Assembly: GCF_900230215.1 (NCBI RefSeq) | Contig: NZ_LT907982.1 | Span: 2,976,001-3,040,000, forward strand | Length of the DNA stretch: 64,000 nucleotides | Source of the DNA: Jatrophihabitans sp. GAS493 | GTDB lineage: Bacteria; Actinomycetota; Actinomycetes; Mycobacteriales; Jatrophihabitantaceae | Reading direction: 5' to 3' | In this document: piece by piece, positions 1 to 64,000 of the stretch | Numbering within the stretch: the stretch's first letter is position 1 | How the letters are laid out: each line of letters begins with the position of its first letter | The notes under the pieces: generated by a model | Database searches by the model: none | What the model was told of the DNA's origin: nothing | What the model saw: only the letters and a program-made list of their open reading frames with translations | Translations under genes and position numbers: made by a program

Positions 1-765
1 CTGCAGCGCTGCATGTCCGGCACCACCCAGCGCACCGCGGCCCAGCTCGAGCGCCTGCGCGGCGATCTGCCGCCCGGCCCGCTCGGCAACCGGGCCCTGC
101 GGGTTATCGGAGGGCGGGTCGACGCACTGCTGCACGCCAGCGAGATCGAACGACGAGTTGAGGCGCGCTCGCTCGAGATCGCCGTTCCGTTGTCCAACGG
201 TCGGACGCTGTCCGGGACCGTCAACGGCGTGCGCGACCACGCGATCCTGACCACCACCTACTCAAGCCTGGGCGCGAAGCATCGGCTCACCGCGTGGGTG
301 CGCTACCTCGCCGTCGTGGCGATGACGGGCGACACCGGGTATCGCGCCATCGCCGTCGGCCGCGACCGGGACGGCGCCCGTCGCTCGATCCTCCACGGCA
401 TCGACGCACCGCTCGCGAGGCGCGTCCTCGAGGGGCTCGTGGGCGTGCGAGACGCCGGGCTGCGCGAGCCGCTGCCGCTCGCCCTGGAGACGTCGGCGAT
501 CTACGCCGCCCGCCGGCATCGTAACGTCAGCGCCGCCAACGCGCTGGCCAACGCCGAGCAGAAGTGGGAGGCCGACCGGTTCCGGCCCGAGCGCGACGAC
601 CCCGAACACGTGCTCGTCTTCGGCGCTGGTGCGCCGCTCACGCGGTTGACCGCCGCTGCCCCCAACGCTGGCGAGGGGTACCCGGACGAGCCCACCCGCT
701 TCGGCGCGCTGGCCCGCCTCGTCTGGGAACCACTGCTCATCGTAGAAGTCGACGTGCTGCCGTGA
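1..765 (+). CDS. recC: RecC (exodeoxyribonuclease V gamma chain), C-terminal part
   Basis: The reading frame is open from the first base, so only the last ~255 residues of the protein lie in the window. The segment has the character of the RecC C-terminal region and its TGA overlaps the GTG of recB, which is followed by recD in the same coupled fashion. RecC is the non-catalytic scaffold of RecBCD, channelling the split strands and recognising Chi in the well-studied enzymes. The call rests mainly on gene order recC-recB-recD, since no catalytic motif is expected here. The upstream part cannot be assessed. Confidence 0.85.
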   Translation: MQRCMSGTTQRTAAQLERLRGDLPPGPLGNRALRVIGGRVDALLHASEIERRVEARSLEIAVPLSNGRTLSGTVNGVRDHAILTTTYSSLGAKHRLTAWVRYLAVVAMTGDTGYRAIAVGRDRDGARRSILHGIDAPLARRVLEGLVGVRDAGLREPLPLALETSAIYAARRHRNVSAANALANAEQKWEADRFRPERDDPEHVLVFGAGAPLTRLTAAAPNAGEGYPDEPTRFGALARLVWEPLLIVEVDVLP

Positions 766-3700
766 GGGACTTCGACCTGCTGGGGGACTTGCCGCAGGGG
801 ACGACCGTCCTCGAGGCCAGCGCGGGCACCGGCAAGACGTTCACGATCGCCGGGTTGGTGACACGCTACGTCGCCGAGGGTGCGGCCCGGCTCGACGAGC
901 TGCTGGTCGTGACGTTCGGCCGGGCCGCGACGCAGGAGCTGCGCGACCGGGTGCGGGAGCGACTAGTCAGCGCGCGCGACGGGCTCGCCGATCCGGCCGC
1001 GGCCCGCGCGGCGTCGCACGACGCGCTGTTGCAGTACCTGGCCACCGGCAGCGATGTCGAGGTTGCGCTGCGTCAGCACCGCCTCGTCCTCGCCCTCGGC
1101 TCGTTCGACTCGGCGACGGTCGCCACCACCCACCAGTTCTGCCAGCAGGTGCTCATCGGGCTCGGCACGGCCGGCGATGTCGACGCCGGCGCCGTACTCG
1201 TCGAGAACCTCGACGACCTGATCCTCGAGGTCGTGCAGGATCTCTACCTGCGCAAGTGGGTTCACGGCGACGTCGAGATCCCGCCGCTCACCCTGACGGC
1301 GGCGCAAGACCTGGCCCGCGCGGTCGTCAACGACGGCCAGGCCGTGCTCGTGCCCGACGAGAGCGCGGCCGTCGACACCCCCGCACTGCGGCGCCGGTTC
1401 GCCTCCGCAGTGCGGGCCGAGGTCGACCGCCGCAAGCGCGAGCGCCGGATCCTCGGCTTCGACGACCTACTCACCCGGCTGCAGCAGACCCTCGCCGATC
1501 CGTACACCGGACCGTCAGCCGCCGCCCGACTGCGGGCGCGCTACCGTGTCGTGCTCGTCGACGAGTTCCAGGACACCGACCCTGTGCAGTGGGATGTCTT
1601 GCGGCTCGCGTTCCACGGCGCGGCCACGCTCGTCCTCATCGGCGACCCGAAACAGGCCATCTATGCATTCCGTGGGGCCGACGTCCAGGCCTATCTCGCC
1701 GCGGCCGAGCTCGCCGACCACCAGGCCACCCTCGCGCAAAACTGGCGCAGCGACCCGGACCTGCTGCGCGGCCTGGAGGCGATGTTCCGCGGTGCCGCGC
1801 TCGGCGACCCGCGCATCGTCGTCCAGCCGGTGTCGGCCGCGCACGCTGGCCGCTCACTCGACGTCGCCGGTGCGCCGGTGCGCGTCCGGGTAGTCCCGCG
1901 CGGTGCCGTGGACAGGCTGGCGGTCGGGCCGGCCCGCGACCTCGTCACCCGCGACGTGGTCGCCGAGATCGTCGACCTGCTCTCCTCCGGCGCGCTGCTG
2001 AGTCCGCGCGACGGCTCGCCTGAGCGGCTGGTGCGTCCCGGTGACATCGCGGTCATCGTCCGCACCGGCCAGCAACTCGACCTCGTACACGCGGCTCTGC
2101 TCGCCGCCGGCGTTCCGGCCGTGCAGCGCACGACGGCCAGCGTGTTCCGCACCGCGGCCGGCGCCGACTGGATCGTCCTGCTCGAAGCCCTGGAGCAGCC
2201 GCACCGCAGCGGACGGCTGCGCCGGCTGGCCATCTCGCCGTTCGTCGGGCTAGACGCCGCCGGGCTCGAGGCGGTCGACGTCGACCGGCTCGGGTTGCGG
2301 CTGCGGTACTGGCTCAGCGTGTTCGAGGAGCGGGGCATCGCCGCGCTGTTCGAGACGCTCAGCCGTGACCAGCGGCTGCCGTCGCGGCTGCTCGGCCAGC
2401 TCGACGGCGAGCGCCGGTTGACCGACCTGCGGCACGTTGGTGAGGCGCTGCACGCGGCCGCGATGGCCGGGCCGCTCGGCCTCACCGGGAGCCTGGAATG
2501 GCTGCGCCACCGGGTCGACGAATCAGGCGACGACTCGTCGGTCGAGCGCAGCCGCCGGCTCGATTCCGACGACGCCGCGGTGCAGGTCGTCACCGTGCAC
2601 GCCAGCAAAGGGCTCGAGTTCCCGATTGTCCACGTGCCGTTCGGGTGGGACCGGCACGCGTTCGAGCAGGAGATCCCGCGGTTCCACGACGCTTCCGCCC
2701 GTCGTGTGCGGAACGTCGGCGGGCCGGGCAGCCCGGACTTCGCCGGCGACCAGCGACGGCACAACAGCGAGGAGTTCGGCGAGGATCTGCGGCTGCTGTA
2801 CGTCGCGCTGACCCGCGCGCAGTCGCAAGTGACGGCGTGGTGGGCCCCGAGTGACCGGAACACGCCGTCCGCGCCACTGCATCGGCTGCTGTTCACCGAT
2901 TCTCCCTCGGCCGGGATCGAGGAGCGGGTGCCGGTGCCGAGTGACGCTGCCGCGCTCGCCCGGCTGTCGTCGCGGGCGGTGGACGGGTGTTTGACGGTAA
3001 CCGCAGCGCCGTTACGCGTTGCTGCGGCGTGGCAGCGACCTGCCGCCACGCCGGCCTCGCTTGCCGCCGCGATCCTTGGACGGACGCTAGACACGTCCTG
3101 GCGGCGCACGTCGTACAGCGCTCTGAGGGCCGGGATGCACGACGCGACGCCCGCCATCGGCAGCGAGCCCGAAGTGGATGAGAAGGACGACGAGCCGCAG
3201 ACGCCGATGTCGGCGCCGCCGTCCAATGCGGAGTTGCTCGCGGTGGCGTCGCCCATGGAGGCGCTGCCCGGCGGCGCCGCGTTCGGCACGCTCGTCCACA
3301 CCGTCTTGGAGCATGTCGACCCGACCTCGCCCGAACTCGTCGACGAGCTGCGCGCGCAGGTCCGGCTGCAGATCGCCCGGCTCGGGCCGTCCGGGCTCGA
3401 TGCCGATCTGCTCTCCGAGTCGCTGCTGCCGTCGTTGCGCACGCCGCTCGGCCCTCTCGCCGACGGACGTGCATTGGTCGACATTGCGCCGGTCGATCGG
3501 TTGACGGAGCTGAATTTCGAGCTGCCGATGCGCGGCGGTGACCGGCCGAACGGCACGTCCTACCTGCGCGATCTCGCCGGCCTGCTCCGGTCTCACCTGC
3601 CGGCGTCCGATCCGCTCGCGTCCTACGCCGAGCTCCTCGACGATCCGGTGCTCGGCGACGCGGCGCTACGCGGCTACCTCGGCGGCAGCATCGACGCGGT

Positions 3701-4061
3701 GCTGCGGATCGGCGGGCGCTACGTCGTCGTCGACTACAAGACCAACCGGCTCGGCTCGCCCGACGCGCCACTGACGGCGTGGGACTACCGCCGTCCGGCG
3801 ATGGTCGAGGCGATGCTGCACGCGCACTACCCGCTGCAGGCGCTGCTCTATGACGTCGCGCTGCACCGGTTTCTGCGTTGGCGGGTCCCCGGCTATGACC
3901 CGTCGGTTCACCTGGGCGGCGTGCTGTATCTGTTCCTGCGCGGCATGTGCGGGCCAGACGTAGTGGCCGACGACGGCACCGTGCCGGGGGTCTTCGCTTG
4001 GCAGCCGCCCTCCTCTCTTGTCGTCGCGGTGTCGGACGTCCTTGCGAAGGGCCTGTCGTGA
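762..4061 (+). CDS. recB: RecB, helicase-nuclease subunit of exonuclease V
   Basis: A 1099-residue superfamily 1A helicase with a C-terminal nuclease. Visible motifs in order: Walker A ASAGTGKT (residues 19-26), Walker B-type DEFQDTD near 265, GDPKQAIYAFRG, TVHASKGLEFP, LYVALTRAQ, and a RecB nuclease site with D followed by DYKTN (DYK at 991-993). It processes double-strand breaks with RecC and RecD. The GTG at 762 was chosen because it overlaps the recC stop as GTGA and places the P-loop at the usual distance from the N-terminus; the open frame extends upstream to 564 but only inside recC. The 3' end overlaps recD by 4 nt. Confidence 0.95.
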   Translation: MRDFDLLGDLPQGTTVLEASAGTGKTFTIAGLVTRYVAEGAARLDELLVVTFGRAATQELRDRVRERLVSARDGLADPAAARAASHDALLQYLATGSDVEVALRQHRLVLALGSFDSATVATTHQFCQQVLIGLGTAGDVDAGAVLVENLDDLILEVVQDLYLRKWVHGDVEIPPLTLTAAQDLARAVVNDGQAVLVPDESAAVDTPALRRRFASAVRAEVDRRKRERRILGFDDLLTRLQQTLADPYTGPSAAARLRARYRVVLVDEFQDTDPVQWDVLRLAFHGAATLVLIGDPKQAIYAFRGADVQAYLAAAELADHQATLAQNWRSDPDLLRGLEAMFRGAALGDPRIVVQPVSAAHAGRSLDVAGAPVRVRVVPRGAVDRLAVGPARDLVTRDVVAEIVDLLSSGALLSPRDGSPERLVRPGDIAVIVRTGQQLDLVHAALLAAGVPAVQRTTASVFRTAAGADWIVLLEALEQPHRSGRLRRLAISPFVGLDAAGLEAVDVDRLGLRLRYWLSVFEERGIAALFETLSRDQRLPSRLLGQLDGERRLTDLRHVGEALHAAAMAGPLGLTGSLEWLRHRVDESGDDSSVERSRRLDSDDAAVQVVTVHASKGLEFPIVHVPFGWDRHAFEQEIPRFHDASARRVRNVGGPGSPDFAGDQRRHNSEEFGEDLRLLYVALTRAQSQVTAWWAPSDRNTPSAPLHRLLFTDSPSAGIEERVPVPSDAAALARLSSRAVDGCLTVTAAPLRVAAAWQRPAATPASLAAAILGRTLDTSWRRTSYSALRAGMHDATPAIGSEPEVDEKDDEPQTPMSAPPSNAELLAVASPMEALPGGAAFGTLVHTVLEHVDPTSPELVDELRAQVRLQIARLGPSGLDADLLSESLLPSLRTPLGPLADGRALVDIAPVDRLTELNFELPMRGGDRPNGTSYLRDLAGLLRSHLPASDPLASYAELLDDPVLGDAALRGYLGGSIDAVLRIGGRYVVVDYKTNRLGSPDAPLTAWDYRRPAMVEAMLHAHYPLQALLYDVALHRFLRWRVPGYDPSVHLGGVLYLFLRGMCGPDVVADDGTVPGVFAWQPPSSLVVAVSDVLAKGLS

Positions 4062-5971
4062 CGAACGTGATCGCGACGCGGGGGAGGGGGCTGCTGAAGA
4101 CGTTCAACGAGGCTGGAGTGCTGACGGCGGCCGACGTACACGTGGCCTCGCGGCTCGGGGCTCTGGCACGCGAGGCCGACGATCGTGTGCTACTCGCCAT
4201 TGCGCTCGTCGTGCGTGGAACGCGGCACGGTTCGGTGGTGCTCGATCTGGCCGACGCGGCCCAGACGATCGTTGCGGATGCGGACCAGGAGGAGGTCGAG
4301 CCCGCTCCGCACCTCGACTGGCCTGCTCTGGACGAGTGGGTGGCGGCCTGCACGACGAGCCCGCTCGTCACCGGGACAGCCGGCGGCCCGCCACTGCAGA
4401 TGGTGGCGTCGCGGCTGTGGCTCGACCGGTACTGGCGGCAAGAGGCGCAGGTGGCCGACGACCTGCTGCGCCGCAGTGCCGACCGCCCGTCCGACCTCGA
4501 TCTTGCGGTTTTGCGACAGGACCTCTCATCGCTCTTCGCGGAGGCGGACGAACCGGATCAGCGGCTCGCGGCGGCGGTTGCAGCGCTGTCGCGGGTGAGT
4601 GTGATCGGTGGTGGGCCAGGCACCGGCAAAACGACGACGGTGGCCCGGCTGATCACCGTGCTGAGCCGCCAGCTCGGGCCCGGGCTCCGGGTCGCGCTGG
4701 CAGCGCCGACCGGCAAGGCGGCGGCCCGGCTGGAGGAGGCAGTGCACTCGGCGGAGGGGCCGCTGACCGCAGAGGATCGCGCGTCGCTGGCGCGGCTGTC
4801 GGCCTCGACGCTGCACCGCTTGTTGGGTTGGCGGCCCGGGGTGTCAAGCCGGTTCCGGCACGACCACGAGAACCGACTGCCGTATGACGTGGTAGTCGTC
4901 GATGAGAGCTCGATGGTGTCACTGACGCTGATGGCCCGGCTGCTCGAAGCGCTTGCGCCCGCGACCCGGCTGGTGCTGGTAGGCGATCCCGATCAGCTCG
5001 CCTCGGTAGAGGCCGGGGCAGTGCTCGGCGACCTCGTCGACCAGGACGACGTTGGACCAGCGACCGCTTCGTTTCGTACCTCGCTCGCGCAAGCGACCGA
5101 CGGCGTCCCGGCCGACGTTCGTGCGGAGGCCCCCGGTGCCATGCTGCGCGAGTCCGTGGCCCTGCTTCGGACCGTCCACCGGTTCGACGCCGGCGGCCCG
5201 ATCGCGCAACTCGCTGAGCACGTCCGTGCCGGCCGGGCGGACGACGCGCTCGCGCTGCTACGGGCCCAGCCACCCGGTCTCGCGTTCTTCGAGACGGCCG
5301 AAGACGAGGCCATCACTAGCACCGCGCTCGCCGCGGTCGTCGATCGCGTCGTGGCCTACGAGAGTGCGGTGATCGACGCAGCCCGGGCCGGCGACGTGAC
5401 GCAGGCGCTGGACGCCCTCGAGCGGCACCGGCTGTTATGCGCCCACCGGGCCGGGCCGCGTGGCGTGCGGTGGTGGACCGATCTCATCGAGCGCCGGTTG
5501 GCTCTCGATCTGCGCGTGACCCCGCGTCCCGACGGCCGCTACGCCGGGCAGCCGCTGCTGGTGACGTCGAACGACTACGAGACCGGCCTCTACAACGGCG
5601 ACACTGGCGTGGTGATCCGGGAGGGAGACGAACTGGCCGCCGCGTTCCGCCGCGGTGGCGAGCCCATCGTGCTGCCGCTCGCCCGGTTGTCGGACGTCCG
5701 CCCATTGCATGCCATGACGGTGCATCGTGGGCAGGGCAGCCAGTTCGACGTCGTGACGGTGCTGCTGCCGCTCGCGTTGTCGCCGCTAGCTACCCGACAG
5801 ACCCTCTACACCGCGATCACGCGGGCGGCGGACGAGGTGCGGCTCGTCGGATCGGCCGATTCCGTGCTCGCCTGCGTGCAACGTCAGGCTGCCCGGGCGA
5901 CCGGCCTTCGGGATCGGTTAGCCGGACCGCTCACTCCAGTGGCGACGACGAGGAGCCGAGAGCAAACGTGA
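4058..5971 (+). CDS. recD: RecD, 5'-3' helicase subunit of exonuclease V
   Basis: A 637-residue SF1B helicase. Motifs seen: GGPGTGKTTT (about residues 184-193), VVDESSMVS (Walker B), VGDPDQLASVEAG, and the C-terminal TVHRGQGSQFD plus LYTAITRA motifs of the RecD/TraA family. It starts with the GTG at 4058 that overlaps the recB stop (GTGA), so recC, recB and recD are translationally coupled. This is the last gene of what looks like normal chromosomal content; transposase debris follows within about 30 bp. Confidence 0.95.
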   Translation: MTNVIATRGRGLLKTFNEAGVLTAADVHVASRLGALAREADDRVLLAIALVVRGTRHGSVVLDLADAAQTIVADADQEEVEPAPHLDWPALDEWVAACTTSPLVTGTAGGPPLQMVASRLWLDRYWRQEAQVADDLLRRSADRPSDLDLAVLRQDLSSLFAEADEPDQRLAAAVAALSRVSVIGGGPGTGKTTTVARLITVLSRQLGPGLRVALAAPTGKAAARLEEAVHSAEGPLTAEDRASLARLSASTLHRLLGWRPGVSSRFRHDHENRLPYDVVVVDESSMVSLTLMARLLEALAPATRLVLVGDPDQLASVEAGAVLGDLVDQDDVGPATASFRTSLAQATDGVPADVRAEAPGAMLRESVALLRTVHRFDAGGPIAQLAEHVRAGRADDALALLRAQPPGLAFFETAEDEAITSTALAAVVDRVVAYESAVIDAARAGDVTQALDALERHRLLCAHRAGPRGVRWWTDLIERRLALDLRVTPRPDGRYAGQPLLVTSNDYETGLYNGDTGVVIREGDELAAAFRRGGEPIVLPLARLSDVRPLHAMTVHRGQGSQFDVVTVLLPLALSPLATRQTLYTAITRAADEVRLVGSADSVLACVQRQAARATGLRDRLAGPLTPVATTRSREQT

Positions 5972-5999
5972 GCCGGTGGGGCTCAAAAGCCTTGGCCCG

Positions 6000-6727
6000 C
6001 TCGTGTTTGCCGGGCTCCGGCATGGTCATCTGCGTGTTGTTCAGCGCTGTGTACGCGGCCTTTCGGATGCTTCTGGGGCTCCGGCCACGGTGTGGAACAT
6101 CCTGCATCGGGCCGGGCCTGGACCCTGCGCCACGACGTGGCGGTCCGTCGTGGCGGGAGTTCTGCCGGACCCAACCGACGACGATGCTGGCATGCGACTT
6201 CTTCACTGTCGACACCGTCCTGCTGCGACGTATCTATGTGTTCTTTGTCCTCGAGGTCGGCACCCGGAGGGTTCATATTCTCGGGGTCACGCGGCATCCA
6301 ACGGGGGAGTGGGTCACCCAGCAGGGCCGCAACTTCCTGATGGCGCTTGGGAGCGGGCTGACGGGTTCCGGTTCTTGGTCCGTGATCGCGACACGAAGTT
6401 CACGGCTAGCTTTGACGTGGTGTTCGCTGGCGCCGGTATCGAGGTGCTGCGGAGCCCCGGCGGGCACCGAAAGCCAACGCCTATGCCGAGCGGTGGGTGA
6501 GCACGATCCGGCGTGAATGCCTGGACCGGATGCTGATCTTCAGCGAGCGGCGACTCATCCACGTGCTGGGCGAGTACGAGGAGCAGTACAACACTCATCG
6601 TCCGCACCGCTCGTTACAACAGCGTCCGCCTATCGCAGACATCGACATCGGGGCCAACCGCAAGGGAGCTGTCGAGCGGATCGGGATCCTCGGTGGAGTG
6701 ACCAGCGAATACCGTCACGCCGCCTGA
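6000..6727 (+). pseudogene. Decayed integrase-core (DDE) transposase
   Basis: Pieces of one integrase-core transposase are spread over three frames. The first carries ACDFFTVDTVLLRR and HPTGEWVTQQ (to about 6345), the second FLVRDRDTKF (6357-6455), the third NAYAERW, RRECLDR and YNTHRPHRSLQQRPP (to 6727). Two Asp-containing motifs and the Glu-containing AERW are still recognisable, but at least two frameshifts and loss of the N-terminal helix-turn-helix make it non-functional. It marks the boundary between recBCD and the accessory DNA. No clear terminal inverted repeats were seen. Confidence 0.85.
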
Positions 6728-6804
6728 ACTCACGGTTGAACGCGGCGGCCGAGGTTGTTGAGCCCCACACTGCTCGCCTAGTCGGCCCGAGCTAGCGCAG
6801 GGTA

Positions 6805-8223
6805 CTATCGCCGGCGCGACCATCGACGGCCGCTCGCCGCCTGACGCACCTCCAGGCTTTCGAGCAGTCGGGCCGCTTGCGCGTGCTTGTCGGCGAACCG
6901 GGCTGGGTCGGCATGAGCCAACTCGGCATAGATCCGGATCGCCTCGCGGGTCTGGCTGACCGCATCAGTAGTGCTGAAGTTGTGCTGATACCGCCAGTGC
7001 GACTTCTTGAACAGCGCGTCGGCCCGCTCGGCCGGGTCCATCAAGGTGTCATCCTGATTCTCATTGACGGCGCCCCGGATTCGGGCTTCCAGAGTGGCTT
7101 GCAGCGACCGCGCGAAGCGGCGTAGACCATGCCTGGTGGGCTGGTAGGAGAGAACCCGGCGACCGATCAGGAGTTCATCCAGAGCGGTCGAGTCGGCCGG
7201 TGTCGCGGCTTGTATCGCCTCGAGTCGGCCGGCCTCCCCTACGATTACGCAGCGCTCGCCGAGGCGCGTCAGCATGTCGGAGACTTCCCAGGCGACGTGC
7301 CCGGTCGGATACGAGATGTCGATGATCGCGGCGTCGGCGTGCAACGCGAACCCAGACACGCCGGCTCGCCATAGGTCTGCGTCGCGGCTTGTTTCGACGG
7401 TGACGACAGCCAGTTTGGCCGCGAAGAATGACCGCGTTTGGTCCCTCAACTTGTTGCGGATCTCGAGCAGGTCTTCGACGGATCCAGCGGAATACCTGCT
7501 GTCCCGCCGCTTCGCATCGTCGGCCAGTGCAAGAGCCGAAAAGAGTAACGGCACGCTGAGCAGCGCCGTGATGATGCCAGCCGCAAAGATTGCGGCGCAG
7601 ACACCGACGATGCCGATGATGTTCCAACCCGACGTCGATCCCGAGACGAATGCAACCAGGAAGTACACCGTCGACCCGAGCAGGCACACGACGAAAAGTG
7701 CCCGGTAGATCTTCGCGACCCCTACCGCGATTTCGATGCCGACTTCGGCCGCGGCTCCACCGATCGACAGCGCCGATCGGATCGCTCGCGCGCCGGTCGA
7801 GATGGCGGCCACGTTGCCGTCGTCGAGCGTAATTACCAGCCAACGGCGGCCCATCCGGTTGAGGGCGGCAGAAACGGCGCTCGTCGCGTCCGTATCGCCG
7901 AACCGTCTCAAGAACAGCGCGCGATTGCGCCGGGAGTTCTGCATCAGCACACCTGGATACGGACCGCCGATAGCGATCACGGCCGTTGGCCAGATCAGCC
8001 ATAGGTTCGAACGAACCACGTCCGGAACATGCGATAGAACCCGCCCCGCTTGCTCGTCCGGGGCGAAAGTTTGGATCGCAAATACGATCAGCAGCGGGCC
8101 CACGAGGAGTAGGCAGATGGCTGAGGCTGCTACGACGGACGTACCGATGGCGGCTAGTAGCGGTGGGCCGAATCTTTCGCCAAACCGCCGCCGCGGGCCG
8201 GCCGCAACGATCTCGAAGGTCAT
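6805..8223 (-). CDS. Membrane protein with split TIR-like domain (paralogue A)
   Basis: A 472-residue membrane protein, the most divergent member of a five-protein family in this window. After two N-terminal membrane segments (about 18-85) there is an LFLRRFGDTD motif near residue 105, matching the YLRSFxDDR motif of the paralogues. Two more membrane segments (about 175-245) interrupt the domain, which resumes with DADLWRAGV and VAWEV (about 285-320), matching the DDxWQxAV and xxWEL motifs. The C-terminus (about 390-472) is soluble and helical. The ATG at 8223 was chosen because the upstream extension crosses the divergent STAND gene. TIR-like fold is an inference from motif order; the Trp-Glu pair occupies the place of the TIR catalytic Glu. 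Confidence 0.6.
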   Translation of the reverse strand: MTFEIVAAGPRRRFGERFGPPLLAAIGTSVVAASAICLLLVGPLLIVFAIQTFAPDEQAGRVLSHVPDVVRSNLWLIWPTAVIAIGGPYPGVLMQNSRRNRALFLRRFGDTDATSAVSAALNRMGRRWLVITLDDGNVAAISTGARAIRSALSIGGAAAEVGIEIAVGVAKIYRALFVVCLLGSTVYFLVAFVSGSTSGWNIIGIVGVCAAIFAAGIITALLSVPLLFSALALADDAKRRDSRYSAGSVEDLLEIRNKLRDQTRSFFAAKLAVVTVETSRDADLWRAGVSGFALHADAAIIDISYPTGHVAWEVSDMLTRLGERCVIVGEAGRLEAIQAATPADSTALDELLIGRRVLSYQPTRHGLRRFARSLQATLEARIRGAVNENQDDTLMDPAERADALFKKSHWRYQHNFSTTDAVSQTREAIRIYAELAHADPARFADKHAQAARLLESLEVRQAASGRRWSRRR

Positions 8224-8347
8224 TTCTGTTCCATGTCGCCCGATCGTCGATCGCCCGGCGAGGCGAACCTGACGAATGCCCAGACCAATTGTATCGTACG
8301 GGTGAGGCGATTTAGGGATTTTGGGATGTACCAGGAGGTCGGTTTCG

Positions 8348-11300
8348 ATGTCCGGCCCAGGTTTAGGAGAGTTGCCGCGCCCGATTCGGGTCTTCATATC
8401 CTCACCGTTCCTCGACCTGCACAGCGAACGAGAAGAGCTCGTCAAGCGGGTGTTCCCGGCGCTGCAGGAGAGTTGCGACGAGCGGGGCCTGACCTGCATC
8501 GAGGTCGACCTTCGGTGGGGTATCACCGACGCCCAGGTCAGCGACGGAGAGATGTTGGGCATCTGCCTGGACGAGATCGATGACTGCCGGCCCTACTTCA
8601 TCGGGCTGCTCGGCGACCATTACGGCTCCGAGATCCAGGGCGTCGAACCAGCGATGCTGCAGCGTCATCCGTGGCTGGCCGACCACATCGGCGAATCGGT
8701 AACCGAAATCGAGATGTTCCACGGCGCATTGGCCGCGCCCGAGGCAGCCGCCCGGGCCCTGTTCTACTTCAGAACCAGTCACAACGGCGATCCGTCGCCG
8801 TCACGCGAGCGGGTTCAATCGCTCAAAGACCGGATCACGGCCAGCGGATTGACGGTCCGGGAGTGGTCGGGACCGGTCGAGAACCTGGGCGATCTCGTCC
8901 GTCGGGATCTCGATGCACTCGTGCGCGAGGACTATCCCGACCGACCGCCGCCCGGTGCGCTCGAGTCGCAGATCGCCCACCAGCAAGACGTCGTGCACGC
9001 ACAGGCCGAACTGCACGTCGGACGGGCCGACGAGCTCGCCGTCATCGGCGGCTACCTCGAAGCCGGCGGACCACCCCTCGTCGTCACCGGTCCGTCTGGC
9101 ATCGGCAAGTCGGCGCTGCTGGCCACGACCGCGCTTCGCTGGCTCGATGCCATCGTCCATTTCACGTCCGCGTCGCCGTCGAGCACCGATTGGGCGGTGC
9201 TCTGCCGCCAAGTGCTGAGCCGGCTGATCGACGAATACGACCTGTCGGCTGACATCCCCGAGAACCCGGACGCACTTCGTGACGCCTTCGCCAAAGCGCT
9301 CCGCGACGCCTCTGGACGTTCTCGCGTCGTCCTGGTTCTCGACGGGCTCGATCAACTCGACGATCACGAGGGTGCGCTCGACCTGAGTTGGCTGCCACAG
9401 CCGCTGCCGGAGCGCGTTCGGGTGATCGCGTCCGCGCTGCCCAGCCGCGCACTCGACGAGATGCGGCGCCGCGGTTATCGCGAAGTCGAGGTCGGGCGGC
9501 TCGAGCCGGCCCACCGGGCCGAGATCGCGCGCCGCTACCTCGGTCAGTACGGCAAGAGTCTGGCGGCCGCCGAGATGGACGACTTGATAACCGCACGACA
9601 AACCGAGAACCCGTTGTTCCTGCGTCTGCTGCTGGGCGAGCTGCGCGTGCACGGAGCCCACGACACCGTCCACCAACGCCTGACCGCCTTGTTGAGCGAG
9701 CCCGACGCGGCCGCCTTGTTGGCGTCGATATTTCACCGTTGGGAGGCCGACTACGAGCGCGGCCGTCCCGGTCTGGTCGCAACGGCCCTGCGGAGTCTGC
9801 GCGCGGCCCGCTCGGGCCTGTCCGAGAGCGAGCTGCTCGACCTGCTCGGCTCACCGGGGCAGCCGCTGCCGCACGCGGTGTGGGCACCGTTGCGGCGAGC
9901 CTCGAAGTCGGTCGTTGCCGACCGGGGCGGACGTCTCATCTTCGCTCACCCGCAGGCGCGGGACGCCACGACCACCCGCTACGTCGGACGGACGGGCGAC
10001 ATCGACGCCGCTGACCACCGGCGACTCGCGGCCTACTTCGCCGACCTGCCGCCCCGCCACCCGCGCCGCCTCGAGGAGCAACCGTGGCAGCTGCTGGCCG
10101 CCGCTGACTTCGCCGGCCTACACCGGCTGCTGGTCGATGTCGACTTCGCCGAGCCGCTCTACGAAGCTCGTCCCTTCGAGTACCGCGAGCTATGGACCGC
10201 GCTCGAGGCACAGTCGAGTCATCGACTTGCGGATGCGTTCGGCGAGATCGTCTCCAACCCGTTGGCCTACCCGCTTCGACAGGCCTGGTTCGTCGCCCGG
10301 CTCTTCCTGAACACCGACTACGCCACGAACGCTGAGGCGATCTACCGGTACGTCGAGGACTCGGCCCGGTCCGCAGGTGACGAACCGCTGCTCGTCCAAG
10401 TGCTTCGCGATCGCGCAATCGCGCTGGAACGTCTCGGTCGACTCGACCCGGCGCTAGCCGCCATGCGCGACAACGAGGCGATCTGCCGGCGGCGGGCCGA
10501 CGACGCGGGGCTGCGGATGGTGCTGAACAACCAGGTCTCAGTCCTGGCCAAGAAGGGGCTCTGGGACGAGGCCGAGCGGATCGTCCACGAGCACCGGCAG
10601 CTGTGCGAGCAGGCTGGCGACGAGGCCGGGTTGTTGCAGGCCTATGTCGGCGAAGCGATGGTCCTGCAGCGGTCGGCCCAGTACGCGCGGGCCGATGACG
10701 CGCTTCGCCAGGCCGAGAGGCTCGCGCTTGAACGCGGCGATCTGGACGATCTGCAAATCGTCCTGGGCAATCGGGCCGCCTGCTTCCAGGGACGCGGCCG
10801 GATCGACGAGGCGTTCGAACTGCTGGCCCGGCAGGAGGCGATCTGCCGCCGCAGCGGTGATGCGCGTTCGATCGCGCGCCTGCTCGGCAGCCGCGCGATC
10901 GCCCTTCGCCAGCGGGGCGATCTGATCGGTGCATGCTCGGCCCACGACGAACAAGAGGCGATCTGCCGCGAGCGTGGATTCGACGATCAACTCCAAGCCG
11001 CGCTCGGCGATCACGGTGTCATCGTGATGGCCCTCGGCGACCACGACACCGCCATGACGATGTTCATCGAGCAAGAAGCGATCTGCCGCCGAGTCGGCCT
11101 CAAGAGCGGACTGGCCCGGTCTTACGGGCTGCAGGCTCTCATTCACGACCTGCGCGGTGCCTCGGGCCGCGCGCTCGAATTGCATCGAACCGAGGCCGAG
11201 ATCTTCCGCGAACTCGGCGAAACGTCTGAGCTGATACGCGCCTTCGACAACCAGGCGCGCGTTCATCGCGAACGCGGGGAGTTGGCCGAGGCCATGCCGC

Positions 11301-11875
11301 ATCACGCTGAGGTCCGTCAACTCTGCGCTTTGATCGACAGCCCAAGTGTGCTCGCGCGGGCGTGTGGCAACGAAGCCGAGACGCGGCGGCTGATGGGGGA
11401 TCAGACCGGCGCCGAACGTCTTTATCGCGAGCAGCTGGCCATCAGCGACGAGCTGTCCGATCCGAACGGGCAGCGAACCGCGTGGAGTGGGCTCGCGCTG
11501 GTCGCGCACGATCAAGGCGACGATTCGAGCGCTCTGGACCTGAGCCGGAAGGCGTCGGCGGCCGCGCGCGAACTAGGGATCTTTGACGTCGAGACCAGAG
11601 AGCTTGCGTTCCAGGGTGACATCCTTTTCGACCAGGCCGAGTTCGCCGAAGCGCATGCCGCTTATGTCGGGCAAGCAGAGGTCGCCCGCGAACACGGCCA
11701 GCCGGCCCCACTCGCGCTGGCCCTTTTCAACCGCGCCAAGATCTTGCTGATGACTGGGCAACAAGTTCCTCGACCGTTAGTGGTCGAGGCTCTGGAGCTG
11801 GCCCGAGCGCACGGCCTGATCAATCTCGAGGAAGCGGCGGCCGAGTTTCTCGTCGTACTCGATTCGCTCGCCTGA
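8348..11875 (+). CDS. DUF4062-STAND NTPase-TPR protein
   Basis: An 1175-residue, three-part protein. Residues ~12-115 (IRVFISSPFLDL, SEREEL, LRWGITD) are a DUF4062 domain, a TIR-related fold often found at the front of STAND proteins. A STAND-type P-loop ATPase follows: Walker A GPSGIGKS (248-255) and Walker B VVLVLDGLDQLDD (about 328-340). The C-terminal ~480 residues are TPR-like repeats in which EAICRR recurs about every 40 residues. The ATG at 8348 has AGGAGG upstream. Proteins of this build act as sensors that oligomerise on a trigger, and many are antiphage or conflict proteins. The trigger is not evident. Confidence 0.85.
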   Translation: MSGPGLGELPRPIRVFISSPFLDLHSEREELVKRVFPALQESCDERGLTCIEVDLRWGITDAQVSDGEMLGICLDEIDDCRPYFIGLLGDHYGSEIQGVEPAMLQRHPWLADHIGESVTEIEMFHGALAAPEAAARALFYFRTSHNGDPSPSRERVQSLKDRITASGLTVREWSGPVENLGDLVRRDLDALVREDYPDRPPPGALESQIAHQQDVVHAQAELHVGRADELAVIGGYLEAGGPPLVVTGPSGIGKSALLATTALRWLDAIVHFTSASPSSTDWAVLCRQVLSRLIDEYDLSADIPENPDALRDAFAKALRDASGRSRVVLVLDGLDQLDDHEGALDLSWLPQPLPERVRVIASALPSRALDEMRRRGYREVEVGRLEPAHRAEIARRYLGQYGKSLAAAEMDDLITARQTENPLFLRLLLGELRVHGAHDTVHQRLTALLSEPDAAALLASIFHRWEADYERGRPGLVATALRSLRAARSGLSESELLDLLGSPGQPLPHAVWAPLRRASKSVVADRGGRLIFAHPQARDATTTRYVGRTGDIDAADHRRLAAYFADLPPRHPRRLEEQPWQLLAAADFAGLHRLLVDVDFAEPLYEARPFEYRELWTALEAQSSHRLADAFGEIVSNPLAYPLRQAWFVARLFLNTDYATNAEAIYRYVEDSARSAGDEPLLVQVLRDRAIALERLGRLDPALAAMRDNEAICRRRADDAGLRMVLNNQVSVLAKKGLWDEAERIVHEHRQLCEQAGDEAGLLQAYVGEAMVLQRSAQYARADDALRQAERLALERGDLDDLQIVLGNRAACFQGRGRIDEAFELLARQEAICRRSGDARSIARLLGSRAIALRQRGDLIGACSAHDEQEAICRERGFDDQLQAALGDHGVIVMALGDHDTAMTMFIEQEAICRRVGLKSGLARSYGLQALIHDLRGASGRALELHRTEAEIFRELGETSELIRAFDNQARVHRERGELAEAMPHHAEVRQLCALIDSPSVLARACGNEAETRRLMGDQTGAERLYREQLAISDELSDPNGQRTAWSGLALVAHDQGDDSSALDLSRKASAAARELGIFDVETRELAFQGDILFDQAEFAEAHAAYVGQAEVAREHGQPAPLALALFNRAKILLMTGQQVPRPLVVEALELARAHGLINLEEAAAEFLVVLDSLA

Positions 11876-11896
11876 TCAGCCGATCGGCGCACGCGG

Positions 11897-12304
11897 TCAG
11901 CTAGCTTTGTGCGCCTTACGGCGGGCCCGGCGGGCCCGTCGGGCCTCAAGGTAGAACGTCGCCTGCAGTATCGTGACGAACACCCGACGCCCGGGCGCAT
12001 CGTTCGTGTATGCAGTTACAGTTTGTTCGTTGAGCAGGGCTCGTATCGGGGCCAGGTTGAAGTCGCCGTACGGTTTCGCAGCGAGGTGCGCGACCCGGCT
12101 CTGCTCACCGACGTAGAGCACTGTCCGGTCGAAGATGAACACGCGGGCCCAAAGGCGCGGGAAAACCGGCGCATCGACGGGGCCCCGATCGACTTGAGCC
12201 AGCAAGGTGAGGTCCACGAGGGGGCGGCTCTCGTCGATGAACGGGTCGTCCTGATCGGGGCTGTGCGTACGGCAGTCGACGGGCCTGGTACACACAGCAC
12301 CCAA
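11897..12304 (-). CDS. Hypothetical protein, basic C-terminus
   Basis: An open frame of up to 135 codons between the STAND gene and TIR-like paralogue B, on the opposite strand. Third codon positions are strongly G/C, supporting real coding. The middle part (VFIFDRTVLYVGEQSRVAHL and NEQTVTAYTNDAPGRRVFV) looks like a folded alpha/beta protein and the end is a run of Arg/Lys-rich helix. The furthest start is a TTG at 12304 without a clear ribosome binding site; GTG codons further in are alternatives, so the N-terminus is uncertain. No family recognised. Confidence 0.5.
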   Translation of the reverse strand: MGAVCTRPVDCRTHSPDQDDPFIDESRPLVDLTLLAQVDRGPVDAPVFPRLWARVFIFDRTVLYVGEQSRVAHLAAKPYGDFNLAPIRALLNEQTVTAYTNDAPGRRVFVTILQATFYLEARRARRARRKAHKAS

Positions 12305-12386
12305 CGCATTCGTCCCCGAAGGCGGAGTCAGTCCTGGTCTGCCATCAGGGCCAAAGCCAGCTGTCTATGGTCATTCCGGAGGTGCG

Positions 12387-14171
12387 ATGTTCGCGACCTG
12401 GGCAGATGCGGCGAAGGCCGTTGCGGTCGCCGCCGCCGTCAACCTGATCGTCATCCTGCTGGTTGGGGCTCGCGACGGTCTGCTCGTGATGGACACGGTT
12501 GCCGCGAGATCCGGGTTTCGACGGGGCGAGCCACCGGAACATGCGAAGGATCTGTGGTTCTCCATCGTCGGTCAGCGGGGCGAAGACGGCCGAAAGCGTC
12601 GTCGGGCCACGTTGTTCGCACTTGCCGTGGCCGCCATTGCCCAGGCGATCAGCTTCGACGGATACATGGCCGGCGGGCTCGTCTTCGGTCTGTGGTTTCT
12701 CTTCGACGTTGGCACTCGCGCGTTCGACAAATTCATGTTCGGTTTGGCCGAGGACGCCATAAAGAGCACGAGTGACATGAGCATTTGGCAGGAGCTGGCC
12801 CCGATTTTGGCGTACGTGCTCAAGTCGTCGAACACCAATCCGCTTCAGGGGCGATGGCGACCGCTCGGCGTTACCGCCGGAGTCATTTCCGTTGGTCTGG
12901 CCCTCGTCGGTTGGGTCGCCGTGGTCTCGGCCTTCGGCGCGACCTTCAACGATGTGACCGAAGTACTACGTCACCTGGTCGGGACCGATAGCCGGCTACT
13001 GCTCGGCGGGGCGGGTGCGGCCGCCATCCTGTTGGCGCGCGTGCCGGTCGATCTCGCCCGACGCTATGCGCTCGCGCATCCCGCTCGCGCTCGCAGTTAC
13101 GAGATCGTCTATTTAAGGTCGTTCCAAGACGATCGTCTTTCGATCCGGGCGCGAGGAGACAGCCGCGGGATTGTCGACCGTCTGACCCTGCGTCATCGAC
13201 ACGGTTACGAGCAACTTCTGGTCGCTTCGATGCAGTATTTCGGGCCGGTCGTCGCGATCGGAGAGCCGGGCAAGCGGCTCCCGCCCACCGGCGCATTTAG
13301 GCTCTATTACTCCGATGACGAGTGGCAGAACGCGGTGACCCGGATGCTTCGTTCGGCCAGCTACATCGTCCTCAGCTTGGGCGAGACCCCTTCCGTTGGT
13401 TGGGAGATCATCAAGTTGCGCGAAATGCACCTACTTGACCGCACGTTGTTCTTGGTTCCCCCCGTTCGCGGCGACGCCCGGCGCAAGCGCTTAGGGCTAC
13501 TGGCCGACCAACTCGGCATCGAGTCAGCGCTGCTCCAGCCGCCGGGGCCTGGAGTGGAGTACGTCGGCGTCATGTTCGAACAAGACCGGCCGGTTCCGAT
13601 CGCATCGGCGGCGTTCGACTACGCCTCCTATTACGCCGCAATCCTGGAAGCCGGCTTTCCGCATTTCAACCGGGCGGATGACGTCGCGGACGTGATTCCC
13701 ATCCAGGCGAACGCGGCCAGCCTGCCCGACTTCGCCAGATTAACGCTCGCAGCTTTGCAACTTGCGGCGACTCGGCGGGATGGCTGGCCGCTCAACACGT
13801 TCCAGATCCTGTGCGCGCTCGTCGACACCGATGTGGCCGGACCTTGGCAAAGGGCACTGATGAAGGCGACGCAGTTCGCGACTGACAACTATCGGCTGCA
13901 CCTAGATCGTCCGGCCGACATCGCGGGCGATTGGGCGGGGGTGCCCGTGACCGCTCATGCGGCGGCGGCATTTCGGGTCGCGGCCGAGGTCACCCAGACG
14001 CACAACCTCGGCCGGGTGCCCCCCGAAGCGCTCGTCCTAGGCCTTGTCGCGGATCCCACCAGCGCAGCAAGCCACGCGTTGCTCGACAAGTCGCAACTGT
14101 CACACGGTGAAGTCGTCGACCTCATCCGGCGCGAGCTGTTAGACGTGAGCGGCGACGGTTCGTCCGGCTAG
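12387..14171 (+). CDS. Membrane-anchored TIR-like protein with Clp_N-like tail (paralogue B)
   Basis: 594 residues; ATG with GGAGG 4 nt upstream. Membrane segments lie at about 9-28, 74-108, 163-188 and 205-224. The cytoplasmic domain carries YLRSFQDDR (242-250), GPVVAIGEPGKRLPP (286-300), YYSDDEWQNAV (307-317) and VGWEI (Trp339-Glu340). This order (strand A plus acidic loop, BB-loop-like GxPG, DDxW, SxxIVLSLGxT, WE) matches a TIR domain with the catalytic Glu at the WE pair. From about 445 to 590 there is a helical repeat domain with VLGLVAD and SAASHALL that resembles the double Clp N-motif. Membrane tether, TIR-like enzyme and Clp_N tail recur in paralogue E. Confidence 0.7.
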   Translation: MFATWADAAKAVAVAAAVNLIVILLVGARDGLLVMDTVAARSGFRRGEPPEHAKDLWFSIVGQRGEDGRKRRRATLFALAVAAIAQAISFDGYMAGGLVFGLWFLFDVGTRAFDKFMFGLAEDAIKSTSDMSIWQELAPILAYVLKSSNTNPLQGRWRPLGVTAGVISVGLALVGWVAVVSAFGATFNDVTEVLRHLVGTDSRLLLGGAGAAAILLARVPVDLARRYALAHPARARSYEIVYLRSFQDDRLSIRARGDSRGIVDRLTLRHRHGYEQLLVASMQYFGPVVAIGEPGKRLPPTGAFRLYYSDDEWQNAVTRMLRSASYIVLSLGETPSVGWEIIKLREMHLLDRTLFLVPPVRGDARRKRLGLLADQLGIESALLQPPGPGVEYVGVMFEQDRPVPIASAAFDYASYYAAILEAGFPHFNRADDVADVIPIQANAASLPDFARLTLAALQLAATRRDGWPLNTFQILCALVDTDVAGPWQRALMKATQFATDNYRLHLDRPADIAGDWAGVPVTAHAAAAFRVAAEVTQTHNLGRVPPEALVLGLVADPTSAASHALLDKSQLSHGEVVDLIRRELLDVSGDGSSG

Positions 14172-14195
14172 GCACCGACTCCCGGTGCGCAGAAC

Positions 14196-16613
14196 TCAGG
14201 CGGCACCCGTCGTGGTGGTGTCTCCGGCTTCGTCCGCCGCACGCCCCTTCGCCAGCCATTCGTCGAGGAAGGACGGCTCGGCCGGCCGGTTGGCCGTAGT
14301 GGCCGTAGTGGCCGCATGCTTGGGCGTCCGACGAGTTCCCTTGCGCGACGGGGCCCGTTTCGGCCGCAGCGGCGGGCAGTCGGCGTACGCATCCGCGCGG
14401 ACGGAGCAGGTCGCCTCGCCGGTTACCTTCACGTAGGCGTGCAGGTCGGGTAGATCGGTAAGCTCGCGCGAAGGGATGCCGATCAGCTGCGCGAGCGTGT
14501 TCGCCGAGTCGGGCGATTGCCGGAACGCGACCTGCACCGCGGCGCTCGTCGCGATATCCGACAGTACCGGGTCGAGCTGTTTGGTCGACTGCGTCGCCAA
14601 GGCGAGGCTGACCCCGAACTTGCGCCCTTCCGTCTGCACCCGCTGCATGCTCTCGACGACGAATTTGTGGGCCTCGTCGACGTAGACACGCAGCGGATTG
14701 CGCTCGCCGAGCGGACGCTCCATCGCCGCATCGAGGACGGTGGACAGAACCAGGTGCCCCACGAGCGACACTTCGGAGGACGACAGGGCCGACAGGTTGA
14801 CGATCACCGGGAGGCCGCGGTCGAGCATCTCGACGACCGATGTGCCCTCACCGGTGCTCGCGACGATGCACTCGACCGCAATGCTCATCAGTGGACCGAA
14901 CTTCGACGTCGTCCAATCCCGCGTGCTGACCGAGTCCTGCATCCGGCTCGACGTCAGACCGGACAGCACGCCGGCGTCCACGGGGCCGAGCGCGGGGTGC
15001 TTCACCTTCTCGAGTAGTTGCTTGTCATCCATCACCCACTCGACCGCCTGGCGAACGGTCACGCCGTGCGCCATCGCGAGCATGAGGATCGGGATGGCGA
15101 GCTGGTACCAACGGGGTCCGGCCCACTTCTTGTCGGGCAACGAGGCGACGATCGCATCGCAGACCCGGCGCGCCGCCCGCTGGCAGTCGGCGTAGTTGAG
15201 CCCATCCTCGCGCAGCTTCGGCAGCAGCTGAAGCATCGCCGTATCGGCGTCCGTGGGGTCGAGAAACAGCACCTCGACACCGAAGTGGTTCGCGAAGGCC
15301 TCAAGACGGGGGGCAATGTCACCGTGCGGGTCGATGAAGACGAAGGCCCGCCCGTTGCCAAGGTCGTCCACTGCGCACGCGCTGAGCACGGTGGACTTAC
15401 CGGTGCCCGTCGCGCCCGTCAGGAACATGTGCCGCGCCAGCGATTGGTGCGGCAGGTGGACGCGTCGGCCACCTCCGCCCACTCCGATGTCGATGCCCTC
15501 GGCGTACGCCAAGGGGACGGTCAGCTCGCGAATCGTGCCGGAGGCGATGGTCGGGATCGGACCGTTGATCGGAATGGGCCACCCGACGGGCGACTCGGTG
15601 AGGGTGATCAGATCGGACAGCTTGCGATTGCCCATGCCGCCCCGCAGCGGTAGACCGGCGCGGATCGCCTCCATGAGTCGCGCCGGGTCGCGTTCGATTT
15701 CGAAGCCGCCGAGCATCAGCTGCTGACCCGCCACCACGGTGTGACCACCCCGCCGAAGCACGTCCGTCTCGCTCGTCAGACTCGAACCGACGTCACGCAG
15801 GAAGAGTTCGGGCAGCGACTCCGATGACATGACGGCGATCTCGGCACAGAGCACGGGGGTCGAGAAGCTCTGCTGAAGGTCGACCAGCGTCGAGACTGCA
15901 CGATCGGCCGGGAAGCGGTGGCCGGGCCGTGACTCGTTCTCCTTGCGCAACGCCTCGGCCCGCTGCAGCATCAACTCCAGCTGCATCCGGTCCGAAATAT
16001 TCAGCTCCGTCGGCAGCACCGTGGCGCGTACCCGGGTCGGTGCCGTGCGGGTCAGGATCGCTGTCGTGATGGAGCCCCAGGGAGACTGCACGGGGTTCCA
16101 TCGGCTCAGCACGTCGATGTCGCCGTCCGGGCCGTCCGTGCTCACCGAGATGGTGCGTTGCCGGATGAGCGCGGTGTGCCTGAGCTGCTCGTCCGGAAGA
16201 TCGAGGACGGCCGCCGGGTGGACCATTGCCGCTCGGTAGGGCAGGCCCGCGGCGTGCAGACGGCGCTGGACCAGGTCGGCCAAGGCGGACGCCTCGTCGA
16301 CAGTGGTCCCGTTCGGCCCGAGTATCGCGAGCGCGAGGTGCACCGTGAGCTTCGGGTAGCCGTCGTCGAACGACGTGGCCACCTCGGACAGCGCCACCAT
16401 GCGGCCGGGCAGCCAGGCCATCTCGACGATGCGATCGAAGACCGAGTTCGCGGCCTGGACCGAGTTGTCGTTGACGATCTGGTTGGGTGATGCCGACTCC
16501 AGCCGCCACGCGATCCAGGACGCCTCCTCGACGCACGGGTCGAGTGCGCACCCCGCTACCGGAGTGTGTGGGCGGGTGAGCACGCGTTCGTCGGCGATTT
16601 CGAACGTGCTCAT
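14196..16613 (-). CDS. HerA/VirB4-type ATPase
   Basis: An 805-residue protein of the HerA-FtsK/VirB4 ATPase superfamily. Seen: Walker A GATGTGKST near residue 400, FVFIDPHGD just after it, Walker B YVDEAHKF near 645, and SLALATQSTKQLD. The ~330 N-terminal residues resemble the unclassified front part of actinobacterial VirB4/TraC-like proteins. The C-terminal tail is Lys/Arg-rich then low-complexity. Such ATPases power DNA or protein transport through membrane channels. It follows the DUF5663 gene with a TGATG overlap, so both are read from promoter element 1. With the lipoprotein and multi-TM protein upstream it may be part of a membrane machine; no relaxase or other type IV secretion genes are visible. 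Confidence 0.8.
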   Translation of the reverse strand: MSTFEIADERVLTRPHTPVAGCALDPCVEEASWIAWRLESASPNQIVNDNSVQAANSVFDRIVEMAWLPGRMVALSEVATSFDDGYPKLTVHLALAILGPNGTTVDEASALADLVQRRLHAAGLPYRAAMVHPAAVLDLPDEQLRHTALIRQRTISVSTDGPDGDIDVLSRWNPVQSPWGSITTAILTRTAPTRVRATVLPTELNISDRMQLELMLQRAEALRKENESRPGHRFPADRAVSTLVDLQQSFSTPVLCAEIAVMSSESLPELFLRDVGSSLTSETDVLRRGGHTVVAGQQLMLGGFEIERDPARLMEAIRAGLPLRGGMGNRKLSDLITLTESPVGWPIPINGPIPTIASGTIRELTVPLAYAEGIDIGVGGGGRRVHLPHQSLARHMFLTGATGTGKSTVLSACAVDDLGNGRAFVFIDPHGDIAPRLEAFANHFGVEVLFLDPTDADTAMLQLLPKLREDGLNYADCQRAARRVCDAIVASLPDKKWAGPRWYQLAIPILMLAMAHGVTVRQAVEWVMDDKQLLEKVKHPALGPVDAGVLSGLTSSRMQDSVSTRDWTTSKFGPLMSIAVECIVASTGEGTSVVEMLDRGLPVIVNLSALSSSEVSLVGHLVLSTVLDAAMERPLGERNPLRVYVDEAHKFVVESMQRVQTEGRKFGVSLALATQSTKQLDPVLSDIATSAAVQVAFRQSPDSANTLAQLIGIPSRELTDLPDLHAYVKVTGEATCSVRADAYADCPPLRPKRAPSRKGTRRTPKHAATTATTANRPAEPSFLDEWLAKGRAADEAGDTTTTGAA

Positions 16614-16987
16614 CAGGCCGCCCCATCCATCTCGTTGCGGTTGGACTTCGGCGCCGTCCGCCGGTCCTCGGCGAGGATCGCCGGCGCCCCCTCGGCGATC
16701 TCGGCCTTCAGCTCGGTGAAGCTCTGTTGCACGACCTGCGGGTAGAAGGGAAAGTTCTTCTGCAGCCAGGCCAGCGCGTCGTCGCGGTTGGACTCGATCC
16801 CGTCCTCGCCGTCGATGAGAAGTTCGAACTCGTCCAACTGTTCGTCGGTCATCTGATCGGCGAGGGTCTTCCCGACGCGCAGTTCGAGGGTCTCGTAGAT
16901 GAACTTCACGAAGCCGGGCTTGGTCTCGTCTCGGAGCGAGGCGAGTCCCAACTCGGCGAGCAACTCGTTGTCGATTCTGATGGTCAT
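16613..16987 (-). CDS. DUF5663-like acidic protein
   Basis: 124 residues, strongly acidic. The pattern ETLELRVGKTL, then a DEQLDEFE segment, then ALAWLQKNFPFYPQVV is what I know from DUF5663, a short family of unknown function found beside VirB4/HerA-type ATPases. The ATG at 16987 has AAAGGA upstream and lies 43 bp downstream of promoter element 1. Its stop overlaps the start of the ATPase gene by one base, so the two are translationally coupled and probably partners. Confidence 0.7.
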   Translation of the reverse strand: MTIRIDNELLAELGLASLRDETKPGFVKFIYETLELRVGKTLADQMTDEQLDEFELLIDGEDGIESNRDDALAWLQKNFPFYPQVVQQSFTELKAEIAEGAPAILAEDRRTAPKSNRNEMDGAA

Positions 16988-17029
16988 CGTGGATTCCTTT
17001 CGTGGGTGGTGATCTTGTAAATGGGACGA

Positions 17030-17044
17030 GGCAAGCTGCGTCCG
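17030..17044 (-). promoter_or_regulatory. Sigma-54-like -24/-12 promoter element, copy 1
   Basis: Reads CGGACGCAGCTTGCCT on the minus strand, in the 64-bp gap upstream of the DUF5663-ATPase pair and 43 bp before its ATG. GG and GC are separated by 9 bp; classical sigma-54 promoters have 10. It is one of six copies. Confidence 0.75.
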
Positions 17045-17051
17045 TCGGCCG

Positions 17052-18266
17052 TTACGCGTCGGCCTGGCGGTAGAGGGTCACGGTCACACGCCGGTTGGCC
17101 TGGTGCTCGTCCGCCGTGGCCGGGCTCGGGTAGATCAGGTCCGTGGGGCCGTGACCGTCGGCGTGCAGCCGGGCCCGGTCGACACCGTGTGCGACCAGCC
17201 AGTCGGCGACGGCCTGCGCCCGCGCGGTGCTGAGGGAGTTGAGCCACTCCGTCGTCTCAGTCGTCTGGATGTCGGTGTAGCCGTCGACGAGGATGCTGCC
17301 CTGGGTCTGCTGGGTGAGTGCCAGCAGCTGGTCGAGCTGCCCGGCGGCCTCGGGGCGAAAGTCGGCCTGGCCGTCATCGAACGTGACGTCTTTGAGCGTC
17401 GCGACGATCTTGACCGGATCCTTCACGACCGGAAGCTGGCTCGTGTCCGCCGCCTGGATTGCCCCGTCGGTCGGGAACTGGCTCAGGTGCGCGGTCCACG
17501 CGACGAGCTGGCCGCCGCACTTGAGGGCGAACTGACGCCAGAACTCCTTCAGTTGAGCCGCCCGCGCATCGGGCATACCGCGGTCGGCGCCGACCGCGTA
17601 GAACTGCCAGCCCGTGCAGTCAGGGATGAGGCCCTGCGCTGCGAGCTGGTTGATCGCGACGACCGGGTCCTTCAGCGTGGCCGCGTTCGAGAGGTCGACG
17701 CCACCTGCTGCCGCCGACAACGGGCTCAGCAGGACGACGTCGACCGGCGCCTTCGAGGGGTTCCCCTTGAGATTGCCGGCAAGCGTGTTCAGCGCACCGA
17801 AGACGTTCGGCTGCGGCGCGGTGGGTGCCGCCGCGACCGTGCCCGACGTCGCCCGGGTGACCGCCGCCGTCTTGCACTCGAGGTTGTGCTTGCGTATCGC
17901 CTCGTTCGGGCCGTCGCCGATGAGCACCGTGTTGGCGGCCAGATCCGGGGCGGTGCCAGGGTCACCGACTCCGTTGACGAGGACGTGGGCCTTGCTGTTC
18001 GTGCTGCTGTTCAGCACGGTGGTCACATCGCTCTGGTAGTAGCTGATGCCCGGCCCGGTCGCGCCGAGGATGGCTACGGTCGGGGTGCTCGCCGTGAGGG
18101 TGGTCGGATCGATGGTGAGCTTCGCCGCCGGGCAGTTGACCGGCGCCGGGCTGGTGCCGGTCGAGGACCGGGTCGACTTGTTCGGGTTGCCGCCGCAGGC
18201 GGCGAGCGCCAGGAGGACGACGATGACGCCGGTGATTGCGGCGATCACGCGCGTGGTGTGTTTCAT
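17052..18266 (-). CDS. Lipoprotein with C-terminal OmpA-like domain
   Basis: 404 residues. The N-terminus is a lipoprotein signal peptide with an LALAAC lipobox, so the mature protein should be anchored outside the membrane. The middle (about 40-280) looks vWA-like or receptor-like: VVLLSPLS, FYAVGADRGMP and a conserved-looking LKCGG. The last ~115 residues carry the OmpA peptidoglycan-binding pattern: DGYTDIQTTETTEWLNSLS, RAQAVADWL, NRRVTVTL. The ATG at 18266 overlaps the vWA-like gene stop (ATGA) and has AGAAGGA upstream. Likely a cell-envelope component of the same machine as the four-TM protein. A plus-strand fragment at 42245-42508 looks like a relative of its middle region. Confidence 0.75.
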   Translation of the reverse strand: MKHTTRVIAAITGVIVVLLALAACGGNPNKSTRSSTGTSPAPVNCPAAKLTIDPTTLTASTPTVAILGATGPGISYYQSDVTTVLNSSTNSKAHVLVNGVGDPGTAPDLAANTVLIGDGPNEAIRKHNLECKTAAVTRATSGTVAAAPTAPQPNVFGALNTLAGNLKGNPSKAPVDVVLLSPLSAAAGGVDLSNAATLKDPVVAINQLAAQGLIPDCTGWQFYAVGADRGMPDARAAQLKEFWRQFALKCGGQLVAWTAHLSQFPTDGAIQAADTSQLPVVKDPVKIVATLKDVTFDDGQADFRPEAAGQLDQLLALTQQTQGSILVDGYTDIQTTETTEWLNSLSTARAQAVADWLVAHGVDRARLHADGHGPTDLIYPSPATADEHQANRRVTVTLYRQADA

Positions 18267-19102
18267 GCTGATTCCTTCTTTCGGTTGAAACGGGATGTGC
18301 GGATGAGTCGCGGCTTGCGGGTACGGCGAGCCGGGTGGACGGGCGGTGGTGTGGTGCCGAGAGCGAGGCCGAGGCTGGCGGCGTAGATGCCCGCCAGCTC
18401 GGTCGCGAGGTTGCGCACGCTGAGGTCCTCGATGCGGGTGACCGAGCCGAACGCCACTGAGCGCCAGTCGTCCTCCATCGCCGGCGAGCACCAGTTCAGG
18501 GGGTCGATGAGGATCAGGTGGCAGGAGTTCTCCGGCAGCCCCGCGACGGCGTCGTGGGTCGACCGGGTGACCGCCTCGCACCCGTCGGTCGGAATGAACA
18601 CCGTGAGCGCCTGCCCTTCCCGGAGACTTGGGAGGCGCTCGGCGACGCGTCGCAGGGCAGCGGGCAGGTCGTTGCCGCCGAGGTTGACCCGGGTGCGCAA
18701 TGACGTCTTCAGCTCGCGGATGTTCTTCCGAACGTCCATCGGGCCGGCCACGAGGTTCGCGGGCGGGTGGGAGCCCCAGGGAACGACAAGGCCCGAACCA
18801 CCCCCGGACCGCTTCTGGAGGTTGAACAGGCTTTCGCCGGCCGCACCGATGGCATCGTTCGGGTCACCGCCCCAGACCGAGAAGGTGCTGCCCGACCAGT
18901 CCGGCGCCTCGGCGTGAACCGAGTCCCGCACCAGCCGTTCGATGTCGGCCTTCGGGGCACCCACCAGTGGCGGGAGCGTGACGGCCTGGGCGACGGTGAT
19001 CGGCCGGGGAGGCGGCGCGATGTAAGGGCTTGCGGTCGCCAGCCGGTTCAGGGTGAGGTGGTGAGTGCCGCCCACCGGGCGGCACTCACCTGAGGTGATC
19101 AC
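18263..19102 (-). CDS. vWA-like protein, degenerate metal site
   Basis: 279 residues, GTG start overlapping the upstream stop (GTGA). The section LGGNDLPAALRRVAERL followed by LTVFIPTDGCEAV resembles the second half of a von Willebrand A domain (GGTD...ALxxA, then a strand ending in TDG). The usual DxSxS metal-site strand is not obvious and the Thr of GGTD is Asn, so metal binding is doubtful. The tail is Arg/Lys-rich. It sits between a membrane protein and a lipoprotein in an operon coupled at every junction, which suggests a shared envelope complex. The family call is tentative. Confidence 0.55.
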   Translation of the reverse strand: MITSGECRPVGGTHHLTLNRLATASPYIAPPPRPITVAQAVTLPPLVGAPKADIERLVRDSVHAEAPDWSGSTFSVWGGDPNDAIGAAGESLFNLQKRSGGGSGLVVPWGSHPPANLVAGPMDVRKNIRELKTSLRTRVNLGGNDLPAALRRVAERLPSLREGQALTVFIPTDGCEAVTRSTHDAVAGLPENSCHLILIDPLNWCSPAMEDDWRSVAFGSVTRIEDLSVRNLATELAGIYAASLGLALGTTPPPVHPARRTRKPRLIRTSRFNRKKESA

Positions 19103-20688
19103 GCGGACTCCGCTTCGCTGGCGACGCGCTCGACGTCAGGTTCTTCGGTCGCCGCGCTGCGCTGGCGGAATCGGCGCACCTTCGGCAGCTCGGCGGCTTC
19201 CCCGTCCTGCTCCTCGTCCGGATCGGGTGACTCGGACTCCTCGTCGACGTCGACATCGACGTCGACCAGGTCGGCATCGGCGCCGGCCTCGTCGCGGTCG
19301 ACCGGCTCGCCCTCGGCTTCCTCGAACTCGGGGAGGTCCAACGCCTTGATTGACTTGAGGTCCACCCGCGAACGCAAGCGACTGACTTCGGCGCGAGCGT
19401 TGGCGAGTGCCTGCTCGAGCGATTGGGTCGTCAGCAGCTTGAACTCGGGCAGCGGGGTGACACCGGTGAGGAACTCGAGCAGCTCGCTCTTGGTGTCTTC
19501 CGCAATCTCGTCGAACTCGCTCGCGAGAATCGACTCGGTCGCGATCTGGTCACCCGGCTGCGAAAGGATGTAGCGCCGCAGATACGCGTACTGCTGCGAG
19601 AGCACGCTCTGGCCATCCGTGCCCACATGGTGGCCGGACTGCGCGACCTCGGACTTCAGGTGGCGGACCTCGGCGTTGTAGCGGCCGATCGAGGCCGAGT
19701 AGGCGTCGAGCGTGGCTTGCTGCTCGTCGCCCGTCTCGGTGACGGTGGTGTCCACCTCGGCGAGACGGGCGCGCCACATCTCCACCTCGGGGTGCGGAGC
19801 GTGCGCGTGGCCCACCGCGATCGCGGCCCCGAAGATGGCCAGCTGCAGCGCAATGAACGCGGCACCGTTCGCGTCGATGCCGTTCTGGGTCAGGTACTCA
19901 GAGCGGATCGCGGCGAGGGCGAGCAGGGCCGCGAGCGCCGTGCCGAACCAGAGGACCAGGAACGCCCAGTCGTGCCAAGGGTGACGCGGCAGCGCGTCGC
20001 GCTCGTCCTTCGCCGTCTTGCCGCGACGGTGCAGGTCGTACTCGATGCGACCCAGGCGCACGCCGGCCCGGCCGCCGAGCAAGACCAGGGCGACCACGGA
20101 CGAAATCGCGGCGATGTGCAAGTCGTCGAAGAAACCGACGCCGGGGATCCACGGGTGATCCGAGAGGCCGAAGAGCTGGAAACCGACGGCGATGAGGGTC
20201 CAGTCGCCGGCGAAGAGGGCGATCAGCATCAGGGCGACGACCCAGCGCCGCTGCACCGGCGAGATCGTCACGCCGGACGCGGCGAACTCCGCCTTGGTGA
20301 CGATCTGCTTCTTCAGCGCCGACTTGTGCGAATCGATGGCGCTGAACGCCTGCTCGCGCTCGACCTTGATTGCGGGCAAGAGCATCGACAGCGTCGCCGC
20401 GATCGCCTGTACCGTTGCGCGCATCGCGTGGCCGATGACGTGGCGGGCGGCACCGTGCTCCGCGGTGAGCTGGCTGGGGAAGTGCGGCTCGGCGTTGTCG
20501 CCGACGATCTCGCGGTTGAGAATGCCGGTGGTGCCGTCCTCGCGGCCGGCCGCCTCGATGTCTTCGTTGCTGCGACCGGTGTTGTAGGTGCCGCTGCGAA
20601 ACGTCGAGAACGACGTCGTGGTCGTGGTCGCGCCGGGGCCGGTTGGGACCGGGCGCGGCGCGGGGCCAGTACTGGGTTTCATGGTCAT
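19099..20688 (-). CDS. Four-TM membrane protein with coiled coil and acidic tail
   Basis: 529 residues. A low-complexity N-terminus (Pro/Thr-rich) leads into an amphipathic stretch (about 78-140), then four predicted membrane segments at about 148-172, 187-207, 241-262 and 276-296. The C-terminal ~230 residues are soluble, with heptad-like regions (about 305-420) and a very acidic tail, and probably face the cytoplasm. The ATG at 20688 (with AGAAAGG) was preferred over the longer frame, which would run through promoter element 2. It is first in the operon with the vWA-like and lipoprotein genes. No family recognised; a platform for the HerA-type ATPase is possible but unproven. Confidence 0.6.
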   Translation of the reverse strand: MTMKPSTGPAPRPVPTGPGATTTTTSFSTFRSGTYNTGRSNEDIEAAGREDGTTGILNREIVGDNAEPHFPSQLTAEHGAARHVIGHAMRATVQAIAATLSMLLPAIKVEREQAFSAIDSHKSALKKQIVTKAEFAASGVTISPVQRRWVVALMLIALFAGDWTLIAVGFQLFGLSDHPWIPGVGFFDDLHIAAISSVVALVLLGGRAGVRLGRIEYDLHRRGKTAKDERDALPRHPWHDWAFLVLWFGTALAALLALAAIRSEYLTQNGIDANGAAFIALQLAIFGAAIAVGHAHAPHPEVEMWRARLAEVDTTVTETGDEQQATLDAYSASIGRYNAEVRHLKSEVAQSGHHVGTDGQSVLSQQYAYLRRYILSQPGDQIATESILASEFDEIAEDTKSELLEFLTGVTPLPEFKLLTTQSLEQALANARAEVSRLRSRVDLKSIKALDLPEFEEAEGEPVDRDEAGADADLVDVDVDVDEESESPDPDEEQDGEAAELPKVRRFRQRSAATEEPDVERVASEAESA

Positions 20689-20740
20689 GCCTTTCTGGTG
20701 CGTTGGATTGAGCCGGCTGATCAGCAGGCAAGATGAATCA

Positions 20741-20755
20741 GGCAAATTGCGTCCG
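20741..20755 (-). promoter_or_regulatory. Sigma-54-like -24/-12 promoter element, copy 2
   Basis: Minus strand CGGACGCAATTTGCCT, 53 bp before the ATG of the four-TM membrane protein, in the gap after the NYN gene. A second AGGCAAGATGA stretch sits next to it (20726-20736). Confidence 0.75.
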
Positions 20756-20779
20756 CGGCGGATGCATCGGGCGCAAGCT

Positions 20780-21298
20780 TCAGGCGACCGCCGCCACCAC
20801 GGCCGGCCGGCCGAACAGGTCGATCCGGTGCGTCGCGGCTGATGCGAGCGCCGTGCTGGGGTGGCCCCTTCCGGTCACCTGCCACCCGTCCACACCGCGC
20901 AGCCGCAGCCCGTAGAGCGTCGGGGCGAAGATGTGGTCGCCCGAACCGATGACCACCCGGCCGAACCGGGCGGCGGCGTGATCGGGGTCGAGCGCGTCCA
21001 GCAGCGCGTGATCAGCTCCGTTGATGCCGTACCCGACCAGCCTGCGAACAGTGCGGGGCAGGGCGAACCAGGCCGTCGCGGCGAGAGACGGGCCGGTCGC
21101 GACGACGAGGAGGTCGTCGCGGCCGATGGGGACGTTCGCCCAATAGCGCGACCAAATATCCGTGATGCTCGCCTCGTCGCGCCGGGCCCGATCGCCCAGC
21201 AGGTTCTCCAGATCGATCAGGTGGAGCGCCCGCGGACAGGTGCAGCGGTGCGACGCGGCCGGCGTACCGGCGGGTTCACAGATGTGCGGTGTAAGCAC
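20780..21298 (-). CDS. NYN-type (PIN-like) ribonuclease candidate
   Basis: 172 residues; GTG start with GAGGAGA upstream. The pattern is that of NYN/LabA-like PIN nucleases: a first strand HLIDLENLLG (Asp29, Asn32), NGADHALLDALD (Asp96) and VVIGSGDHIFAP (Asp121), giving the set of Asp residues expected to bind catalytic metal. An N-terminal HxCxxA...HRCTCP stretch could bind metal. Such proteins cleave RNA or are inactive relatives. It is transcribed away from the fused RNA polymerase gene from a shared 127-bp intergenic region carrying promoter element 3, so it is a prime candidate target of that polymerase. Confidence 0.7.
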   Translation of the reverse strand: MLTPHICEPAGTPAASHRCTCPRALHLIDLENLLGDRARRDEASITDIWSRYWANVPIGRDDLLVVATGPSLAATAWFALPRTVRRLVGYGINGADHALLDALDPDHAAARFGRVVIGSGDHIFAPTLYGLRLRGVDGWQVTGRGHPSTALASAATHRIDLFGRPAVVAAVA

Positions 21299-21348
21299 GA
21301 TTTTCTCCTCAGATCGGACGGCCCGGGGCGGCCGCTTCCTGAGGGCAA

Positions 21349-21363
21349 GGCAAGATACGTCCG
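21349..21363 (-). promoter_or_regulatory. Sigma-54-like -24/-12 promoter element, copy 3
   Basis: Minus strand CGGACGTATCTTGCCT, 51 bp before the NYN gene start and 62 bp upstream of the divergent fused RNA polymerase gene. Confidence 0.75.
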
Positions 21364-21388
21364 GATCTGGGAGACTTTCCCTCGAACC

Positions 21389-21406
21389 CCGGGCGGAGGC
21401 GCCCGG
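21389..21406 (+). promoter_or_regulatory. Hairpin in the leader of the fused RNA polymerase gene
   Basis: Perfect inverted repeat CCGGGCG-GAGG-CGCCCGG, ending 8 nt before the GCGGAGG ribosome binding site (about 21413-21420). It could be an operator or affect translation of the polymerase gene. No canonical -35/-10 pair for the operon is obvious nearby. Confidence 0.4.
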
Positions 21407-21425
21407 TCGAAGTGCGGAGGACTAC

Positions 21426-24400
21426 GTGGACTTGCTCAATCCGGGGCACTTCGTCGGGCTGGGGCAACCGGAGGGCAAGGCCGCACCGGCCTGGTTGATT
21501 CCCGAGCTCCAACGGATGCTCGACGCGAGCCTGAACCGCCTATACCCGGCGCGCACCGACCGCTACCGCCCTGAGGTGACCCTCACGCTGTCAAGCGACC
21601 CGGCGGCGCTGATCAAGCGACCCGGTTACAGCCACGCGCTGGGCGTTGACGGGCACACGAATTCAAATTCGTCCTGGTGGTGGCAGCGCTGGATTGAGAT
21701 ACAAGTGGGACCGCGATCCAAGGACAAGGAGCCGGTCCGGGTGGCAATCCCCTGGCTGCTCACGGCCGACGACAACAATGTCGCCGCCGACGTGGTCGGC
21801 GGTCACGAGGGTCTGTTCGTCGGCGGCCCGAAGATCCCGGTAATCCAGGCCCGCTTGACACCGGATCTCCACGTGCTGGCACCGCGGGCCCGCAAGCAGC
21901 AGCTCCCCGACAACACCAAACATCACTCGGACGGGCTGAACGGACCATTCGAGGTGTTACTCGTGCCCGATTGGGGATCGTCGCTCATCGTCGATCTCAA
22001 TCAGTCCCAGTACTCGAACCCTTGGCCGTACTACGTATCAGGGTCCCGGTCGGCCGCCTTTGAGAGACAGTCCTACCGGCTGCTCCGCGTGCTCGCCGGC
22101 CAGGATCCGTCGCGTCATCTCACGAAGGCCACCCTCGACGCCGTCGTTGACGAGTTGCGGGTTGGTGGCGATCTGGCCACCTATGAACGGCTGCTGGCGA
22201 AGCAGTACCCCTTCACCAAGGCGGGACACGTCCGCCGGGTGGCCGAGTTCGATGCCGCCGAGCGCCAGTTCACCACTCGGCTCGCCTACTGGCTGCGCGC
22301 GAATGCCCACGCGATCGCATCCGAGCCCCCGAGCCCGGAGCCAGCTGTTGACAGCGAGGAATTCAGCGCTGTCGCGCAAGAGTATGTCGAGCAGCCGGTA
22401 CGGAAGAGGGGTGCGACCTCAGCGGCAGTTGATCCGGTACGGCCGGTGGCGGGACCGGGTCGAGGCGGCGAGCTGCGCTACTGGCCCCACCATTTGGTTG
22501 CCGCACTCCAGCGCGGGGTCCGCACGGCCGAAGCCACCCTGGGCGGCCGAGCCGCCAAGGACAAGCCGAAGCGAGATGCGAACGATGCGGCCAAGGCGAA
22601 GTTCCATGACGAGGTCGCCGACACGCTCCGCTGGGCTCTCGGCTCGTCCTTGGGTGACGTCGTCGTCGGTCGGGGCGACTTCGCCGGATTGCTGCTTGAT
22701 CCCACCACCACCGACACGCTCGCCCGGCTGGAGCAATACCGGCAGGTGACCTTCTTCGGGCCGGGCGGCCTGAGCCGGCACCTGCGCGGCCGTCTCGACC
22801 TTCGTGTCCTGGACGAGTCGTGGCGGAATTGGTTGTGCCCGGTCCAGACACCCGAGTCCGATGACATCGGCCTGGTGCGGTTCTTGGCGCTGGGGCAGAC
22901 CAACGGTGCGGATGCCGGCGAAGCCCGAGACCTGAGCGCCGCGGCCGCCCTGATTCCGTACCTCAATCACACCGATGCCGCTCGTGCGGCGCTCGGGGCG
23001 AAAAACCTGAAGCAGGCCGTCGCGCTGGTCGAACCCGAGCGGCCCACGGTTACCACCGGCTGGGATGCTCGCCTGGCGGCGGCAGGGATCGCCAACCTCA
23101 GCCCGGATCGCGATCGATACGGGCCGGCCAACGTCCGTCGGGCCGGTCCCGTTTCACGCTGGGGCCGATCACCGAACGCGACTCAAGCCTTCGCCCCCGA
23201 CGTGGTCGGCGTGAACGACGAGGCGGGGAGTCATTCGCTGGCCCTTGGTCGCAACGCGTTCGTCGCGTTGACGCCTTGGTACGGCTTCAACAATGAAGAC
23301 GGCGTGGTGGTCAGCGAGTCCTTTGCCCGAAAAATGACCAGCCGCCACAACGTGGTAATACGCCAACGGCTCGATGGACCGGAACGTGTCTCAGGTTGGA
23401 CGCAGCTGGTCGAGGACGGAGACGAAGTCAGCGCCCGGCAGTCGATCGTACAAATCGCGAAGGATCGCCTGGTGACGTCCCCTGAGGTCGGGATTCTTCG
23501 CCACGTGTATGCCGATGACGAGGGCATCCGGATCGTCATTGAGGTCACCCGGCCGTTGGAAGTCGGCGACAAGGTCACGAACCGGCATGGCGGCAAGGGG
23601 GTCGTGTGCCTGGTGGTGCCGGATGCCGACATGCCGACCGTGGAGCTGCCCACATCGAGGAGTCTTCACGGGGAGAAGATCGACGTTGTCCTTAACCCGC
23701 TTGGTGCCCTGAATCGACTGAACTTCGGCCAGATGTGGGAGATGCACGATTCACTTGCGCGCCGACTGGCCGCTGACGTTCCCGCGACCGAGTCGGCCCT
23801 CCTCGACCCGCTGCCGGTCATAGCGGGCCGGGCTGCGCCTGATGGCGGCCAGTTGCATGAGCGGTGGTTTGCCTTGTTTGCGCGCCACTTCGAGCCGTCG
23901 GATGAGAAAAAGCAAGAGGCGCTACGCCGCGGCCGGCTCAGGCTCTCGGTCGGTCAGCGGCGATTCGGGGACGCCGGGCGGGGCGTTGTTGTCGGCGAAC
24001 AATACATCCTCAAACTTGACCATCTGGCCGCGGACAAATGCCGAGCTCGCGGTGAACAGGCTGCGACTTCGGCCCGAACCTTGCAGCCGCTGCGCCGGAC
24101 AACCTGGGACCTCGGCCGGGTCTCCGGATCGCCTCAGCGCATGGGTGAGATGGAAGGGTGGGCGCTGCAATCGGTGGGCGCGCGGGCGGTTCTGCGGGAC
24201 TTGATCTGGAACCGGAGTCGAGCCGAACAGATCACGGATCAGTCGACGAAGCCGACGATGCAGGCGGCCGAAGCCCATCTCGCGGTTGCCGGGATCGAGG
24301 TGTCTTCGACCGAGGATGGGGAAGCGGGGCGCGACTTCGATATTGATACCCGCTGGTCGGCGCAGCAGATCAACCCGCTTGGTAACGAGGTACTCGCTGA

Positions 24401-27371
24401 GATCGTCGCCGCCGGGAAAGCCGATGTGGCCCGCGATGAGCACCCGCTCTACCGCGCCGAGTTGTACGGGGGGGACGGTGCGAATGATGTGCGCTGGTCG
24501 CTCAGGCTGCCGGAACCGGTACCCCATCCATGGGATCCGTTTGCGCCGCCGATCAGGCAACTGGGCATCCTGCCGCCCGCGATGCGGACCTTCGGTTCGG
24601 ATCCGCTTGATCGTGCCTACGCCGATGTCGCCGACGCCGTTCTCAAACTGAAGAAAGAGCTGATCGTCCAATCTGGCTCCAAGCCATCCAAGTCGCTCAA
24701 GGCCATTCGGGCCGCGCTGGCGGATGCAGTTGAGTGCGTACTCGGCGGCACGGAGTACTACTTGAAGTACAAGCCGCTCCTTGTCGCCAGGGAGTGGCGG
24801 ACGATCCCGGTGAACGACCCCGACGATCCCGGCGAATTGAAGTCGGCCTTCGATGCGTTCACGCTGGCGCTCAGCGGCGTTGAACCGCCCATTGATCCCG
24901 ACGGCGAATCCGGACCGGATGGTGCGAACGCGCAAGACGAGCCAACCGAGACCGAGGAAGAACTCGCCGCGAAGGTCGCCCAATTCAAGGCAGAGCGTGC
25001 CGATGGGGTCGAGCTTTACGCCGGGAGTGCGCGTCGCGGCCGTGCGCTCAGGGTGCCCCTTGACGCCTCGATCCTGGCGAGGCTGGAAGGCAAGATGGGG
25101 CTGCTCCGCCGGCACTTGCTCGGTAGTGCCGCGGTTCGATCCGGTCGCGCCGTCATCGTCGGCGACCCGACCCTGAGCCCCAACGTCGTAAAGGTGCCGC
25201 GCGAGATCTACCGGGCGATCGTCGGCACCGACGATCGTGCATCCGACATCGCCCGACAAGTGGCCGACCGATTCCTCGATGGCTTGGAGGTCGTTGAGCT
25301 TTCGAGAGTCGTGCTGCTGAACCGCCAACCGACGCTACGCCCGAATGCATTGCTTGCCCTCGAGGCAGAAGAATGGGAAGGCCGAGCGCTCGTGCTCAAC
25401 CCATTGGTCTTGGGCTGTTTGGCCGGTGACTTCGACGGCGACACGGCGGCGGTGCACTGGCCCGTGAGCCCGGCCGCGCGACTCGAGGCGTGGGAACAGT
25501 TTCGACCGGCGGTGCGCTTGCCGAACCTCGCGAAGCCCGGCGCCACGTTGGCGAAGATCGATCTCGACGTTGCCCTGGGCGTCCACCTGGCGACGACGGC
25601 CACGGATGGCCCCGAACATGTGCAAAGCAGTCTGGGCCTCGCGCTCGAGGCCGGAGCCAGCGCCGAATCCTTCGTGGCCGCGGTCGAGCAGCGTCTGGTT
25701 TCGACTGACGCGGTGCGAACCGTTACCCAGGATTCGACCTGGCTGCACAAGGTGTTCGAGTTCGGTTGCGTGAACGCGTCCGGGTGGAGCATCGGTGCGC
25801 TGGATCTGCTCCTGGACGGCGGTCAGTCACCGCCGTTCACAGAGGCTCGACTGGCCGGGGTTGCCGGCCGGTCGGCCAGATTTGCCGATTCACCGGGCCG
25901 CTCGGGGCCCACTGAATCCAGCTCGGCTCCATCGACCTTGATCGACGGGCTCGACAGCGCCGACTGGTTCTCGACCGCACCGGAATCGATCGATGGTCTG
26001 GCGGTCAAGAAGCTGCTCACCTCGGAAGCGGGCACCTTCACCAAGGATTTGGTCGAGCTGGGCTATGAGGTGTCTACGGCTGCGGAGCAGTGCGAGTCCA
26101 CCATCCGCTCACCCTTGGCTTGCCAATGTCCTCCGCCGGCGATCTGTCGCGGGTGTCTCGGTGGCGTCTCCTGGTGCGTCGACTTCGACCGGGGACCCGC
26201 CGTTGGACAGCTGGCCGGCATGTTGATCGGCGAGTACTCCACGCAGCGGACCCTGAAGAAGGACACGAGCGACACCTTGGGCAACCTTCAACCTCTTTTC
26301 GGTGGACGTGGGCGGGTGCAGCTACCGCCGCCACCCCCGCCGCCGGACGCCAAACCGCATCTGGCCAGGAGCTATTGGTTACCGATCTGGTCAGGGCTCA
26401 GCGCACATCAAGATGCCGGCGAGGCGCTCAAGTTCGTCCTGGAGGCGTTTGGCCAGGCCACGGAACGAAAGATCGATTCGACCTGGGCCGAGATCCTCTT
26501 GCGGCAATTGTGGTTCGCGGCCAGAGTGCTCACCCCCGATCCGAAAGTTCTGCTGCATCCGAGCCTCATCCACGTCTCCCGAAGCGTGATCGCGTCGTCT
26601 CGTGCGAGGAATACGGGTCTTGCCCCGGAGCGGCGATATCCGATCACCGGCGCGCAGCGAGCCGAACAGGAGCAGATCGTTCAAGACTATGTGTCAAAAT
26701 CTGAGGCGCAAATCAACCTTGATTGGGTCATGGATGTGTGGCAGCAACGCTGGGTTGAGGGAATCGACGCCAATGAGGACAGTTACCGGAATGTGTTCGA
26801 CCTGATTCACCGGACAGGGATACGTGATTATGGCGATCCCGGAATTACGCCCGTACTTCTCGGCAACAAGGACATGCTCATGCGGGCCGAAGAAGCTGAG
26901 ACGTGGGATCAGTGCGCCGACGTTCTGCGCGAAGATGCCGAACGGTTGATCCGAATGAAGCTGGGCGAGATCGGTGTGGCTGATTACCAGATGTCGGAAG
27001 AGGCATTGGGTGAACTGACCGATGAGTTCTTCCGGGGACGGGCGCGGCGGGATGTGATCGATCAATTCGTGCAGAGGGTGGGCGACTCGCTGGTATACCA
27101 GGAGCCGGATGGGACGGGCCGGGTCGATCTGGCCAAGCCCTTGGCCCGCGAGCTGATCAGCGCGGCATTCCGCCAGGGCGGCCCGGAAGGTTCCTGGCAA
27201 ACGTTGCTCAGTTCCGCGATCAACTCGAGAACAACCGCGTTGGGGCTGGGCACGATTCGCGGCAATGTGTCGCACCTCGTTGAGCGGGTTCGGCAGGAGT
27301 CGTGGGGTGAGGCGCACACAGATGTGCCGGCTGTTTCCTACCGCAATGCGCTGCTCGTGGGCCGGTTCTGA
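21426..27371 (+). CDS. Single-chain beta/beta-prime-like RNA polymerase
   Basis: 1981 residues carrying both large RNA polymerase subunits in one chain. Beta motifs in order: LCPVQTPESDDIGL (~464-480; usual LCPIETPEGPNIGL), PWYGFNNEDGVVVSE (~617-632), GDKVTNRHGGKGVV (~713-727), DVVLNPLGALNRLNFGQ (~753-769), RMGEMEGWALQSVGA (~904-918). Beta-prime motifs: LGILPPAMRTF, LEGKMGLLRRHLLGSAAV (~1220-1237), SGRAVIVGDP, VVLLNRQPTLRPNALLA (~1297-1313), and the catalytic loop GDFDGDTAAVHWPVS with Asp1335, Asp1337 and Asp1339 intact. Near 1560-1612 is a Cys-rich segment (SPLACQCPP, CRGC) then GQLAGMLIGEYSTQRTLKK, matching the C-terminal zinc and trigger-loop region; the trigger-loop TFH is replaced (KDT). 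It is ~500 residues shorter than typical beta plus beta-prime. GTG at 21426 has GGAGG 5 nt upstream; the longer frame crosses promoter element 3. TGATG links it to the sigma-like gene. Not the housekeeping enzyme: very divergent and no ribosomal-protein neighbours. Confidence 0.9.
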   Translation: MDLLNPGHFVGLGQPEGKAAPAWLIPELQRMLDASLNRLYPARTDRYRPEVTLTLSSDPAALIKRPGYSHALGVDGHTNSNSSWWWQRWIEIQVGPRSKDKEPVRVAIPWLLTADDNNVAADVVGGHEGLFVGGPKIPVIQARLTPDLHVLAPRARKQQLPDNTKHHSDGLNGPFEVLLVPDWGSSLIVDLNQSQYSNPWPYYVSGSRSAAFERQSYRLLRVLAGQDPSRHLTKATLDAVVDELRVGGDLATYERLLAKQYPFTKAGHVRRVAEFDAAERQFTTRLAYWLRANAHAIASEPPSPEPAVDSEEFSAVAQEYVEQPVRKRGATSAAVDPVRPVAGPGRGGELRYWPHHLVAALQRGVRTAEATLGGRAAKDKPKRDANDAAKAKFHDEVADTLRWALGSSLGDVVVGRGDFAGLLLDPTTTDTLARLEQYRQVTFFGPGGLSRHLRGRLDLRVLDESWRNWLCPVQTPESDDIGLVRFLALGQTNGADAGEARDLSAAAALIPYLNHTDAARAALGAKNLKQAVALVEPERPTVTTGWDARLAAAGIANLSPDRDRYGPANVRRAGPVSRWGRSPNATQAFAPDVVGVNDEAGSHSLALGRNAFVALTPWYGFNNEDGVVVSESFARKMTSRHNVVIRQRLDGPERVSGWTQLVEDGDEVSARQSIVQIAKDRLVTSPEVGILRHVYADDEGIRIVIEVTRPLEVGDKVTNRHGGKGVVCLVVPDADMPTVELPTSRSLHGEKIDVVLNPLGALNRLNFGQMWEMHDSLARRLAADVPATESALLDPLPVIAGRAAPDGGQLHERWFALFARHFEPSDEKKQEALRRGRLRLSVGQRRFGDAGRGVVVGEQYILKLDHLAADKCRARGEQAATSARTLQPLRRTTWDLGRVSGSPQRMGEMEGWALQSVGARAVLRDLIWNRSRAEQITDQSTKPTMQAAEAHLAVAGIEVSSTEDGEAGRDFDIDTRWSAQQINPLGNEVLAEIVAAGKADVARDEHPLYRAELYGGDGANDVRWSLRLPEPVPHPWDPFAPPIRQLGILPPAMRTFGSDPLDRAYADVADAVLKLKKELIVQSGSKPSKSLKAIRAALADAVECVLGGTEYYLKYKPLLVAREWRTIPVNDPDDPGELKSAFDAFTLALSGVEPPIDPDGESGPDGANAQDEPTETEEELAAKVAQFKAERADGVELYAGSARRGRALRVPLDASILARLEGKMGLLRRHLLGSAAVRSGRAVIVGDPTLSPNVVKVPREIYRAIVGTDDRASDIARQVADRFLDGLEVVELSRVVLLNRQPTLRPNALLALEAEEWEGRALVLNPLVLGCLAGDFDGDTAAVHWPVSPAARLEAWEQFRPAVRLPNLAKPGATLAKIDLDVALGVHLATTATDGPEHVQSSLGLALEAGASAESFVAAVEQRLVSTDAVRTVTQDSTWLHKVFEFGCVNASGWSIGALDLLLDGGQSPPFTEARLAGVAGRSARFADSPGRSGPTESSSAPSTLIDGLDSADWFSTAPESIDGLAVKKLLTSEAGTFTKDLVELGYEVSTAAEQCESTIRSPLACQCPPPAICRGCLGGVSWCVDFDRGPAVGQLAGMLIGEYSTQRTLKKDTSDTLGNLQPLFGGRGRVQLPPPPPPPDAKPHLARSYWLPIWSGLSAHQDAGEALKFVLEAFGQATERKIDSTWAEILLRQLWFAARVLTPDPKVLLHPSLIHVSRSVIASSRARNTGLAPERRYPITGAQRAEQEQIVQDYVSKSEAQINLDWVMDVWQQRWVEGIDANEDSYRNVFDLIHRTGIRDYGDPGITPVLLGNKDMLMRAEEAETWDQCADVLREDAERLIRMKLGEIGVADYQMSEEALGELTDEFFRGRARRDVIDQFVQRVGDSLVYQEPDGTGRVDLAKPLARELISAAFRQGGPEGSWQTLLSSAINSRTTALGLGTIRGNVSHLVERVRQESWGEAHTDVPAVSYRNALLVGRF

Positions 27372-28489
27372 TGACCAGTACAGGGACGGGCCGCGGGCCG
27401 CGCCAGCAGGTCGGCACCGGGCCGACGGCTGGGCCCGGCAACCTGGTCGCCCCGATACGCACGACCCGCACTGAAGCCGGTGTGGGTTCAACGACGGGCA
27501 TGGAGCCGCGTACGGGGCTCGTGACCGGTCCAGAGGACGAGGTATTTGACTTCCCCACCGGACCGGAGCTCGCGATCGGGGATGGCAACCCGGACCACTC
27601 ACCCGAAGGCAGCTCGCTCGATGCCGAAGATCCCGCCGCCGAGCGGCAAGACGAGGAACAGCAGGCCCGGCCTCGGTACCAGGTTCCCGTGGCCATCACC
27701 TTTACCTACCTGCCCGAGCGACAAGGCAAGAAGCGACCGATCGAGTGGGAGGTACAGCACCGGGGTCGCACCGGCGTGCCGTACGACGATTACACCCGGG
27801 CCCTGGCTGTGGCTGACCTTGACCGCTTGGCCGGCGCAATTGCCTCGATGCAGCCGCGCGCCGTCCGGGCCGAATCGTTGGTTGAGGCATTCCGGGCGCT
27901 TGAGAATGTCACGGGGACGCAACTCGGTAAACGGGTCGGTCGGGACGGAACATACATCTCGCGGTGGCAGCACATTGTCGTCGAGATTGGGTCCGGCCTG
28001 GTACCACTCGAATTCTTCACCTGGAAGAACTGGGACGAGAAGGTGTTGGTCGATCGAGAAGGCAAACCGACGGAGGAGCCGAGCCCGAGCCCGAAGCAGT
28101 TGATGACCGGCTGGCTTCTTCGTTACTGGAACGCGATCTGCGATCCCGGTTCGGCCCCTGAGCCCGCCGCCTTGGAGAAGTCGATCGCGGGCAAGAAATC
28201 CGACACGCTCTATCAGTACCGGGATCTGCTGTTCAGCCTGAAGCAGCATTGGGCCCTGGTCGAGGATCACAAGCGGCGTTGGCCGATGGTTGGACGTGAT
28301 TCGTTGGTGGATTCATTGCGAAGCGTTGACCCGGCATCGTGGGAAGAGTGGGTCACCCGAGTCGATCAGAAGACTCGCGAAAGGAAGCGGGTACTCGGCG
28401 CAACCGCGGGGTCGACGCGGATTGCCACGCTTGCGCTGAGCGGGCTGCTGACACCGCCGATCGCAGTCGGGGCCGGTGCTGCCCGGTGA
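27371..28489 (+). CDS. Divergent sigma-54 (RpoN)-like factor
   Basis: 372 residues. Residues 184-220 (LGKRVGRDGTYISRW, then GLVPLEFFTWKNW) follow the sigma-54 helix-turn-helix pattern (LGMHESTVSRVTxNKY...GLFELKYFFS). Residues 274-287 (GKKSDTLYQYRDLL) sit where sigma-54 has its RpoN box (ARRTVAKYREML), which reads the -24 element. The first ~100 residues are disordered and low-complexity, and no clear Gln-rich activator-interaction region is seen. Residues 104-170 may be the core-binding part. Family membership is deduced from motif order and from the enhancer-binding-type ATPase encoded next. Start ATG overlaps the polymerase stop by 1 nt; the end overlaps the activator gene GTG by 4 nt. It lacks several signature residues of RpoN, so database profiles may miss it. 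Confidence 0.72.
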   Translation: MTSTGTGRGPRQQVGTGPTAGPGNLVAPIRTTRTEAGVGSTTGMEPRTGLVTGPEDEVFDFPTGPELAIGDGNPDHSPEGSSLDAEDPAAERQDEEQQARPRYQVPVAITFTYLPERQGKKRPIEWEVQHRGRTGVPYDDYTRALAVADLDRLAGAIASMQPRAVRAESLVEAFRALENVTGTQLGKRVGRDGTYISRWQHIVVEIGSGLVPLEFFTWKNWDEKVLVDREGKPTEEPSPSPKQLMTGWLLRYWNAICDPGSAPEPAALEKSIAGKKSDTLYQYRDLLFSLKQHWALVEDHKRRWPMVGRDSLVDSLRSVDPASWEEWVTRVDQKTRERKRVLGATAGSTRIATLALSGLLTPPIAVGAGAAR

Positions 28490-30288
28490 GAAACGCACTG
28501 GCCCGGGTCATCTTCCAGGACGGGAAGGCAAACGCGGAATCCAGGGTCGGTTGTCTGGTGCGAGCCTTTGAGCGGGCTGACGTTGCCATCGAGACCGACC
28601 CGGCGATCACCGAAGACCTGATTGACAGCAAGCCGCAGAGTACAAAACTCGACACCGCTGCCTGCGACATCGTTGTCCTGTTCGCACCCGACCCGGCCAC
28701 CGAATGGCACCTGACGAAGCGGAGCCAAGGCGACGCGGTGACCCTGGTGGTGGCGACTCGGGCCGACCTGGACAACATCGCGGCCTATTACCTTCCGTTC
28801 AAGGACTCGGTGCACATCGCCGAACTGGCCCCGATGGCGCTCGATGCCGACGCGGCGGCGCAGATCGTCCGGACCTTGCTGACCGCCGTGTCGGCCCGCA
28901 ACGAGCCCAACGCAATCGACGATCACGAGATCCTCCCCGCGAACGTCGAGACCGCCGAGGATTACCACAGACGAATCAGCTGGGACCCCGAGGTCGAGGT
29001 CATGGCCGAGTTCCTGGCCGAGCTTCGCAGCGCGATCCGTCCGATGAAGGTTCCGGTGCCGCCGCTGCCGTGGGATCCAACCGACGCTGGTGATCAGGCC
29101 AGGACTCGACAACCCGACGGTAGCTGGACTCTCGAGCAGGCGAAGGTGACACCGGCGCCAATTGGTCTGACGGACCTGTTCTACGCCAACTCTCACGAAC
29201 GGGCGCGGAGTGCCTTCGGCTTCTACCCGTGGTCGGGTGAAACCAAGACCGCGCTGAGTAGGTTCGGCAAGCCGCCGCACCTACTGCTGACCGGCGATAG
29301 CGGCACCGGCAAGACCATGATCGCCTCCTTCATCCGGCGAGTACTGCAAGACGACGCCACTCATTCGAGCGGCTACTACGCGAACTTCGGGTCGGCCGAT
29401 GACACCGTCCCGGAGATGCCCTTTGTTGTGGTCAACTGCGCCTCGTTGACATTCGCCAACGTGGTTCACCTTCTGCATGGATCTGACCCGACGACGTGGT
29501 CGGAAGCGATTCTGGTTGGCGACTTCGTGCGCGGCTCCTACGGCGTCATCTTCTTCGATGAGCTGGGTGATCTGACGTACGACGTGCAGCGCAGCCTGCT
29601 CATGTTCCTTGAAGACCGCGTTGTCCGGCCGCACGGGATGAGTCCGTTTCCGAGCTTTGCCCGGATCGTGGCGGCGACGAACCGGGACTTGACTGCGATG
29701 GTTCGGCGGGGCGAGTTCCGTCACGACCTGCTGGCGCGCTTTGCTCGGCAAGTTGAGGTCCCGTCCCTCGCGCGACGGGGTGAGCGGGACCGCCAACGCC
29801 TGGCGCTGTACGCGGCGGCCAACCCCAGTGTGAACAAGAATGACGCGCAGACGAGCAGCCGGCCGGTCAGCCATATCTCGGACGCCGCGATGAAGCGTCT
29901 CGGCGAGTACGACTACCCAGATGGCAACTACCGCGATCTCGAGGCAACGGTGCATCGCGCCATCGAGAGCGCGATGCGTAGGGGATCGCGGGTCATCGGG
30001 CTGGAGGATGTTCGATTGCCGGGTGCGGAGTTCACCAGTGAGCGGGCGAGGCTGGTCGTGGACTTGGCGCCGGACGCGGAAGTCTCGGGTCGGTCGGTCG
30101 CGGTGGCCAGGCCGGAAGAGCTCGAACGGCTTGCTGTCGCCACGGGCCGACCCATGCTGCGGGAAGCGGCGACGGGCAGTCTTTATTTACCTGACGGCGA
30201 CATCGTGTACGCCTGGAAGGGTGGCCGGGCAACCGGTGAGTCAGGATCAGCGATGGGCGATACCGGCGATGAGGGTGCCGGCAAGTAG
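28486..30288 (+). CDS. Enhancer-binding-protein-type AAA+ activator
   Basis: 600 residues. The AAA+ core is of the sigma-54 activator kind: Walker A GDSGTGKT (270-277), VVNCASL, Walker B GVIFFDELGDL (353-363), sensor I ARIVAATNRDL, arginine-finger region RHDLLARF, and sensor II GNYRDLEATVHRAI. The position of the sigma-54-contacting GAFTGA loop instead reads SDPTTWSEA, so it likely contacts a non-standard sigma factor. There is no Fis-type HTH at the C-terminus, unlike most such activators. The first ~135 residues form an alpha/beta domain of unknown type, presumably the sensor. GTG at 28486 overlaps the sigma-like gene stop. The 3' end overlaps the convergent TPR-trypsin gene by 42 bp. Confidence 0.85.
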   Translation: MRNALARVIFQDGKANAESRVGCLVRAFERADVAIETDPAITEDLIDSKPQSTKLDTAACDIVVLFAPDPATEWHLTKRSQGDAVTLVVATRADLDNIAAYYLPFKDSVHIAELAPMALDADAAAQIVRTLLTAVSARNEPNAIDDHEILPANVETAEDYHRRISWDPEVEVMAEFLAELRSAIRPMKVPVPPLPWDPTDAGDQARTRQPDGSWTLEQAKVTPAPIGLTDLFYANSHERARSAFGFYPWSGETKTALSRFGKPPHLLLTGDSGTGKTMIASFIRRVLQDDATHSSGYYANFGSADDTVPEMPFVVVNCASLTFANVVHLLHGSDPTTWSEAILVGDFVRGSYGVIFFDELGDLTYDVQRSLLMFLEDRVVRPHGMSPFPSFARIVAATNRDLTAMVRRGEFRHDLLARFARQVEVPSLARRGERDRQRLALYAAANPSVNKNDAQTSSRPVSHISDAAMKRLGEYDYPDGNYRDLEATVHRAIESAMRRGSRVIGLEDVRLPGAEFTSERARLVVDLAPDAEVSGRSVAVARPEELERLAVATGRPMLREAATGSLYLPDGDIVYAWKGGRATGESGSAMGDTGDEGAGK

Positions 30289-31770
30289 GGCCAGCCCGCC
30301 ACCGGCTTCGCTCGGCTTTCCGCCCAGCTGTACGGCGATGAGTTGCCAACGGTCGTTGAAAACCGGTGCGCCGCGGAGTGCACGCTCGAGGTAGTGAGCG
30401 CCGAACGTTACATGAGGTTGGCCGGCCACACCTTCGGCGCCGAGGAGTGCGCCTTGGTTGTCGCGGACTGTCACCGGCGAATCCGCGAAACTGATGGCAA
30501 ATACCTCAGCTCCCGCTAACGGGGCATCGGCGCAGATCGGCGCGGTCTCCACGCCCCGCGCAAGCGGTTGCGCAACCGGCAGGCAGGCGATGTCGAGATC
30601 GAATCGAGGCGAGAACCACTCCGGTTTGGTGTCAATCGGGATCGGGGTACCGGCGACGGATGCGATGGCCGAAATGGTCCGCGCCCGACGGAATTCGGTG
30701 TCGGGAGTGATGATAACGACGGCCGAACCGAGGCCCAAGTCGCCGCCGGACACAAGGACGCCCGCCCAAACGCTGCCATCATCGGATCGCATGGTCACGA
30801 CGGCTCGCTCGGCCGTCGTTCGCGCTGGATCGGTATAGAAGCCATCTGATGTCGATGGGACCGCGTCCACGACACTGCCATTGAGGCGTGTGAGCGTATT
30901 CCGGAGTGGTTCGAGGATCGTTGCTTGATCGGCAACGGCGCTGTCGAACCGAAGGACCTCAGTCAGTTGGCGAACGGTGCTGTTGTATTCGAACGCATCG
31001 GCCCCCTTGATCTGTCCGGCCGCACCGAGATACCTCTCGAGCCAGGTAGCGGCCTCGTCAAAATCGTCGAGCAGCAACGAGGCCTCCATGGCCGAGGCAT
31101 ACGCCCACATATCCCGGGCTTCATTCGCATTGACAATCGACAAGACTTGGCGCGCGTCGTCCTGCGCCGAGCGGGCAGAAATGTTTTCCGGGAGGGCGAC
31201 CTTGTCGGCCACACTGCGCGCCTTGAGGGTGGCGACGTTGATCAGGGGGTAATGGTCGGTCGGGTCAGCTTGGTAAGCGGCCGAATAGAGCTCGATCGCA
31301 TCGACGAGTAGCGATGGGTTCGAATCGTCCTCGATGTAGCCCTGTTTCGCTATGCGCGCCCGAAGGGCAAGCACCCGGGGATTCGTCGAATGGTCGTCGA
31401 AGTACTTGTCCATGGCGCGGCTGGCGCCGTCGAAGTCGCCTTGATCAATGAGGCTTTGCACGTAGATCCGCACCAACGACTCCGCTGGTGCGGTGCCCTG
31501 TCCCCGGGACGCGGATTCGACGGAGTTGAAGAGGCTACGGACTTCCTTGTGCTTCAGCTTGCGCTGAAGCAGGACCAGTCCTGCGCGCGCGTGGTCTTTC
31601 GACAAGAAGTCGGGCTCAGTTCGAATGCAGTCCCGAAGATCGCGGACCAGGCGGTCGGCATCAGCGAGCCGAACATCGTTGAGCGCTTCGCGCAGGGCAT
31701 CGGTTTGGTCATCCGTCCACCTGCGCGCGCCCGGCATCTCGGCGCTGGCTGCGTTCTTGGCTTTAGCCAT
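30247..31770 (-). CDS. TRAFs-binding/TPR-S protein with degenerate trypsin-like domain
   Basis: 507 residues. The first ~300 are helical repeats; LVDAIELYSAAYQADPTDHY and YPLINVATLKA (about 155-184) are typical of the TRAFs-binding (DUF4071/TPR-S) domain. Residues ~320-507 look like a trypsin-fold domain: DLDIACLP keeps the catalytic Asp (about 391-393), but the His motif reads VIITPDTEF and the Ser motif reads LRGAPVFN (Ala at 468), so it is probably an inactive protease. TPR-S domains occur with TIR, SLOG and protease domains in nucleotide-signalling conflict systems. The ATG at 31770 overlaps the upstream gene end by 8 nt. It is convergent with and overlaps the activator gene. Confidence 0.75.
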   Translation of the reverse strand: MAKAKNAASAEMPGARRWTDDQTDALREALNDVRLADADRLVRDLRDCIRTEPDFLSKDHARAGLVLLQRKLKHKEVRSLFNSVESASRGQGTAPAESLVRIYVQSLIDQGDFDGASRAMDKYFDDHSTNPRVLALRARIAKQGYIEDDSNPSLLVDAIELYSAAYQADPTDHYPLINVATLKARSVADKVALPENISARSAQDDARQVLSIVNANEARDMWAYASAMEASLLLDDFDEAATWLERYLGAAGQIKGADAFEYNSTVRQLTEVLRFDSAVADQATILEPLRNTLTRLNGSVVDAVPSTSDGFYTDPARTTAERAVVTMRSDDGSVWAGVLVSGGDLGLGSAVVIITPDTEFRRARTISAIASVAGTPIPIDTKPEWFSPRFDLDIACLPVAQPLARGVETAPICADAPLAGAEVFAISFADSPVTVRDNQGALLGAEGVAGQPHVTFGAHYLERALRGAPVFNDRWQLIAVQLGGKPSEAGGGLALLAGTLIAGIAHR

Positions 31771-33196
31771 CGGTCGTGGCCCCCAGACTGAGACCGGTCT
31801 TGCCAAACGAGTTGCCGAGGTCGTGGCGCTTCTCGCGATACGCCCCGGAAAACCCGAGTTCGAATCCGATTCGATCTTCGATCTCTCGTTGGACCTCGTT
31901 GGCGGGGGGCCAAATCGCGACTCGGAATGTGTTCGACGCTGACTCCCGGTAGGGCACGACGAGATGTCGTTCGCCGGCCGGCGAACCGGCCAGGGCGGTG
32001 GCGATCCTGAATACCGTCAGCAGGCGTTGAGCGGGGCCGAGCGCATCATCGGCCTCAACCCCGTAACGGTCGAGGTCGTCCTTGAGCGATACGAGCGAGG
32101 CCGACGTCGGCGTCGCTGGCGCGAAGGATCGATCGGTGGGGGGAGTCTGATCGTCCGACGATGTCCAGCTCGGCGCATGGGTGACCAGCAGCTTGATCCA
32201 TGGGGCGTGATCGTCACCTCGGGTCGCGGTTTCAAGATCACCGTCGTTGAGTTCGCTCAGCCAGGCGGCGGCAGCGAGTCGGTAGAGGTCATCGGCCGCG
32301 CCCGTTCCGTTGGGTTCGGCACCGGGCGGCCGAAAAGCTCCATGAGTCAGGGCGACGGCGCGATCAAGGTTGGCGGCGCGATCGGTGGCGCCGGTCGGTG
32401 TTGCCACCTCACCGCGCGCGACGCGACGGAGCAGCCTGCTCAGCTGCTGCGCAAGAATGAGTTCGCCGGCCGCCGCAAGACGCGCCGCGCAGAGCGAGAA
32501 GAGCTCACCCGATCCGGCGTGCCGTCGGGCCAGAAGCTCATCGAGAGCCGCGGTCGGAGCGATCGCGCCTGCGGCGGTGGGGCGTACAAAGAGGTCGATC
32601 TCAGCGGACGGGCGGGGAGTGTTCTGCGACGATGCGTCGGCCGTCAAGCCTCCGCTGTGCGTCGACAGCGTCTCAGCCACAGCGGAAAGAACACGCTGCC
32701 GGCTCGGAATCAGATGGTCCTCCGACCAAGCGGAAGGCCTGGCGTTGATGATCGGTACACCGAAAACGCGAGCCAAGATGTACAACGACGATGCAATGGC
32801 ACCGTTCGGATCGACTTCGCTGTTCACCGCGATGAATTCGTCGTCGTCAGAACTGAAAAATGATGCGCTCCTTGAGCCGAGCTCGGAGCGCCAGCCATCG
32901 TCGGGGAGCGGGTAGGGGGTGATGACGACGGAGCGCAGGCCTGAAGCCCACGGCTCACGTCCCGCTCGGGCGGCCTCATCGAGACTGTCGACGCGGGCCT
33001 GCTCGAGTGGGTTCGCCCGGCGGTAGAACAGGACGACCTCCAGATGAACGGCCTGTTCTCCCGCGAGTTCGAGCGCGGGCTGCACCTCAGGAGGCGTGGC
33101 GCTGGCAGCGGGGCCAGCGGTCGGGGTCAAGAACACCGGGGAAAGCAGGCGGATGCTGACCGGCGCCGGCGATTGATCCGCCAAGTGTTCCCCCAA
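31763..33196 (-). CDS. Protein of unknown function between SLOG-SprT and TPR-S genes
   Basis: Up to 477 residues with strong coding bias. An N-terminal alpha/beta part (VHLEVVLFYRR near 50, SVVITPYPLPDDGW, EFIAVNSEVDP, VFGVPIINARP) is followed by a helical, Ala-rich middle and a C-terminal segment HLVVPYRESASNTFRVAIWPP. The frame opens at a TTG (33196); a second TTG at 33184 has a better spaced GGGGG and may be the true start. It overlaps the TPR-S gene by 8 nt and follows the SLOG-SprT gene by 75 bp, so it likely works with both. No family recognised. Confidence 0.6.
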   Translation of the reverse strand: MGEHLADQSPAPVSIRLLSPVFLTPTAGPAASATPPEVQPALELAGEQAVHLEVVLFYRRANPLEQARVDSLDEAARAGREPWASGLRSVVITPYPLPDDGWRSELGSRSASFFSSDDDEFIAVNSEVDPNGAIASSLYILARVFGVPIINARPSAWSEDHLIPSRQRVLSAVAETLSTHSGGLTADASSQNTPRPSAEIDLFVRPTAAGAIAPTAALDELLARRHAGSGELFSLCAARLAAAGELILAQQLSRLLRRVARGEVATPTGATDRAANLDRAVALTHGAFRPPGAEPNGTGAADDLYRLAAAAWLSELNDGDLETATRGDDHAPWIKLLVTHAPSWTSSDDQTPPTDRSFAPATPTSASLVSLKDDLDRYGVEADDALGPAQRLLTVFRIATALAGSPAGERHLVVPYRESASNTFRVAIWPPANEVQREIEDRIGFELGFSGAYREKRHDLGNSFGKTGLSLGATTDG

Positions 33197-33271
33197 CCTG
33201 CCGGCCGACTTATCAGGATCAGTTTAGGGGACAGGGTGGGCTAACTCCACTTGGTGGCGGGCGGCGCTGCC

Positions 33272-34294
33272 TTATTCCGTGGCGCCGTGATAGCGCGCCT
33301 CACCATCACCGCCGAGCAGAATGCACAGTTGCCGCCAGGCTCGGTCATGGCCATGACGACCGCCGACGATCGCGTGGGCGACCTCGTGCGCGACAGTCCT
33401 GAGGCTGTCTTCAAATGGAATCGCATCGATGTAGGCGCGGGAGAAGTGCAACGTCTTGGTCTGGTGGTTGCACGAGCCCAAGGTGCGCCGGGCATCACCA
33501 AACTTGATCTTCCATGACAGCTGGCCGGTTTCGTCGGTAAGGCCGTGCTCGGCGAGCGTCTCTTCGCAGAACTGCCTGACCGCAACCTCACGGGCAGTGG
33601 GGCGAACCGATGCGGGGGGACGCTGCGAAGTGAGAGCCGACCGGAGCGCCTGGCGCTGACTCGCGATGGAGGAGCGGACTTCCAGCAAGAGAATGGCCGC
33701 GGGCCAGGGCGGCTGCGCTGCCAGGTCGTCCGCCGTTCTCCCGGTGCCAACCGCGAGGACGATCGAACGTCCGGCCGTGATGCTGTGTTCGACGTCGACC
33801 TTGGTGATGGCGCCGCCGTTGATGACGAGCGTGGCCGACGGCTGATCGCCCGCCCAGAGGCCGACTACTTCCGATAGCCACGGTGACTCATCGCCCCACC
33901 CGTTGCCGGGGACGAGAATCTGCAGCGAGTGGTTCGGGTCCAGGCGTTCTTCGGCCGCGCCGGGCGTGGTGCTGACGAGCGACGCGACGGCCACCCCCAC
34001 CAGGGGGAATCGGGCGTTTGCACGTGCACGTGCGGCGCCGATCGCGCGCATGACGCCGCTATCGGTCCCGCCGTCCACTATGCACGCGCCGAGTTCTTCG
34101 GCGATCGGGACGACGACGTCGGTGGCGAGGGCGAGCGCGCGGGCTTCTTCTTCGGCCGACATGCCACCGGCCCCGCCGACGATCGCGAGTACCGGACCGT
34201 CGGTTCGCCGCACCGCGATGTTGCGCGCCAGCTCGGCGTGGTCGCTGATGACGACGATCTCAGCCAGCGCAGTCTCCAGACGTCCGGTTATCAA
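33272..34294 (-). CDS. SLOG (LSDAT-type) domain fused to SprT-like metalloprotease
   Basis: 340 residues in two parts. Residues ~35-205 show a SLOG/LSDAT-type Rossmann fold: LAIVGGAGGM (36-45), IVDGGTDSGVMRAIG (72-86), LVINGGA (156-162), VGTGRTADDL (182-191); these domains bind nucleotide-derived ligands. Residues ~235-330 are SprT-like: FGDARRTLGSC then HEVAHAIVGGRHGHDRAW, with His303, Glu304, His307 and a third His (314 or 316) as zinc ligands. A ligand-sensing domain fused to a protease suggests signal-triggered cleavage. The start is a TTG with TAGGCT 6 nt upstream, the arrangement of a leaderless transcript. It heads the three-gene set running toward the polymerase operon. Confidence 0.8.
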   Translation of the reverse strand: MITGRLETALAEIVVISDHAELARNIAVRRTDGPVLAIVGGAGGMSAEEEARALALATDVVVPIAEELGACIVDGGTDSGVMRAIGAARARANARFPLVGVAVASLVSTTPGAAEERLDPNHSLQILVPGNGWGDESPWLSEVVGLWAGDQPSATLVINGGAITKVDVEHSITAGRSIVLAVGTGRTADDLAAQPPWPAAILLLEVRSSIASQRQALRSALTSQRPPASVRPTAREVAVRQFCEETLAEHGLTDETGQLSWKIKFGDARRTLGSCNHQTKTLHFSRAYIDAIPFEDSLRTVAHEVAHAIVGGRHGHDRAWRQLCILLGGDGEARYHGATE

Positions 34295-34390
34295 GGCAGA
34301 AGCCTAGTTGGTGTCACGATTCTCCATCCAGTTGATCGAACGCCCGGGACCCTCGCGTATCCCGCGAAGGCCCCGGGGCGTTCCGGGCGC

Positions 34391-34504
34391 TCAGGAGCAG
34401 CGGCCCCACTGACAGCTGTGGCGCGACGTCGGCCACCCGTGCGCCTTGGCCTCCTTGCACCAAGCGCACGTCGCTCGACCGGCATTGACACAGGCACATG
34501 CCAT
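34391..34504 (-). CDS. Cys-rich microprotein, 37 aa
   Basis: ATG with AGGAGG upstream (about 34511-34516) and a 37-codon frame. The peptide has six Cys in a CxC...CxxC...C...C pattern (MACACV, TCAWCK, SCQWGRCS) plus His residues, consistent with a small zinc-binding or disulfide-rich protein. It is the last of three short ORFs in a row, all with strong ribosome binding sites, downstream of the membrane-protein genes. Function unknown; too short for routine gene finders. Confidence 0.6.
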   Translation of the reverse strand: MACACVNAGRATCAWCKEAKAHGWPTSRHSCQWGRCS

Positions 34505-34553
34505 GTGTGTTCACCTCCTCTCGGATGCTCCGGCTGGGGATTGATGCGTGCTG

Positions 34554-34688
34554 TTACCGGGCCTCGTTGCCCGAGCCCCTGCAGCGCGAGCACTTGCCCC
34601 AGTTGCAGGCGCAGCTGCTCATCCTCTGGATGCTGCCTTTGCAGGCGGGGCATTTGCCCGAGCCGCGGCAGACGACGCACTTGGCCAT
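34554..34688 (-). CDS. DnaJ-type zinc-finger microprotein, 44 aa
   Basis: ATG with GAGGAGG upstream. The 44 residues carry CVVCRGSGKCPACKGS then CACNWGKCSRCRGSG: repeated CxxCxGxG units like the zinc domain of DnaJ or the CxxCxG proteins, with eight or more Cys available. Probably a zinc-ribbon module that binds a protein partner. It lies between a 24-aa membrane peptide and the 37-aa Cys-rich peptide. Confidence 0.65.
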   Translation of the reverse strand: MAKCVVCRGSGKCPACKGSIQRMSSCACNWGKCSRCRGSGNEAR

Positions 34689-34749
34689 GTCAGTCACCTC
34701 CTCGCGTAGCTTTTTCAGGACGAATGGGCTGAGCCGGAAACGCGCCGCG

Positions 34750-34824
34750 CTAGCGGTACCGCCGGCGCCGCCAGATCCGATACACCAGCCAGAGGCCGCC
34801 CAGGATCAGGATTGTGTTCACCAT
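34750..34824 (-). CDS. Single-pass membrane microprotein, 24 aa
   Basis: ATG with GGAAGG upstream, overlapping the end of the preceding gene region. The peptide is a short hydrophobic helix (VNTILILGGLWLVYRIW) followed by RRRRYR, a typical positive-inside anchor. Such peptides often regulate a membrane complex. The next gene starts about 60 bp downstream. Confidence 0.5.
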   Translation of the reverse strand: MVNTILILGGLWLVYRIWRRRRYR

Positions 34825-34838
34825 GAGTGCCGTCCTTC

Positions 34839-35570
34839 CTAGTAGTCCCAGCGAGCGATCTCGATGTAGGCCGCGGGGAGCCCCGCCGCCCGGCGCTCGT
34901 TGATCGGAACCGCTCCGATCAGTACGGGGTCGGTTCCGAGTCCGCTGGCCAGGACGGCCGCGAGCAGGAACGGGGCCGCGGCCACCGTCAGCGCCGCTGC
35001 TCCGGCGGTGAGCATCGCGACGCGCGACGCGGTGTTGGCGAGGCCGGCCTGCCGGCGCGCGTCTGCCGTCGCCCGGATCTCTTGCGGAACGCTGCTCAGT
35101 AACGTTGCGCCGACAGCGTCAGGCTGACCGGCGAACGACCGGCCGTCGAACGAACCGCTCCGGCGCAGCTTGCCCTTCGGCACCTCGTGCGCGACGTACA
35201 TGACGGGAAAGTCGTAGACCTTCCCCGCCACCGACAGGGCCTTGCGCGCGGACTCCGGCATCGGCAGGTTGCCGCGCTCACGCAGGACGGGATCGAGGCC
35301 GGCGGGCACGAGGACCCAGTCCGACTTCGGGCCGCAGAAGCCGCGGACACCCGGGTCGAGGGTCGATACGCCGACCAGCCGCCAGTTCTGGCCGTGCGAC
35401 TTCGCCGCGGCGATGATCCCATCGGCGCGGGCCACCAGCAGGTCGGCGAGCGGGAGCGGACGCGCTTTGACTGACGATCGCGAGAGTGGTGACCCGGTGG
35501 GCCGGGATTGTGGCTCGCCGGTCGCCATCAGCGCCGGCGACGGGCGGGGAAGAACGAATGGAGCGGTCAT
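34839..35570 (-). CDS. Membrane-associated protein of unknown function
   Basis: 243 residues; ATG with GAAGGGA upstream. The first 45 residues are Pro/Ser-rich. The middle part (SDWVLVPAGLDP, DFPVMYVAHEVPKGKL) looks like a small alpha/beta domain. One long hydrophobic stretch of about 30 residues (VAMLTAGAAALTVAAAPFLL) sits near 185-215, enough for one or two membrane passes. It is followed by PVLIGAVPINERRA and an aromatic C-terminus. Family not recognised. Part of the minus-strand run 36572-34391. Confidence 0.6.
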   Translation of the reverse strand: MTAPFVLPRPSPALMATGEPQSRPTGSPLSRSSVKARPLPLADLLVARADGIIAAAKSHGQNWRLVGVSTLDPGVRGFCGPKSDWVLVPAGLDPVLRERGNLPMPESARKALSVAGKVYDFPVMYVAHEVPKGKLRRSGSFDGRSFAGQPDAVGATLLSSVPQEIRATADARRQAGLANTASRVAMLTAGAAALTVAAAPFLLAAVLASGLGTDPVLIGAVPINERRAAGLPAAYIEIARWDY

Positions 35571-35604
35571 TGGAATGTTCCCTTCTGAGGTGTGATCGGA
35601 CTGG

Positions 35605-36084
35605 TCAGGCGGCCCAGGACGGTGTCTGGAAGGTGCCGCTGGATCGGTATTTGTCGGTCGCGTCCATCCACGCCGAGACGACAGTGAGCAACTGCTTGTG
35701 GGTCATGGGCTCGGGCTCGAAGCAGACGTATTGACGGCCGCGGCTGTCGGTACGTCGGTGGGTGGCGAGCAGCGAGGACGGGCGCGATCCGTAGCTCGGC
35801 GCGTTCTGGATGTAGGCGCGGCAGCGACGGTCCGGGAATTGGACGAACGCGAAGCCGTAGCGCTGGCCGGCGGACGATCGCAGCCACGCTGAGCAGCGCG
35901 GCAACGCTGATCGCTCGCCGGGCATCGTCCAGAACTGAACCGGTTGGCCGGGCATCGCCCGGCAGCTCGACACGCTCGAGCGCTTGCAGCTCCTCGCCCC
36001 CTGATCGGTCATGCGCAGAGCGACCAGGGTGAGAAGAGCTGAAGCGACGACGATGACGATAGCGATGAAAGCGGTGAGTGGCAT
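35605..36084 (-). CDS. Single-pass anchored protein of unknown function
   Basis: 159 residues; ATG with GAAGGGAG upstream was preferred over the longer frame, which would overlap the preceding gene. An N-terminal membrane segment (TAFIAIVIVVASALLTLVAL) is followed by a soluble domain with four Cys (CKRSSVSSC, LPRC, RRCRAY) that may form disulfides outside the membrane. YGFAFVQFP and YVCFEPEPMTHKQLLTVV are the most protein-like stretches. No family recognised. Confidence 0.6.
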   Translation of the reverse strand: MPLTAFIAIVIVVASALLTLVALRMTDQGARSCKRSSVSSCRAMPGQPVQFWTMPGERSALPRCSAWLRSSAGQRYGFAFVQFPDRRCRAYIQNAPSYGSRPSSLLATHRRTDSRGRQYVCFEPEPMTHKQLLTVVSAWMDATDKYRSSGTFQTPSWAA

Positions 36085-36101
36085 CGAGTCGCTCCCTTCG
36101 G

Positions 36102-36572
36102 TCAGCCGGACATGCTCGCGAAAATGACCCACATGATGAAGCAGGCAAACGCCGCGCACAGCAGGCCGAACGCGATGTAGGCCGCCACGACGAGTGCGGG
36201 CGGGACGAGTGCGACCGAGCAGAGGACACCGCCGGCGGGTGTGACGGCGTGCGTCCAGGCCGGACCTTCACGAAAGCCCTGAGTCGCCACACAGAGCACG
36301 AGCATCACGCCAACGGCACCGGCCGCGACCAGGAAGGCCGGCATCGGATGGCCCCACCAGGTGATGAAGTTGTGCGAGTAGCGGCTGACCCAGCCGGCGC
36401 CGGGGCTCGCGTACCACGGGTGAAAGGTCAGGTACCCGTAGAGGCCGCCGACCAGCATGGCCACGCCGAGGGCGATCCAGGCGAACAGGCGGGTGTCGTC
36501 GCCGAAGCGGATCGGCAGGTGCTCCTGGGCCGCGGCCTTCGGAGCGAGTTCGGATGCACTGAGTGCGCCCAT
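36102..36572 (-). CDS. Four-TM membrane protein
   Basis: 156 residues; ATG with AAGGAGA upstream. Four hydrophobic segments are evident: LFAWIALGVAMLVGGLYGYL, MPAFLVAAGAVGVMLVLCV, GGVLCSVALVPPALVVAAYI and AFGLLCAAFACFIMWVIFA. A His/Trp-rich loop (FHPWYAS, WVSRYSHNFITWWGHP) lies between the first two. It begins a run of membrane-related genes after a terminator and tandem 18-bp repeats. Function unknown. Confidence 0.65.
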   Translation of the reverse strand: MGALSASELAPKAAAQEHLPIRFGDDTRLFAWIALGVAMLVGGLYGYLTFHPWYASPGAGWVSRYSHNFITWWGHPMPAFLVAAGAVGVMLVLCVATQGFREGPAWTHAVTPAGGVLCSVALVPPALVVAAYIAFGLLCAAFACFIMWVIFASMSG

Positions 36573-36585
36573 GGTGATTCTCCTT

Positions 36586-36621
36586 GTCGTGAGATGAGTC
36601 CGGGTCGTGAGATGAGTCCGG
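36586..36621 (-). repeat. Perfect tandem 18-bp repeat, possibly degenerate promoter elements
   Basis: Two adjacent identical copies (36586-36603, 36604-36621); minus strand CCGGACTCATCTCACGAC. Each keeps the CGGAC and CATCT parts of the six-copy promoter element but has CAC where TTGCC is expected. They sit just upstream of the four-TM membrane gene. Confidence 0.55.
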
Positions 36622-36650
36622 CCGGGCCCGAGAAGGTCGGGCCCGGCCGG
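36618..36650 (-). terminator. Intrinsic-type hairpin after the YbjN-like gene
   Basis: Perfect 12-bp arms CCGGCCGGGCCC and its complement (36618-36629, 36639-36650) around a 9-nt loop, 38 bp after the stop of the YbjN-like gene. No long T-run, as is common in high-GC terminators. Confidence 0.65.
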
Positions 36651-36687
36651 TTGGGACGGGATGGTTGGGACGGGTTGGTCGAGCTGG

Positions 36688-37134
36688 CTACGCGGCGTTC
36701 TCGGTCGCCTCGGCGATCCCGAGCAGCGTCAGCTCGGTATTGAACTCGGCCACGGCGCTGATGATCATCGAGATCGCCCGCGGCAGGACCGCGGCCAGGT
36801 GGTCCGAGGTCGGCAAGCAGTCGCGGCCGGCGACAACCATCTGCACCGTGACGACGAAGAAGTCATCAGCGGGCGCGAACAGCTTGGCGCCGACCATGTT
36901 TCGGTTGACGGTCGCGATGGTGGCATCGAGCGCCGGCTTCGGTAGATCGGTCTTGAACGAGGTGTAGATCCGGAGCACCTCGGGATCGCTCGGTGCCGTG
37001 TTGACGACACACAACCGAAGACCGTTGTCGAGGGTGGCGTGGACGTCGCCGTCTTGCTCGGCTACTGCGGACACGCCGAGCTTGTCGTTGAAGACCTCGA
37101 CGTACCGGGTTGCGAACTTGGTCGGATCACACAT
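36688..37134 (-). CDS. YbjN-like (type III chaperone fold) protein
   Basis: 148 residues. The pattern of a short helix, strands with LRLCVVNTAP and EVLRIYTSF, then a long helix LDATIATVNRNMVGAKLF, a strand FFVVTVQMVV and a final helix AISMIISAVAEFNTEL is that of the YbjN/Tir-chaperone-like fold, which usually binds and holds another protein. The ATG overlaps the end of the 53-aa ORF by 8 nt and has GAAGGGAG upstream, so both are read from promoter element 4. It is followed by a terminator. Confidence 0.6.
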   Translation of the reverse strand: MCDPTKFATRYVEVFNDKLGVSAVAEQDGDVHATLDNGLRLCVVNTAPSDPEVLRIYTSFKTDLPKPALDATIATVNRNMVGAKLFAPADDFFVVTVQMVVAGRDCLPTSDHLAAVLPRAISMIISAVAEFNTELTLLGIAEATENAA

Positions 37135-37288
37135 TGCGGGTACTCCCTTCGAGAATGCGGGCGCGGTACATGGGAGGGGTGGGAAGGCAGCTGGTCTCGT
37201 CGAGCCGGAATCCGCCGTCCGCGTCTTCCGACGCGTGGTGCATGGGCGGGAGCGCCGGCTCGTAGGCCGACGGCTTGGTGGTGGTCAT
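37127..37288 (-). CDS. Short ORF, 53 aa, first gene after promoter element 4
   Basis: ATG overlapping the stop of the ClpB-like gene (ATGA), with AGGAGA upstream. The peptide starts MTTTKPSAYEPALPPMHHA, is acidic in the middle (SEDADGGFRLDE) and has a single Cys (ETSCLPTPPMYRARILEG). It precedes a YbjN-like chaperone-fold gene and follows AAA+ and E1-type genes, so it could be a small substrate or adaptor; that is a guess. A single 15-bp promoter element lies 53 bp upstream inside the previous gene. Confidence 0.55.
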   Translation of the reverse strand: MTTTKPSAYEPALPPMHHASEDADGGFRLDETSCLPTPPMYRARILEGSTRNV

Positions 37289-38619
37289 GGCTTCTCCTGT
37301 GCATTCGTTGGTGACCCGGCGGTCGGGTCACCTGGTACTAGGCAAGACGCGTCCGAAGTCGGCGCGGCAGTGGCGTCCGTCCGGGCCGAAGGCGCGACTT
37401 GCGGGTCGGCTCCGATTACCCGGACGGTCGTGCCGGCGGCCTGGGCGGCTAACTGCGCCCCGAGCTGGGCGTCGATGAGGTACTCCAGGGCGCGCACCCC
37501 GATGGTGCTGTGCCGGGTGTCGTTCAGAACGCGCCTCAGGTACGCCGGGTCGATCTCGCTGACCGACAGGCCATAGTCGGCCGCCACCCGCGCGACGCTC
37601 CGCGCGGCGACTTCGGCGCGCTGCCGGCCGGTGAGCGGAGTGAACCCGCACATGTGGCGGAAGCGCCCGACGACCTCCGGGCGCGTACCGCGCTCGATCA
37701 GGGCTCGCCGGGCCATCTCCTCCTGGTCGCCGCCGGGCGCGACCGCCAGGTTGGATGTGAACAGCAGCACCGATCGGGTCGCCGGGCGCCCCGTGTCGCT
37801 GCTGCCGAGCCGGCCCGCGTCCATCAGATTCATCAGCGCGGTGAGCACGTCGGGGTGCGCCTTGTCGATCTCGTCGAACACGACGACGCACCGCGGGTTG
37901 GCGGCGAGTTCCGAGGCGAGTGACGTGCCTTCGCCGTGCCCGACATACCCCGGAGGCGCACCGTGGAGGCGGGCAACCGCGTGGCGTTCGCTGTATTCGT
38001 TCATGTCGTATCGAAGCGAGCGCCACGTTTCGCCGCTCAACGCAGTGAGCGAGGTCGCCAGCCGCTCGCCGACGAGCGTCTTGCCGGTGCCCGTCGGGCC
38101 GTAGAGCAGGATCGACACCGGTCGTCGTGGACGCATCTTGGCTGTGTGGTGGGCGACGGTCGTTGCGATGACGTTGACCGCCTCGGCTTGGCCGACGACC
38201 TCCTCGCGGATGGCCGCCTCAAGCTCCGGGGCGCTGACCGGGCGCGTCGCGTCCTCGGACTCCGCTTCGACGGCGTCGAGGTCGACCGTCGGGTAGCGGA
38301 CCGCCGTGGGTGCGGCGGCGCGGGCAACCTTCGGCTCGGGCAGCTTGGAACTGAGCCATTCGATCGCGGTGTCGAGGTCGCTGAACGCATGCGTGCCGGC
38401 GGTGACCCAGGCGTGGACCTCAGCGTCGAGCCCGACGTAGCGGACCTTGCGGTCGACCTGCAGCAGGACGGTGGTGCCGTTATCCTCGACCCCGATCCGA
38501 CCTGCCCTCGGCACGCAGCCGGTGGGCAGTGGGTGGTTGCGGTATTCGACGCAGCACGAGGCTGCGCGCTCGCGCAGCCGGGCGCGCTCGGCCGAATCAA
38601 GCGCGGTAATGGCGGTCAT
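37285..38619 (-). CDS. ClpB/ClpX-type AAA+ unfoldase
   Basis: 444 residues with one AAA+ module of the Clp/Hsp100 D2 type. Motifs: EEVVGQAEAVNVIA, Walker A GPTGTGKT (about 174-181), an aromatic pore loop HGAPPGYVGHGEG (about 219-231), Walker B VVVFDEIDKAH (about 245-255) and sensor I VLLFTSNLA. The C-terminal small domain (HSTIGVRALEYLIDAQLG) is also Clp-like. The ~120 N-terminal residues replace the usual Clp_N and first AAA modules; no ClpP-binding loop is recognised. It should unfold or remodel proteins. Genes upstream encode JAB-E1 and a small partner, suggesting modified proteins as substrates. Promoter element 4 lies inside its 3' end. Confidence 0.85.
   Translation of the reverse strand: MTAITALDSAERARLRERAASCCVEYRNHPLPTGCVPRAGRIGVEDNGTTVLLQVDRKVRYVGLDAEVHAWVTAGTHAFSDLDTAIEWLSSKLPEPKVARAAAPTAVRYPTVDLDAVEAESEDATRPVSAPELEAAIREEVVGQAEAVNVIATTVAHHTAKMRPRRPVSILLYGPTGTGKTLVGERLATSLTALSGETWRSLRYDMNEYSERHAVARLHGAPPGYVGHGEGTSLASELAANPRCVVVFDEIDKAHPDVLTALMNLMDAGRLGSSDTGRPATRSVLLFTSNLAVAPGGDQEEMARRALIERGTRPEVVGRFRHMCGFTPLTGRQRAEVAARSVARVAADYGLSVSEIDPAYLRRVLNDTRHSTIGVRALEYLIDAQLGAQLAAQAAGTTVRVIGADPQVAPSARTDATAAPTSDASCLVPGDPTAGSPTNAQEKP
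37341..37355 (-). promoter_or_regulatory. Sigma-54-like -24/-12 promoter element, copy 4
   Basis: Minus strand CGGACGCGTCTTGCCT, inside the 3' end of the ClpB-like gene and 53 bp before the ATG of the 53-aa ORF. In the gene frame it encodes SDASCL. Confidence 0.7.
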
Positions 38620-38644
38620 ATCTCTCCTTCTTGTTGAGGTCGGG

Positions 38645-38674
38645 GCGAACGGTCCGCTTACGCGGACCGTTCGC
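38645..38674 (-). terminator. Hairpin spanning the JAB-E1 stop codon
   Basis: Perfect 13-bp arms GCGAACGGTCCGC (38645-38657) and its complement (38662-38674) with a 4-nt loop containing the TAA stop. It could terminate or partly attenuate transcription between the JAB-E1 and ClpB-like genes. Confidence 0.6.
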
Positions 38675-40247
38675 TGATGACCGACGTGGGCAGGACGCGG
38701 GTATCCCCGAGTCGGCCGACGCAGTCGGACAGGTCGCCGGTGCCGCCGCAGTCGGGGCAGGTCGGGTAGCCGTTGCTGTCGGGCCGGTCCGGCTTCTGCG
38801 GGCGGTAGAGCGCGAGGTCGGCCGCCAGGACGCCGGCGGTCGACTCCGCCACGGCCGTCTCGAATAGCTTCAGGCCGAGCGTCGTACCGATCTCGGTGTC
38901 GAGGCCGATGAGGATCAGGTTGCGCTCCGCCACGGCGTCGAGGAACGCGTCCACCCGCGGCACCGAAGGGTGGTTCACGTCGCGGACGCGCGACAGCCTC
39001 GTCAGCAGCCCGATCGCCAGCTGGTGCTTCGCCGCGTTCAGGCGCGCCGTCGCGTAGAACGGGGTGCCGTGCGAGCTGACCGTGTTGCGGTAACCCTGCT
39101 CCAGGTAGCTGCGGTAGCGCCCGGCCGTGGCACAGCGGATGCAGGCCGGCGTGATGCCCGGTGCGCTGAAGGTGATCTCGACGCCGCGGCCCTGGTGATA
39201 GACGAGTCCCCCGAGTACCGCCACGCCGAGTTCTAGGCCGAGTCGGCTCACCCGCGCCTGCGTGTAGAAGTCGTCGGTGAACGCGCAGAGCAGGGTGCTG
39301 GTGGGAACGTGGACGTCCGGGCCGGGGAGCGAGCCGAAGACGAGGCGGCGCATGGCGGCGTCGGTGATCGTGTCGTCGAGGCCGGCCCGGATGGTCCAGA
39401 CGCGGGCGAAGGGCGAGACATCGGTGATCGCCTTGGCGGTCGCGTCCACCTTGGCCATGCCGATCTCGGACCGGTACACGTGCTGGGTCGCGATGTTCGG
39501 GTAGGCGACGACGTCGGGATCGATCAGCACGAACTCACCGACGCCGCAGCGCGCCATCTCTTCGAGGAAGCCGCGGCTGCCGCCGCAGCCGACCGCGACG
39601 ATCCGGGCCCCCGCCAGGGCCGCCAGGTCGTACGCATCCCGGACCCGGTCGAACTCTAGGAAGCGGGTCGGGTCGACGGGGTCACGCGCCGGGAGGACCG
39701 TGCCGTCGAGTTGCTCCAGCCCCTTGTCGCGGGTCACGGCGTAGCCGTGCATGGTGAAGTGCCCGGTGTCGGGGATCGTTTGGGCGATCGGCATGAGGAA
39801 GCGGTCGAGCTCCGGGATGCCGTCCATGATCTGCTGCGCGTAGCGCAGGTCCTGACCGGACGGGCGCCGGCTACCGGCCGGGTGGCTGTGGACGAAGCCC
39901 AGCAGGTTGATGTTCGCCGGATTCCAGTCCTCGCGCAGCAACCGGTTGAGGAAGAGGTGGTCCGGGTAGTACGTGGCTCCGGTGGTGGCTGCGGTCGTGT
40001 CGAAGTGATACTCGGTGACGGTGCCCGACCCGCGGACGCCGCCGAACATGCCACCGGACTCCGCGCGCTGCGAGCCGACAGTGCGCATTATCTCGTGGGA
40101 GACCGAGGTCGTCATGACGAGCGGCGCGGGCGCCTTGAGCTCGGCGGGTGGGATCGCGATGATGCGGTGCGTGTTGAGCGCTATGGCGTGCGCCGTGGCG
40201 CCGGCGAGATCAGCGAGCGTGGTGGCGATGGTGCGGATGATCTTCAT
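38658..40247 (-). CDS. JAB (JAMM) protease fused to ThiF/E1-like domain
   Basis: 529 residues. N-terminal JAMM domain: Glu63 (RAESGGMFGG), then H120-S-H122-P with Ser130 and Asp133 in the exact JAMM spacing. The E1/ThiF domain begins near 214 (IVAVGCGGSRG), with LIDPD (Asp243, Asp245). Two zinc pairs, CIRC (369-372) and CPDC (497-500), bracket the C-terminal part. JAB and E1 domains handle ubiquitin-like proteins or peptide C-termini: one cleaves, the other adenylates. No ubiquitin-fold gene is evident, so the substrate may be one of the short ORFs nearby. The ATG overlaps the stop of the 144-aa gene by one base (TAATG). Confidence 0.85.
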   Translation of the reverse strand: MKIIRTIATTLADLAGATAHAIALNTHRIIAIPPAELKAPAPLVMTTSVSHEIMRTVGSQRAESGGMFGGVRGSGTVTEYHFDTTAATTGATYYPDHLFLNRLLREDWNPANINLLGFVHSHPAGSRRPSGQDLRYAQQIMDGIPELDRFLMPIAQTIPDTGHFTMHGYAVTRDKGLEQLDGTVLPARDPVDPTRFLEFDRVRDAYDLAALAGARIVAVGCGGSRGFLEEMARCGVGEFVLIDPDVVAYPNIATQHVYRSEIGMAKVDATAKAITDVSPFARVWTIRAGLDDTITDAAMRRLVFGSLPGPDVHVPTSTLLCAFTDDFYTQARVSRLGLELGVAVLGGLVYHQGRGVEITFSAPGITPACIRCATAGRYRSYLEQGYRNTVSSHGTPFYATARLNAAKHQLAIGLLTRLSRVRDVNHPSVPRVDAFLDAVAERNLILIGLDTEIGTTLGLKLFETAVAESTAGVLAADLALYRPQKPDRPDSNGYPTCPDCGGTGDLSDCVGRLGDTRVLPTSVISERSA

Positions 40248-40681
40248 TAGTTGCTCCCGAAGAATCGGCGCAGGACACCCCGGCGGGGCATCGCTGCATT
40301 GGGTTGGTTGACGTTGCTTCTGGGCGGTGTTGCGCCGCCGGCGCCCCAGTTGGCTGAGGACGACCAGTCGAAGACCTTCGATTGGTCGTAGCCCGGCGGC
40401 GGGCGGAAGGTGCCGGTCTTGATGTAGTGCTGGGTGCAGTCCGACCACTGCGCGGCAACGCCTTTGGCGGCGTCGAGCGTGGGGATGGGTCGGTCCCAGC
40501 AGATGTATAGGCCCCGGGCGTCCGACAGGCGGTGCACGATGGCGGGTGACGATGACCGGGACCCGTAACCGGGTTGATTGACGATGTAGATGCGCCAGTC
40601 ACCGTTGATGTGGACGAAGTCGAACGTGTAATCGACGTGGTCGAACGTTCGGTACTTCGTGCGCTTGATTTCTGTTGTCAT
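40247..40681 (-). CDS. Small protein coupled to JAB-E1, possible E2-like partner
   Basis: 144 residues; ATG with GAGGAGAGGA upstream. The conserved-looking core is HINGDWRIYIVNQPGYG, YICWDRPIPTLDAAKGVAA and WSDCTQHYIKTGTF, with two Cys (in ICW and SDC). Its place directly before JAB-E1 is where an E2-type conjugation factor or an adaptor is found in bacterial ubiquitin-like operons, but I cannot identify the E2 fold by eye. The tail is disordered and basic. The frame is open further upstream through a 9-bp repeat as Gly-Pro-Arg repeats, but the strong ribosome binding site favours this start. Confidence 0.6.
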   Translation of the reverse strand: MTTEIKRTKYRTFDHVDYTFDFVHINGDWRIYIVNQPGYGSRSSSPAIVHRLSDARGLYICWDRPIPTLDAAKGVAAQWSDCTQHYIKTGTFRPPPGYDQSKVFDWSSSANWGAGGATPPRSNVNQPNAAMPRRGVLRRFFGSN

Positions 40682-40687
40682 GTCCTC

Positions 40688-40750
40688 TCCTCGTGGTCCT
40701 CGTGGTCCTCGTGGTCCTCGTGGTCCTCGTGGTCCTCGTGGTCCTCGGGG
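40688..40750 (-). repeat. Six-copy 9-bp tandem repeat in a leader
   Basis: Six perfect copies of TCCTCGTGG (plus strand) from 40688 to 40741, then one variant. On the minus strand each unit carries GAGGA, a Shine-Dalgarno-like core, and the array ends a few bases before the ribosome binding site and ATG of the 144-aa gene. Copy number could vary by slippage. Confidence 0.85.
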
Positions 40751-40793
40751 GTTGGGGTGCCACCCGGCCTCGGCGCGGGTGGCACCCTCTTCA

Positions 40794-40886
40794 TCACCGG
40801 TCGGCGTGGAAGCCACCGGCCGGGATCTCGTCCCCGCCGTGGAAACCGCCCGCGGGGATCTCGTCCCCACCGAAGGTGCGCGTCAT
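40794..40886 (-). CDS. 30-aa peptide with two copies of GGDEIPAGGFH
   Basis: ATG preceded by AGGAGGTGATGAC, one of the strongest ribosome binding sites in the window. The peptide is MTRTF, two exact tandem copies of GGDEIPAGGFH, then ADR. Exact internal repetition plus a strong start signal in front of E2-candidate and JAB-E1 genes suggests a translated small substrate, for example one whose repeat ends are modified or cleaved. It lies directly after a terminator, so it is the first ORF of that transcript. Not related to any peptide family I know. Confidence 0.6.
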   Translation of the reverse strand: MTRTFGGDEIPAGGFHGGDEIPAGGFHADR

Positions 40887-40923
40887 GTCATCACCTCCTT
40901 CTCGTGTCGATGTGTGGATGACA

Positions 40924-40963
40924 AAGGGCCCGTCCATCTCCTGTTGGAGGTGGACGGGCCCTT
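40924..40963 (-). terminator. Strong hairpin terminator after the 70-aa gene
   Basis: 18-bp arms AAGGGCCCGTCCATCTCC and its near-complement (one G-T pair) around a 4-nt loop, followed on the minus strand by TTTGT. Ends the transcript from promoter element 5, or attenuates it before the 30-aa ORF. Confidence 0.75.
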
Positions 40964-40977
40964 CGGTTCGATGTGGT

Positions 40978-41190
40978 CTAGCGGGCCTTGCGGTCGTAGA
41001 CGACCTTGCCGTCGCGCTTGACGGTGTGGCCGTGACCGGCCCCGTCCGGCTTGCCGCGGCCGCCCGAATAGACGTCGGTCTTGGAGCCGTACGTGCGGAT
41101 CTTGGTCTTCTGACCGTCGCTGGTGCGCCCGTAGGTCTCCAACTTGCCGCTGCGTGTGAGCTTGTTGCCGCCAGTGCTGCGCATGCCCAT
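40978..41190 (-). CDS. 70-aa basic, Gly/Thr-rich protein
   Basis: ATG with GGAAGGGGG upstream; the longer frame would start inside the promoter region. The sequence is repetitive in short strands (RTYGSKTDVYSGG, RGKPDGAGHGHTVKRDGKVV), which looks like a small all-beta nucleic-acid or protein-binding module. It is the only gene between promoter element 5 and the terminator at 40924-40963, so it can be expressed alone at high level. Family unknown. Confidence 0.65.
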   Translation of the reverse strand: MGMRSTGGNKLTRSGKLETYGRTSDGQKTKIRTYGSKTDVYSGGRGKPDGAGHGHTVKRDGKVVYDRKAR

Positions 41191-41237
41191 GTGATTCACC
41201 CCCTTCCGGGGTGCGGTGAGTGGGTCACAGGTCAATA

Positions 41238-41252
41238 GGCAAGATGCGTCCG
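41238..41252 (-). promoter_or_regulatory. Sigma-54-like -24/-12 promoter element, copy 5
   Basis: Minus strand CGGACGCATCTTGCCT in the gap between the 161-aa and 70-aa genes, 48 bp before the ATG of the latter. It is the closest copy to the consensus. Confidence 0.8.
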
Positions 41253-41266
41253 AAGCGCGGATCCAC

Positions 41267-41752
41267 CTAGCGCCGCCGGGCCCAGCGCCAGACCAGCGAG
41301 ACGACGATGAAGTAGATGAGGCTGCGGATCGGGTCCGAGATCGCGAGGGTGACCGTGTCGAGCACGCCCTGAATTACCCCGATCAGCACGGCCGGGATCA
41401 GGCCGCTGGTCGTGTGATTGATCCAGACGTACTGACCGGCGAAGTACAGGAACGGGGCGGCGAAGGCGAGCAGTACGCCGACCCGAATCGCCGTCATTGC
41501 CTGAGCGCGTCGGTCGAACTGCTCGATACCCCCGCGTCGACGGACGAGGCGGGTATCGCGGGAGCGCACCGTCGCGTGCACGGCTCCGAGTCCCGAGTCG
41601 AATCTGACCCGCAAGCGAGAGCCGGTCCGGTTGAGGACGACGCCATGAGTGCCGCGTCTGAGGCCCCTTCCGGTCGGCGAGTCAACGATGCTCAGCGGCA
41701 CCCGGCGTTTGAGGGCGACCCAGTCGCCCGCTGAAGCGTTTGATCCGAACAT
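41267..41752 (-). CDS. SH3/KOW-like domain plus two TM segments
   Basis: 161 residues; ATG with AGGAGG upstream. The first ~70 residues are short beta strands (GDWVALKRRVPL, RGTHGVVLNRTGSRLRVRF) like a small SH3 or KOW barrel. Two hydrophobic segments follow: VGVLLAFAAPFLYFAGQYV and a longer one near the end (SLIYFIVVSLVWRW), so the barrel faces one side of the membrane. It is second after promoter element 6, 25 bp downstream of the coiled-coil gene. Function unknown. Confidence 0.65.
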   Translation of the reverse strand: MFGSNASAGDWVALKRRVPLSIVDSPTGRGLRRGTHGVVLNRTGSRLRVRFDSGLGAVHATVRSRDTRLVRRRGGIEQFDRRAQAMTAIRVGVLLAFAAPFLYFAGQYVWINHTTSGLIPAVLIGVIQGVLDTVTLAISDPIRSLIYFIVVSLVWRWARRR

Positions 41753-41777
41753 CGAGCACCTCCTGTCAGGTCGGCGA

Positions 41778-42056
41778 TCAGGGAAGGGGGAGCTTGAACT
41801 TGAGCTTGGGATCGACCGGGCGCGGTTCAACCGGGCGGAGCTCGTCTTCGTTGACTGCGCCCATGAGGTTGTTGCCGTCTTGGCGCATCTGCTGGTGCAC
41901 CTTCTTCTCGTTCTCGGCGAGGTCGTGCACCTGCTGCTCCTGCCGCTGATGCTCTGCCTGCTGCGGCGTCGTGTGTTTCGGGGCCAGGGCGGTAAAGCCG
42001 ATGGTTGCGATAGTCGCGGTGACGGCAACGACCGCTGTGAATTGCTTGATGGACAT
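41778..42056 (-). CDS. Anchored coiled-coil protein, 92 aa
   Basis: ATG with GAGAGGAAG upstream, 38 bp after promoter element 6. An N-terminal hydrophobic segment (FTAVVAVTATIATIGFTAL) is followed by a Gln/Glu-rich helix (QAEHQRQEQQVHDLAENEKK) and a Pro-rich tail, so it is likely a membrane-anchored or exported coiled coil. First gene of that transcript, with the SH3-TM gene next. Confidence 0.65.
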   Translation of the reverse strand: MSIKQFTAVVAVTATIATIGFTALAPKHTTPQQAEHQRQEQQVHDLAENEKKVHQQMRQDGNNLMGAVNEDELRPVEPRPVDPKLKFKLPLP

Positions 42057-42093
42057 GGACTTCCTCTCGTCAGCGTGCTGGTACGACGAGTTA

Positions 42094-42108
42094 GGCAAAT
42101 CGCGTCCG
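42094..42108 (-). promoter_or_regulatory. Sigma-54-like -24/-12 promoter element, copy 6
   Basis: Minus strand CGGACGCGATTTGCCT, 38 bp before the ATG of the coiled-coil gene. It marks the right edge of the putative regulon. Confidence 0.75.
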
Positions 42109-42114
42109 AAGGAT

Positions 42115-42268
42115 CAGGCGTAACTCGAGGAGACTCCCTGGTCAGGTCGCGAATCTCGTCGGGCGTGAACGCCTGGATCGCGGTGCCGTTCCGCGCCGCC
42201 TCGACGACAGACCGTTCCACGGCCTGCGATCGTGACAGCGGTAGGGCTTCGACATACACGCTCAGCAT
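42115..42268 (-). other. Open minus-strand fragment with coding character
   Basis: From an ATG at 42268 the frame reads VYVEALPLSRSQAVERSVV and AIQAFTPDEIRDLTRES with GC-rich third positions, then runs without its own stop into the next gene in another frame. It may be the remnant of a gene cut off by the insertion of, or recombination near, promoter element 6. It overlaps the plus-strand fragment at 42245 by 24 bp. Confidence 0.3.
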
Positions 42269-42508
42269 GACGCCACGGTCGATCTGAACCGGCCGCTCAA
42301 TCAGGCCGACGTGACGAAGCTGGCGGCGATGCCCCCGGTGTCGAGCACGCTCAAGGGCGTCACGGTCGAGCTCTACGGGGTCGGGGCTACGCGTGACACA
42401 GCGCCGGCGCCGGCGGACTGGATCAGTTTCATTAGCTCATTTGCCACCCAGGTCTGCGAGCGGACGAAGGCGACCTGCGAATCCCGGACCCAGTACCCAT
42501 CGGCCTAG
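42245..42508 (+). pseudogene. Fragment related to the vWA-like part of the lipoprotein
   Basis: A plus-strand frame with excellent third-position GC, opened by a stop at 42242 rather than by a start. LKGVTVELYGVGATRDTAP and FISSFATQVCERTKA resemble the lipoprotein middle (GWQFYAVGADRGMPDA and FWRQFALKCGG) in spacing of Gly-Ala-x-Arg and Cys. It is a 3' remnant of a larger gene whose front is missing, supporting a deletion at the right end of the island. Confidence 0.5.
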
Positions 42509-42569
42509 GCGGCGGTATCCCTGGCGACTTAGCCCTTCAGGGATACTTCGCTGGGGGAGGGCCGGGAGC

Positions 42570-45464
42570 GTGCGGGAAGTGGTGAGCGGCATTAGAAGCA
42601 ATGTCGGATCTCGCCGATCGCGCGCCGCCTTGATTCTGGCGTTGCTGCTTGGTGTCATCGGCGGTGGCCTGCTTGCCGCGCCCGCAGCAGAGGCGGCGCC
42701 GCTTCGGGTGACGCCACAGATGCTGCGGGCCGACATGGTTACCGCGGATCAGCTGCCGGGTTTCTACGTCAACAGCGACCACGAAGTGCCGCTGACCGAC
42801 GTCATCGGAGGGACGTCTAAGTACTACCAGGACCTGCGCCGACAGGGGCTGCAAGCGTCCTGGAGCCGCGGATTACTCAGCTCGAATGGGCTCCAGCAAC
42901 TGAGCATCAGGCTGGTGGCCTGGCAGAACCTCGAGTCACCGAAGGCGGCGGCGACGAAAGTAGGACCGGATGTCGCCGGCCTACCGAGCGGTTGGCATGG
43001 CCGCCTTAACGTCTCGAACCAGCAGGTCTACGAACTGGACGCCGACTTCGCCAAGTCCGCCGTCTCGATCGAGATCCTCGGCGAGGTAGTGAGCCACGAT
43101 GCCGTGGCGCACGACGAGCTCGTCGCGCTGATGAACGATGTTGCCACGCTGCAGGCTCAACGCGTGCCGGACTATCCGCAGGTGAATTTTGCAGGCGTGT
43201 CGACGTCGTCGACACGCCTGCAGCTCTTCTTCGGAGTGCCGATCTACGTGCTGCTGGTGCTGGCGCTGACGGCCTTGTGGGCGGGTCTGCGCGACCGGGG
43301 CAGCCGCGACCGCTGGCTGCGATTCTTTCGCGCTCGCCCGAACCAACCGTTACCGCCGGATGTGCGCGACGTCAGCCTCGCTTCGAACACCCTGATCCGC
43401 GTCTACCGCCACCGTACTGCAGTGCGCTTCGCCGTCGTCGCCGTCATCTATGGCGTTACGTTCCCGTTCGCACTGATCGTTCAGGGCAGCGTCCTACTCG
43501 CGGTCGGCGTATTGAGCTTCATCCGCCAGATCGTGCGGGCGCGGCGGTCGTCCCGGTACAGCTTCCAGGCCCCCTATTCGGCTCGCACGCTGGTCATCGG
43601 CGCGGCCGGTTCATTGCTCAGCCTCGCGCTGGCCGCAGCTGGGCTGCTTGCGTTCTTCATCTTTGTGGTCATCGAATTGGTCGGTTTCCACGGGCAGGTG
43701 TCGGCGGAACTAGAGCGACTCTCGCAATTGTTCTACGCAGGCGCAGCGCTCTTTCTGCTCTGGCTATCGGACGTGCCGTATCGGCTGGCACGTCGGTTCT
43801 GGTCGCGGAGGACGCAGGATCTGCTCCGGCAGGACACCCGACCCGAGGTGCTCTACCTGCGAAGCTGGGGCGATGACCGGATCCGCGTCCGGGTGCATCG
43901 CAGCGGTCGGCAGTCGGTTCTGGACCGGCTCTCGTTGCGCCGCCGCGACAGTCTCGAGGAGCTCATCGCCTGGGCGGCGTGGGAGCGGGGCCCGGTGGTC
44001 GGTCTGGGCGAACCGGGGACCCGACTGCCGCCGCTGGGCGCCGCGCGCGAGTTCTATCCCGACGAACACTGGCAATTCGCGGTGCAGTCGAAGATCGATA
44101 GTTCGTCGATGATCATTTTGTTCGCCGGCGCGACCGCGAACCTGGAATGGGAGCTGGCCGAGGTGTTGCGGCGCGGTGCGCTCACCCGGACCGTCGTTGT
44201 CTTCCCGCCCTCATCGGCGGGTGAGCAGGTCGGGCGCGAACGATCGGTGCTGCGCAACCTGCCGGTGGAGCCGAGTCTGTTGGCGACCGTCCACCAGGCC
44301 GGCTTGCATCCCTTGCTGCTCGCCTTCGATGCGCACAATCGGAGGCCGGTCCTCTTCAGCGGCGTGTGCCGCGACGATGTCAGCTTCGAGCGCGCCTGGA
44401 CCGACGCGGCGGCCCTCGTGGCCACCAACGCGGCCGGGCAGTCGGCCTTGCCGCTCGCGATCCCGGCGTCGTACTTCGCTTCGCTGCCGGTGTTTTCCCC
44501 GAGCCCGCCCCGCCGCCGGCGCACTCGGCGCCGACGCAATTGGAACGCGGTCGTCTGGACGGTGGCGCTGGTGCTGTGGAGCACTACCACAGCCGTGGAC
44601 TACGTCGGTGGGCACAATAGCGATCCGACGGCGCACATCGCTTCATCCTCGATCCTGGCTCGGGTCAGCGCTGACACGCTGGGAGCGGCTCCAGGCCTCG
44701 ATTGGATCGCCGGGACGCAGGCCGACCAGCTGGTCCTGTCGGCGGCCGGGGCGACCGCGCCCCGCGCAGTGAGCACGCCCCGTCCTCCGAATCGGATTGT
44801 CGGCGACCGCAGCGCCGTTTATTACACGCTGCCGATCGACCAGCAAATCCGCGCGGTCGCTCACGACGGGACGCCGTTGTGGACGGCCGACCTGCACGCA
44901 GACGTAGGCGACATCGCGGTGAACGACTCGGGACTCTTCGTCAGTCTGCCGGAGTCGGGATCGGTCGAAGAACTCGATCCGGCCACCGGCGCGGTACGGG
45001 CGCAGGTGAGCGTCGGTGCCCACCCCAAGTGGCTGGTAGCCGATGGTTCGCTGCTGTACGTCGCGGATCCTTCCGGCCTCGTCACCTCGATCGACCTACC
45101 TGCGCTGCGGGTGCGGTCTTCGGTGCATCTCGGCCTAAGCCCGTCGGGGCTCATCGAGTCGGGCGGCGACGTGGCCGTTCCCAGCATCGTCGACGACGCC
45201 GTGGTCGGGTTCGACGCCGCCTCCGGGCGTCAGCTCTGGCGAACGCCCCTCACCTTCCCGACCTTGAGTCTGGCCGTGGACGGCACACGGGCGGTCATCG
45301 CCATCCAGGGTCCTGGGCACACCGGTCTGGTTGCCTTCGATCTGATGACCGGCGCCATCGTGCGAACCTGGTCGCTTCCCGCGGTCGCCGCAGACGTGAT
45401 CATTGACGGCGACCGCTACGTCTGTACCCTGCCGAGCCTGGGCATCGTGATGCAGGTGTCCTGA
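42570..45464 (+). CDS. Membrane TIR-like protein with beta-propeller (paralogue C)
   Basis: About 964 residues. The GTG at 42570 (or 42579/42582) starts a signal-peptide-like segment (AALILALLLGVIGGGLLAAP); an exported domain follows, then membrane segments near 230-250, 290-315, 345-375 and 390-405. The TIR-like domain carries YLRSWGDDR (429-437), GPVVGLGEPGTRLPPLGAA (~474-492), EFYPDEHWQFAV and LEWEL (~525-530). After another membrane segment (about 655-675) the last ~260 residues are a PQQ/YVTN-type beta-propeller with strands such as VAHDGTPLWTADL and GFDAASGRQLWRTPL. A sensor propeller outside linked to a cytoplasmic TIR-like enzyme fits a signalling or immune role; this is inference. 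Confidence 0.7.
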   Translation: MREVVSGIRSNVGSRRSRAALILALLLGVIGGGLLAAPAAEAAPLRVTPQMLRADMVTADQLPGFYVNSDHEVPLTDVIGGTSKYYQDLRRQGLQASWSRGLLSSNGLQQLSIRLVAWQNLESPKAAATKVGPDVAGLPSGWHGRLNVSNQQVYELDADFAKSAVSIEILGEVVSHDAVAHDELVALMNDVATLQAQRVPDYPQVNFAGVSTSSTRLQLFFGVPIYVLLVLALTALWAGLRDRGSRDRWLRFFRARPNQPLPPDVRDVSLASNTLIRVYRHRTAVRFAVVAVIYGVTFPFALIVQGSVLLAVGVLSFIRQIVRARRSSRYSFQAPYSARTLVIGAAGSLLSLALAAAGLLAFFIFVVIELVGFHGQVSAELERLSQLFYAGAALFLLWLSDVPYRLARRFWSRRTQDLLRQDTRPEVLYLRSWGDDRIRVRVHRSGRQSVLDRLSLRRRDSLEELIAWAAWERGPVVGLGEPGTRLPPLGAAREFYPDEHWQFAVQSKIDSSSMIILFAGATANLEWELAEVLRRGALTRTVVVFPPSSAGEQVGRERSVLRNLPVEPSLLATVHQAGLHPLLLAFDAHNRRPVLFSGVCRDDVSFERAWTDAAALVATNAAGQSALPLAIPASYFASLPVFSPSPPRRRRTRRRRNWNAVVWTVALVLWSTTTAVDYVGGHNSDPTAHIASSSILARVSADTLGAAPGLDWIAGTQADQLVLSAAGATAPRAVSTPRPPNRIVGDRSAVYYTLPIDQQIRAVAHDGTPLWTADLHADVGDIAVNDSGLFVSLPESGSVEELDPATGAVRAQVSVGAHPKWLVADGSLLYVADPSGLVTSIDLPALRVRSSVHLGLSPSGLIESGGDVAVPSIVDDAVVGFDAASGRQLWRTPLTFPTLSLAVDGTRAVIAIQGPGHTGLVAFDLMTGAIVRTWSLPAVAADVIIDGDRYVCTLPSLGIVMQVS

Positions 45465-45790
45465 GCTCTGTCGCCGAATCAGCTAACCGACTTGGACTGC
45501 GTTCAACCGGGGTGCTGGCGCCGGTGGTTCGGAGAATGACCGGATGGAGTGTGCGTCCACGAACGCACCGAACCAGAGGGGATCTCCTCGTTGAGCGCGG
45601 AGTCGATGGCCGGCCGGACGAGTTCCTCGACGACATCACTTCGGCCCGGGTCGAGCACCTTCATTACGCTTGCCGACACACCCTCGCAATCGCCGGGTGA
45701 CTCAGGAAAGCGAGTCCCCGAACTTGGCGGGAGGCCTCAAGGCGCCGTTCCTGTTCGGGGTGCGCCGCGAAGACCGTTGGGAGGAGATAC
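45465..45790. other. Intergenic 326 bp
   Basis: Between paralogues C and D. Short open stretches on both strands have poor codon bias. GGAGGAG at about 45779-45785 is the ribosome binding site of the next gene. I see no RNA gene or convincing ORF. Confidence 0.5.
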
Positions 45791-47752
45791 GTGACTCACG
45801 TCGTTGCTGCAATCGCCTCTCATACCTGGGTGCAGATCCTTTTGGGCGTCGTCCTCGTGCTTGGGTTGATCAAACACTTTGGCATCAAGGACCTCTCCAT
45901 TTTCCTTTTTGGGTTCGTGCTTCCGCTCGGGCTCATAGTCGGGAGCGCATTTCTACTACAAAAACCTCGGACGTTTGACCCGCGCTCGAAACGCTGCGAT
46001 GCGGTGATGAAGACGCTGTCTTCGGTTGTGGACTTCGGAGCGTCGGAGAACTCGATCAAGTCAAGTCGTGTGTCGGCTAAGGTAGCGAAGGGCGATACAC
46101 GAGGTCTTGAAGGTTACTGGTCGAACGAGTGCGTCGCTTACAGCGCCTTCAGTGACAAAGACTTGAGTGTGGTTGTCAACGTCGGAGACTTCGGCACGCA
46201 CTCGTTCGCGGCAGGTGAGGTCTGGCAAGGCGGACAGAAGTTGGAGATTCCTTCTGGCGCTCCTGGCACGCCGCGTCTGTTGGCCGCTTGGAAGAGCGGA
46301 ACCGCTGTGGTCATTAACTACCAGTTCGCAACTGGTCGCCTTTGGGCCAGCATCCAGGTGACATTTGCCTATCCGACGAGCTACTCGCTCGATCAGGGGA
46401 CAGCGAAGACGGTACAGATCGCCTCAGACTTCTACCGTCATATGCCTACCACGCGGGACCTTGACGTTGACCGGCAGTTCCGCGATCACCTCGCGTGGGT
46501 GTGGGCCGCGTGGATTGTCCTTCTGGCCCTAGTTCCTGTCCTTCTTGCGCCGTTCATAGCGGGCCGCGCGATCACGAAGTGGAAGCTGCTGGTCGTCTTG
46601 GTGGGGGTCGCGAAGTTGGTGGGCAGAGAGAAGAGCGGTCCACTTCCGGGGCTCTCCCTCGTGCGAAGCATGAGGGTTGCTCGGCTTGCCCGCTCCGGGA
46701 GCGCGTTCCTGGTCACGATTCTTTGGGGTGCAGCGACGCTCGCTTTGGTGTGGGTGCTACCGTCACAGTTCTCCCTGCTTGCCACCGCGGCGGTGATTGC
46801 CGCGATTTTCCTGCCGGTTGAGGTACTGCGAACAGCGCTCTTGGGGGCCACGCGTCAATATCGGTACCTGCGCCCGAACTCCGCTGCCGAGTGGCAACGA
46901 GTACTCGTTCTCGCCTTGATCGACTCTGTGTTCGTGGGTGGCGTCATGTACGTGGCGGCCCGTCTCGCGGTCGCGTGGATGATGGTTCCGTTGGCCGCCG
47001 ACAACAACGGAGGATCTTGGGCGGCACTGATCTGGGCAGTTTTCCTCGGGCCGGTGGTATTTCTGATCATGAGTTTCCTTCTGCAACTGGCGCGGCCGCT
47101 GCGGAGAAGGTCGGCAGAGCAGGTTATGCAGCGTGACCAGCGCAAACAGCTGCTCTACCTGCGTTCCTTCAGAGACGATCGCGTGAGCATGCCAACGCAC
47201 TTTTCGCTGTTCAACCCGCTTTCATATGTTTTCGACTGGAACCGCGTGGAGCCCTACGAGGAATTTCTGGCAAGAGCGCTTTGGAGGAATGGCCCGGTGC
47301 TGGCCGTGGGGCGGCCCGGTGAGCGTCGAGCACCTCTTGGCGCGGCCCGCGTCTACTATCCGGACGAGGCTTGGCAGTCCGCGGTCACGAACCTGATTCA
47401 GTCAAGTGAGTTGCTAGTGGTCACGATGGGCAGGACGGCTGGCCTGAGCTGGGAACTGGCCCAACTAAAAAGTCTTGGTGCACTCGGGAAGGCCATCGTG
47501 CTCGTGCCACCAACAGCCGGTGACTTGACGCGAGTTGCAGTCCTAGCCAAGGAGCTTGACGTCGAGGACGTGTGGAGCGGCGATGAGGGCGCCCTCGTTC
47601 CAAGCGCCTTCTGGTTTGACCTCCAGAGTCGGCCTCAAGCTCTCTATGCAGACGTGCTTGATGACACGGCCTACGAAGTGAGCATCGGCTATGCGATTAG
47701 GCGCATTCGGGGTGAAAGGGAAACCCTGGAGCGCATGCTACAAGACGGTTGA
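45791..47752 (+). CDS. Membrane TIR-like protein (paralogue D)
   Basis: 653 residues; GTG start with GGGAGGAG upstream. A membrane segment at about 11-50, an extracytoplasmic domain (about 50-225), then membrane segments near 240-262, 300-350, 375-400 and 412-435 precede the cytoplasmic domain: YLRSFRDDR (456-464), GPVLAVGRPGERRAPLGAA (~501-519), VYYPDEAWQSAV and LSWEL (near 552). The third codon positions are less GC-biased than in its neighbours, hinting at a separate origin or weaker adaptation. Same motif order as paralogues B, C and E. Ends with a charged helix and no Clp_N tail. Confidence 0.7.
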   Translation: MTHVVAAIASHTWVQILLGVVLVLGLIKHFGIKDLSIFLFGFVLPLGLIVGSAFLLQKPRTFDPRSKRCDAVMKTLSSVVDFGASENSIKSSRVSAKVAKGDTRGLEGYWSNECVAYSAFSDKDLSVVVNVGDFGTHSFAAGEVWQGGQKLEIPSGAPGTPRLLAAWKSGTAVVINYQFATGRLWASIQVTFAYPTSYSLDQGTAKTVQIASDFYRHMPTTRDLDVDRQFRDHLAWVWAAWIVLLALVPVLLAPFIAGRAITKWKLLVVLVGVAKLVGREKSGPLPGLSLVRSMRVARLARSGSAFLVTILWGAATLALVWVLPSQFSLLATAAVIAAIFLPVEVLRTALLGATRQYRYLRPNSAAEWQRVLVLALIDSVFVGGVMYVAARLAVAWMMVPLAADNNGGSWAALIWAVFLGPVVFLIMSFLLQLARPLRRRSAEQVMQRDQRKQLLYLRSFRDDRVSMPTHFSLFNPLSYVFDWNRVEPYEEFLARALWRNGPVLAVGRPGERRAPLGAARVYYPDEAWQSAVTNLIQSSELLVVTMGRTAGLSWELAQLKSLGALGKAIVLVPPTAGDLTRVAVLAKELDVEDVWSGDEGALVPSAFWFDLQSRPQALYADVLDDTAYEVSIGYAIRRIRGERETLERMLQDG

Positions 47753-47987
47753 CCTCGGAGGTGGGTGGCGTCGGGCTGAGCGTGTGGGGTTCCGAAACGC
47801 AGTGCGTCGCGATCTTGGGCGGCTACGCGGCTGGGAGGTACTCCTTGATGAGGCCGCCGACAATCGGATGGCGGATGCCGGCCGGCCGCGAGTTTGTGGG
47901 TGCTGTCCGCAGCGGTGAGGGCGGTCGATGGGCTTGGCCTCGGTGTGGCCGTTGCTGGTTGTGGTGTGATCCAGTCCCCGTCGGCCA

Positions 47988-49769
47988 CTAGATCACGTTG
48001 GAGGCGATGGCGCGCGCCTGATCCAGACTGAGGGCGAAGAACGGGATGGCCTTCGCGATCGCGCCCTTCCTGTGTTGATGCGCTGCCAGCACGAGGTGGC
48101 TGGTGAGGATTTCTGACGAGCCCATTCGGCGGGCCTCACCCTCAGCACTTCTCAGGATTCCCGGCATGTCGGCGTCGAACTCTGCGGAGGTCGCCCGGAC
48201 ACGGTTGTTCACTGTGAAGGTTGAGATGATTTGTTGGGCGGCCCAGCCTGCGCTGATGCTGGTGAGCGACTCGAAGTCGGATGCAGCGGTAGCGATCAGG
48301 CCAAGGAGGAAGTGCCCTGGTGTGATTGCTGATGCTCCGCGAGAGACAGCCTCGCTCCGAGCCGCTTCCAGGCTGCGCTGCGCATGCAGGCTGAACGGGG
48401 TAGGACCGCGGGAGCTTTCGGCCTTCGGAGCCGGCGACTTTCGGTCGACTGGCTCACTGATAGCGCGCGCGAGAACGTTCGGGATGCGTTGCTCGGGGGG
48501 CTCGATCTCGTGTTCGCGTAGCTCCGTCGCGACGAACGCCTGTACTTTCTCGGCCATCTTGCTCGAGTCCCGGACCAGGACTCGATGGATCGTCAAAGCG
48601 GCGAGGTACTCCAGCGCGGTTCTCCCGAGCGCTGTGTGCACCACTGGAGTCAAGTCGCCAGTGGCGGTGGAAAAGCTGATTCCGACGACGAAATACGGGT
48701 GGTACGAGGCGAGCGGAAAGTCTTCTATACCCAGGTCACTCAGCACGCGCTCCAGGCGGCGGACCGAATGCTGCGGAGTGTCCGGAGGTAGCAGGACGAG
48801 AACCTTCTGAAGCAGCCCCCAGCGCCGCAACTTGTCGATCTCCCAGGCAAGCCCTTGCGTCAGCCCGCCCACCATGACTATGCGTTCGGCTCGGTGCGCC
48901 GTGTATTGGACTGCGTCCTGCCAGCGGTCATCTGGCCAATACGTGCGTGCCGCACCGAGTTCTGGCAGTGGCTCCCCTGGGCGTCCAATGGCAACCAAGG
49001 AGCCACTGGTGAACAGCGACCAGGAGACGAGTTCTTCGAACCGTGAGGGCAACGCCCCGTCGAAGAACGGGCTGGCGAGACTCAGGTCGTTGAAGTTCGC
49101 TGTCACTCGGATGTTGTCGTCGGCAAAGGACCGCAACAGCAGGACTGAGTCCGCCGGTGTTTCTGTTGAGAACCTGACGGTTCGGCGACGGCGCGCTGCT
49201 CGCTCCGCGATGTGCGCCGGGACGTGAGCGACAAGCAGCGTCGCCAACGCGCCTAGATCTAGGGCCAAACCGACAAGCCAACGGCCGTGGTCGCAGCGGT
49301 TCATGCCCGCGTAGGCCAGCCAGATGCCGGCCCAGGCGAGAACTGCGCGGGCAACGAGGCCCGGGCCGACAAGAAGCCACTCAGCCGCAGTTCGTTCGCC
49401 GCCGATGGGCTGATAGCCCTTCCTCTTGTGCCGCGCCGGCGTGAGCGCCACGGCCACGGTGAGATAGGCAGCGAGTCCGAGGGCAACGGTCCGAATCGGT
49501 ACTCCGTATGCACGAATGAGCAGGTAGCCCGGCAGAAACCAGAGCGGCAGCACGAAATCTGCCAGAAAGTTCCGCAGGCCGATGGTACGGTGCACTGCTC
49601 GGTCGATGGGCGACATGACCTCGATGTCGATGCTTTCGAGGTCTTTGGTGAACTGCTCAAGCGAGGCGATGTTGGCCCGCGCGACGAAGCGTTCACGCTC
49701 CCCGCGAGACGTCTGCATGCGCGCTCTCCGTAGAAAGAGAAGCAACAGGACGAAGGCGACGTAACCCAT
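47988..49769 (-). CDS. Membrane TIR-like protein with Clp_N-like tail (paralogue E)
   Basis: 593 residues. The ATG at 49769 overlaps the stop of the Clp_N-TPR gene (TGATG), which fixes the start. Membrane segments lie at about 2-14, 66-112, 131-155 and 164-184. The TIR-like domain: LLRSFADDN (211-219), IGRPGEPLPELGAARTYWP (261-279), DDRWQDAV, LAWEI (Trp309-Glu310). The last ~130 residues are a Clp N-domain-like repeat (GASAITPGHFLLGLIA, SSEILTSHLVLAAHQH). Because a Clp_N protein is encoded just upstream in the same coupled unit, the two tails may interact. Confidence 0.75.
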   Translation of the reverse strand: MGYVAFVLLLLFLRRARMQTSRGERERFVARANIASLEQFTKDLESIDIEVMSPIDRAVHRTIGLRNFLADFVLPLWFLPGYLLIRAYGVPIRTVALGLAAYLTVAVALTPARHKRKGYQPIGGERTAAEWLLVGPGLVARAVLAWAGIWLAYAGMNRCDHGRWLVGLALDLGALATLLVAHVPAHIAERAARRRRTVRFSTETPADSVLLLRSFADDNIRVTANFNDLSLASPFFDGALPSRFEELVSWSLFTSGSLVAIGRPGEPLPELGAARTYWPDDRWQDAVQYTAHRAERIVMVGGLTQGLAWEIDKLRRWGLLQKVLVLLPPDTPQHSVRRLERVLSDLGIEDFPLASYHPYFVVGISFSTATGDLTPVVHTALGRTALEYLAALTIHRVLVRDSSKMAEKVQAFVATELREHEIEPPEQRIPNVLARAISEPVDRKSPAPKAESSRGPTPFSLHAQRSLEAARSEAVSRGASAITPGHFLLGLIATAASDFESLTSISAGWAAQQIISTFTVNNRVRATSAEFDADMPGILRSAEGEARRMGSSEILTSHLVLAAHQHRKGAIAKAIPFFALSLDQARAIASNVI

Positions 49770-51115
49770 CAGTCGGCCACCGCCGAGAGACGCGGCGGCG
49801 CCAGGGGGAGGGAGGAGAGCTCCGTCTGTGCCGTCTCCAATCCATCCTGCAGGCCAGCAGAACGAAGAACGTCTACGGCACGTGAGTAGGCGTCGTGAGC
49901 CCCTTGGTAGTTGCCGCTCCAACGGAGAAGCCGGCCGCTCAGTCCGTGCGCGTTGGCGAGGTCCCCCTTGTCGCCAAGGTGTTCGTAGAGTTCGAGCGCA
50001 CGGCGAGCCCGCTCGATTGCGTTCTGCCTTGCCTCAGCGCTCGGGTAGCGGCCCTCGATATAGGCTGCGGCGACTTGCGCGTGAGCCTCGCCGGCGGTGT
50101 CGGAGACTCGTGACGCCTCGGCGATGGCGACGTTCAGGGTGTCGATCGCCTCGCTGAGGCGTCCCTTCCTGCGTAGGTTATCGGCGGATAGCCGGAGGGC
50201 CCTGCCGCGTTCGAAGGCGTCGCCCGACGCGCGTGCAGCCTCGGCAAGCTCGGTCAACGTGTCGAACTCGGCAGCTGATTCCAACAGCTCGAGCTGCAGG
50301 TCGACGAGAGTGCTCAGCATCTCAGTTCGTAGGTTGGACCCGCGCCATGCCCTGGTTTCGAAACGATACAGGCGGACGTCATCGAGATTGTCGACTAGCT
50401 CGCGGAGGACGACTGACGCTTCGCGTTTTCGGTCGAGCTCGACGAGAAATTCGCCGCGCAGGACCTGTATGAAAACCCAGAGCGTCGAGTCATGCTTCGC
50501 GGCAGCTGCTGCCTGGGCGTAGAGGTCCATGGCCTCATGCTTGTTACCCGCGTCGTACAGCTTATTCGCCTTGCCTGCAATCAAGCGTGCTCTGAGGTTC
50601 GCGCCGATTCCAGACCTCGACTGCTGCACGGGAGAGGGGAGTGACGCGGTGGCCTGTCTGGGCAGGCGGGTGGGTAGCCCATAGCCGTTCAGGATCTCTA
50701 CAACTTTGTGACGCACTTTGGTCAGGTCAGCATCGAAGCTGCGCAGCACGCGCGCGGCGACGCCTTCGCCCTCGCGAACGAGGCCGAGCAGGAGGTGTTC
50801 GGTGCCGATGTGGTCGTGGCCTAGTTCGAGCGCCTCGCGCTCGGAGAGCTCTAGAACTGCTTTGGCTCGCGGAGTAAAGGCGATATGTCCGATCGGTGTC
50901 TCTGCCTCTCGGCCGATGATTTCCTCGATCTGGCTGCGGACAACCTCAAGCGAGACACCAAGTGATTCCAGCGCCTTGGCGGCAACGCCTTCGCCCTCGT
51001 GAATCAGGCCGAGGAGGATGTGTTCAGTGCCGATGTAGTTGTGATTGAGCGCCCTTGCCTCATCCTGTGCTAGAACAACCACCCGTCGCGCGCGATCGGT
51101 GAATTTTTCGAACAT
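49769..51115 (-). CDS. Clp_N domain fused to TPR repeats
   Basis: 448 residues. Residues 1-145 are a textbook ClpC N-domain with both repeats: MFEKFTDRARRVVVLAQDEA, NYIGTEHILLGLIHEGEG, then HDHIGTEHLLLGLVREGEG and FDADLTKVRHKVVEIL. Instead of AAA+ modules the rest (about 170-448) is TPR helices (LYDAGNKHEAMDLYAQAAAA, GRLSEAIDTLNVAIAEA, ALELYEHLGDKGDLANAHGL). With no ATPase it should be an adaptor that mimics or recruits the Clp machine. It is coupled to paralogue E, whose tail has the same domain type. AGGAGG upstream supports the start. Confidence 0.9.
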   Translation of the reverse strand: MFEKFTDRARRVVVLAQDEARALNHNYIGTEHILLGLIHEGEGVAAKALESLGVSLEVVRSQIEEIIGREAETPIGHIAFTPRAKAVLELSEREALELGHDHIGTEHLLLGLVREGEGVAARVLRSFDADLTKVRHKVVEILNGYGLPTRLPRQATASLPSPVQQSRSGIGANLRARLIAGKANKLYDAGNKHEAMDLYAQAAAAAKHDSTLWVFIQVLRGEFLVELDRKREASVVLRELVDNLDDVRLYRFETRAWRGSNLRTEMLSTLVDLQLELLESAAEFDTLTELAEAARASGDAFERGRALRLSADNLRRKGRLSEAIDTLNVAIAEASRVSDTAGEAHAQVAAAYIEGRYPSAEARQNAIERARRALELYEHLGDKGDLANAHGLSGRLLRWSGNYQGAHDAYSRAVDVLRSAGLQDGLETAQTELSSLPLAPPRLSAVAD

Positions 51116-51345
51116 AGTTCCTCCTGGCTAGATTCCCGCACGAACATCCTGCCGGAAAAATGGGTCGATCCGACGCAGTTACTTCGGAATTCAGAGTCGG
51201 GTCGTGCGGTGGACGACCCAGCGCAGGACCGCCGCCGCGACCACCCCGCGAGCTGACGTCGGGAGGAGTCAAATTCGGCGACCGCGCCACCAGTGCGTTC
51301 CAGGTCGGGATCGGCGAGCCGGTGAGCCCGGGCAGCCTGACCGCG

Positions 51346-51640
51346 ATGGTTTCAGTGTGCGGATCGCGTCCCCGCTCCTGGTCTACTTCGCCGACATGTT
51401 CTTCGGCGGCTTCGGCCTTGGCCGCCGCCTCGGGCTGGGCTATGAAAACCACCACCCTTGCCTTCGAGGCCGCGGGTAACAACTTCGAACTCGGGATCGC
51501 TGTCGCGATCGGGACCTTCGGCGTCACGTCTGGCCACGCACTCGCGGGAGTCGTCGGGCCGCTGATCCAGGTCCCGGCGCTCGTCGGACTCGTCTACGTC
51601 TCTTTATGGATCAGACGCCGCTACTACTCAGGGACTGATA
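51346..51640 (+). pseudogene. ACR3-type arsenite transporter, C-terminal fragment
   Basis: In one frame [17 protein letters not shown], then in another [20 protein letters not shown] and [18 protein letters not shown]: the last helices of ACR3 split by a frameshift near 51440 and lacking the front. It is directly followed by a broken arsC, so this is a decayed ars operon. Confidence 0.85.
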
Positions 51641-52052
51641 TGGCCGATACACCGGAAGTGCTGTTCGTTTTGCGTCCACAACGCCGGCCGATCCCAGATG
51701 GCCGCCGCGCTGCTCGAGCGCCACTCCGGCGGCCGAGTGCGCGTCCGTTCGGCCGGTTCCAACCCCGGCCAATTAGGTCAACCCGGCCGTCATCGCAGTC
51801 ATGACCGAGATTGGCCTCGACCTGACCAAGGAAGTCCCCAGGCCGCTGATCACCGAGATCGTCCACGCCGACGACGTCGTCATCACCGTGGGTGGCGGCG
51901 ACGCGTGCCCGATCTTTCCCGGGAAGCGTTACCTCGAGTGGGAGCTAACCGACCCCGCCGGGCTTACCGTCGAGCAGATCCGCCCCATCCGCGACGACAT
52001 CGAGCGCCGCGTCCGCACACTGCAGGCCGGACCCCTCGCCCGCTCCACATAG
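51640..52052 (+). pseudogene. arsC: Arsenate reductase (LMW-phosphatase type), frameshifted
   Basis: [10 protein letters not shown] is followed after a one-base insertion (near 51672) by [18 protein letters not shown] in the next frame, the CX5R active site of LMW-PTPase-type arsenate reductase. A second frameshift near 51775 precedes the C-terminal part (TEIGLDLTKEVPRPLI, VVITVGGGDACP, WELTDPAGLTVEQIR). The gene is broken twice. It supports old ars genes at this edge of the island. Confidence 0.85.
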
Positions 52053-52218
52053 TTACCAGCATCAGTTGCGTCGAGTTCAAGCCGCGGAGCATTGTCCTCG
52101 ATTCCAGGCTTGATGTTGTGAAGCACGATGGAACGGCATGTTCGTTCGTGGCAGCCTCTGATGCTCGAATGGAAGCGCGGCCGACAGACAGATTTCGACC
52201 CGACGCCGGATCAAGGCC

Positions 52219-52285
52219 CGGGCCGCATGGGGGCCACACCGCACCCGAAAGAGACCATCGCCAACCACGACAACCAACGACGGAA
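52219..52285. repeat. Imperfect direct repeat, left copy
   Basis: Shares CATGGGGGCCACACCGCA and ACGACAACCAAC, in the same order and spacing, with the copy at 60931-60999. It precedes a tRNA 3' fragment, so it may be the end of an old integrase region. Confidence 0.7.
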
Positions 52286-52354
52286 GTCCCAGAAACCAAC
52301 GGACTCAACTTCAGTAACGGCAACCAACTCGCTGCGGAAAGCATTGACACGGTA

Positions 52355-52387
52355 GGGGTCACTGGTTCAATCCCAGTATCGCCCACC
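52355..52387 (+). other. tRNA 3'-end fragment (likely attachment site)
   Basis: The 33 bases contain a T-arm with the GGTTCAATCCC loop and a GCCCACC acceptor end, but the matching 5' half (GGGC...) is absent upstream. This is what remains after an element integrates at a tRNA gene. The complete tRNA gene should lie at the other junction, outside the window. Confidence 0.65.
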
Positions 52388-52390
52388 TTT

Positions 52391-52414
52391 GAACCCCCCG
52401 GATTCCGGGGGGTT
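52391..52414 (+). terminator. Terminator after the tRNA fragment
   Basis: Perfect arms AACCCCCCGG (52392-52401) and CCGGGGGGTT (52405-52414) with a 3-nt loop, typical of hairpins that follow actinobacterial tRNA genes. Confidence 0.7.
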
Positions 52415-52659
52415 CAGTTGTTTCCGGGGATGTCTCGGGCCGCGCTGGGGCCGCGTGAGCGTTGGTTGCGCTGGCTAGCGATGGTCTCGGTGTGGCCCCG
52501 ATGTGGCCCGACGGCGGCGGTCCAGGCCTTCGGCCGGGCTCGGTGAGCCGTCCGGCGTCCGCGTCCCAGGCGGTCTAGCGCGTCGGTGGCCCTTGGTAGC
52601 CGTCGAGGAGCGCACGCGGGCGACGACTGAGCACATCACTTAGGGGCGTAGCGGTCATA

Positions 52660-52711
52660 GGCAGTTTCGCGTATCGTCATGCTTGCTCCGTGCGGCAGGT
52701 TTGCGTATCGT
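52660..52711 (+). promoter_or_regulatory. Direct repeats upstream of the AbiE-type operon
   Basis: GGCAGTTTCGCGTATCGT (52660-52677) and GGCAGGTTTGCGTATCGT (52694-52711), 34 bp apart, with 16 of 18 bases identical. Position just before the antitoxin gene suggests an operator for autoregulation. Confidence 0.55.
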
Positions 52712-52736
52712 AGTGCAGGAACTGGAGGTGGTAGAG

Positions 52737-53393
52737 GTGAAGGCGAATCGATCGACGATCCTGCGGTCGCGGGATCGGTTCTGGCGTCCGGGCGACATTG
52801 CGGGTGCGCCGTCGACCGTGCAGCACCTGCTCGCGGACCTCGCCAAGGGCGGGGAGCTGCGTCGGGTGCGTAAGGGGCTGTACTGGCGTGGGACGAAGAC
52901 GCCGCTTGGCATGAGTCCACCTCCGACGGACGCGTTGGCAGCGGAGGTGTCCGGCGACAAGGGCGTGGGGCCGGCCGGGTTGTCGGCTGCGAATCTGCTG
53001 CGACTGTCGACGCAGGTCCCTCGTCGGGCTCAGATCGCAGTGCCTGCTCGAGCCGGACGATCGACCCCGACCGTCGAGTTCGTGTCGCGCGCGGCTCGGA
53101 CCGGTCGTCGCGCGGCTGGGCTGGACCGTACTGAGGTCGCGATGTTGGAAGTGCTCAACGACCTGTCGACCAGCGAGTTGAGCCCGCAGGAGTCGTGGCG
53201 GGCGCTTCGTGGCGCGGTGACGTCGGGACGGGTGCGTCCGGATCGATTGGCGAAGGCGGCGAAGACCGAGCCAGCGGTCACGCGGGCACGGTTGTCGGAG
53301 TTGCTGACCGACGCGGGGATGGCGGGGTTGGCCGCGAAGGTGCCGCCGGCGGATCCACGGGTGCGTGAGCGCGCTCTCGCTTCGTTCAAGTGA
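52737..53393 (+). CDS. AbiEi-type antitoxin (DUF6088-like)
   Basis: 218 residues. The GTG at 52737 follows GGAGG by 8 nt; an upstream frame to 52683 is possible but crosses the repeats. The N-terminus (RFWRPGDIAG, VQHLLADLAKGGELRRVRKG, LYWRG) is a winged-helix DNA-binding domain of the kind found in AbiEi antitoxins. The remainder is the helical domain that neutralises the partner. It is coupled (GTGA) to the nucleotidyltransferase toxin gene and likely represses its own promoter through the direct repeats. Confidence 0.8.
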   Translation: MKANRSTILRSRDRFWRPGDIAGAPSTVQHLLADLAKGGELRRVRKGLYWRGTKTPLGMSPPPTDALAAEVSGDKGVGPAGLSAANLLRLSTQVPRRAQIAVPARAGRSTPTVEFVSRAARTGRRAAGLDRTEVAMLEVLNDLSTSELSPQESWRALRGAVTSGRVRPDRLAKAAKTEPAVTRARLSELLTDAGMAGLAAKVPPADPRVRERALASFK

Positions 53394-54388
53394 GTCCGGA
53401 GTCTGCGGTCGTTTGGCGTGAGGAGAATCGTGACATCTTCGCCCAGACGATCGCAGCGGCCGCCGAGCAGCTCTCGATCCCCCAGTTAGCGGTCGAGAAG
53501 GACTACTGGGTCTGCCAGGCGCTGCGTGCGATCGAGGAAGACGCGCCGGGGGAGACGATCTTCAAGGGGGGCACCAGCCTGGAGAAGCAGCGACTCATCG
53601 AGCGCTTCTCCGAAGACATCGACCTGCTCGTCATCGGCGCATACGACTCACGGCGTGCGGTAGAGCGGGCGATGAAAGGGATGTGCACCGCCGCGCAGAA
53701 CGCCCTGCCTGGGAGCGTCGCGGAGAAGCGCAACAGCGGCGGCAAGCCGGGCTCGATGCACCGCAGTGTCTACCTGAGTGCCCCGCTGTCACCGCAGGCC
53801 ACCAGCTCCGCCATCGCCGACCCGGGCGGCATCCTCGTCGAACTCGGTCAATCCGGGGGAGACCACCCGGTGAACCGTCGACCGGTGACGAGCATCCTGG
53901 CCCGGCAGCTTGCGGCCGCTGACATCCCGATAGAGGCCTTCGCCGATCTGGCACCGTTCGAAGTGTTGATGCTGCACCCGGGACGGACGCTGCTCGAGAA
54001 GCTGCTGCGCGTCAACAACTTCGTTGTGGATGCTGCTCGCCGCTCCGATCACGGATGGCCCCGTATCGGGCGCCAGTTCTATGACATCTGGGCGCTCCTT
54101 GGCAACGACCAGGTGCTGACGTTCCTGCGCGATCGAGTGACCGCTGCCGGTGTGCTCGCCGACTGCATCCGAGTGTCTGAGGACTTTTTGCCAGACCTGC
54201 CGCCGCCCGGCGGGGGCTTCGCCGCCTGCGAGGCGTTCAACCCCGATTGGGATCACGCCAGCCAACTACGCGCAGAACACGAGAACGCGATGCGCGATCT
54301 GTACTACGGCGCGGCGAGACCACCGAACTACGACGAAGTGATCGACCGGATTCGAGCCAATGCCAAGCTGCTTGACCTCGTTCTCTAG
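53390..54388 (+). CDS. AbiEii-type nucleotidyltransferase toxin
   Basis: 332 residues, GTG start overlapping the antitoxin stop. Key motifs: KDYWVCQAL, FKGGTSLEKQRLIERFSEDIDLLV, the GGTSL...DxD pattern of AbiEii nucleotidyltransferases (GS...DID metal site). The last third is helical (FYDIWALLGNDQV). Such toxins modify tRNA or other targets using NTPs and act in abortive infection; the pair is a type IV toxin-antitoxin system. Both genes look intact. Confidence 0.9.
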   Translation: MSPESAVVWREENRDIFAQTIAAAAEQLSIPQLAVEKDYWVCQALRAIEEDAPGETIFKGGTSLEKQRLIERFSEDIDLLVIGAYDSRRAVERAMKGMCTAAQNALPGSVAEKRNSGGKPGSMHRSVYLSAPLSPQATSSAIADPGGILVELGQSGGDHPVNRRPVTSILARQLAAADIPIEAFADLAPFEVLMLHPGRTLLEKLLRVNNFVVDAARRSDHGWPRIGRQFYDIWALLGNDQVLTFLRDRVTAAGVLADCIRVSEDFLPDLPPPGGGFAACEAFNPDWDHASQLRAEHENAMRDLYYGAARPPNYDEVIDRIRANAKLLDLVL

Positions 54389-54516
54389 CCGCGCCATCGG
54401 CGGGCGCGACCAGCGACCCAGCGAGCTGAACGGGGTCTGGCGGCGCGCCGAATCGGTGATTACCACAGCTGATTTGTCCACGGCGTGTGCGAGTCTGATC
54501 CTCCAAAGGAGGCATC

Positions 54517-57500
54517 GTGGCGCGGTCGACGACCAACGTGTGGGCGAGGGAACGTCGTATCGGGCAAAACCCCGTACGACAGTTGCTCGTACGCGAGTGC
54601 AACAGCGTTGAAGTCGACCAAGGCAATGACGGGTCATGGTCCATCCGCAGCCCATACGGTGCTTGGCCCGCCCGGCGCGGCTCGGCAATCGGTCCGGATG
54701 GGCCGCTGACTGCGAACCTCCCGATGCTGGACTCCGGCAGAGGGCCAATCCACTGGCGCGGCAGCCGCGAGCCCTTGCCGCCCGAACAAGTGCTGGCATC
54801 CTTCGATGCCGCAATCGGATTCACCCCACACGACCGACCCAGGAGTCTACGACGCCCCCAGATCGCGGCGCTGCACTCCATCGTCGGCTACCAGTCCTCT
54901 GGCCTCCCAGAGCCAGGCATAGTGGTTATGCCCACCGGTACGGGGAAGACAGAGACAATGCTGGCGTGGCTGATAGCTCAACGCCCAACGAAGGTCCTGG
55001 TCATCGTGCCGTCGACGGCATTGCGTGATCAGATCGCCTCCAAGTTCGAGACATTGGGCATCCTGCAACAGGAGGCGATCGTCAGCCCGCAAGCTCTCCG
55101 CCCCGTCGTTGGCAGACTGGAAAAGCGGGTCGCCGATGTGGATGATGCGCGCGCGCTGGTTGCGGCGTGCAATGTCGTGGTCGCCACCCCGCAAGCGATA
55201 CACGCCAACGACGGCCCGGTCCGTGACGCTTTCTACGAGGGCTTCACGCACCTACTCGTCGACGAGGCACATCACGCTCCCGCAACGACCTGGACCGAAA
55301 TCATCCGAGAGTTTGCCGGCCGGCCGACCTTGCTGTTCACTGCCACGCCCTACCGCCGCGACGGCCGTACGTTGCCCGGACGGGTAATTTTTCGGTTTCC
55401 ACTGCGAGAAGCGCAACGAGAAAACTACTTCAGCAGGATCGACTTCACCGCGGTCCTGGATCTCGACGATGACGACGAATCGCTCGCGCGCGCTGCTTTG
55501 GAGCGTCTGCGCTCGGACCTTGCCACTGGGTATCAGCACGTCTTGCTCGCGCGGGTCGCCACGAAGTCTAGAGCCGAAGAGATTCACGCCTTGTACAGCC
55601 GCTTGGCCGGCGAATTCGAGCCGCAGGTGCTCTATGACTCCCTGCCGGCGGGCCGCCGAAAACAGGCACTGGAGGCGATCCGCGCGCAGACGAGTCGCGT
55701 CATCGTGTGCGTGGACATGCTTGGCGAAGGCTTCGATCTCCCAACGCTCAAGGTCGGCGCGTTCCACGACTCTCACAAATCGCTCAGCCCGATGATCCAA
55801 CTTATTGGGCGTCTCGCGCGCACCGTCTCCCCGGTGCCCATCGGCGCAGCCAGTGTGTTCGTGCGTCAGGACCCGAAACAAGCCCTGTCTCCACTGCGGT
55901 TTCTCCTGCGCGAGGACCCCGACTGGGACAAGGTCCTTAGTGACATCACTGAGCGGGCGACGGAACGGGCCGATGAGATAAACGCCTTCGAGGCGTCCTT
56001 TGATGGCGCGCCAGCCGACGTCCCGGTCGGTCTTCTCGAACCAAAGATGAGTGCGATCGCCTACGCGACATCAGCGACCGAATGGGACCCACTCGCGGCG
56101 CGCAGTGTCTACGGCGAGTCGATCTTGGACGATCTCATCAGCACCAGCGCTGACAGCGGCGTCGCCTGGTTCGTGATCGAGACCATCGACGACCTCCGCT
56201 GGGGCGACGTCCCATCGCTGAGGGCCACCAACTACACGCTGGTCGTTATGCATTTCGACCGCACACGCAGCCTGCTCTACATCCACGGATCGGACACCAA
56301 GCGCAAATACGACGATCTCGCGGCGGCAGTGCTCGGCCACGACCCAGCACCCGTCAAGGGCTACGACACGTTCCGGGTCTTCGCGAAGCTCGACCGCCTG
56401 ATCCCCACCAACATCGGTCTGCTCGACGCACGAGACCGCGACAAGCGCTTCTCCATGCACGTCGGCAGCGACGTCGAGACCGCTCTTACCGAAGCAGAAC
56501 GCACCCACAAGGCCAACACCCACGTGGCGGCCAAGGCGATCGAGAACGGCGACCGGGTCACGATCGCCGCATCCCTATCGGGCCGGTTCTGGTCGATGCG
56601 AAGCGCGCCGAACCTCGCCGACTGGTGTCGCTGGTGCGAAGAACAGGGCACCAAACTGCGGGATAAGTCCGTGGACATCCATTCGCTGTTCCGCGACATG
56701 ATCATCCCGGTCGACGTCAAGGAGCGGCCGCCGCACCCCCTGCTCGCTCTGGAATGGCCCTGGGAGCTATATACCGGCAACGGAACTGCATCCAAAGTCA
56801 GCCACGACGGAGCAGGCGTCCTTCTCACCGACGCGGAGTTCAGAGTCGACGACCACGCCGACAGCGGCCCTCTCAAGTTCTCGATCGTCGCGCCGAGCTG
56901 GGAGATGCCCTACGAGGGCGAGTTCGGTGCGACCGGACTGCATTACCGCCCGGCCGGCACCGCCGACGCGGAAGTAGAAGACCGTCGCGGTGTGACGACG
57001 CCGCTCTCAAGCTGGCTGAACAAGCACAAACCGACCCTGTTCCTCAGCGGCGACCGCATGATCACCGGTGATGATCGACTTCTCGAGCCCCGGACTGAAG
57101 TCCCGCCCTACCCGCGTGCCGCGCTTCATCACTTGGACTGGGCGGCCAACGGCGTCGACATTCGAGTCGAGTCACAAGGAGCCGAGCGCCGAGCGGACTC
57201 GATCCAAGCCTTCATGGCACGACACCTGGTGCAGACTCAGACCTTCGACGTCCTCATCGATGACGACCGCTCCGGAGAAGCCGCCGATCTGGTCGGGGTC
57301 AGGATTGACCACGGAGATCTGCTGGTAACTCTGGTGCACTGCAAGTACTCGACGTCCGCAGTGCCCGGTGGGCGACTGGCTGACCTGTACGAGGTCTGCG
57401 GACAGGCCGTACGCGGAGCACGCTGGCGCGACAACGGCGCGATACCACTTTTGGACCACCTTGATAGGCGTGTGCAGGCGTACTCCCGCCGTACCGGAGG

Positions 57501-57708
57501 AACAGCTTTCGAAGTCGGCGACCGCGGTGACCTCTTCCGGATCAGGCAGCAAGCACCACAACTTTTCCCCCGCATCACCACATTGATCGTGCAGCCGGGG
57601 CTCAGCATCGCGGCGTCCACCGACGAGCAACTGAGACTGATCTCCGGTGCCGCCTCATACGTTCAGAGCGTGACCAAAGGCGCCTTCGAGGTCTACGGCT
57701 CAGTCTGA
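54517..57708 (+). CDS. DEAD-type helicase with C-terminal nuclease-like domain
   Basis: 1063 residues; GTG start with AAAGGAGG. Superfamily 2 motifs: IVVMPTGTGKTE (about 136-147), VDEAHH (about 248-253), FTATPYRRDG and QLIGRLART (about 428-436). The middle is an alpha/beta domain of unknown type. Near 918-946 is a sequence EAADLVGVRIDHG then LVTLVHCKYSTS, which looks like a PD-(D/E)xK nuclease core (D...xCKY). Helicase-nuclease fusions of this build occur in restriction-like and phage-defence systems. It follows the AbiE pair by 128 bp but is not coupled to it. No methylase gene is present, so it is not a classical type III restriction enzyme. Confidence 0.8.
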   Translation: MARSTTNVWARERRIGQNPVRQLLVRECNSVEVDQGNDGSWSIRSPYGAWPARRGSAIGPDGPLTANLPMLDSGRGPIHWRGSREPLPPEQVLASFDAAIGFTPHDRPRSLRRPQIAALHSIVGYQSSGLPEPGIVVMPTGTGKTETMLAWLIAQRPTKVLVIVPSTALRDQIASKFETLGILQQEAIVSPQALRPVVGRLEKRVADVDDARALVAACNVVVATPQAIHANDGPVRDAFYEGFTHLLVDEAHHAPATTWTEIIREFAGRPTLLFTATPYRRDGRTLPGRVIFRFPLREAQRENYFSRIDFTAVLDLDDDDESLARAALERLRSDLATGYQHVLLARVATKSRAEEIHALYSRLAGEFEPQVLYDSLPAGRRKQALEAIRAQTSRVIVCVDMLGEGFDLPTLKVGAFHDSHKSLSPMIQLIGRLARTVSPVPIGAASVFVRQDPKQALSPLRFLLREDPDWDKVLSDITERATERADEINAFEASFDGAPADVPVGLLEPKMSAIAYATSATEWDPLAARSVYGESILDDLISTSADSGVAWFVIETIDDLRWGDVPSLRATNYTLVVMHFDRTRSLLYIHGSDTKRKYDDLAAAVLGHDPAPVKGYDTFRVFAKLDRLIPTNIGLLDARDRDKRFSMHVGSDVETALTEAERTHKANTHVAAKAIENGDRVTIAASLSGRFWSMRSAPNLADWCRWCEEQGTKLRDKSVDIHSLFRDMIIPVDVKERPPHPLLALEWPWELYTGNGTASKVSHDGAGVLLTDAEFRVDDHADSGPLKFSIVAPSWEMPYEGEFGATGLHYRPAGTADAEVEDRRGVTTPLSSWLNKHKPTLFLSGDRMITGDDRLLEPRTEVPPYPRAALHHLDWAANGVDIRVESQGAERRADSIQAFMARHLVQTQTFDVLIDDDRSGEAADLVGVRIDHGDLLVTLVHCKYSTSAVPGGRLADLYEVCGQAVRGARWRDNGAIPLLDHLDRRVQAYSRRTGGTAFEVGDRGDLFRIRQQAPQLFPRITTLIVQPGLSIAASTDEQLRLISGAASYVQSVTKGAFEVYGSV

Positions 57709-57936
57709 CTTTTATCTCGATGGGAGCGTGTCTGGTGGCGCCAAGGTCCGCGGGGGTGTTCCGGCTCAACGCGGGCCGGCGACTATCGGCGTCAGTAGCC
57801 GGCGGTCCGGTGCCTCGGATTAATGGGCGTGAAGCGGACCACGCGCTGTCCAGGACCGGTGCGCGACCGGCCGGCGTGGGTTAGCGCCGCTCGACCCGCA
57901 GGTGCACGATGTGGAGGTGCGAAAGGAGTGGTCCCC

Positions 57937-58527
57937 GTGATCGCGGAGCCGATATGCCCGCTAGACGACACCCTGCCCGCCGCGTGGTGTAGCCACTGCA
58001 AGGGCCTCCTTGAGGAGCCGCCGCGAACCCGAGGCGACAGTGCCCGACTCCCGGTCGACGACGACGAGATCCGCACGTTCTCGCTCAAGCTCCACGCCGA
58101 TGGTGCGCGGATACCGTGGGAGGGATATCTCGATGCCCTGGTAGGTCGCTGGGGCGACGCAATGACACGCGCTCAGCTGATGAGTAAGTGGAACCGCGTG
58201 AGCAACCAACTCGGCCGTGAGGGCTTGCTGGTGAATGACCCCGCGCTCCCGAACGGCATCATGCGTCCCAGCGACGAGCTTCCCCACGTGCGGTGGTTGA
58301 GCGTCGAAGACACGATCGCCGAGATCATCAAGCTCATCGAAAATGGCGGGTGGGTAAGCGGCGAGAAGGGCCTGAAGGACTGGGGAGTAGCCCAGCGACT
58401 TCGCACGGTGCAGTACCCGTGCGTGCACGACGCTCTCCACGCGATGAACAAGCGGGGTTACCGCGTCCACACCCGCAGCATCTTCTGGTACGTCAATCCG
58501 GAGTCGGGTCGCGAGATTTCGGTCTAG
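57937..58527 (+). CDS. Hypothetical protein with CxxC and winged-helix-like part
   Basis: 196 residues; GTG with AAAGGAG upstream (an alternative, longer frame is less likely). WCSHCKG near the start is a possible zinc knuckle. The C-terminal half (VEDTIAEIIKLIENGG, TVQYPCVHDALHAMNKRGY) could be a winged helix. It lies after the helicase-nuclease gene with a 228-bp gap and is convergent (4-bp overlap) with the protease gene. Function unknown. Confidence 0.55.
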   Translation: MIAEPICPLDDTLPAAWCSHCKGLLEEPPRTRGDSARLPVDDDEIRTFSLKLHADGARIPWEGYLDALVGRWGDAMTRAQLMSKWNRVSNQLGREGLLVNDPALPNGIMRPSDELPHVRWLSVEDTIAEIIKLIENGGWVSGEKGLKDWGVAQRLRTVQYPCVHDALHAMNKRGYRVHTRSIFWYVNPESGREISV

Positions 58528-59513
58528 AGGTTGTCGAAGATGAAGACTTCAGCGTCGGGAGGTTGAGGCGAGGCGGGTGGCACGTCGCCGAGCGCGAGGA
58601 CCGCCCCCGCGTCCACCAGCTCTCGCAACGTCAGCGGGCCAACACCGGGCTCGTTATGAACGGGAAGATCCAGCGCCGGGGCGAGACCGGCGGCGTGCGA
58701 CTTCCACGCCCCATTCGGAGATTCCGGGTCGAGCGCGAGACTAACCGCGGCACAGACCGTCTGATCGTCGGCGAGCACCGGGCCTCCACTCATACCCCAC
58801 GGCATGGCCAGGTCAGCTTCGAACGAGGGGCCAACCAGAGGCTCCTCGGGATCGCCGTTCGGGGATGAGCGCACAACGTGCCCGGCGGAACGTCTGAGTA
58901 CCCGCTGGACGTCCAGGACGTTGTTGTCCTGCTCATCGACGATTCTCCGGACGCGCATCCCTGGGTAGCCAAACGCGTACGTCCAGGCAGAGGGATCGGG
59001 CAGGCCGAAACCGATGCCTATCTGGTCCGGGCAGAAGTCGCGACCGGCGGCGTCCTGCACCAAGGGGAGGGTCAGGAGGGCGATGTCGGACTGGAACCCC
59101 GACTCGGATTGACTTTCGGGGCCGAGCCATTCGGCTCCGCGCGAGACCTTTGAACCCCGATGATGAACCACGCGGTGGACAGGGATTGGTCGGCCGAGGT
59201 CCTTCTCGTCGTCGCTAGCGCCGAGTGCGAGGACGATCTGAATGGACGCGGGTCCGCGTTCGAGCCCCGACTTGTTCTCGCGAATGAACCTGTCGACGAC
59301 ATGCCAGGCCGTCACAAGGACGCAGGGTCTGCTCGACGCGATGCAGAAGGCGGTACCGAGCGCCTTCGCTTCCCCGTCGGCTGTGACACCAACGACTGGA
59401 AGCACGACGCGGTGCAGCCGGCTCGATTCGGGAACGTCGAGAATTTGGTGACCCGAGAACGCAAAGATTTCGACCACCGGGCTCGTTTCGTCCGCGTCAG
59501 GCACGATGCTCAC
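58524..59513 (-). CDS. Trypsin-like serine protease
   Basis: About 329 residues. The catalytic triad is complete: His71 in LVTAWHVVD, Asp143 in SDIALLTLP, and Ser242 in MPWGMSGGPVL. No signal peptide is seen, so it is likely a cytoplasmic protease as in many bacterial conflict systems. Of the possible starts, the GTG at 59513 (or 59504) avoids a long overlap with the DUF4238 gene; the open frame reaches 59612. The upstream gene ends 38 bp before this start. Confidence 0.8.
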   Translation of the reverse strand: MSIVPDADETSPVVEIFAFSGHQILDVPESSRLHRVVLPVVGVTADGEAKALGTAFCIASSRPCVLVTAWHVVDRFIRENKSGLERGPASIQIVLALGASDDEKDLGRPIPVHRVVHHRGSKVSRGAEWLGPESQSESGFQSDIALLTLPLVQDAAGRDFCPDQIGIGFGLPDPSAWTYAFGYPGMRVRRIVDEQDNNVLDVQRVLRRSAGHVVRSSPNGDPEEPLVGPSFEADLAMPWGMSGGPVLADDQTVCAAVSLALDPESPNGAWKSHAAGLAPALDLPVHNEPGVGPLTLRELVDAGAVLALGDVPPASPQPPDAEVFIFDNL

Positions 59514-59550
59514 GGTACTTGCCAGGTCGCAGTCGAGACGACCGAGATCT

Positions 59551-60567
59551 TCAGGGTGCTGGTAGCGGCGGATCACCGCCGAGCAACTGCATCGCGTCCA
59601 TGATCTGTGCATCAGGCAGTTTCGGCCAGCTCATCGCGCTCGGCGGCTCGCCCTCCCTGCTTCGTCCGATGGTGACGTGGGGGATTGGCAGGGTGGGCGG
59701 GGCCGCACCAAGGACAAGATCGGTCGGCCACGCCATGTCGGGATGGTGCATGACGAGGTCGTCAGCGGCTCGCACCTGACGTTCGTTCACGTCGCGCGCG
59801 AAGTCGCCGTTCAACTGTCCGAATGAGCCCAACGAGGGAACCGGGCTGATCACGAGGAGCCGGCTCGGGCTGACGGGAACGAGCACCTCGAAGTCGTCCG
59901 GAAGGACTTCTGGTCCGTCGTTGAACTCGCCTTGTAGGCCGCGCGTCACCACAGGGGTGTCGCTTGTGACAAGGAGTCCAGCATTCGAACCCAGAAGAGA
60001 CCAGTGGAAAGAGGGCAGAAGCACCTTGACGCGCTGAGCTTCCCGGACCATGTTCCGCATCATCGCGTCCGGACCGACAGTCCTCAGCTTGGCGGGTGCG
60101 CGAGGACCAAGATACGCAGCCAGCTCTGCTACCTGAGCATCTGTCGGGTCGAACTGCGGGTCCGTTTCGATCATCTTGCTGATGACGCGTCCCGCGTAGT
60201 CGACGCGGCCCGCAATGTCCGCGACCTCCATTTGGCTGCGACGGAACGAGGCACCACGCACCATCTGGAAGGCGATAAACATGGATGCGAGGTCGACTGC
60301 GGGGCTGACCGGCAAAACGCCCTTCCGCAGCGCGTCGATGACCTCAGCGCCGTCGCTCTCGACCTCCCGCGAGAACCACGTCTCGATCGAGTCGTCGAGC
60401 GTCGAAGTCAGCCCTGGGTCGTAGAAGTCGCGGATGACGGTGGCCTTCGCAACCGAGATGGACCCAGTCGTTCCGTCGCGGTGCCGCCCAATCAGCTGTT
60501 TGCCGTCCTTGGCGAATCCCTTGAGGAACAACCTCGGAACGGTGTGGTGATTACGGGCAACCTGCAC
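59551..60567 (-). CDS. DUF4238 protein
   Basis: About 338 residues. The opening VARNHHTVPRLFLKGFA is the hallmark of DUF4238 (NHHYVPRFYLRNF). LLVTSDTPVV and PVSPSRLLVISP in the C-terminal half also fit. The family is of unknown function and is seen near defence and conflict genes. The GTG at 60567 is chosen because DUF4238 proteins begin right at this motif; GAAAGAG lies 9 nt upstream. The protease gene follows closely, suggesting one transcript. Confidence 0.8.
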   Translation of the reverse strand: MQVARNHHTVPRLFLKGFAKDGKQLIGRHRDGTTGSISVAKATVIRDFYDPGLTSTLDDSIETWFSREVESDGAEVIDALRKGVLPVSPAVDLASMFIAFQMVRGASFRRSQMEVADIAGRVDYAGRVISKMIETDPQFDPTDAQVAELAAYLGPRAPAKLRTVGPDAMMRNMVREAQRVKVLLPSFHWSLLGSNAGLLVTSDTPVVTRGLQGEFNDGPEVLPDDFEVLVPVSPSRLLVISPVPSLGSFGQLNGDFARDVNERQVRAADDLVMHHPDMAWPTDLVLGAAPPTLPIPHVTIGRSREGEPPSAMSWPKLPDAQIMDAMQLLGGDPPLPAP

Positions 60568-61176
60568 TGGATGAGTCTCTTTCCTCGGCGCTTCCGCCGC
60601 AATGGCGAGGCCACGTCTCGACCTCAATACTGTCCGAGAGGGTCGAATCTCAGTTGTTCGCGCGACCAAACGGGCAAGGCCGCGTCCTGAGAGCGGCACC
60701 CGGCACCTGCGAGTTGGGACCGAGCGGGCTTAGGCGCTCGTCGACACGCGCACGTAGCCGCGCGCTGTCGGGTCACGTGAACTCCTGTCCGCATCGGTCT
60801 TGGGCTCGAGGTGAATGTGCCACCTTGACCAGAACATTTCCAGCACGGCGGAAGGCTGAGGACTCGTCATGGCAGAGGCGAGGCCTTGACTGTCGTCAAG
60901 CGCGGTCCGGTCCATTGCATGCGAACCGGCTCGGGCCACATGGGGGCCACACCGCAACTGAAACCAACCGTCGTCGGTCACGACAACCAACATCGGAAAT
61001 CGAGGATAGCTGGGACATCCAACGTGGGCGCAGAGTCGCCGAATCGGAATTCGAACGGATCGCGCTCATACGCCCAGGTCACTACGCGGCGTGAAACGGA
61101 GTTAGCGGCAGGACGGGTACCGTCGCCAACACACAGTGGCCGAGCATTCCGGTCGCCGCTCATATAGCGTCTAGGC
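60568..61176. other. Intergenic 609 bp with scar sequences
   Basis: Contains the right copy of the imperfect direct repeat (60931-60999). The rest has short open stretches on both strands with weak codon bias. No RNA gene or intact ORF was seen. Confidence 0.5.
60931..60999. repeat. Imperfect direct repeat, right copy
   Basis: Matches the copy at 52219-52285 (CATGGGGGCCACACCGCA, later ACGACAACCAAC). The two copies flank the segment holding the AbiE, helicase, protease and DUF4238 genes. Confidence 0.7.
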
Positions 61177-61836
61177 ATGCCGTCCTATGAGGCCGTGACG
61201 TTCACGCCGACGGTTCCCACAGCGCTCGCGACATCCAGTCGCTCGAGCTTGGATCTCCTTCACCTTCCCTACCCGTTCAGCCAAGTCCCGTTGCTTACGG
61301 CCAGCGATATGCTCGACGCCGCGAAGATCCGCCGCATCACGATGGCCGGCGATTGGGACCTCACCATCGACGGCTTGCAAGAACTTCATCGCTACCGCAT
61401 TCTCGTGCCGATGTACTGCGTTCGGTTGACAAACGCCCGCGTGCCCGAGCCGTCACTTAACCTCACGAAGAGCCTCACTGCACAACACTGCCACACTACG
61501 ATCCCCCAAGCCCTGTACCGAGCAGCCGTGGAGGGTCGTCTGAGCGATCCCGCCACGGTGCCGTTTCGTTCCTGGCCCACACGAAGGAAGCAAACAGCGT
61601 GGCCGACCGTCGAACGTGCTTACCTCTACTCACAGCATCAACTCATCGGCCTGCGACGAGCCCGAGGATTCGTATCCTCGCTCCGCCCCTACAAGGGTCC
61701 CGATCGGCGAGGCGTGTGGCGGCTTGACCCTGCCGCTCAGCCATCCCCGGAAGCGCGGACCGCACTTGCGTCTCCTGGACCCAGGGGAGCTCGCGCGGGT
61801 CCAAGTTCGGTGCCAGGTCGCGAAGAGCGGACTTGA
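61177..61836 (+). CDS. Truncated protein of unknown function
   Basis: The frame opens at an ATG with TAGCGT 6 nt upstream, the leaderless arrangement also used by the SLOG-SprT gene. Residues 1-~190 look genuine (SRSSLDLLHLPYPFSQVPLL, WDLTIDGLQELHRYRILVPM, TVERAYLYSQHQLIGLRRARG). From about 61760 the frame continues into the antisense of the pglW fragment (Pro/Ala/Gly-rich), so the native C-terminus is lost. Confidence 0.55.
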   Translation: MPSYEAVTFTPTVPTALATSSRSSLDLLHLPYPFSQVPLLTASDMLDAAKIRRITMAGDWDLTIDGLQELHRYRILVPMYCVRLTNARVPEPSLNLTKSLTAQHCHTTIPQALYRAAVEGRLSDPATVPFRSWPTRRKQTAWPTVERAYLYSQHQLIGLRRARGFVSSLRPYKGPDRRGVWRLDPAAQPSPEARTALASPGPRGARAGPSSVPGREERT

Positions 61837-62158
61837 TCAGGCTGGAGAGTCGCTGAGCGTTGCTCCGAGTGCGACGTATTGGCGAGTCCTCACTCTGCCG
61901 CCCCCGCTGCCAGACGTAGGCGTTGCCGCCGATATCTCCCTGGTAGTGCTTGAGCTCGACCAGATGTAGGCGTCGCTCGCCGAGAACCAGAGCATCGATT
62001 TCGTGCCATTTGCCCTGACCATCGCGGAATTCGAAGTTCGTCCAGGCATGAAACGGTGCGGCATCCGGGAGCATCTCGCGCAGCCGAGCAAGCCCGTCCC
62101 GCTCGTGGGAGAACGGGGACGGAGAGATCTCGTGCCAGCGGGGGCTATTGGCGTCCAT
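61643..62158 (-). pseudogene. pglW: N-terminal fragment of PglW (NERD domain plus start)
   Basis: The first ~130 residues match the start of the BREX/Pgl kinase PglW: NSPRWHEISPSPFSHERDGL, FHAWTNFEFRDGQGKWHEID, LVELKHYQGDI, ending at LDPRELPWVQET. This is a NERD-type nuclease domain with the conserved FEF...ALVLG...LVELK motifs. After residue ~130 (about 61770) the sequence no longer matches and the frame ends shortly after. The rest of the >1000-residue kinase is missing. So this was once a BREX type 2/Pgl locus, cut by a deletion that joins it to the gene at 61177. Confidence 0.8.
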
Positions 62159-62364
62159 GCCAGCTCTCCGTCCTAGTCGTGATCGCTGCCCACGTGTGCG
62201 GGTGCCACTACGGTCGGTGACCGACCGTAGTCTGGCGTTGTTAGTCGAACAAACGGATAGTAGCTATGCTCGCTCGCATCTTCGCGCAGCGCGTCCAACG
62301 AGAACCTCCGCCAGTGGCCTTCCGCGTTCATGGCTTCGCAACGGGTTGCCTGCGTTCCGCGGTT

Positions 62365-63432
62365 ATGCTCCGGACGATGAACGATCGGCGTCGACCTGCT
62401 GACCGAAAGCTGCCGGACGCCGGGACAGCAATTTGGGCACGTTTGGACACGGTGAATCGGACCGCCCGACGGCTGGGTCTTCTGGACAATCGCGTCGTGA
62501 CCACAGCCCAGTTGCTTCCACTGGCCGCGGAACTGAAGAACTTGGCCAATGACATCAGAGGGCTCCCGGGGTTCGAGTCCAGCCGGGTGTATGCGGAACT
62601 GAGGGCCCTCGTCCGGCTCGTGGACGCCGCCCGCTCGAGGGCGGATCGCGCCGCCGGGAGATCCGCCCCGTCGACCAAGTCCCCCGTTCACGGGCAGCGC
62701 GACCAGGGTGCCCGCAGCTGGGCTGACGTGCGAGCCGACCTGGTCCTCGCGCTGAATGACGAGTGGGCAGACGCGATTCGTCTGGTGCCGCCTGCGGCTA
62801 GTGGCGCCGTGATCGCAGTCGACCGCGTCCTCGACGGCGCCGGATTTTGCGTCGCGTGGGTTCTGGTGCGGACGGCCGAGGATGCGTTGCGATTCGAGAC
62901 GACCGGGTGGACGCTGTGGCGACCTGACTGGCCTGTGGAAACCAAGAAGCAGCGAGGCCGGGTGGCGGCGACGGAGCTGGATGCCCACCGGCTCCTTGTT
63001 GCCACCACTCGACACACCGACATTCACGGGTTCAGCGGACTCATCTGTGAGCGGCTGGAGGCGGCGCTGGTCGACGCGGGGCAGACTGCGGTCACCAGCG
63101 ACGAGTGTGATCCGGTCGAGCGGCGGCGGCGCATGTTGGCGCAGGACAGCCTTGAGCGACTTCGCCGGTCATCGGGTGCCCGAAGTCAGAACGAGGTACT
63201 CACCCACTGCTTGAATTGCGGGCGTCCGCTCACCGACCACGAAAGCGCCAGGACGGGATACGGACCAATCTGCTCCGCCAGAGCAGCGTCGGCCGTCAAG
63301 TTGGTCGGCCGCCCGAGCGGCGATGTCAAACTGGTCCTTCGTGTGGCTGGACGGCCGATCGAGCAATGGCGTCGGCGAGTGACTGACCTTGCTCGGCGGA
63401 CGGCCGGCGAGACGAATTTGGGCGCTCGATGA
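62365..63432 (+). CDS. DUF6011-type protein
   Basis: About 355 residues; starts at 62365 or 62377, neither with a clear ribosome binding site. The C-terminal part has LTHCLNCGRPLTDHESARTG then YGPIC, the zinc-ribbon-like CxxCGRxLxxxxSxxxGYGPxC motif of DUF6011. The N-terminal helical region and the middle alpha/beta part (VIAVDRVLDGAGFCVAWVLV) are not recognised. A defence-locus protein is plausible from its place, no more. Confidence 0.65.
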   Translation: MLRTMNDRRRPADRKLPDAGTAIWARLDTVNRTARRLGLLDNRVVTTAQLLPLAAELKNLANDIRGLPGFESSRVYAELRALVRLVDAARSRADRAAGRSAPSTKSPVHGQRDQGARSWADVRADLVLALNDEWADAIRLVPPAASGAVIAVDRVLDGAGFCVAWVLVRTAEDALRFETTGWTLWRPDWPVETKKQRGRVAATELDAHRLLVATTRHTDIHGFSGLICERLEAALVDAGQTAVTSDECDPVERRRRMLAQDSLERLRRSSGARSQNEVLTHCLNCGRPLTDHESARTGYGPICSARAASAVKLVGRPSGDVKLVLRVAGRPIEQWRRRVTDLARRTAGETNLGAR

Positions 63433-63590
63433 ACGGCTAATTGCCGGCGATGCCCCTCTGCACCGCCATGAGTGCGGTCCGCAGCATTGCGTGTCGGCTA
63501 TGCGTCAAGGATTTCTCCCGCTCCGGAGAACTGCTCACACGATTGCGCACCGGAACTGGATAACAGCCAGTCGGACTCTCGTTCACCGCA

Positions 63591-63797
63591 TTGCACCTTT
63601 GGACATGCTTGACAGCTTGTCATCGGGACATGCTTGACGGTCACGGCTTGGGCGTGCGCGACCAGGCTTTGAATCTGGTGATCGGCTGGTTGGTGGCCTG
63701 CTGCGCTCGATGCAACGGCCGCAAACGCGACCGCACCCCGGAGCAGGCCGGAATGAAGCTGCTGGTCACGCCCTACGCGCCCCGCCGTCGACGCTGA
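63591..63797 (+). pseudogene. HNH endonuclease C-terminal remnant
   Basis: NLVIGWLVACCARCNGRKRD then RTPEQAGMKLLVTPYAPRRRR resembles the end of an HNH endonuclease (NLVxACxxCNxxKxDRTPEEAGM), with extra residues inside the motif and the front missing. GACATGCTTGAC occurs twice just upstream (about 63602-63637), which may be the edge of an element. The rest of 63433-63893 holds no intact gene. Confidence 0.6.
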
Positions 63798-63864
63798 GGT
63801 AATGGCGGGCCGTAGAAGTGGTGTTTTCCGAAGGCTAGTTCGTTGCTAGCCGGGCTTGTAGCAT

Positions 63865-63880
63865 CCAGGCATGTGCCTGG
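63865..63880. repeat. Perfect 16-bp palindrome
   Basis: CCAGGCATGTGCCTGG, 14 bp upstream of the ATG at 63894. May be an operator. Confidence 0.45.
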
Positions 63881-63893
63881 ACACCGTGTTGCG

Positions 63894-64000
63894 ATGACGA
63901 CGCCCTTCTACGGCCACCCTTGGGACGACCCCAATAGCCCGCTTGGTCGTGGCCGACTGCCTCAGGCTCCGGGGTGGGCCGACCCAGAGAGTTACGACAC
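63894..64000 (+). CDS. Hypothetical protein, N-terminal part (runs off the window)
   Basis: ATG followed by at least 35 codons with GC-rich third positions (FYGHPWDDPNSPLGRG, LPQAPGWADPESYD), Pro/Gly/Trp-rich. No clear ribosome binding site. Cannot be identified from the available part. Confidence 0.45.
   Translation, partial: MTTPFYGHPWDDPNSPLGRGRLPQAPGWADPESYD

Follow-up and report, generated by a model that had tools for sequence, protein, structure and literature searches.

A short repeat peptide that may serve as a ubiquitin-like tag in a bacterial E1-E2-JAB operon

An operon that encodes an E1, an E2 and a JAMM protease normally implies a carboxyl-terminal acyl donor. Bil systems (BilABCD) combine an E1 that has a catalytic Cys domain with a two-domain ubiquitin-like protein (Ubl), BilA, and Bub operons include an E2. 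The latter owe their name to a link with bacterial ubiquitin-like proteins (Gong et al. 2025, cited in PMC13373217). The polyUbl operons of Iyer, Burroughs and Aravind encode a JAB-E1 fusion, an E2, and a tandem-repeat Ubl that lies beside the E2 or is fused to it; their UBC was described as inactive (PMC11354881). In type II CBASS, Cap2 attaches cGAS, a protein without a beta-grasp fold, by its C-terminal Gly/Ala, so a donor other than ubiquitin has precedent (PMC10097602).

We analysed a 64-kb stretch of Jatrophihabitans sp. GAS493 DNA (64,000 nucleotides, hereafter the window), whose ORF listing contains a tightly packed series of minus-strand genes running from ~41190 to 34554 (Table 1). 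Enzymes of the three types that attach and remove ubiquitin are encoded, as a JAB (JAMM) and E1 fusion and an E2, together with an AAA+ ATPase of the ClpA/B type. The original prediction had placed a peptide-modification or ubiquitin-like module at 37127-41190. Every ORF that it named lies on the minus strand where it had been placed. The limits proved too narrow, as the operon reaches ~34554 and takes in a TM protein, a membrane-anchored second E2 (E2b), a 243-aa protein and a 47-aa ORF, including proteins conserved in Actinobacteria bacterium IMCC26256. Shine-Dalgarno-like sequences do precede the 30-, 53- and 70-aa ORFs, as had been claimed. A strong hairpin separates the 70-aa from the 30-aa ORF, so the former may fall outside the operon, in a different unit.

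Table 1. Features of the operon and its upstream flank (window coordinates).
Feature	Position	Strand	Basis
70-aa ORF, not conserved, probably a separate transcription unit	40978..41190	-	ORF list, tblastn, hairpin
14-bp RNA hairpin between 70-aa and 30-aa ORFs	40923..40964	-	region MFE -44.8 kcal/mol, z -5.9
30-aa repeat peptide MTRTFGGDEIPAGGFHGGDEIPAGGFHADR	40794..40886	-	strong Shine-Dalgarno; tblastn, shuffles, synonymous differences
E2a, 144 aa, UBC-like; Cys61, His50, Trp79	40247..40681	-	homologs, family alignment, AlphaFold model
JAB (JAMM) deubiquitinase-type domain + ThiF/E1 adenylation domain	38658..40250, ATG 40247	-	Pfam, alignments
AAA+ unfoldase, ClpA/ClpB C-terminal module + private N-terminal domain	37285..38619	-	Pfam/NCBIfam
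53-aa ORF overlapping AAA+ stop; not conserved in relatives	37127..37288	-	ORF list; tblastn
148-aa YbjN-like (type III chaperone-like) protein, weak assignment	36688..37134	-	Pfam YbjN E 0.032, below cut-off
156-aa multi-TM protein	36102..36572	-	homolog in IMCC26256 (L059/L084), E 1e-4
E2b, second E2, N-terminal TM segment	35605..36084	-	39% identity to E2a, aligned part
243-aa protein, conserved in IMCC26256	34839..35570	-	E 8e-8 to L059 11272-11829
47-aa Cys-rich (zinc-ribbon-like) protein	34554..34697	-	ORF list; weak tblastn matches only

Relatives were sought at increasing distance. Genomes of the same order gave essentially only generic ThiF proteins of low identity. A phylum-wide search reached IMCC26256 (L059/L084), where genes for an E2, a JAB, an E1 and a TM protein are neighbours of one for a 185-aa relative of the window's 243-aa protein. 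JAB-profile searches added one acidimicrobiian and one Streptomyces. A scan of 85,000 species genomes yielded 35 loci, including those of Micropruina (L071), a Burkholderiales MAG (L072), Eisenbacteria (L073), planctomycetes (among them a Phycisphaerales MAG, L075), Streptomyces, Catenulispora, Nonomuraea, Anaeromyxobacter, Niallia and a Thermoflexus MAG (L101). Loci L073, L074 and L138 end at contig borders. Plasmid searches returned no relatives. The first viral scans gave none either; the third led to a further locus (L070), and the fifth to two weak E1-only matches.

The 30-aa ORF follows a near-perfect Shine-Dalgarno sequence (AGAAGGAGGTGATGAC-ATG) and consists of tandem 11-residue units, two in the window. 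With the 30 residues as query, tblastn found a three-unit peptide, MQHLMTMKNTNSLRSIPTSRTPFGGDQIPPGSFRGGDQIPPGTFRGGDQIPPGTFR, in the Burkholderiales MAG (E 2e-7, 38.5 bits) and a two-unit one, ...HRGGRIPPGSFFGGDELPPGTFHGAS..., directly upstream of the E2 in the Phycisphaerales MAG (E 1e-5, 33.5 bits). Both scores are higher than the maxima reached by 1000 repeat-preserving shuffles (30.0 bits) and 1000 full shuffles (26.6 bits). Three more peptides, each with two copies, were identified by motif, without a significant E-value: a 23-aa Micropruina ORF with a strong Shine-Dalgarno (MGIPAGTFEGAEEKKEIPSGTFH, then stop), and ORFs directly upstream of the E2 in two further planctomycetes, L147 (MFKRSSNASVIAEGTFSGGEIEPGSFHCG...) and L076, the last being less clear and having a GTG start. 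The original prediction had offered the tiny ORFs as candidate partners and their conservation as a check. The 30-aa ORF passes, being conserved across phyla; for the 53- and 70-aa ORFs, tblastn turned up no relative that convinced, and they were rejected as conserved partners.

Five base differences separate the two units of the window, each of them synonymous (5:0; P 0.0002 for random single-base changes), and units 2 and 3 of the Burkholderiales peptide differ at three, again all synonymous. That the units differ only in this way argues that the repeat peptide is under selection as a protein. The repeat junctions of the free peptides read GGFHGG, SFRGG, TFRGG, SFFGG and TFSGG, which share the form F-x-G-G (FHGG, FRGG, FFGG, FSGG). 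These resemble the tails of ubiquitin and Urm1, LRGG and LHGG. Elsewhere in the host genome the peptide matched only at E 1.0, which was dismissed as chance; 25 peptide-pattern matches in IMG/VR were likewise judged chance, the repeated PxGxF core occurring in none.

Another 25 loci, spread over several phyla, have 1-3 copies of a related core ahead of the E2: [IV]xxx[T]F followed by two small residues. Written as [VI][PHQT]xx[TIRK]F, it totals 29 copies in the 25 loci, from Actinobacteria, Firmicutes (Niallia) and the Thermoflexus MAG, many of the genomes with the fused motif being related and so not independent samples. As a background, the loose core has a frequency of ~0.009 per 100 aa across long open reading frames in those loci. 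The core is nearly always fused to the E2 N-terminus, with tandem cores of two or three copies in L084, L087 and L092; in L079 it instead forms the C-terminus of a distinct ORF of 99 aa (SEVPQTTFAA-stop), which overlaps with the start of the E2. Conservation stops two residues past the Phe and sequence is variable beyond, with Ala at F+1 in 24/29 copies and Ala/Ser/Gly at F+2 in 24/29. The motif was also seen inside two zinc-finger mini-proteins of Micropruina (IPKGTFH, IPAGTFH), inside an 84-aa protein of the Phycisphaerales MAG, and as the C-terminal end of a Burkholderiales MAG protein of 138 aa (GDMVPPGNFYIR).

In the NEDD8 pathway, Ubc12 binds the E1 through an N-terminal peptide. Similarly, [IV]PxGTF might bind JAB/E1 and recruit the E2 in cis, with the free repeats acting as multivalent scaffolds or competitors and the true modifier being something else, such as a host protein. 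Such docking of E2 to JAB-E1 would suit the cis position of the motif at the E2 N-terminus in most loci, its presence in the zinc-finger mini-proteins and at the end of the 138-aa protein, and the multiple copies, which favour avidity. We regard it as the best rival explanation and still as rather unlikely. It leaves unexplained both the separate tiny genes that are hardly more than repeats and the FxGG junctions, and the loci offered no second candidate for a modifier that recurs.

The predicted JAB-E1 fusion is real: a single protein has two Pfam matches above the cut-off, one to ThiF (E 1.8e-12) and one to Prok-JAB (E 5e-7). Its coupling by one base to the 144-aa partner was also read correctly, the E2a stop and the JAB-E1 ATG overlapping as TAATG. 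The four closest JAB-E1 proteins all have the JAMM residues E64, H121, H123, S131 and D134, and identity to the window protein is 47% for Micropruina, 42% for Eisenbacteria and 36% for the Burkholderiales MAG. The layout is already known from polyUbl operons (PMC11354881) and probably from Citrobacter BubCD (PDB 9ea4/9ea5). As here, the BubCD E1 occupies the C-terminal half of its chain, and a preceding JAB domain is likely, judged by the name and a D104A mutant entry; the BubCD match to the window E1 is only E 2e-4, and our comparison with Bub draws on PMC13373217, the titles of PDB entries and general background.

The E1 domain belongs with the ThiF/MoeB superfamily by its Rossmann ThiF domain and ATP residues, with Gly223, Asp244, Asn252, Lys267, Asp326 and Gln331 invariant among 31 E1s. 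The exception is the Arg of NxxR, replaced by Thr in the window protein and in the three relatives nearest to it; ATP use may be weaker in this clade. Zinc-binding Cys370, 373, 498 and 501 are conserved in the same 31 sequences, and in a search for a catalytic Cys no other Cys column reached 30%. The domain thus shares with MccB, MoeB and ThiF its ATP-binding residues, MoeB-type zinc CxxC pairs and lack of a conserved catalytic Cys, and differs in being fused to JAB and paired with an E2. Bil is set apart from the window operon, which has neither an E1 catalytic Cys nor, by Pfam, a Ubl.

MccB adenylates the microcin C7 peptide. The window E1 has both MccB and PaaA among its PDB matches, which together with its missing catalytic Cys and the tandem cores would fit a RiPP-like pathway: a multi-core precursor adenylated by the E1 in MccB style, JAB as the maturation protease, and a small modified peptide as the product. 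This is improbable in our view, as it would leave two E2s with an invariant Cys without a role, there is no exporter to be seen in the operon, and the motif is fused to the E2 in most loci.

The 144-aa ORF had been proposed as a possible E2, and the proposal has gained ground. E2a has homologs in Micropruina (E 8e-28) and the Burkholderiales MAG (E 6e-15), and Cys, His and Trp are invariant in a family alignment of 22 E2 sequences. The window E2a and the IMCC26256 E2 have no pairwise similarity and are linked only through this alignment. No Pfam or NCBIfam model matched the E2s; there was a weak sequence match to a ubiquitin-conjugating enzyme (E 0.004). The AlphaFold model of E2a has pLDDT block means of 92-96 for residues 11-90, and its best VIA match is the CBASS E2 8hsb_B at Z 7.2, a score that taken alone could still be chance, followed by several E2s at Z ~4. 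For the Thermoflexus E2 model (residues 64-183) all 50 VIA matches listed are UBC/UEV, with Z from 9.2 to 6.7. With Foldseek alone, neither model reached significance against the PDB. The VIA alignments, the family pattern and the weak sequence match support a predicted UBC fold with an active-site Cys.

The solved fold nearest to E2a is that of a CBASS E2 associated with CdnG. Type II CBASS (Cap2/Cap3) and E2-only CBASS have in common with the window operon their E1/E2/JAB logic and a donor that is not beta-grasp. Here, however, the E1 is fused to JAB rather than to the E2 and has no catalytic Cys, and Pfam detected no CD-NTase among the operon proteins scanned. With polyUbl operons the window shares the JAB-E1 fusion, the E2, and a tandem-repeat partner for which fusion to the E2 also occurs. 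There the repeat unit is a beta-grasp domain, whereas here it is 11 residues, and the E2 here has its Cys.

No beta-grasp ubiquitin-like protein was found by Pfam sequence search of ten cluster proteins at E up to 1, in keeping with the original reading that no ubiquitin fold was visible. A ubiquitin-like gene elsewhere as the conserved partner, named in advance as a finding that would overturn the prediction, did not turn up; the recurrent extra element in the loci read is the peptide motif. As in Bub and polyUbl operons, JAB is fused to E1; where Bub has a beta-grasp partner, the window has the repeat peptide, with no beta-grasp protein detected in the operon by Pfam. An ordinary operon of the Bub/polyUbl type could nonetheless have its Ubl encoded elsewhere, or have one too divergent for recognition, for example the 243-aa protein. 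The JAB-E1 layout, as inferred for the solved Citrobacter BubCD and as found in polyUbl operons (PMC11354881), and the conservation of the 243-aa protein in IMCC26256 would agree with this. We hold it to be quite unlikely: Pfam finds no Ubl in the cluster, and the 243-aa protein was not convincingly found by tblastn in the other relatives, whereas the peptide motif recurs.

We tentatively favour, with somewhat less than even confidence, a conjugation-type E1/E2/JAMM module in which the short repeat peptide would be the modifier or a dedicated substrate, with no beta-grasp ubiquitin. More specific, and held more loosely, is the possibility that the modifier is a peptide of ~11 residues, encoded in tandem, set free by cleavage at FxGG junctions and entirely without a beta-grasp body. 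JAB would trim the precursor at the FxGG (or FAA) junctions. The E1, lacking a catalytic Cys, would adenylate the freed C-terminus; the E2 Cys would accept the activated peptide and pass it to a target protein; JAB would reverse the conjugation, and the AAA+ ATPase would remodel tagged proteins. We infer all of these catalytic steps from the enzyme domains and their conservation. JAB trimming, E1 adenylation and E2 transfer are favoured because an E1/E2/JAMM operon implies an acyl donor, the repeat peptide is the sole recurrent candidate, and Cap2 and polyUbl provide precedents.

If the peptide is a modifier, an E1-E2-JAB cycle could do without the beta-grasp body of ubiquitin and would require no more than the tail, which would bear on the origin of ubiquitin conjugation and on the engineering of minimal protein tags. 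If the motif only docks, it still marks out an E2 family that no Pfam model matches and that shares a short linear motif across several phyla, within a genetically compact bacterial E1-E2-JAB system. That a short peptide may serve as a ubiquitin-like tag is a reading from sequence. In the literature covered, which lies outside the main Bub papers, we found no published description of a conserved short repeat peptide replacing a Ubl, and its novelty is provisional.

Several observations run against the modifier reading. Fused forms end in FAA instead of the FxGG of free peptides, and in the window peptide the final unit closes with FHADR, without a terminal Gly. The motif is not always C-terminal, as in the zinc-finger mini-proteins and the 84-aa protein, and it was not found in three Anaeromyxobacter loci, L070 and L105. 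The NxxR Arg to Thr change in the window-clade E1 belongs here too, as does the distribution of the AAA+ protein, limited to the window and the Burkholderiales MAG among the loci read.

Of the remaining predicted components, the YbjN-like ORF is present and its YbjN assignment is weak (Table 1). The ClpB-like AAA+ unfoldase was correctly called: it matches AAA_2 (E 2.6e-30) with Clp/Hsp100 Walker A/B motifs, corresponds to the C-terminal half of ClpA/ClpB, the nearest NCBIfam models, and has no second AAA module. It aligns with L072 11670-13079 at 35% identity over 446 aa (E 2e-73), the private N-terminal domain included. The same Burkholderiales locus has three E2 paralogs, one of them TM-anchored and one without the Cys.

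In the window JAB-E1 fusion protein, the arginine of the E1 NxxR motif is replaced by threonine (residue 255), a substitution also present in its three closest relatives. The operon is adjoined by a gene for fused LSDAT_prok (SLOG) and SprT-like metalloprotease domains. The layout of another minus-strand gene, with a TPR-S domain and a weak match to the Trypsin_2 protease, is conflict-system-like.

Large serine recombinases lie near the clusters in three planctomycete loci (L074, L075 and L076), which suggests that these clusters are a mobile module. The Burkholderiales cluster (L072) begins ∼150 bp past a CRISPR array of 22 repeats, spaced ∼66 bp apart and adjoined by cas2. This locus encodes a third E2 paralog with its catalytic Cys substituted (QYFVDRQP), a UEV-like pseudo-E2. 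It also encodes a 138-aa protein that ends in GDMVPPGNFYIR, placing the peptide motif at the C terminus of an otherwise unrelated protein. L078 and further loci from Streptomyces carry a Ser/Thr protein kinase gene that shares bases with the beginning of the E2 coding sequence.

Coordinates of the features discussed
Feature	Locus	Position	Strand
JAB-E1 fusion	window	38658-40250	-
LSDAT_prok (SLOG)/SprT-like fusion	window	33272-34294	-
TPR-S, putative Trypsin_2	window	30247-31806	-
CRISPR array and cas2 region	L072	5999-8100	
Third E2 paralog	L072	9089-9358	
138-aa protein	L072	9423-9839	
Large serine recombinase	L074	5083-6897	
Large serine recombinase	L075	14446-16350	
Large serine recombinase	L076	6679-8247	
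Ser/Thr protein kinase	L078	3089-4366
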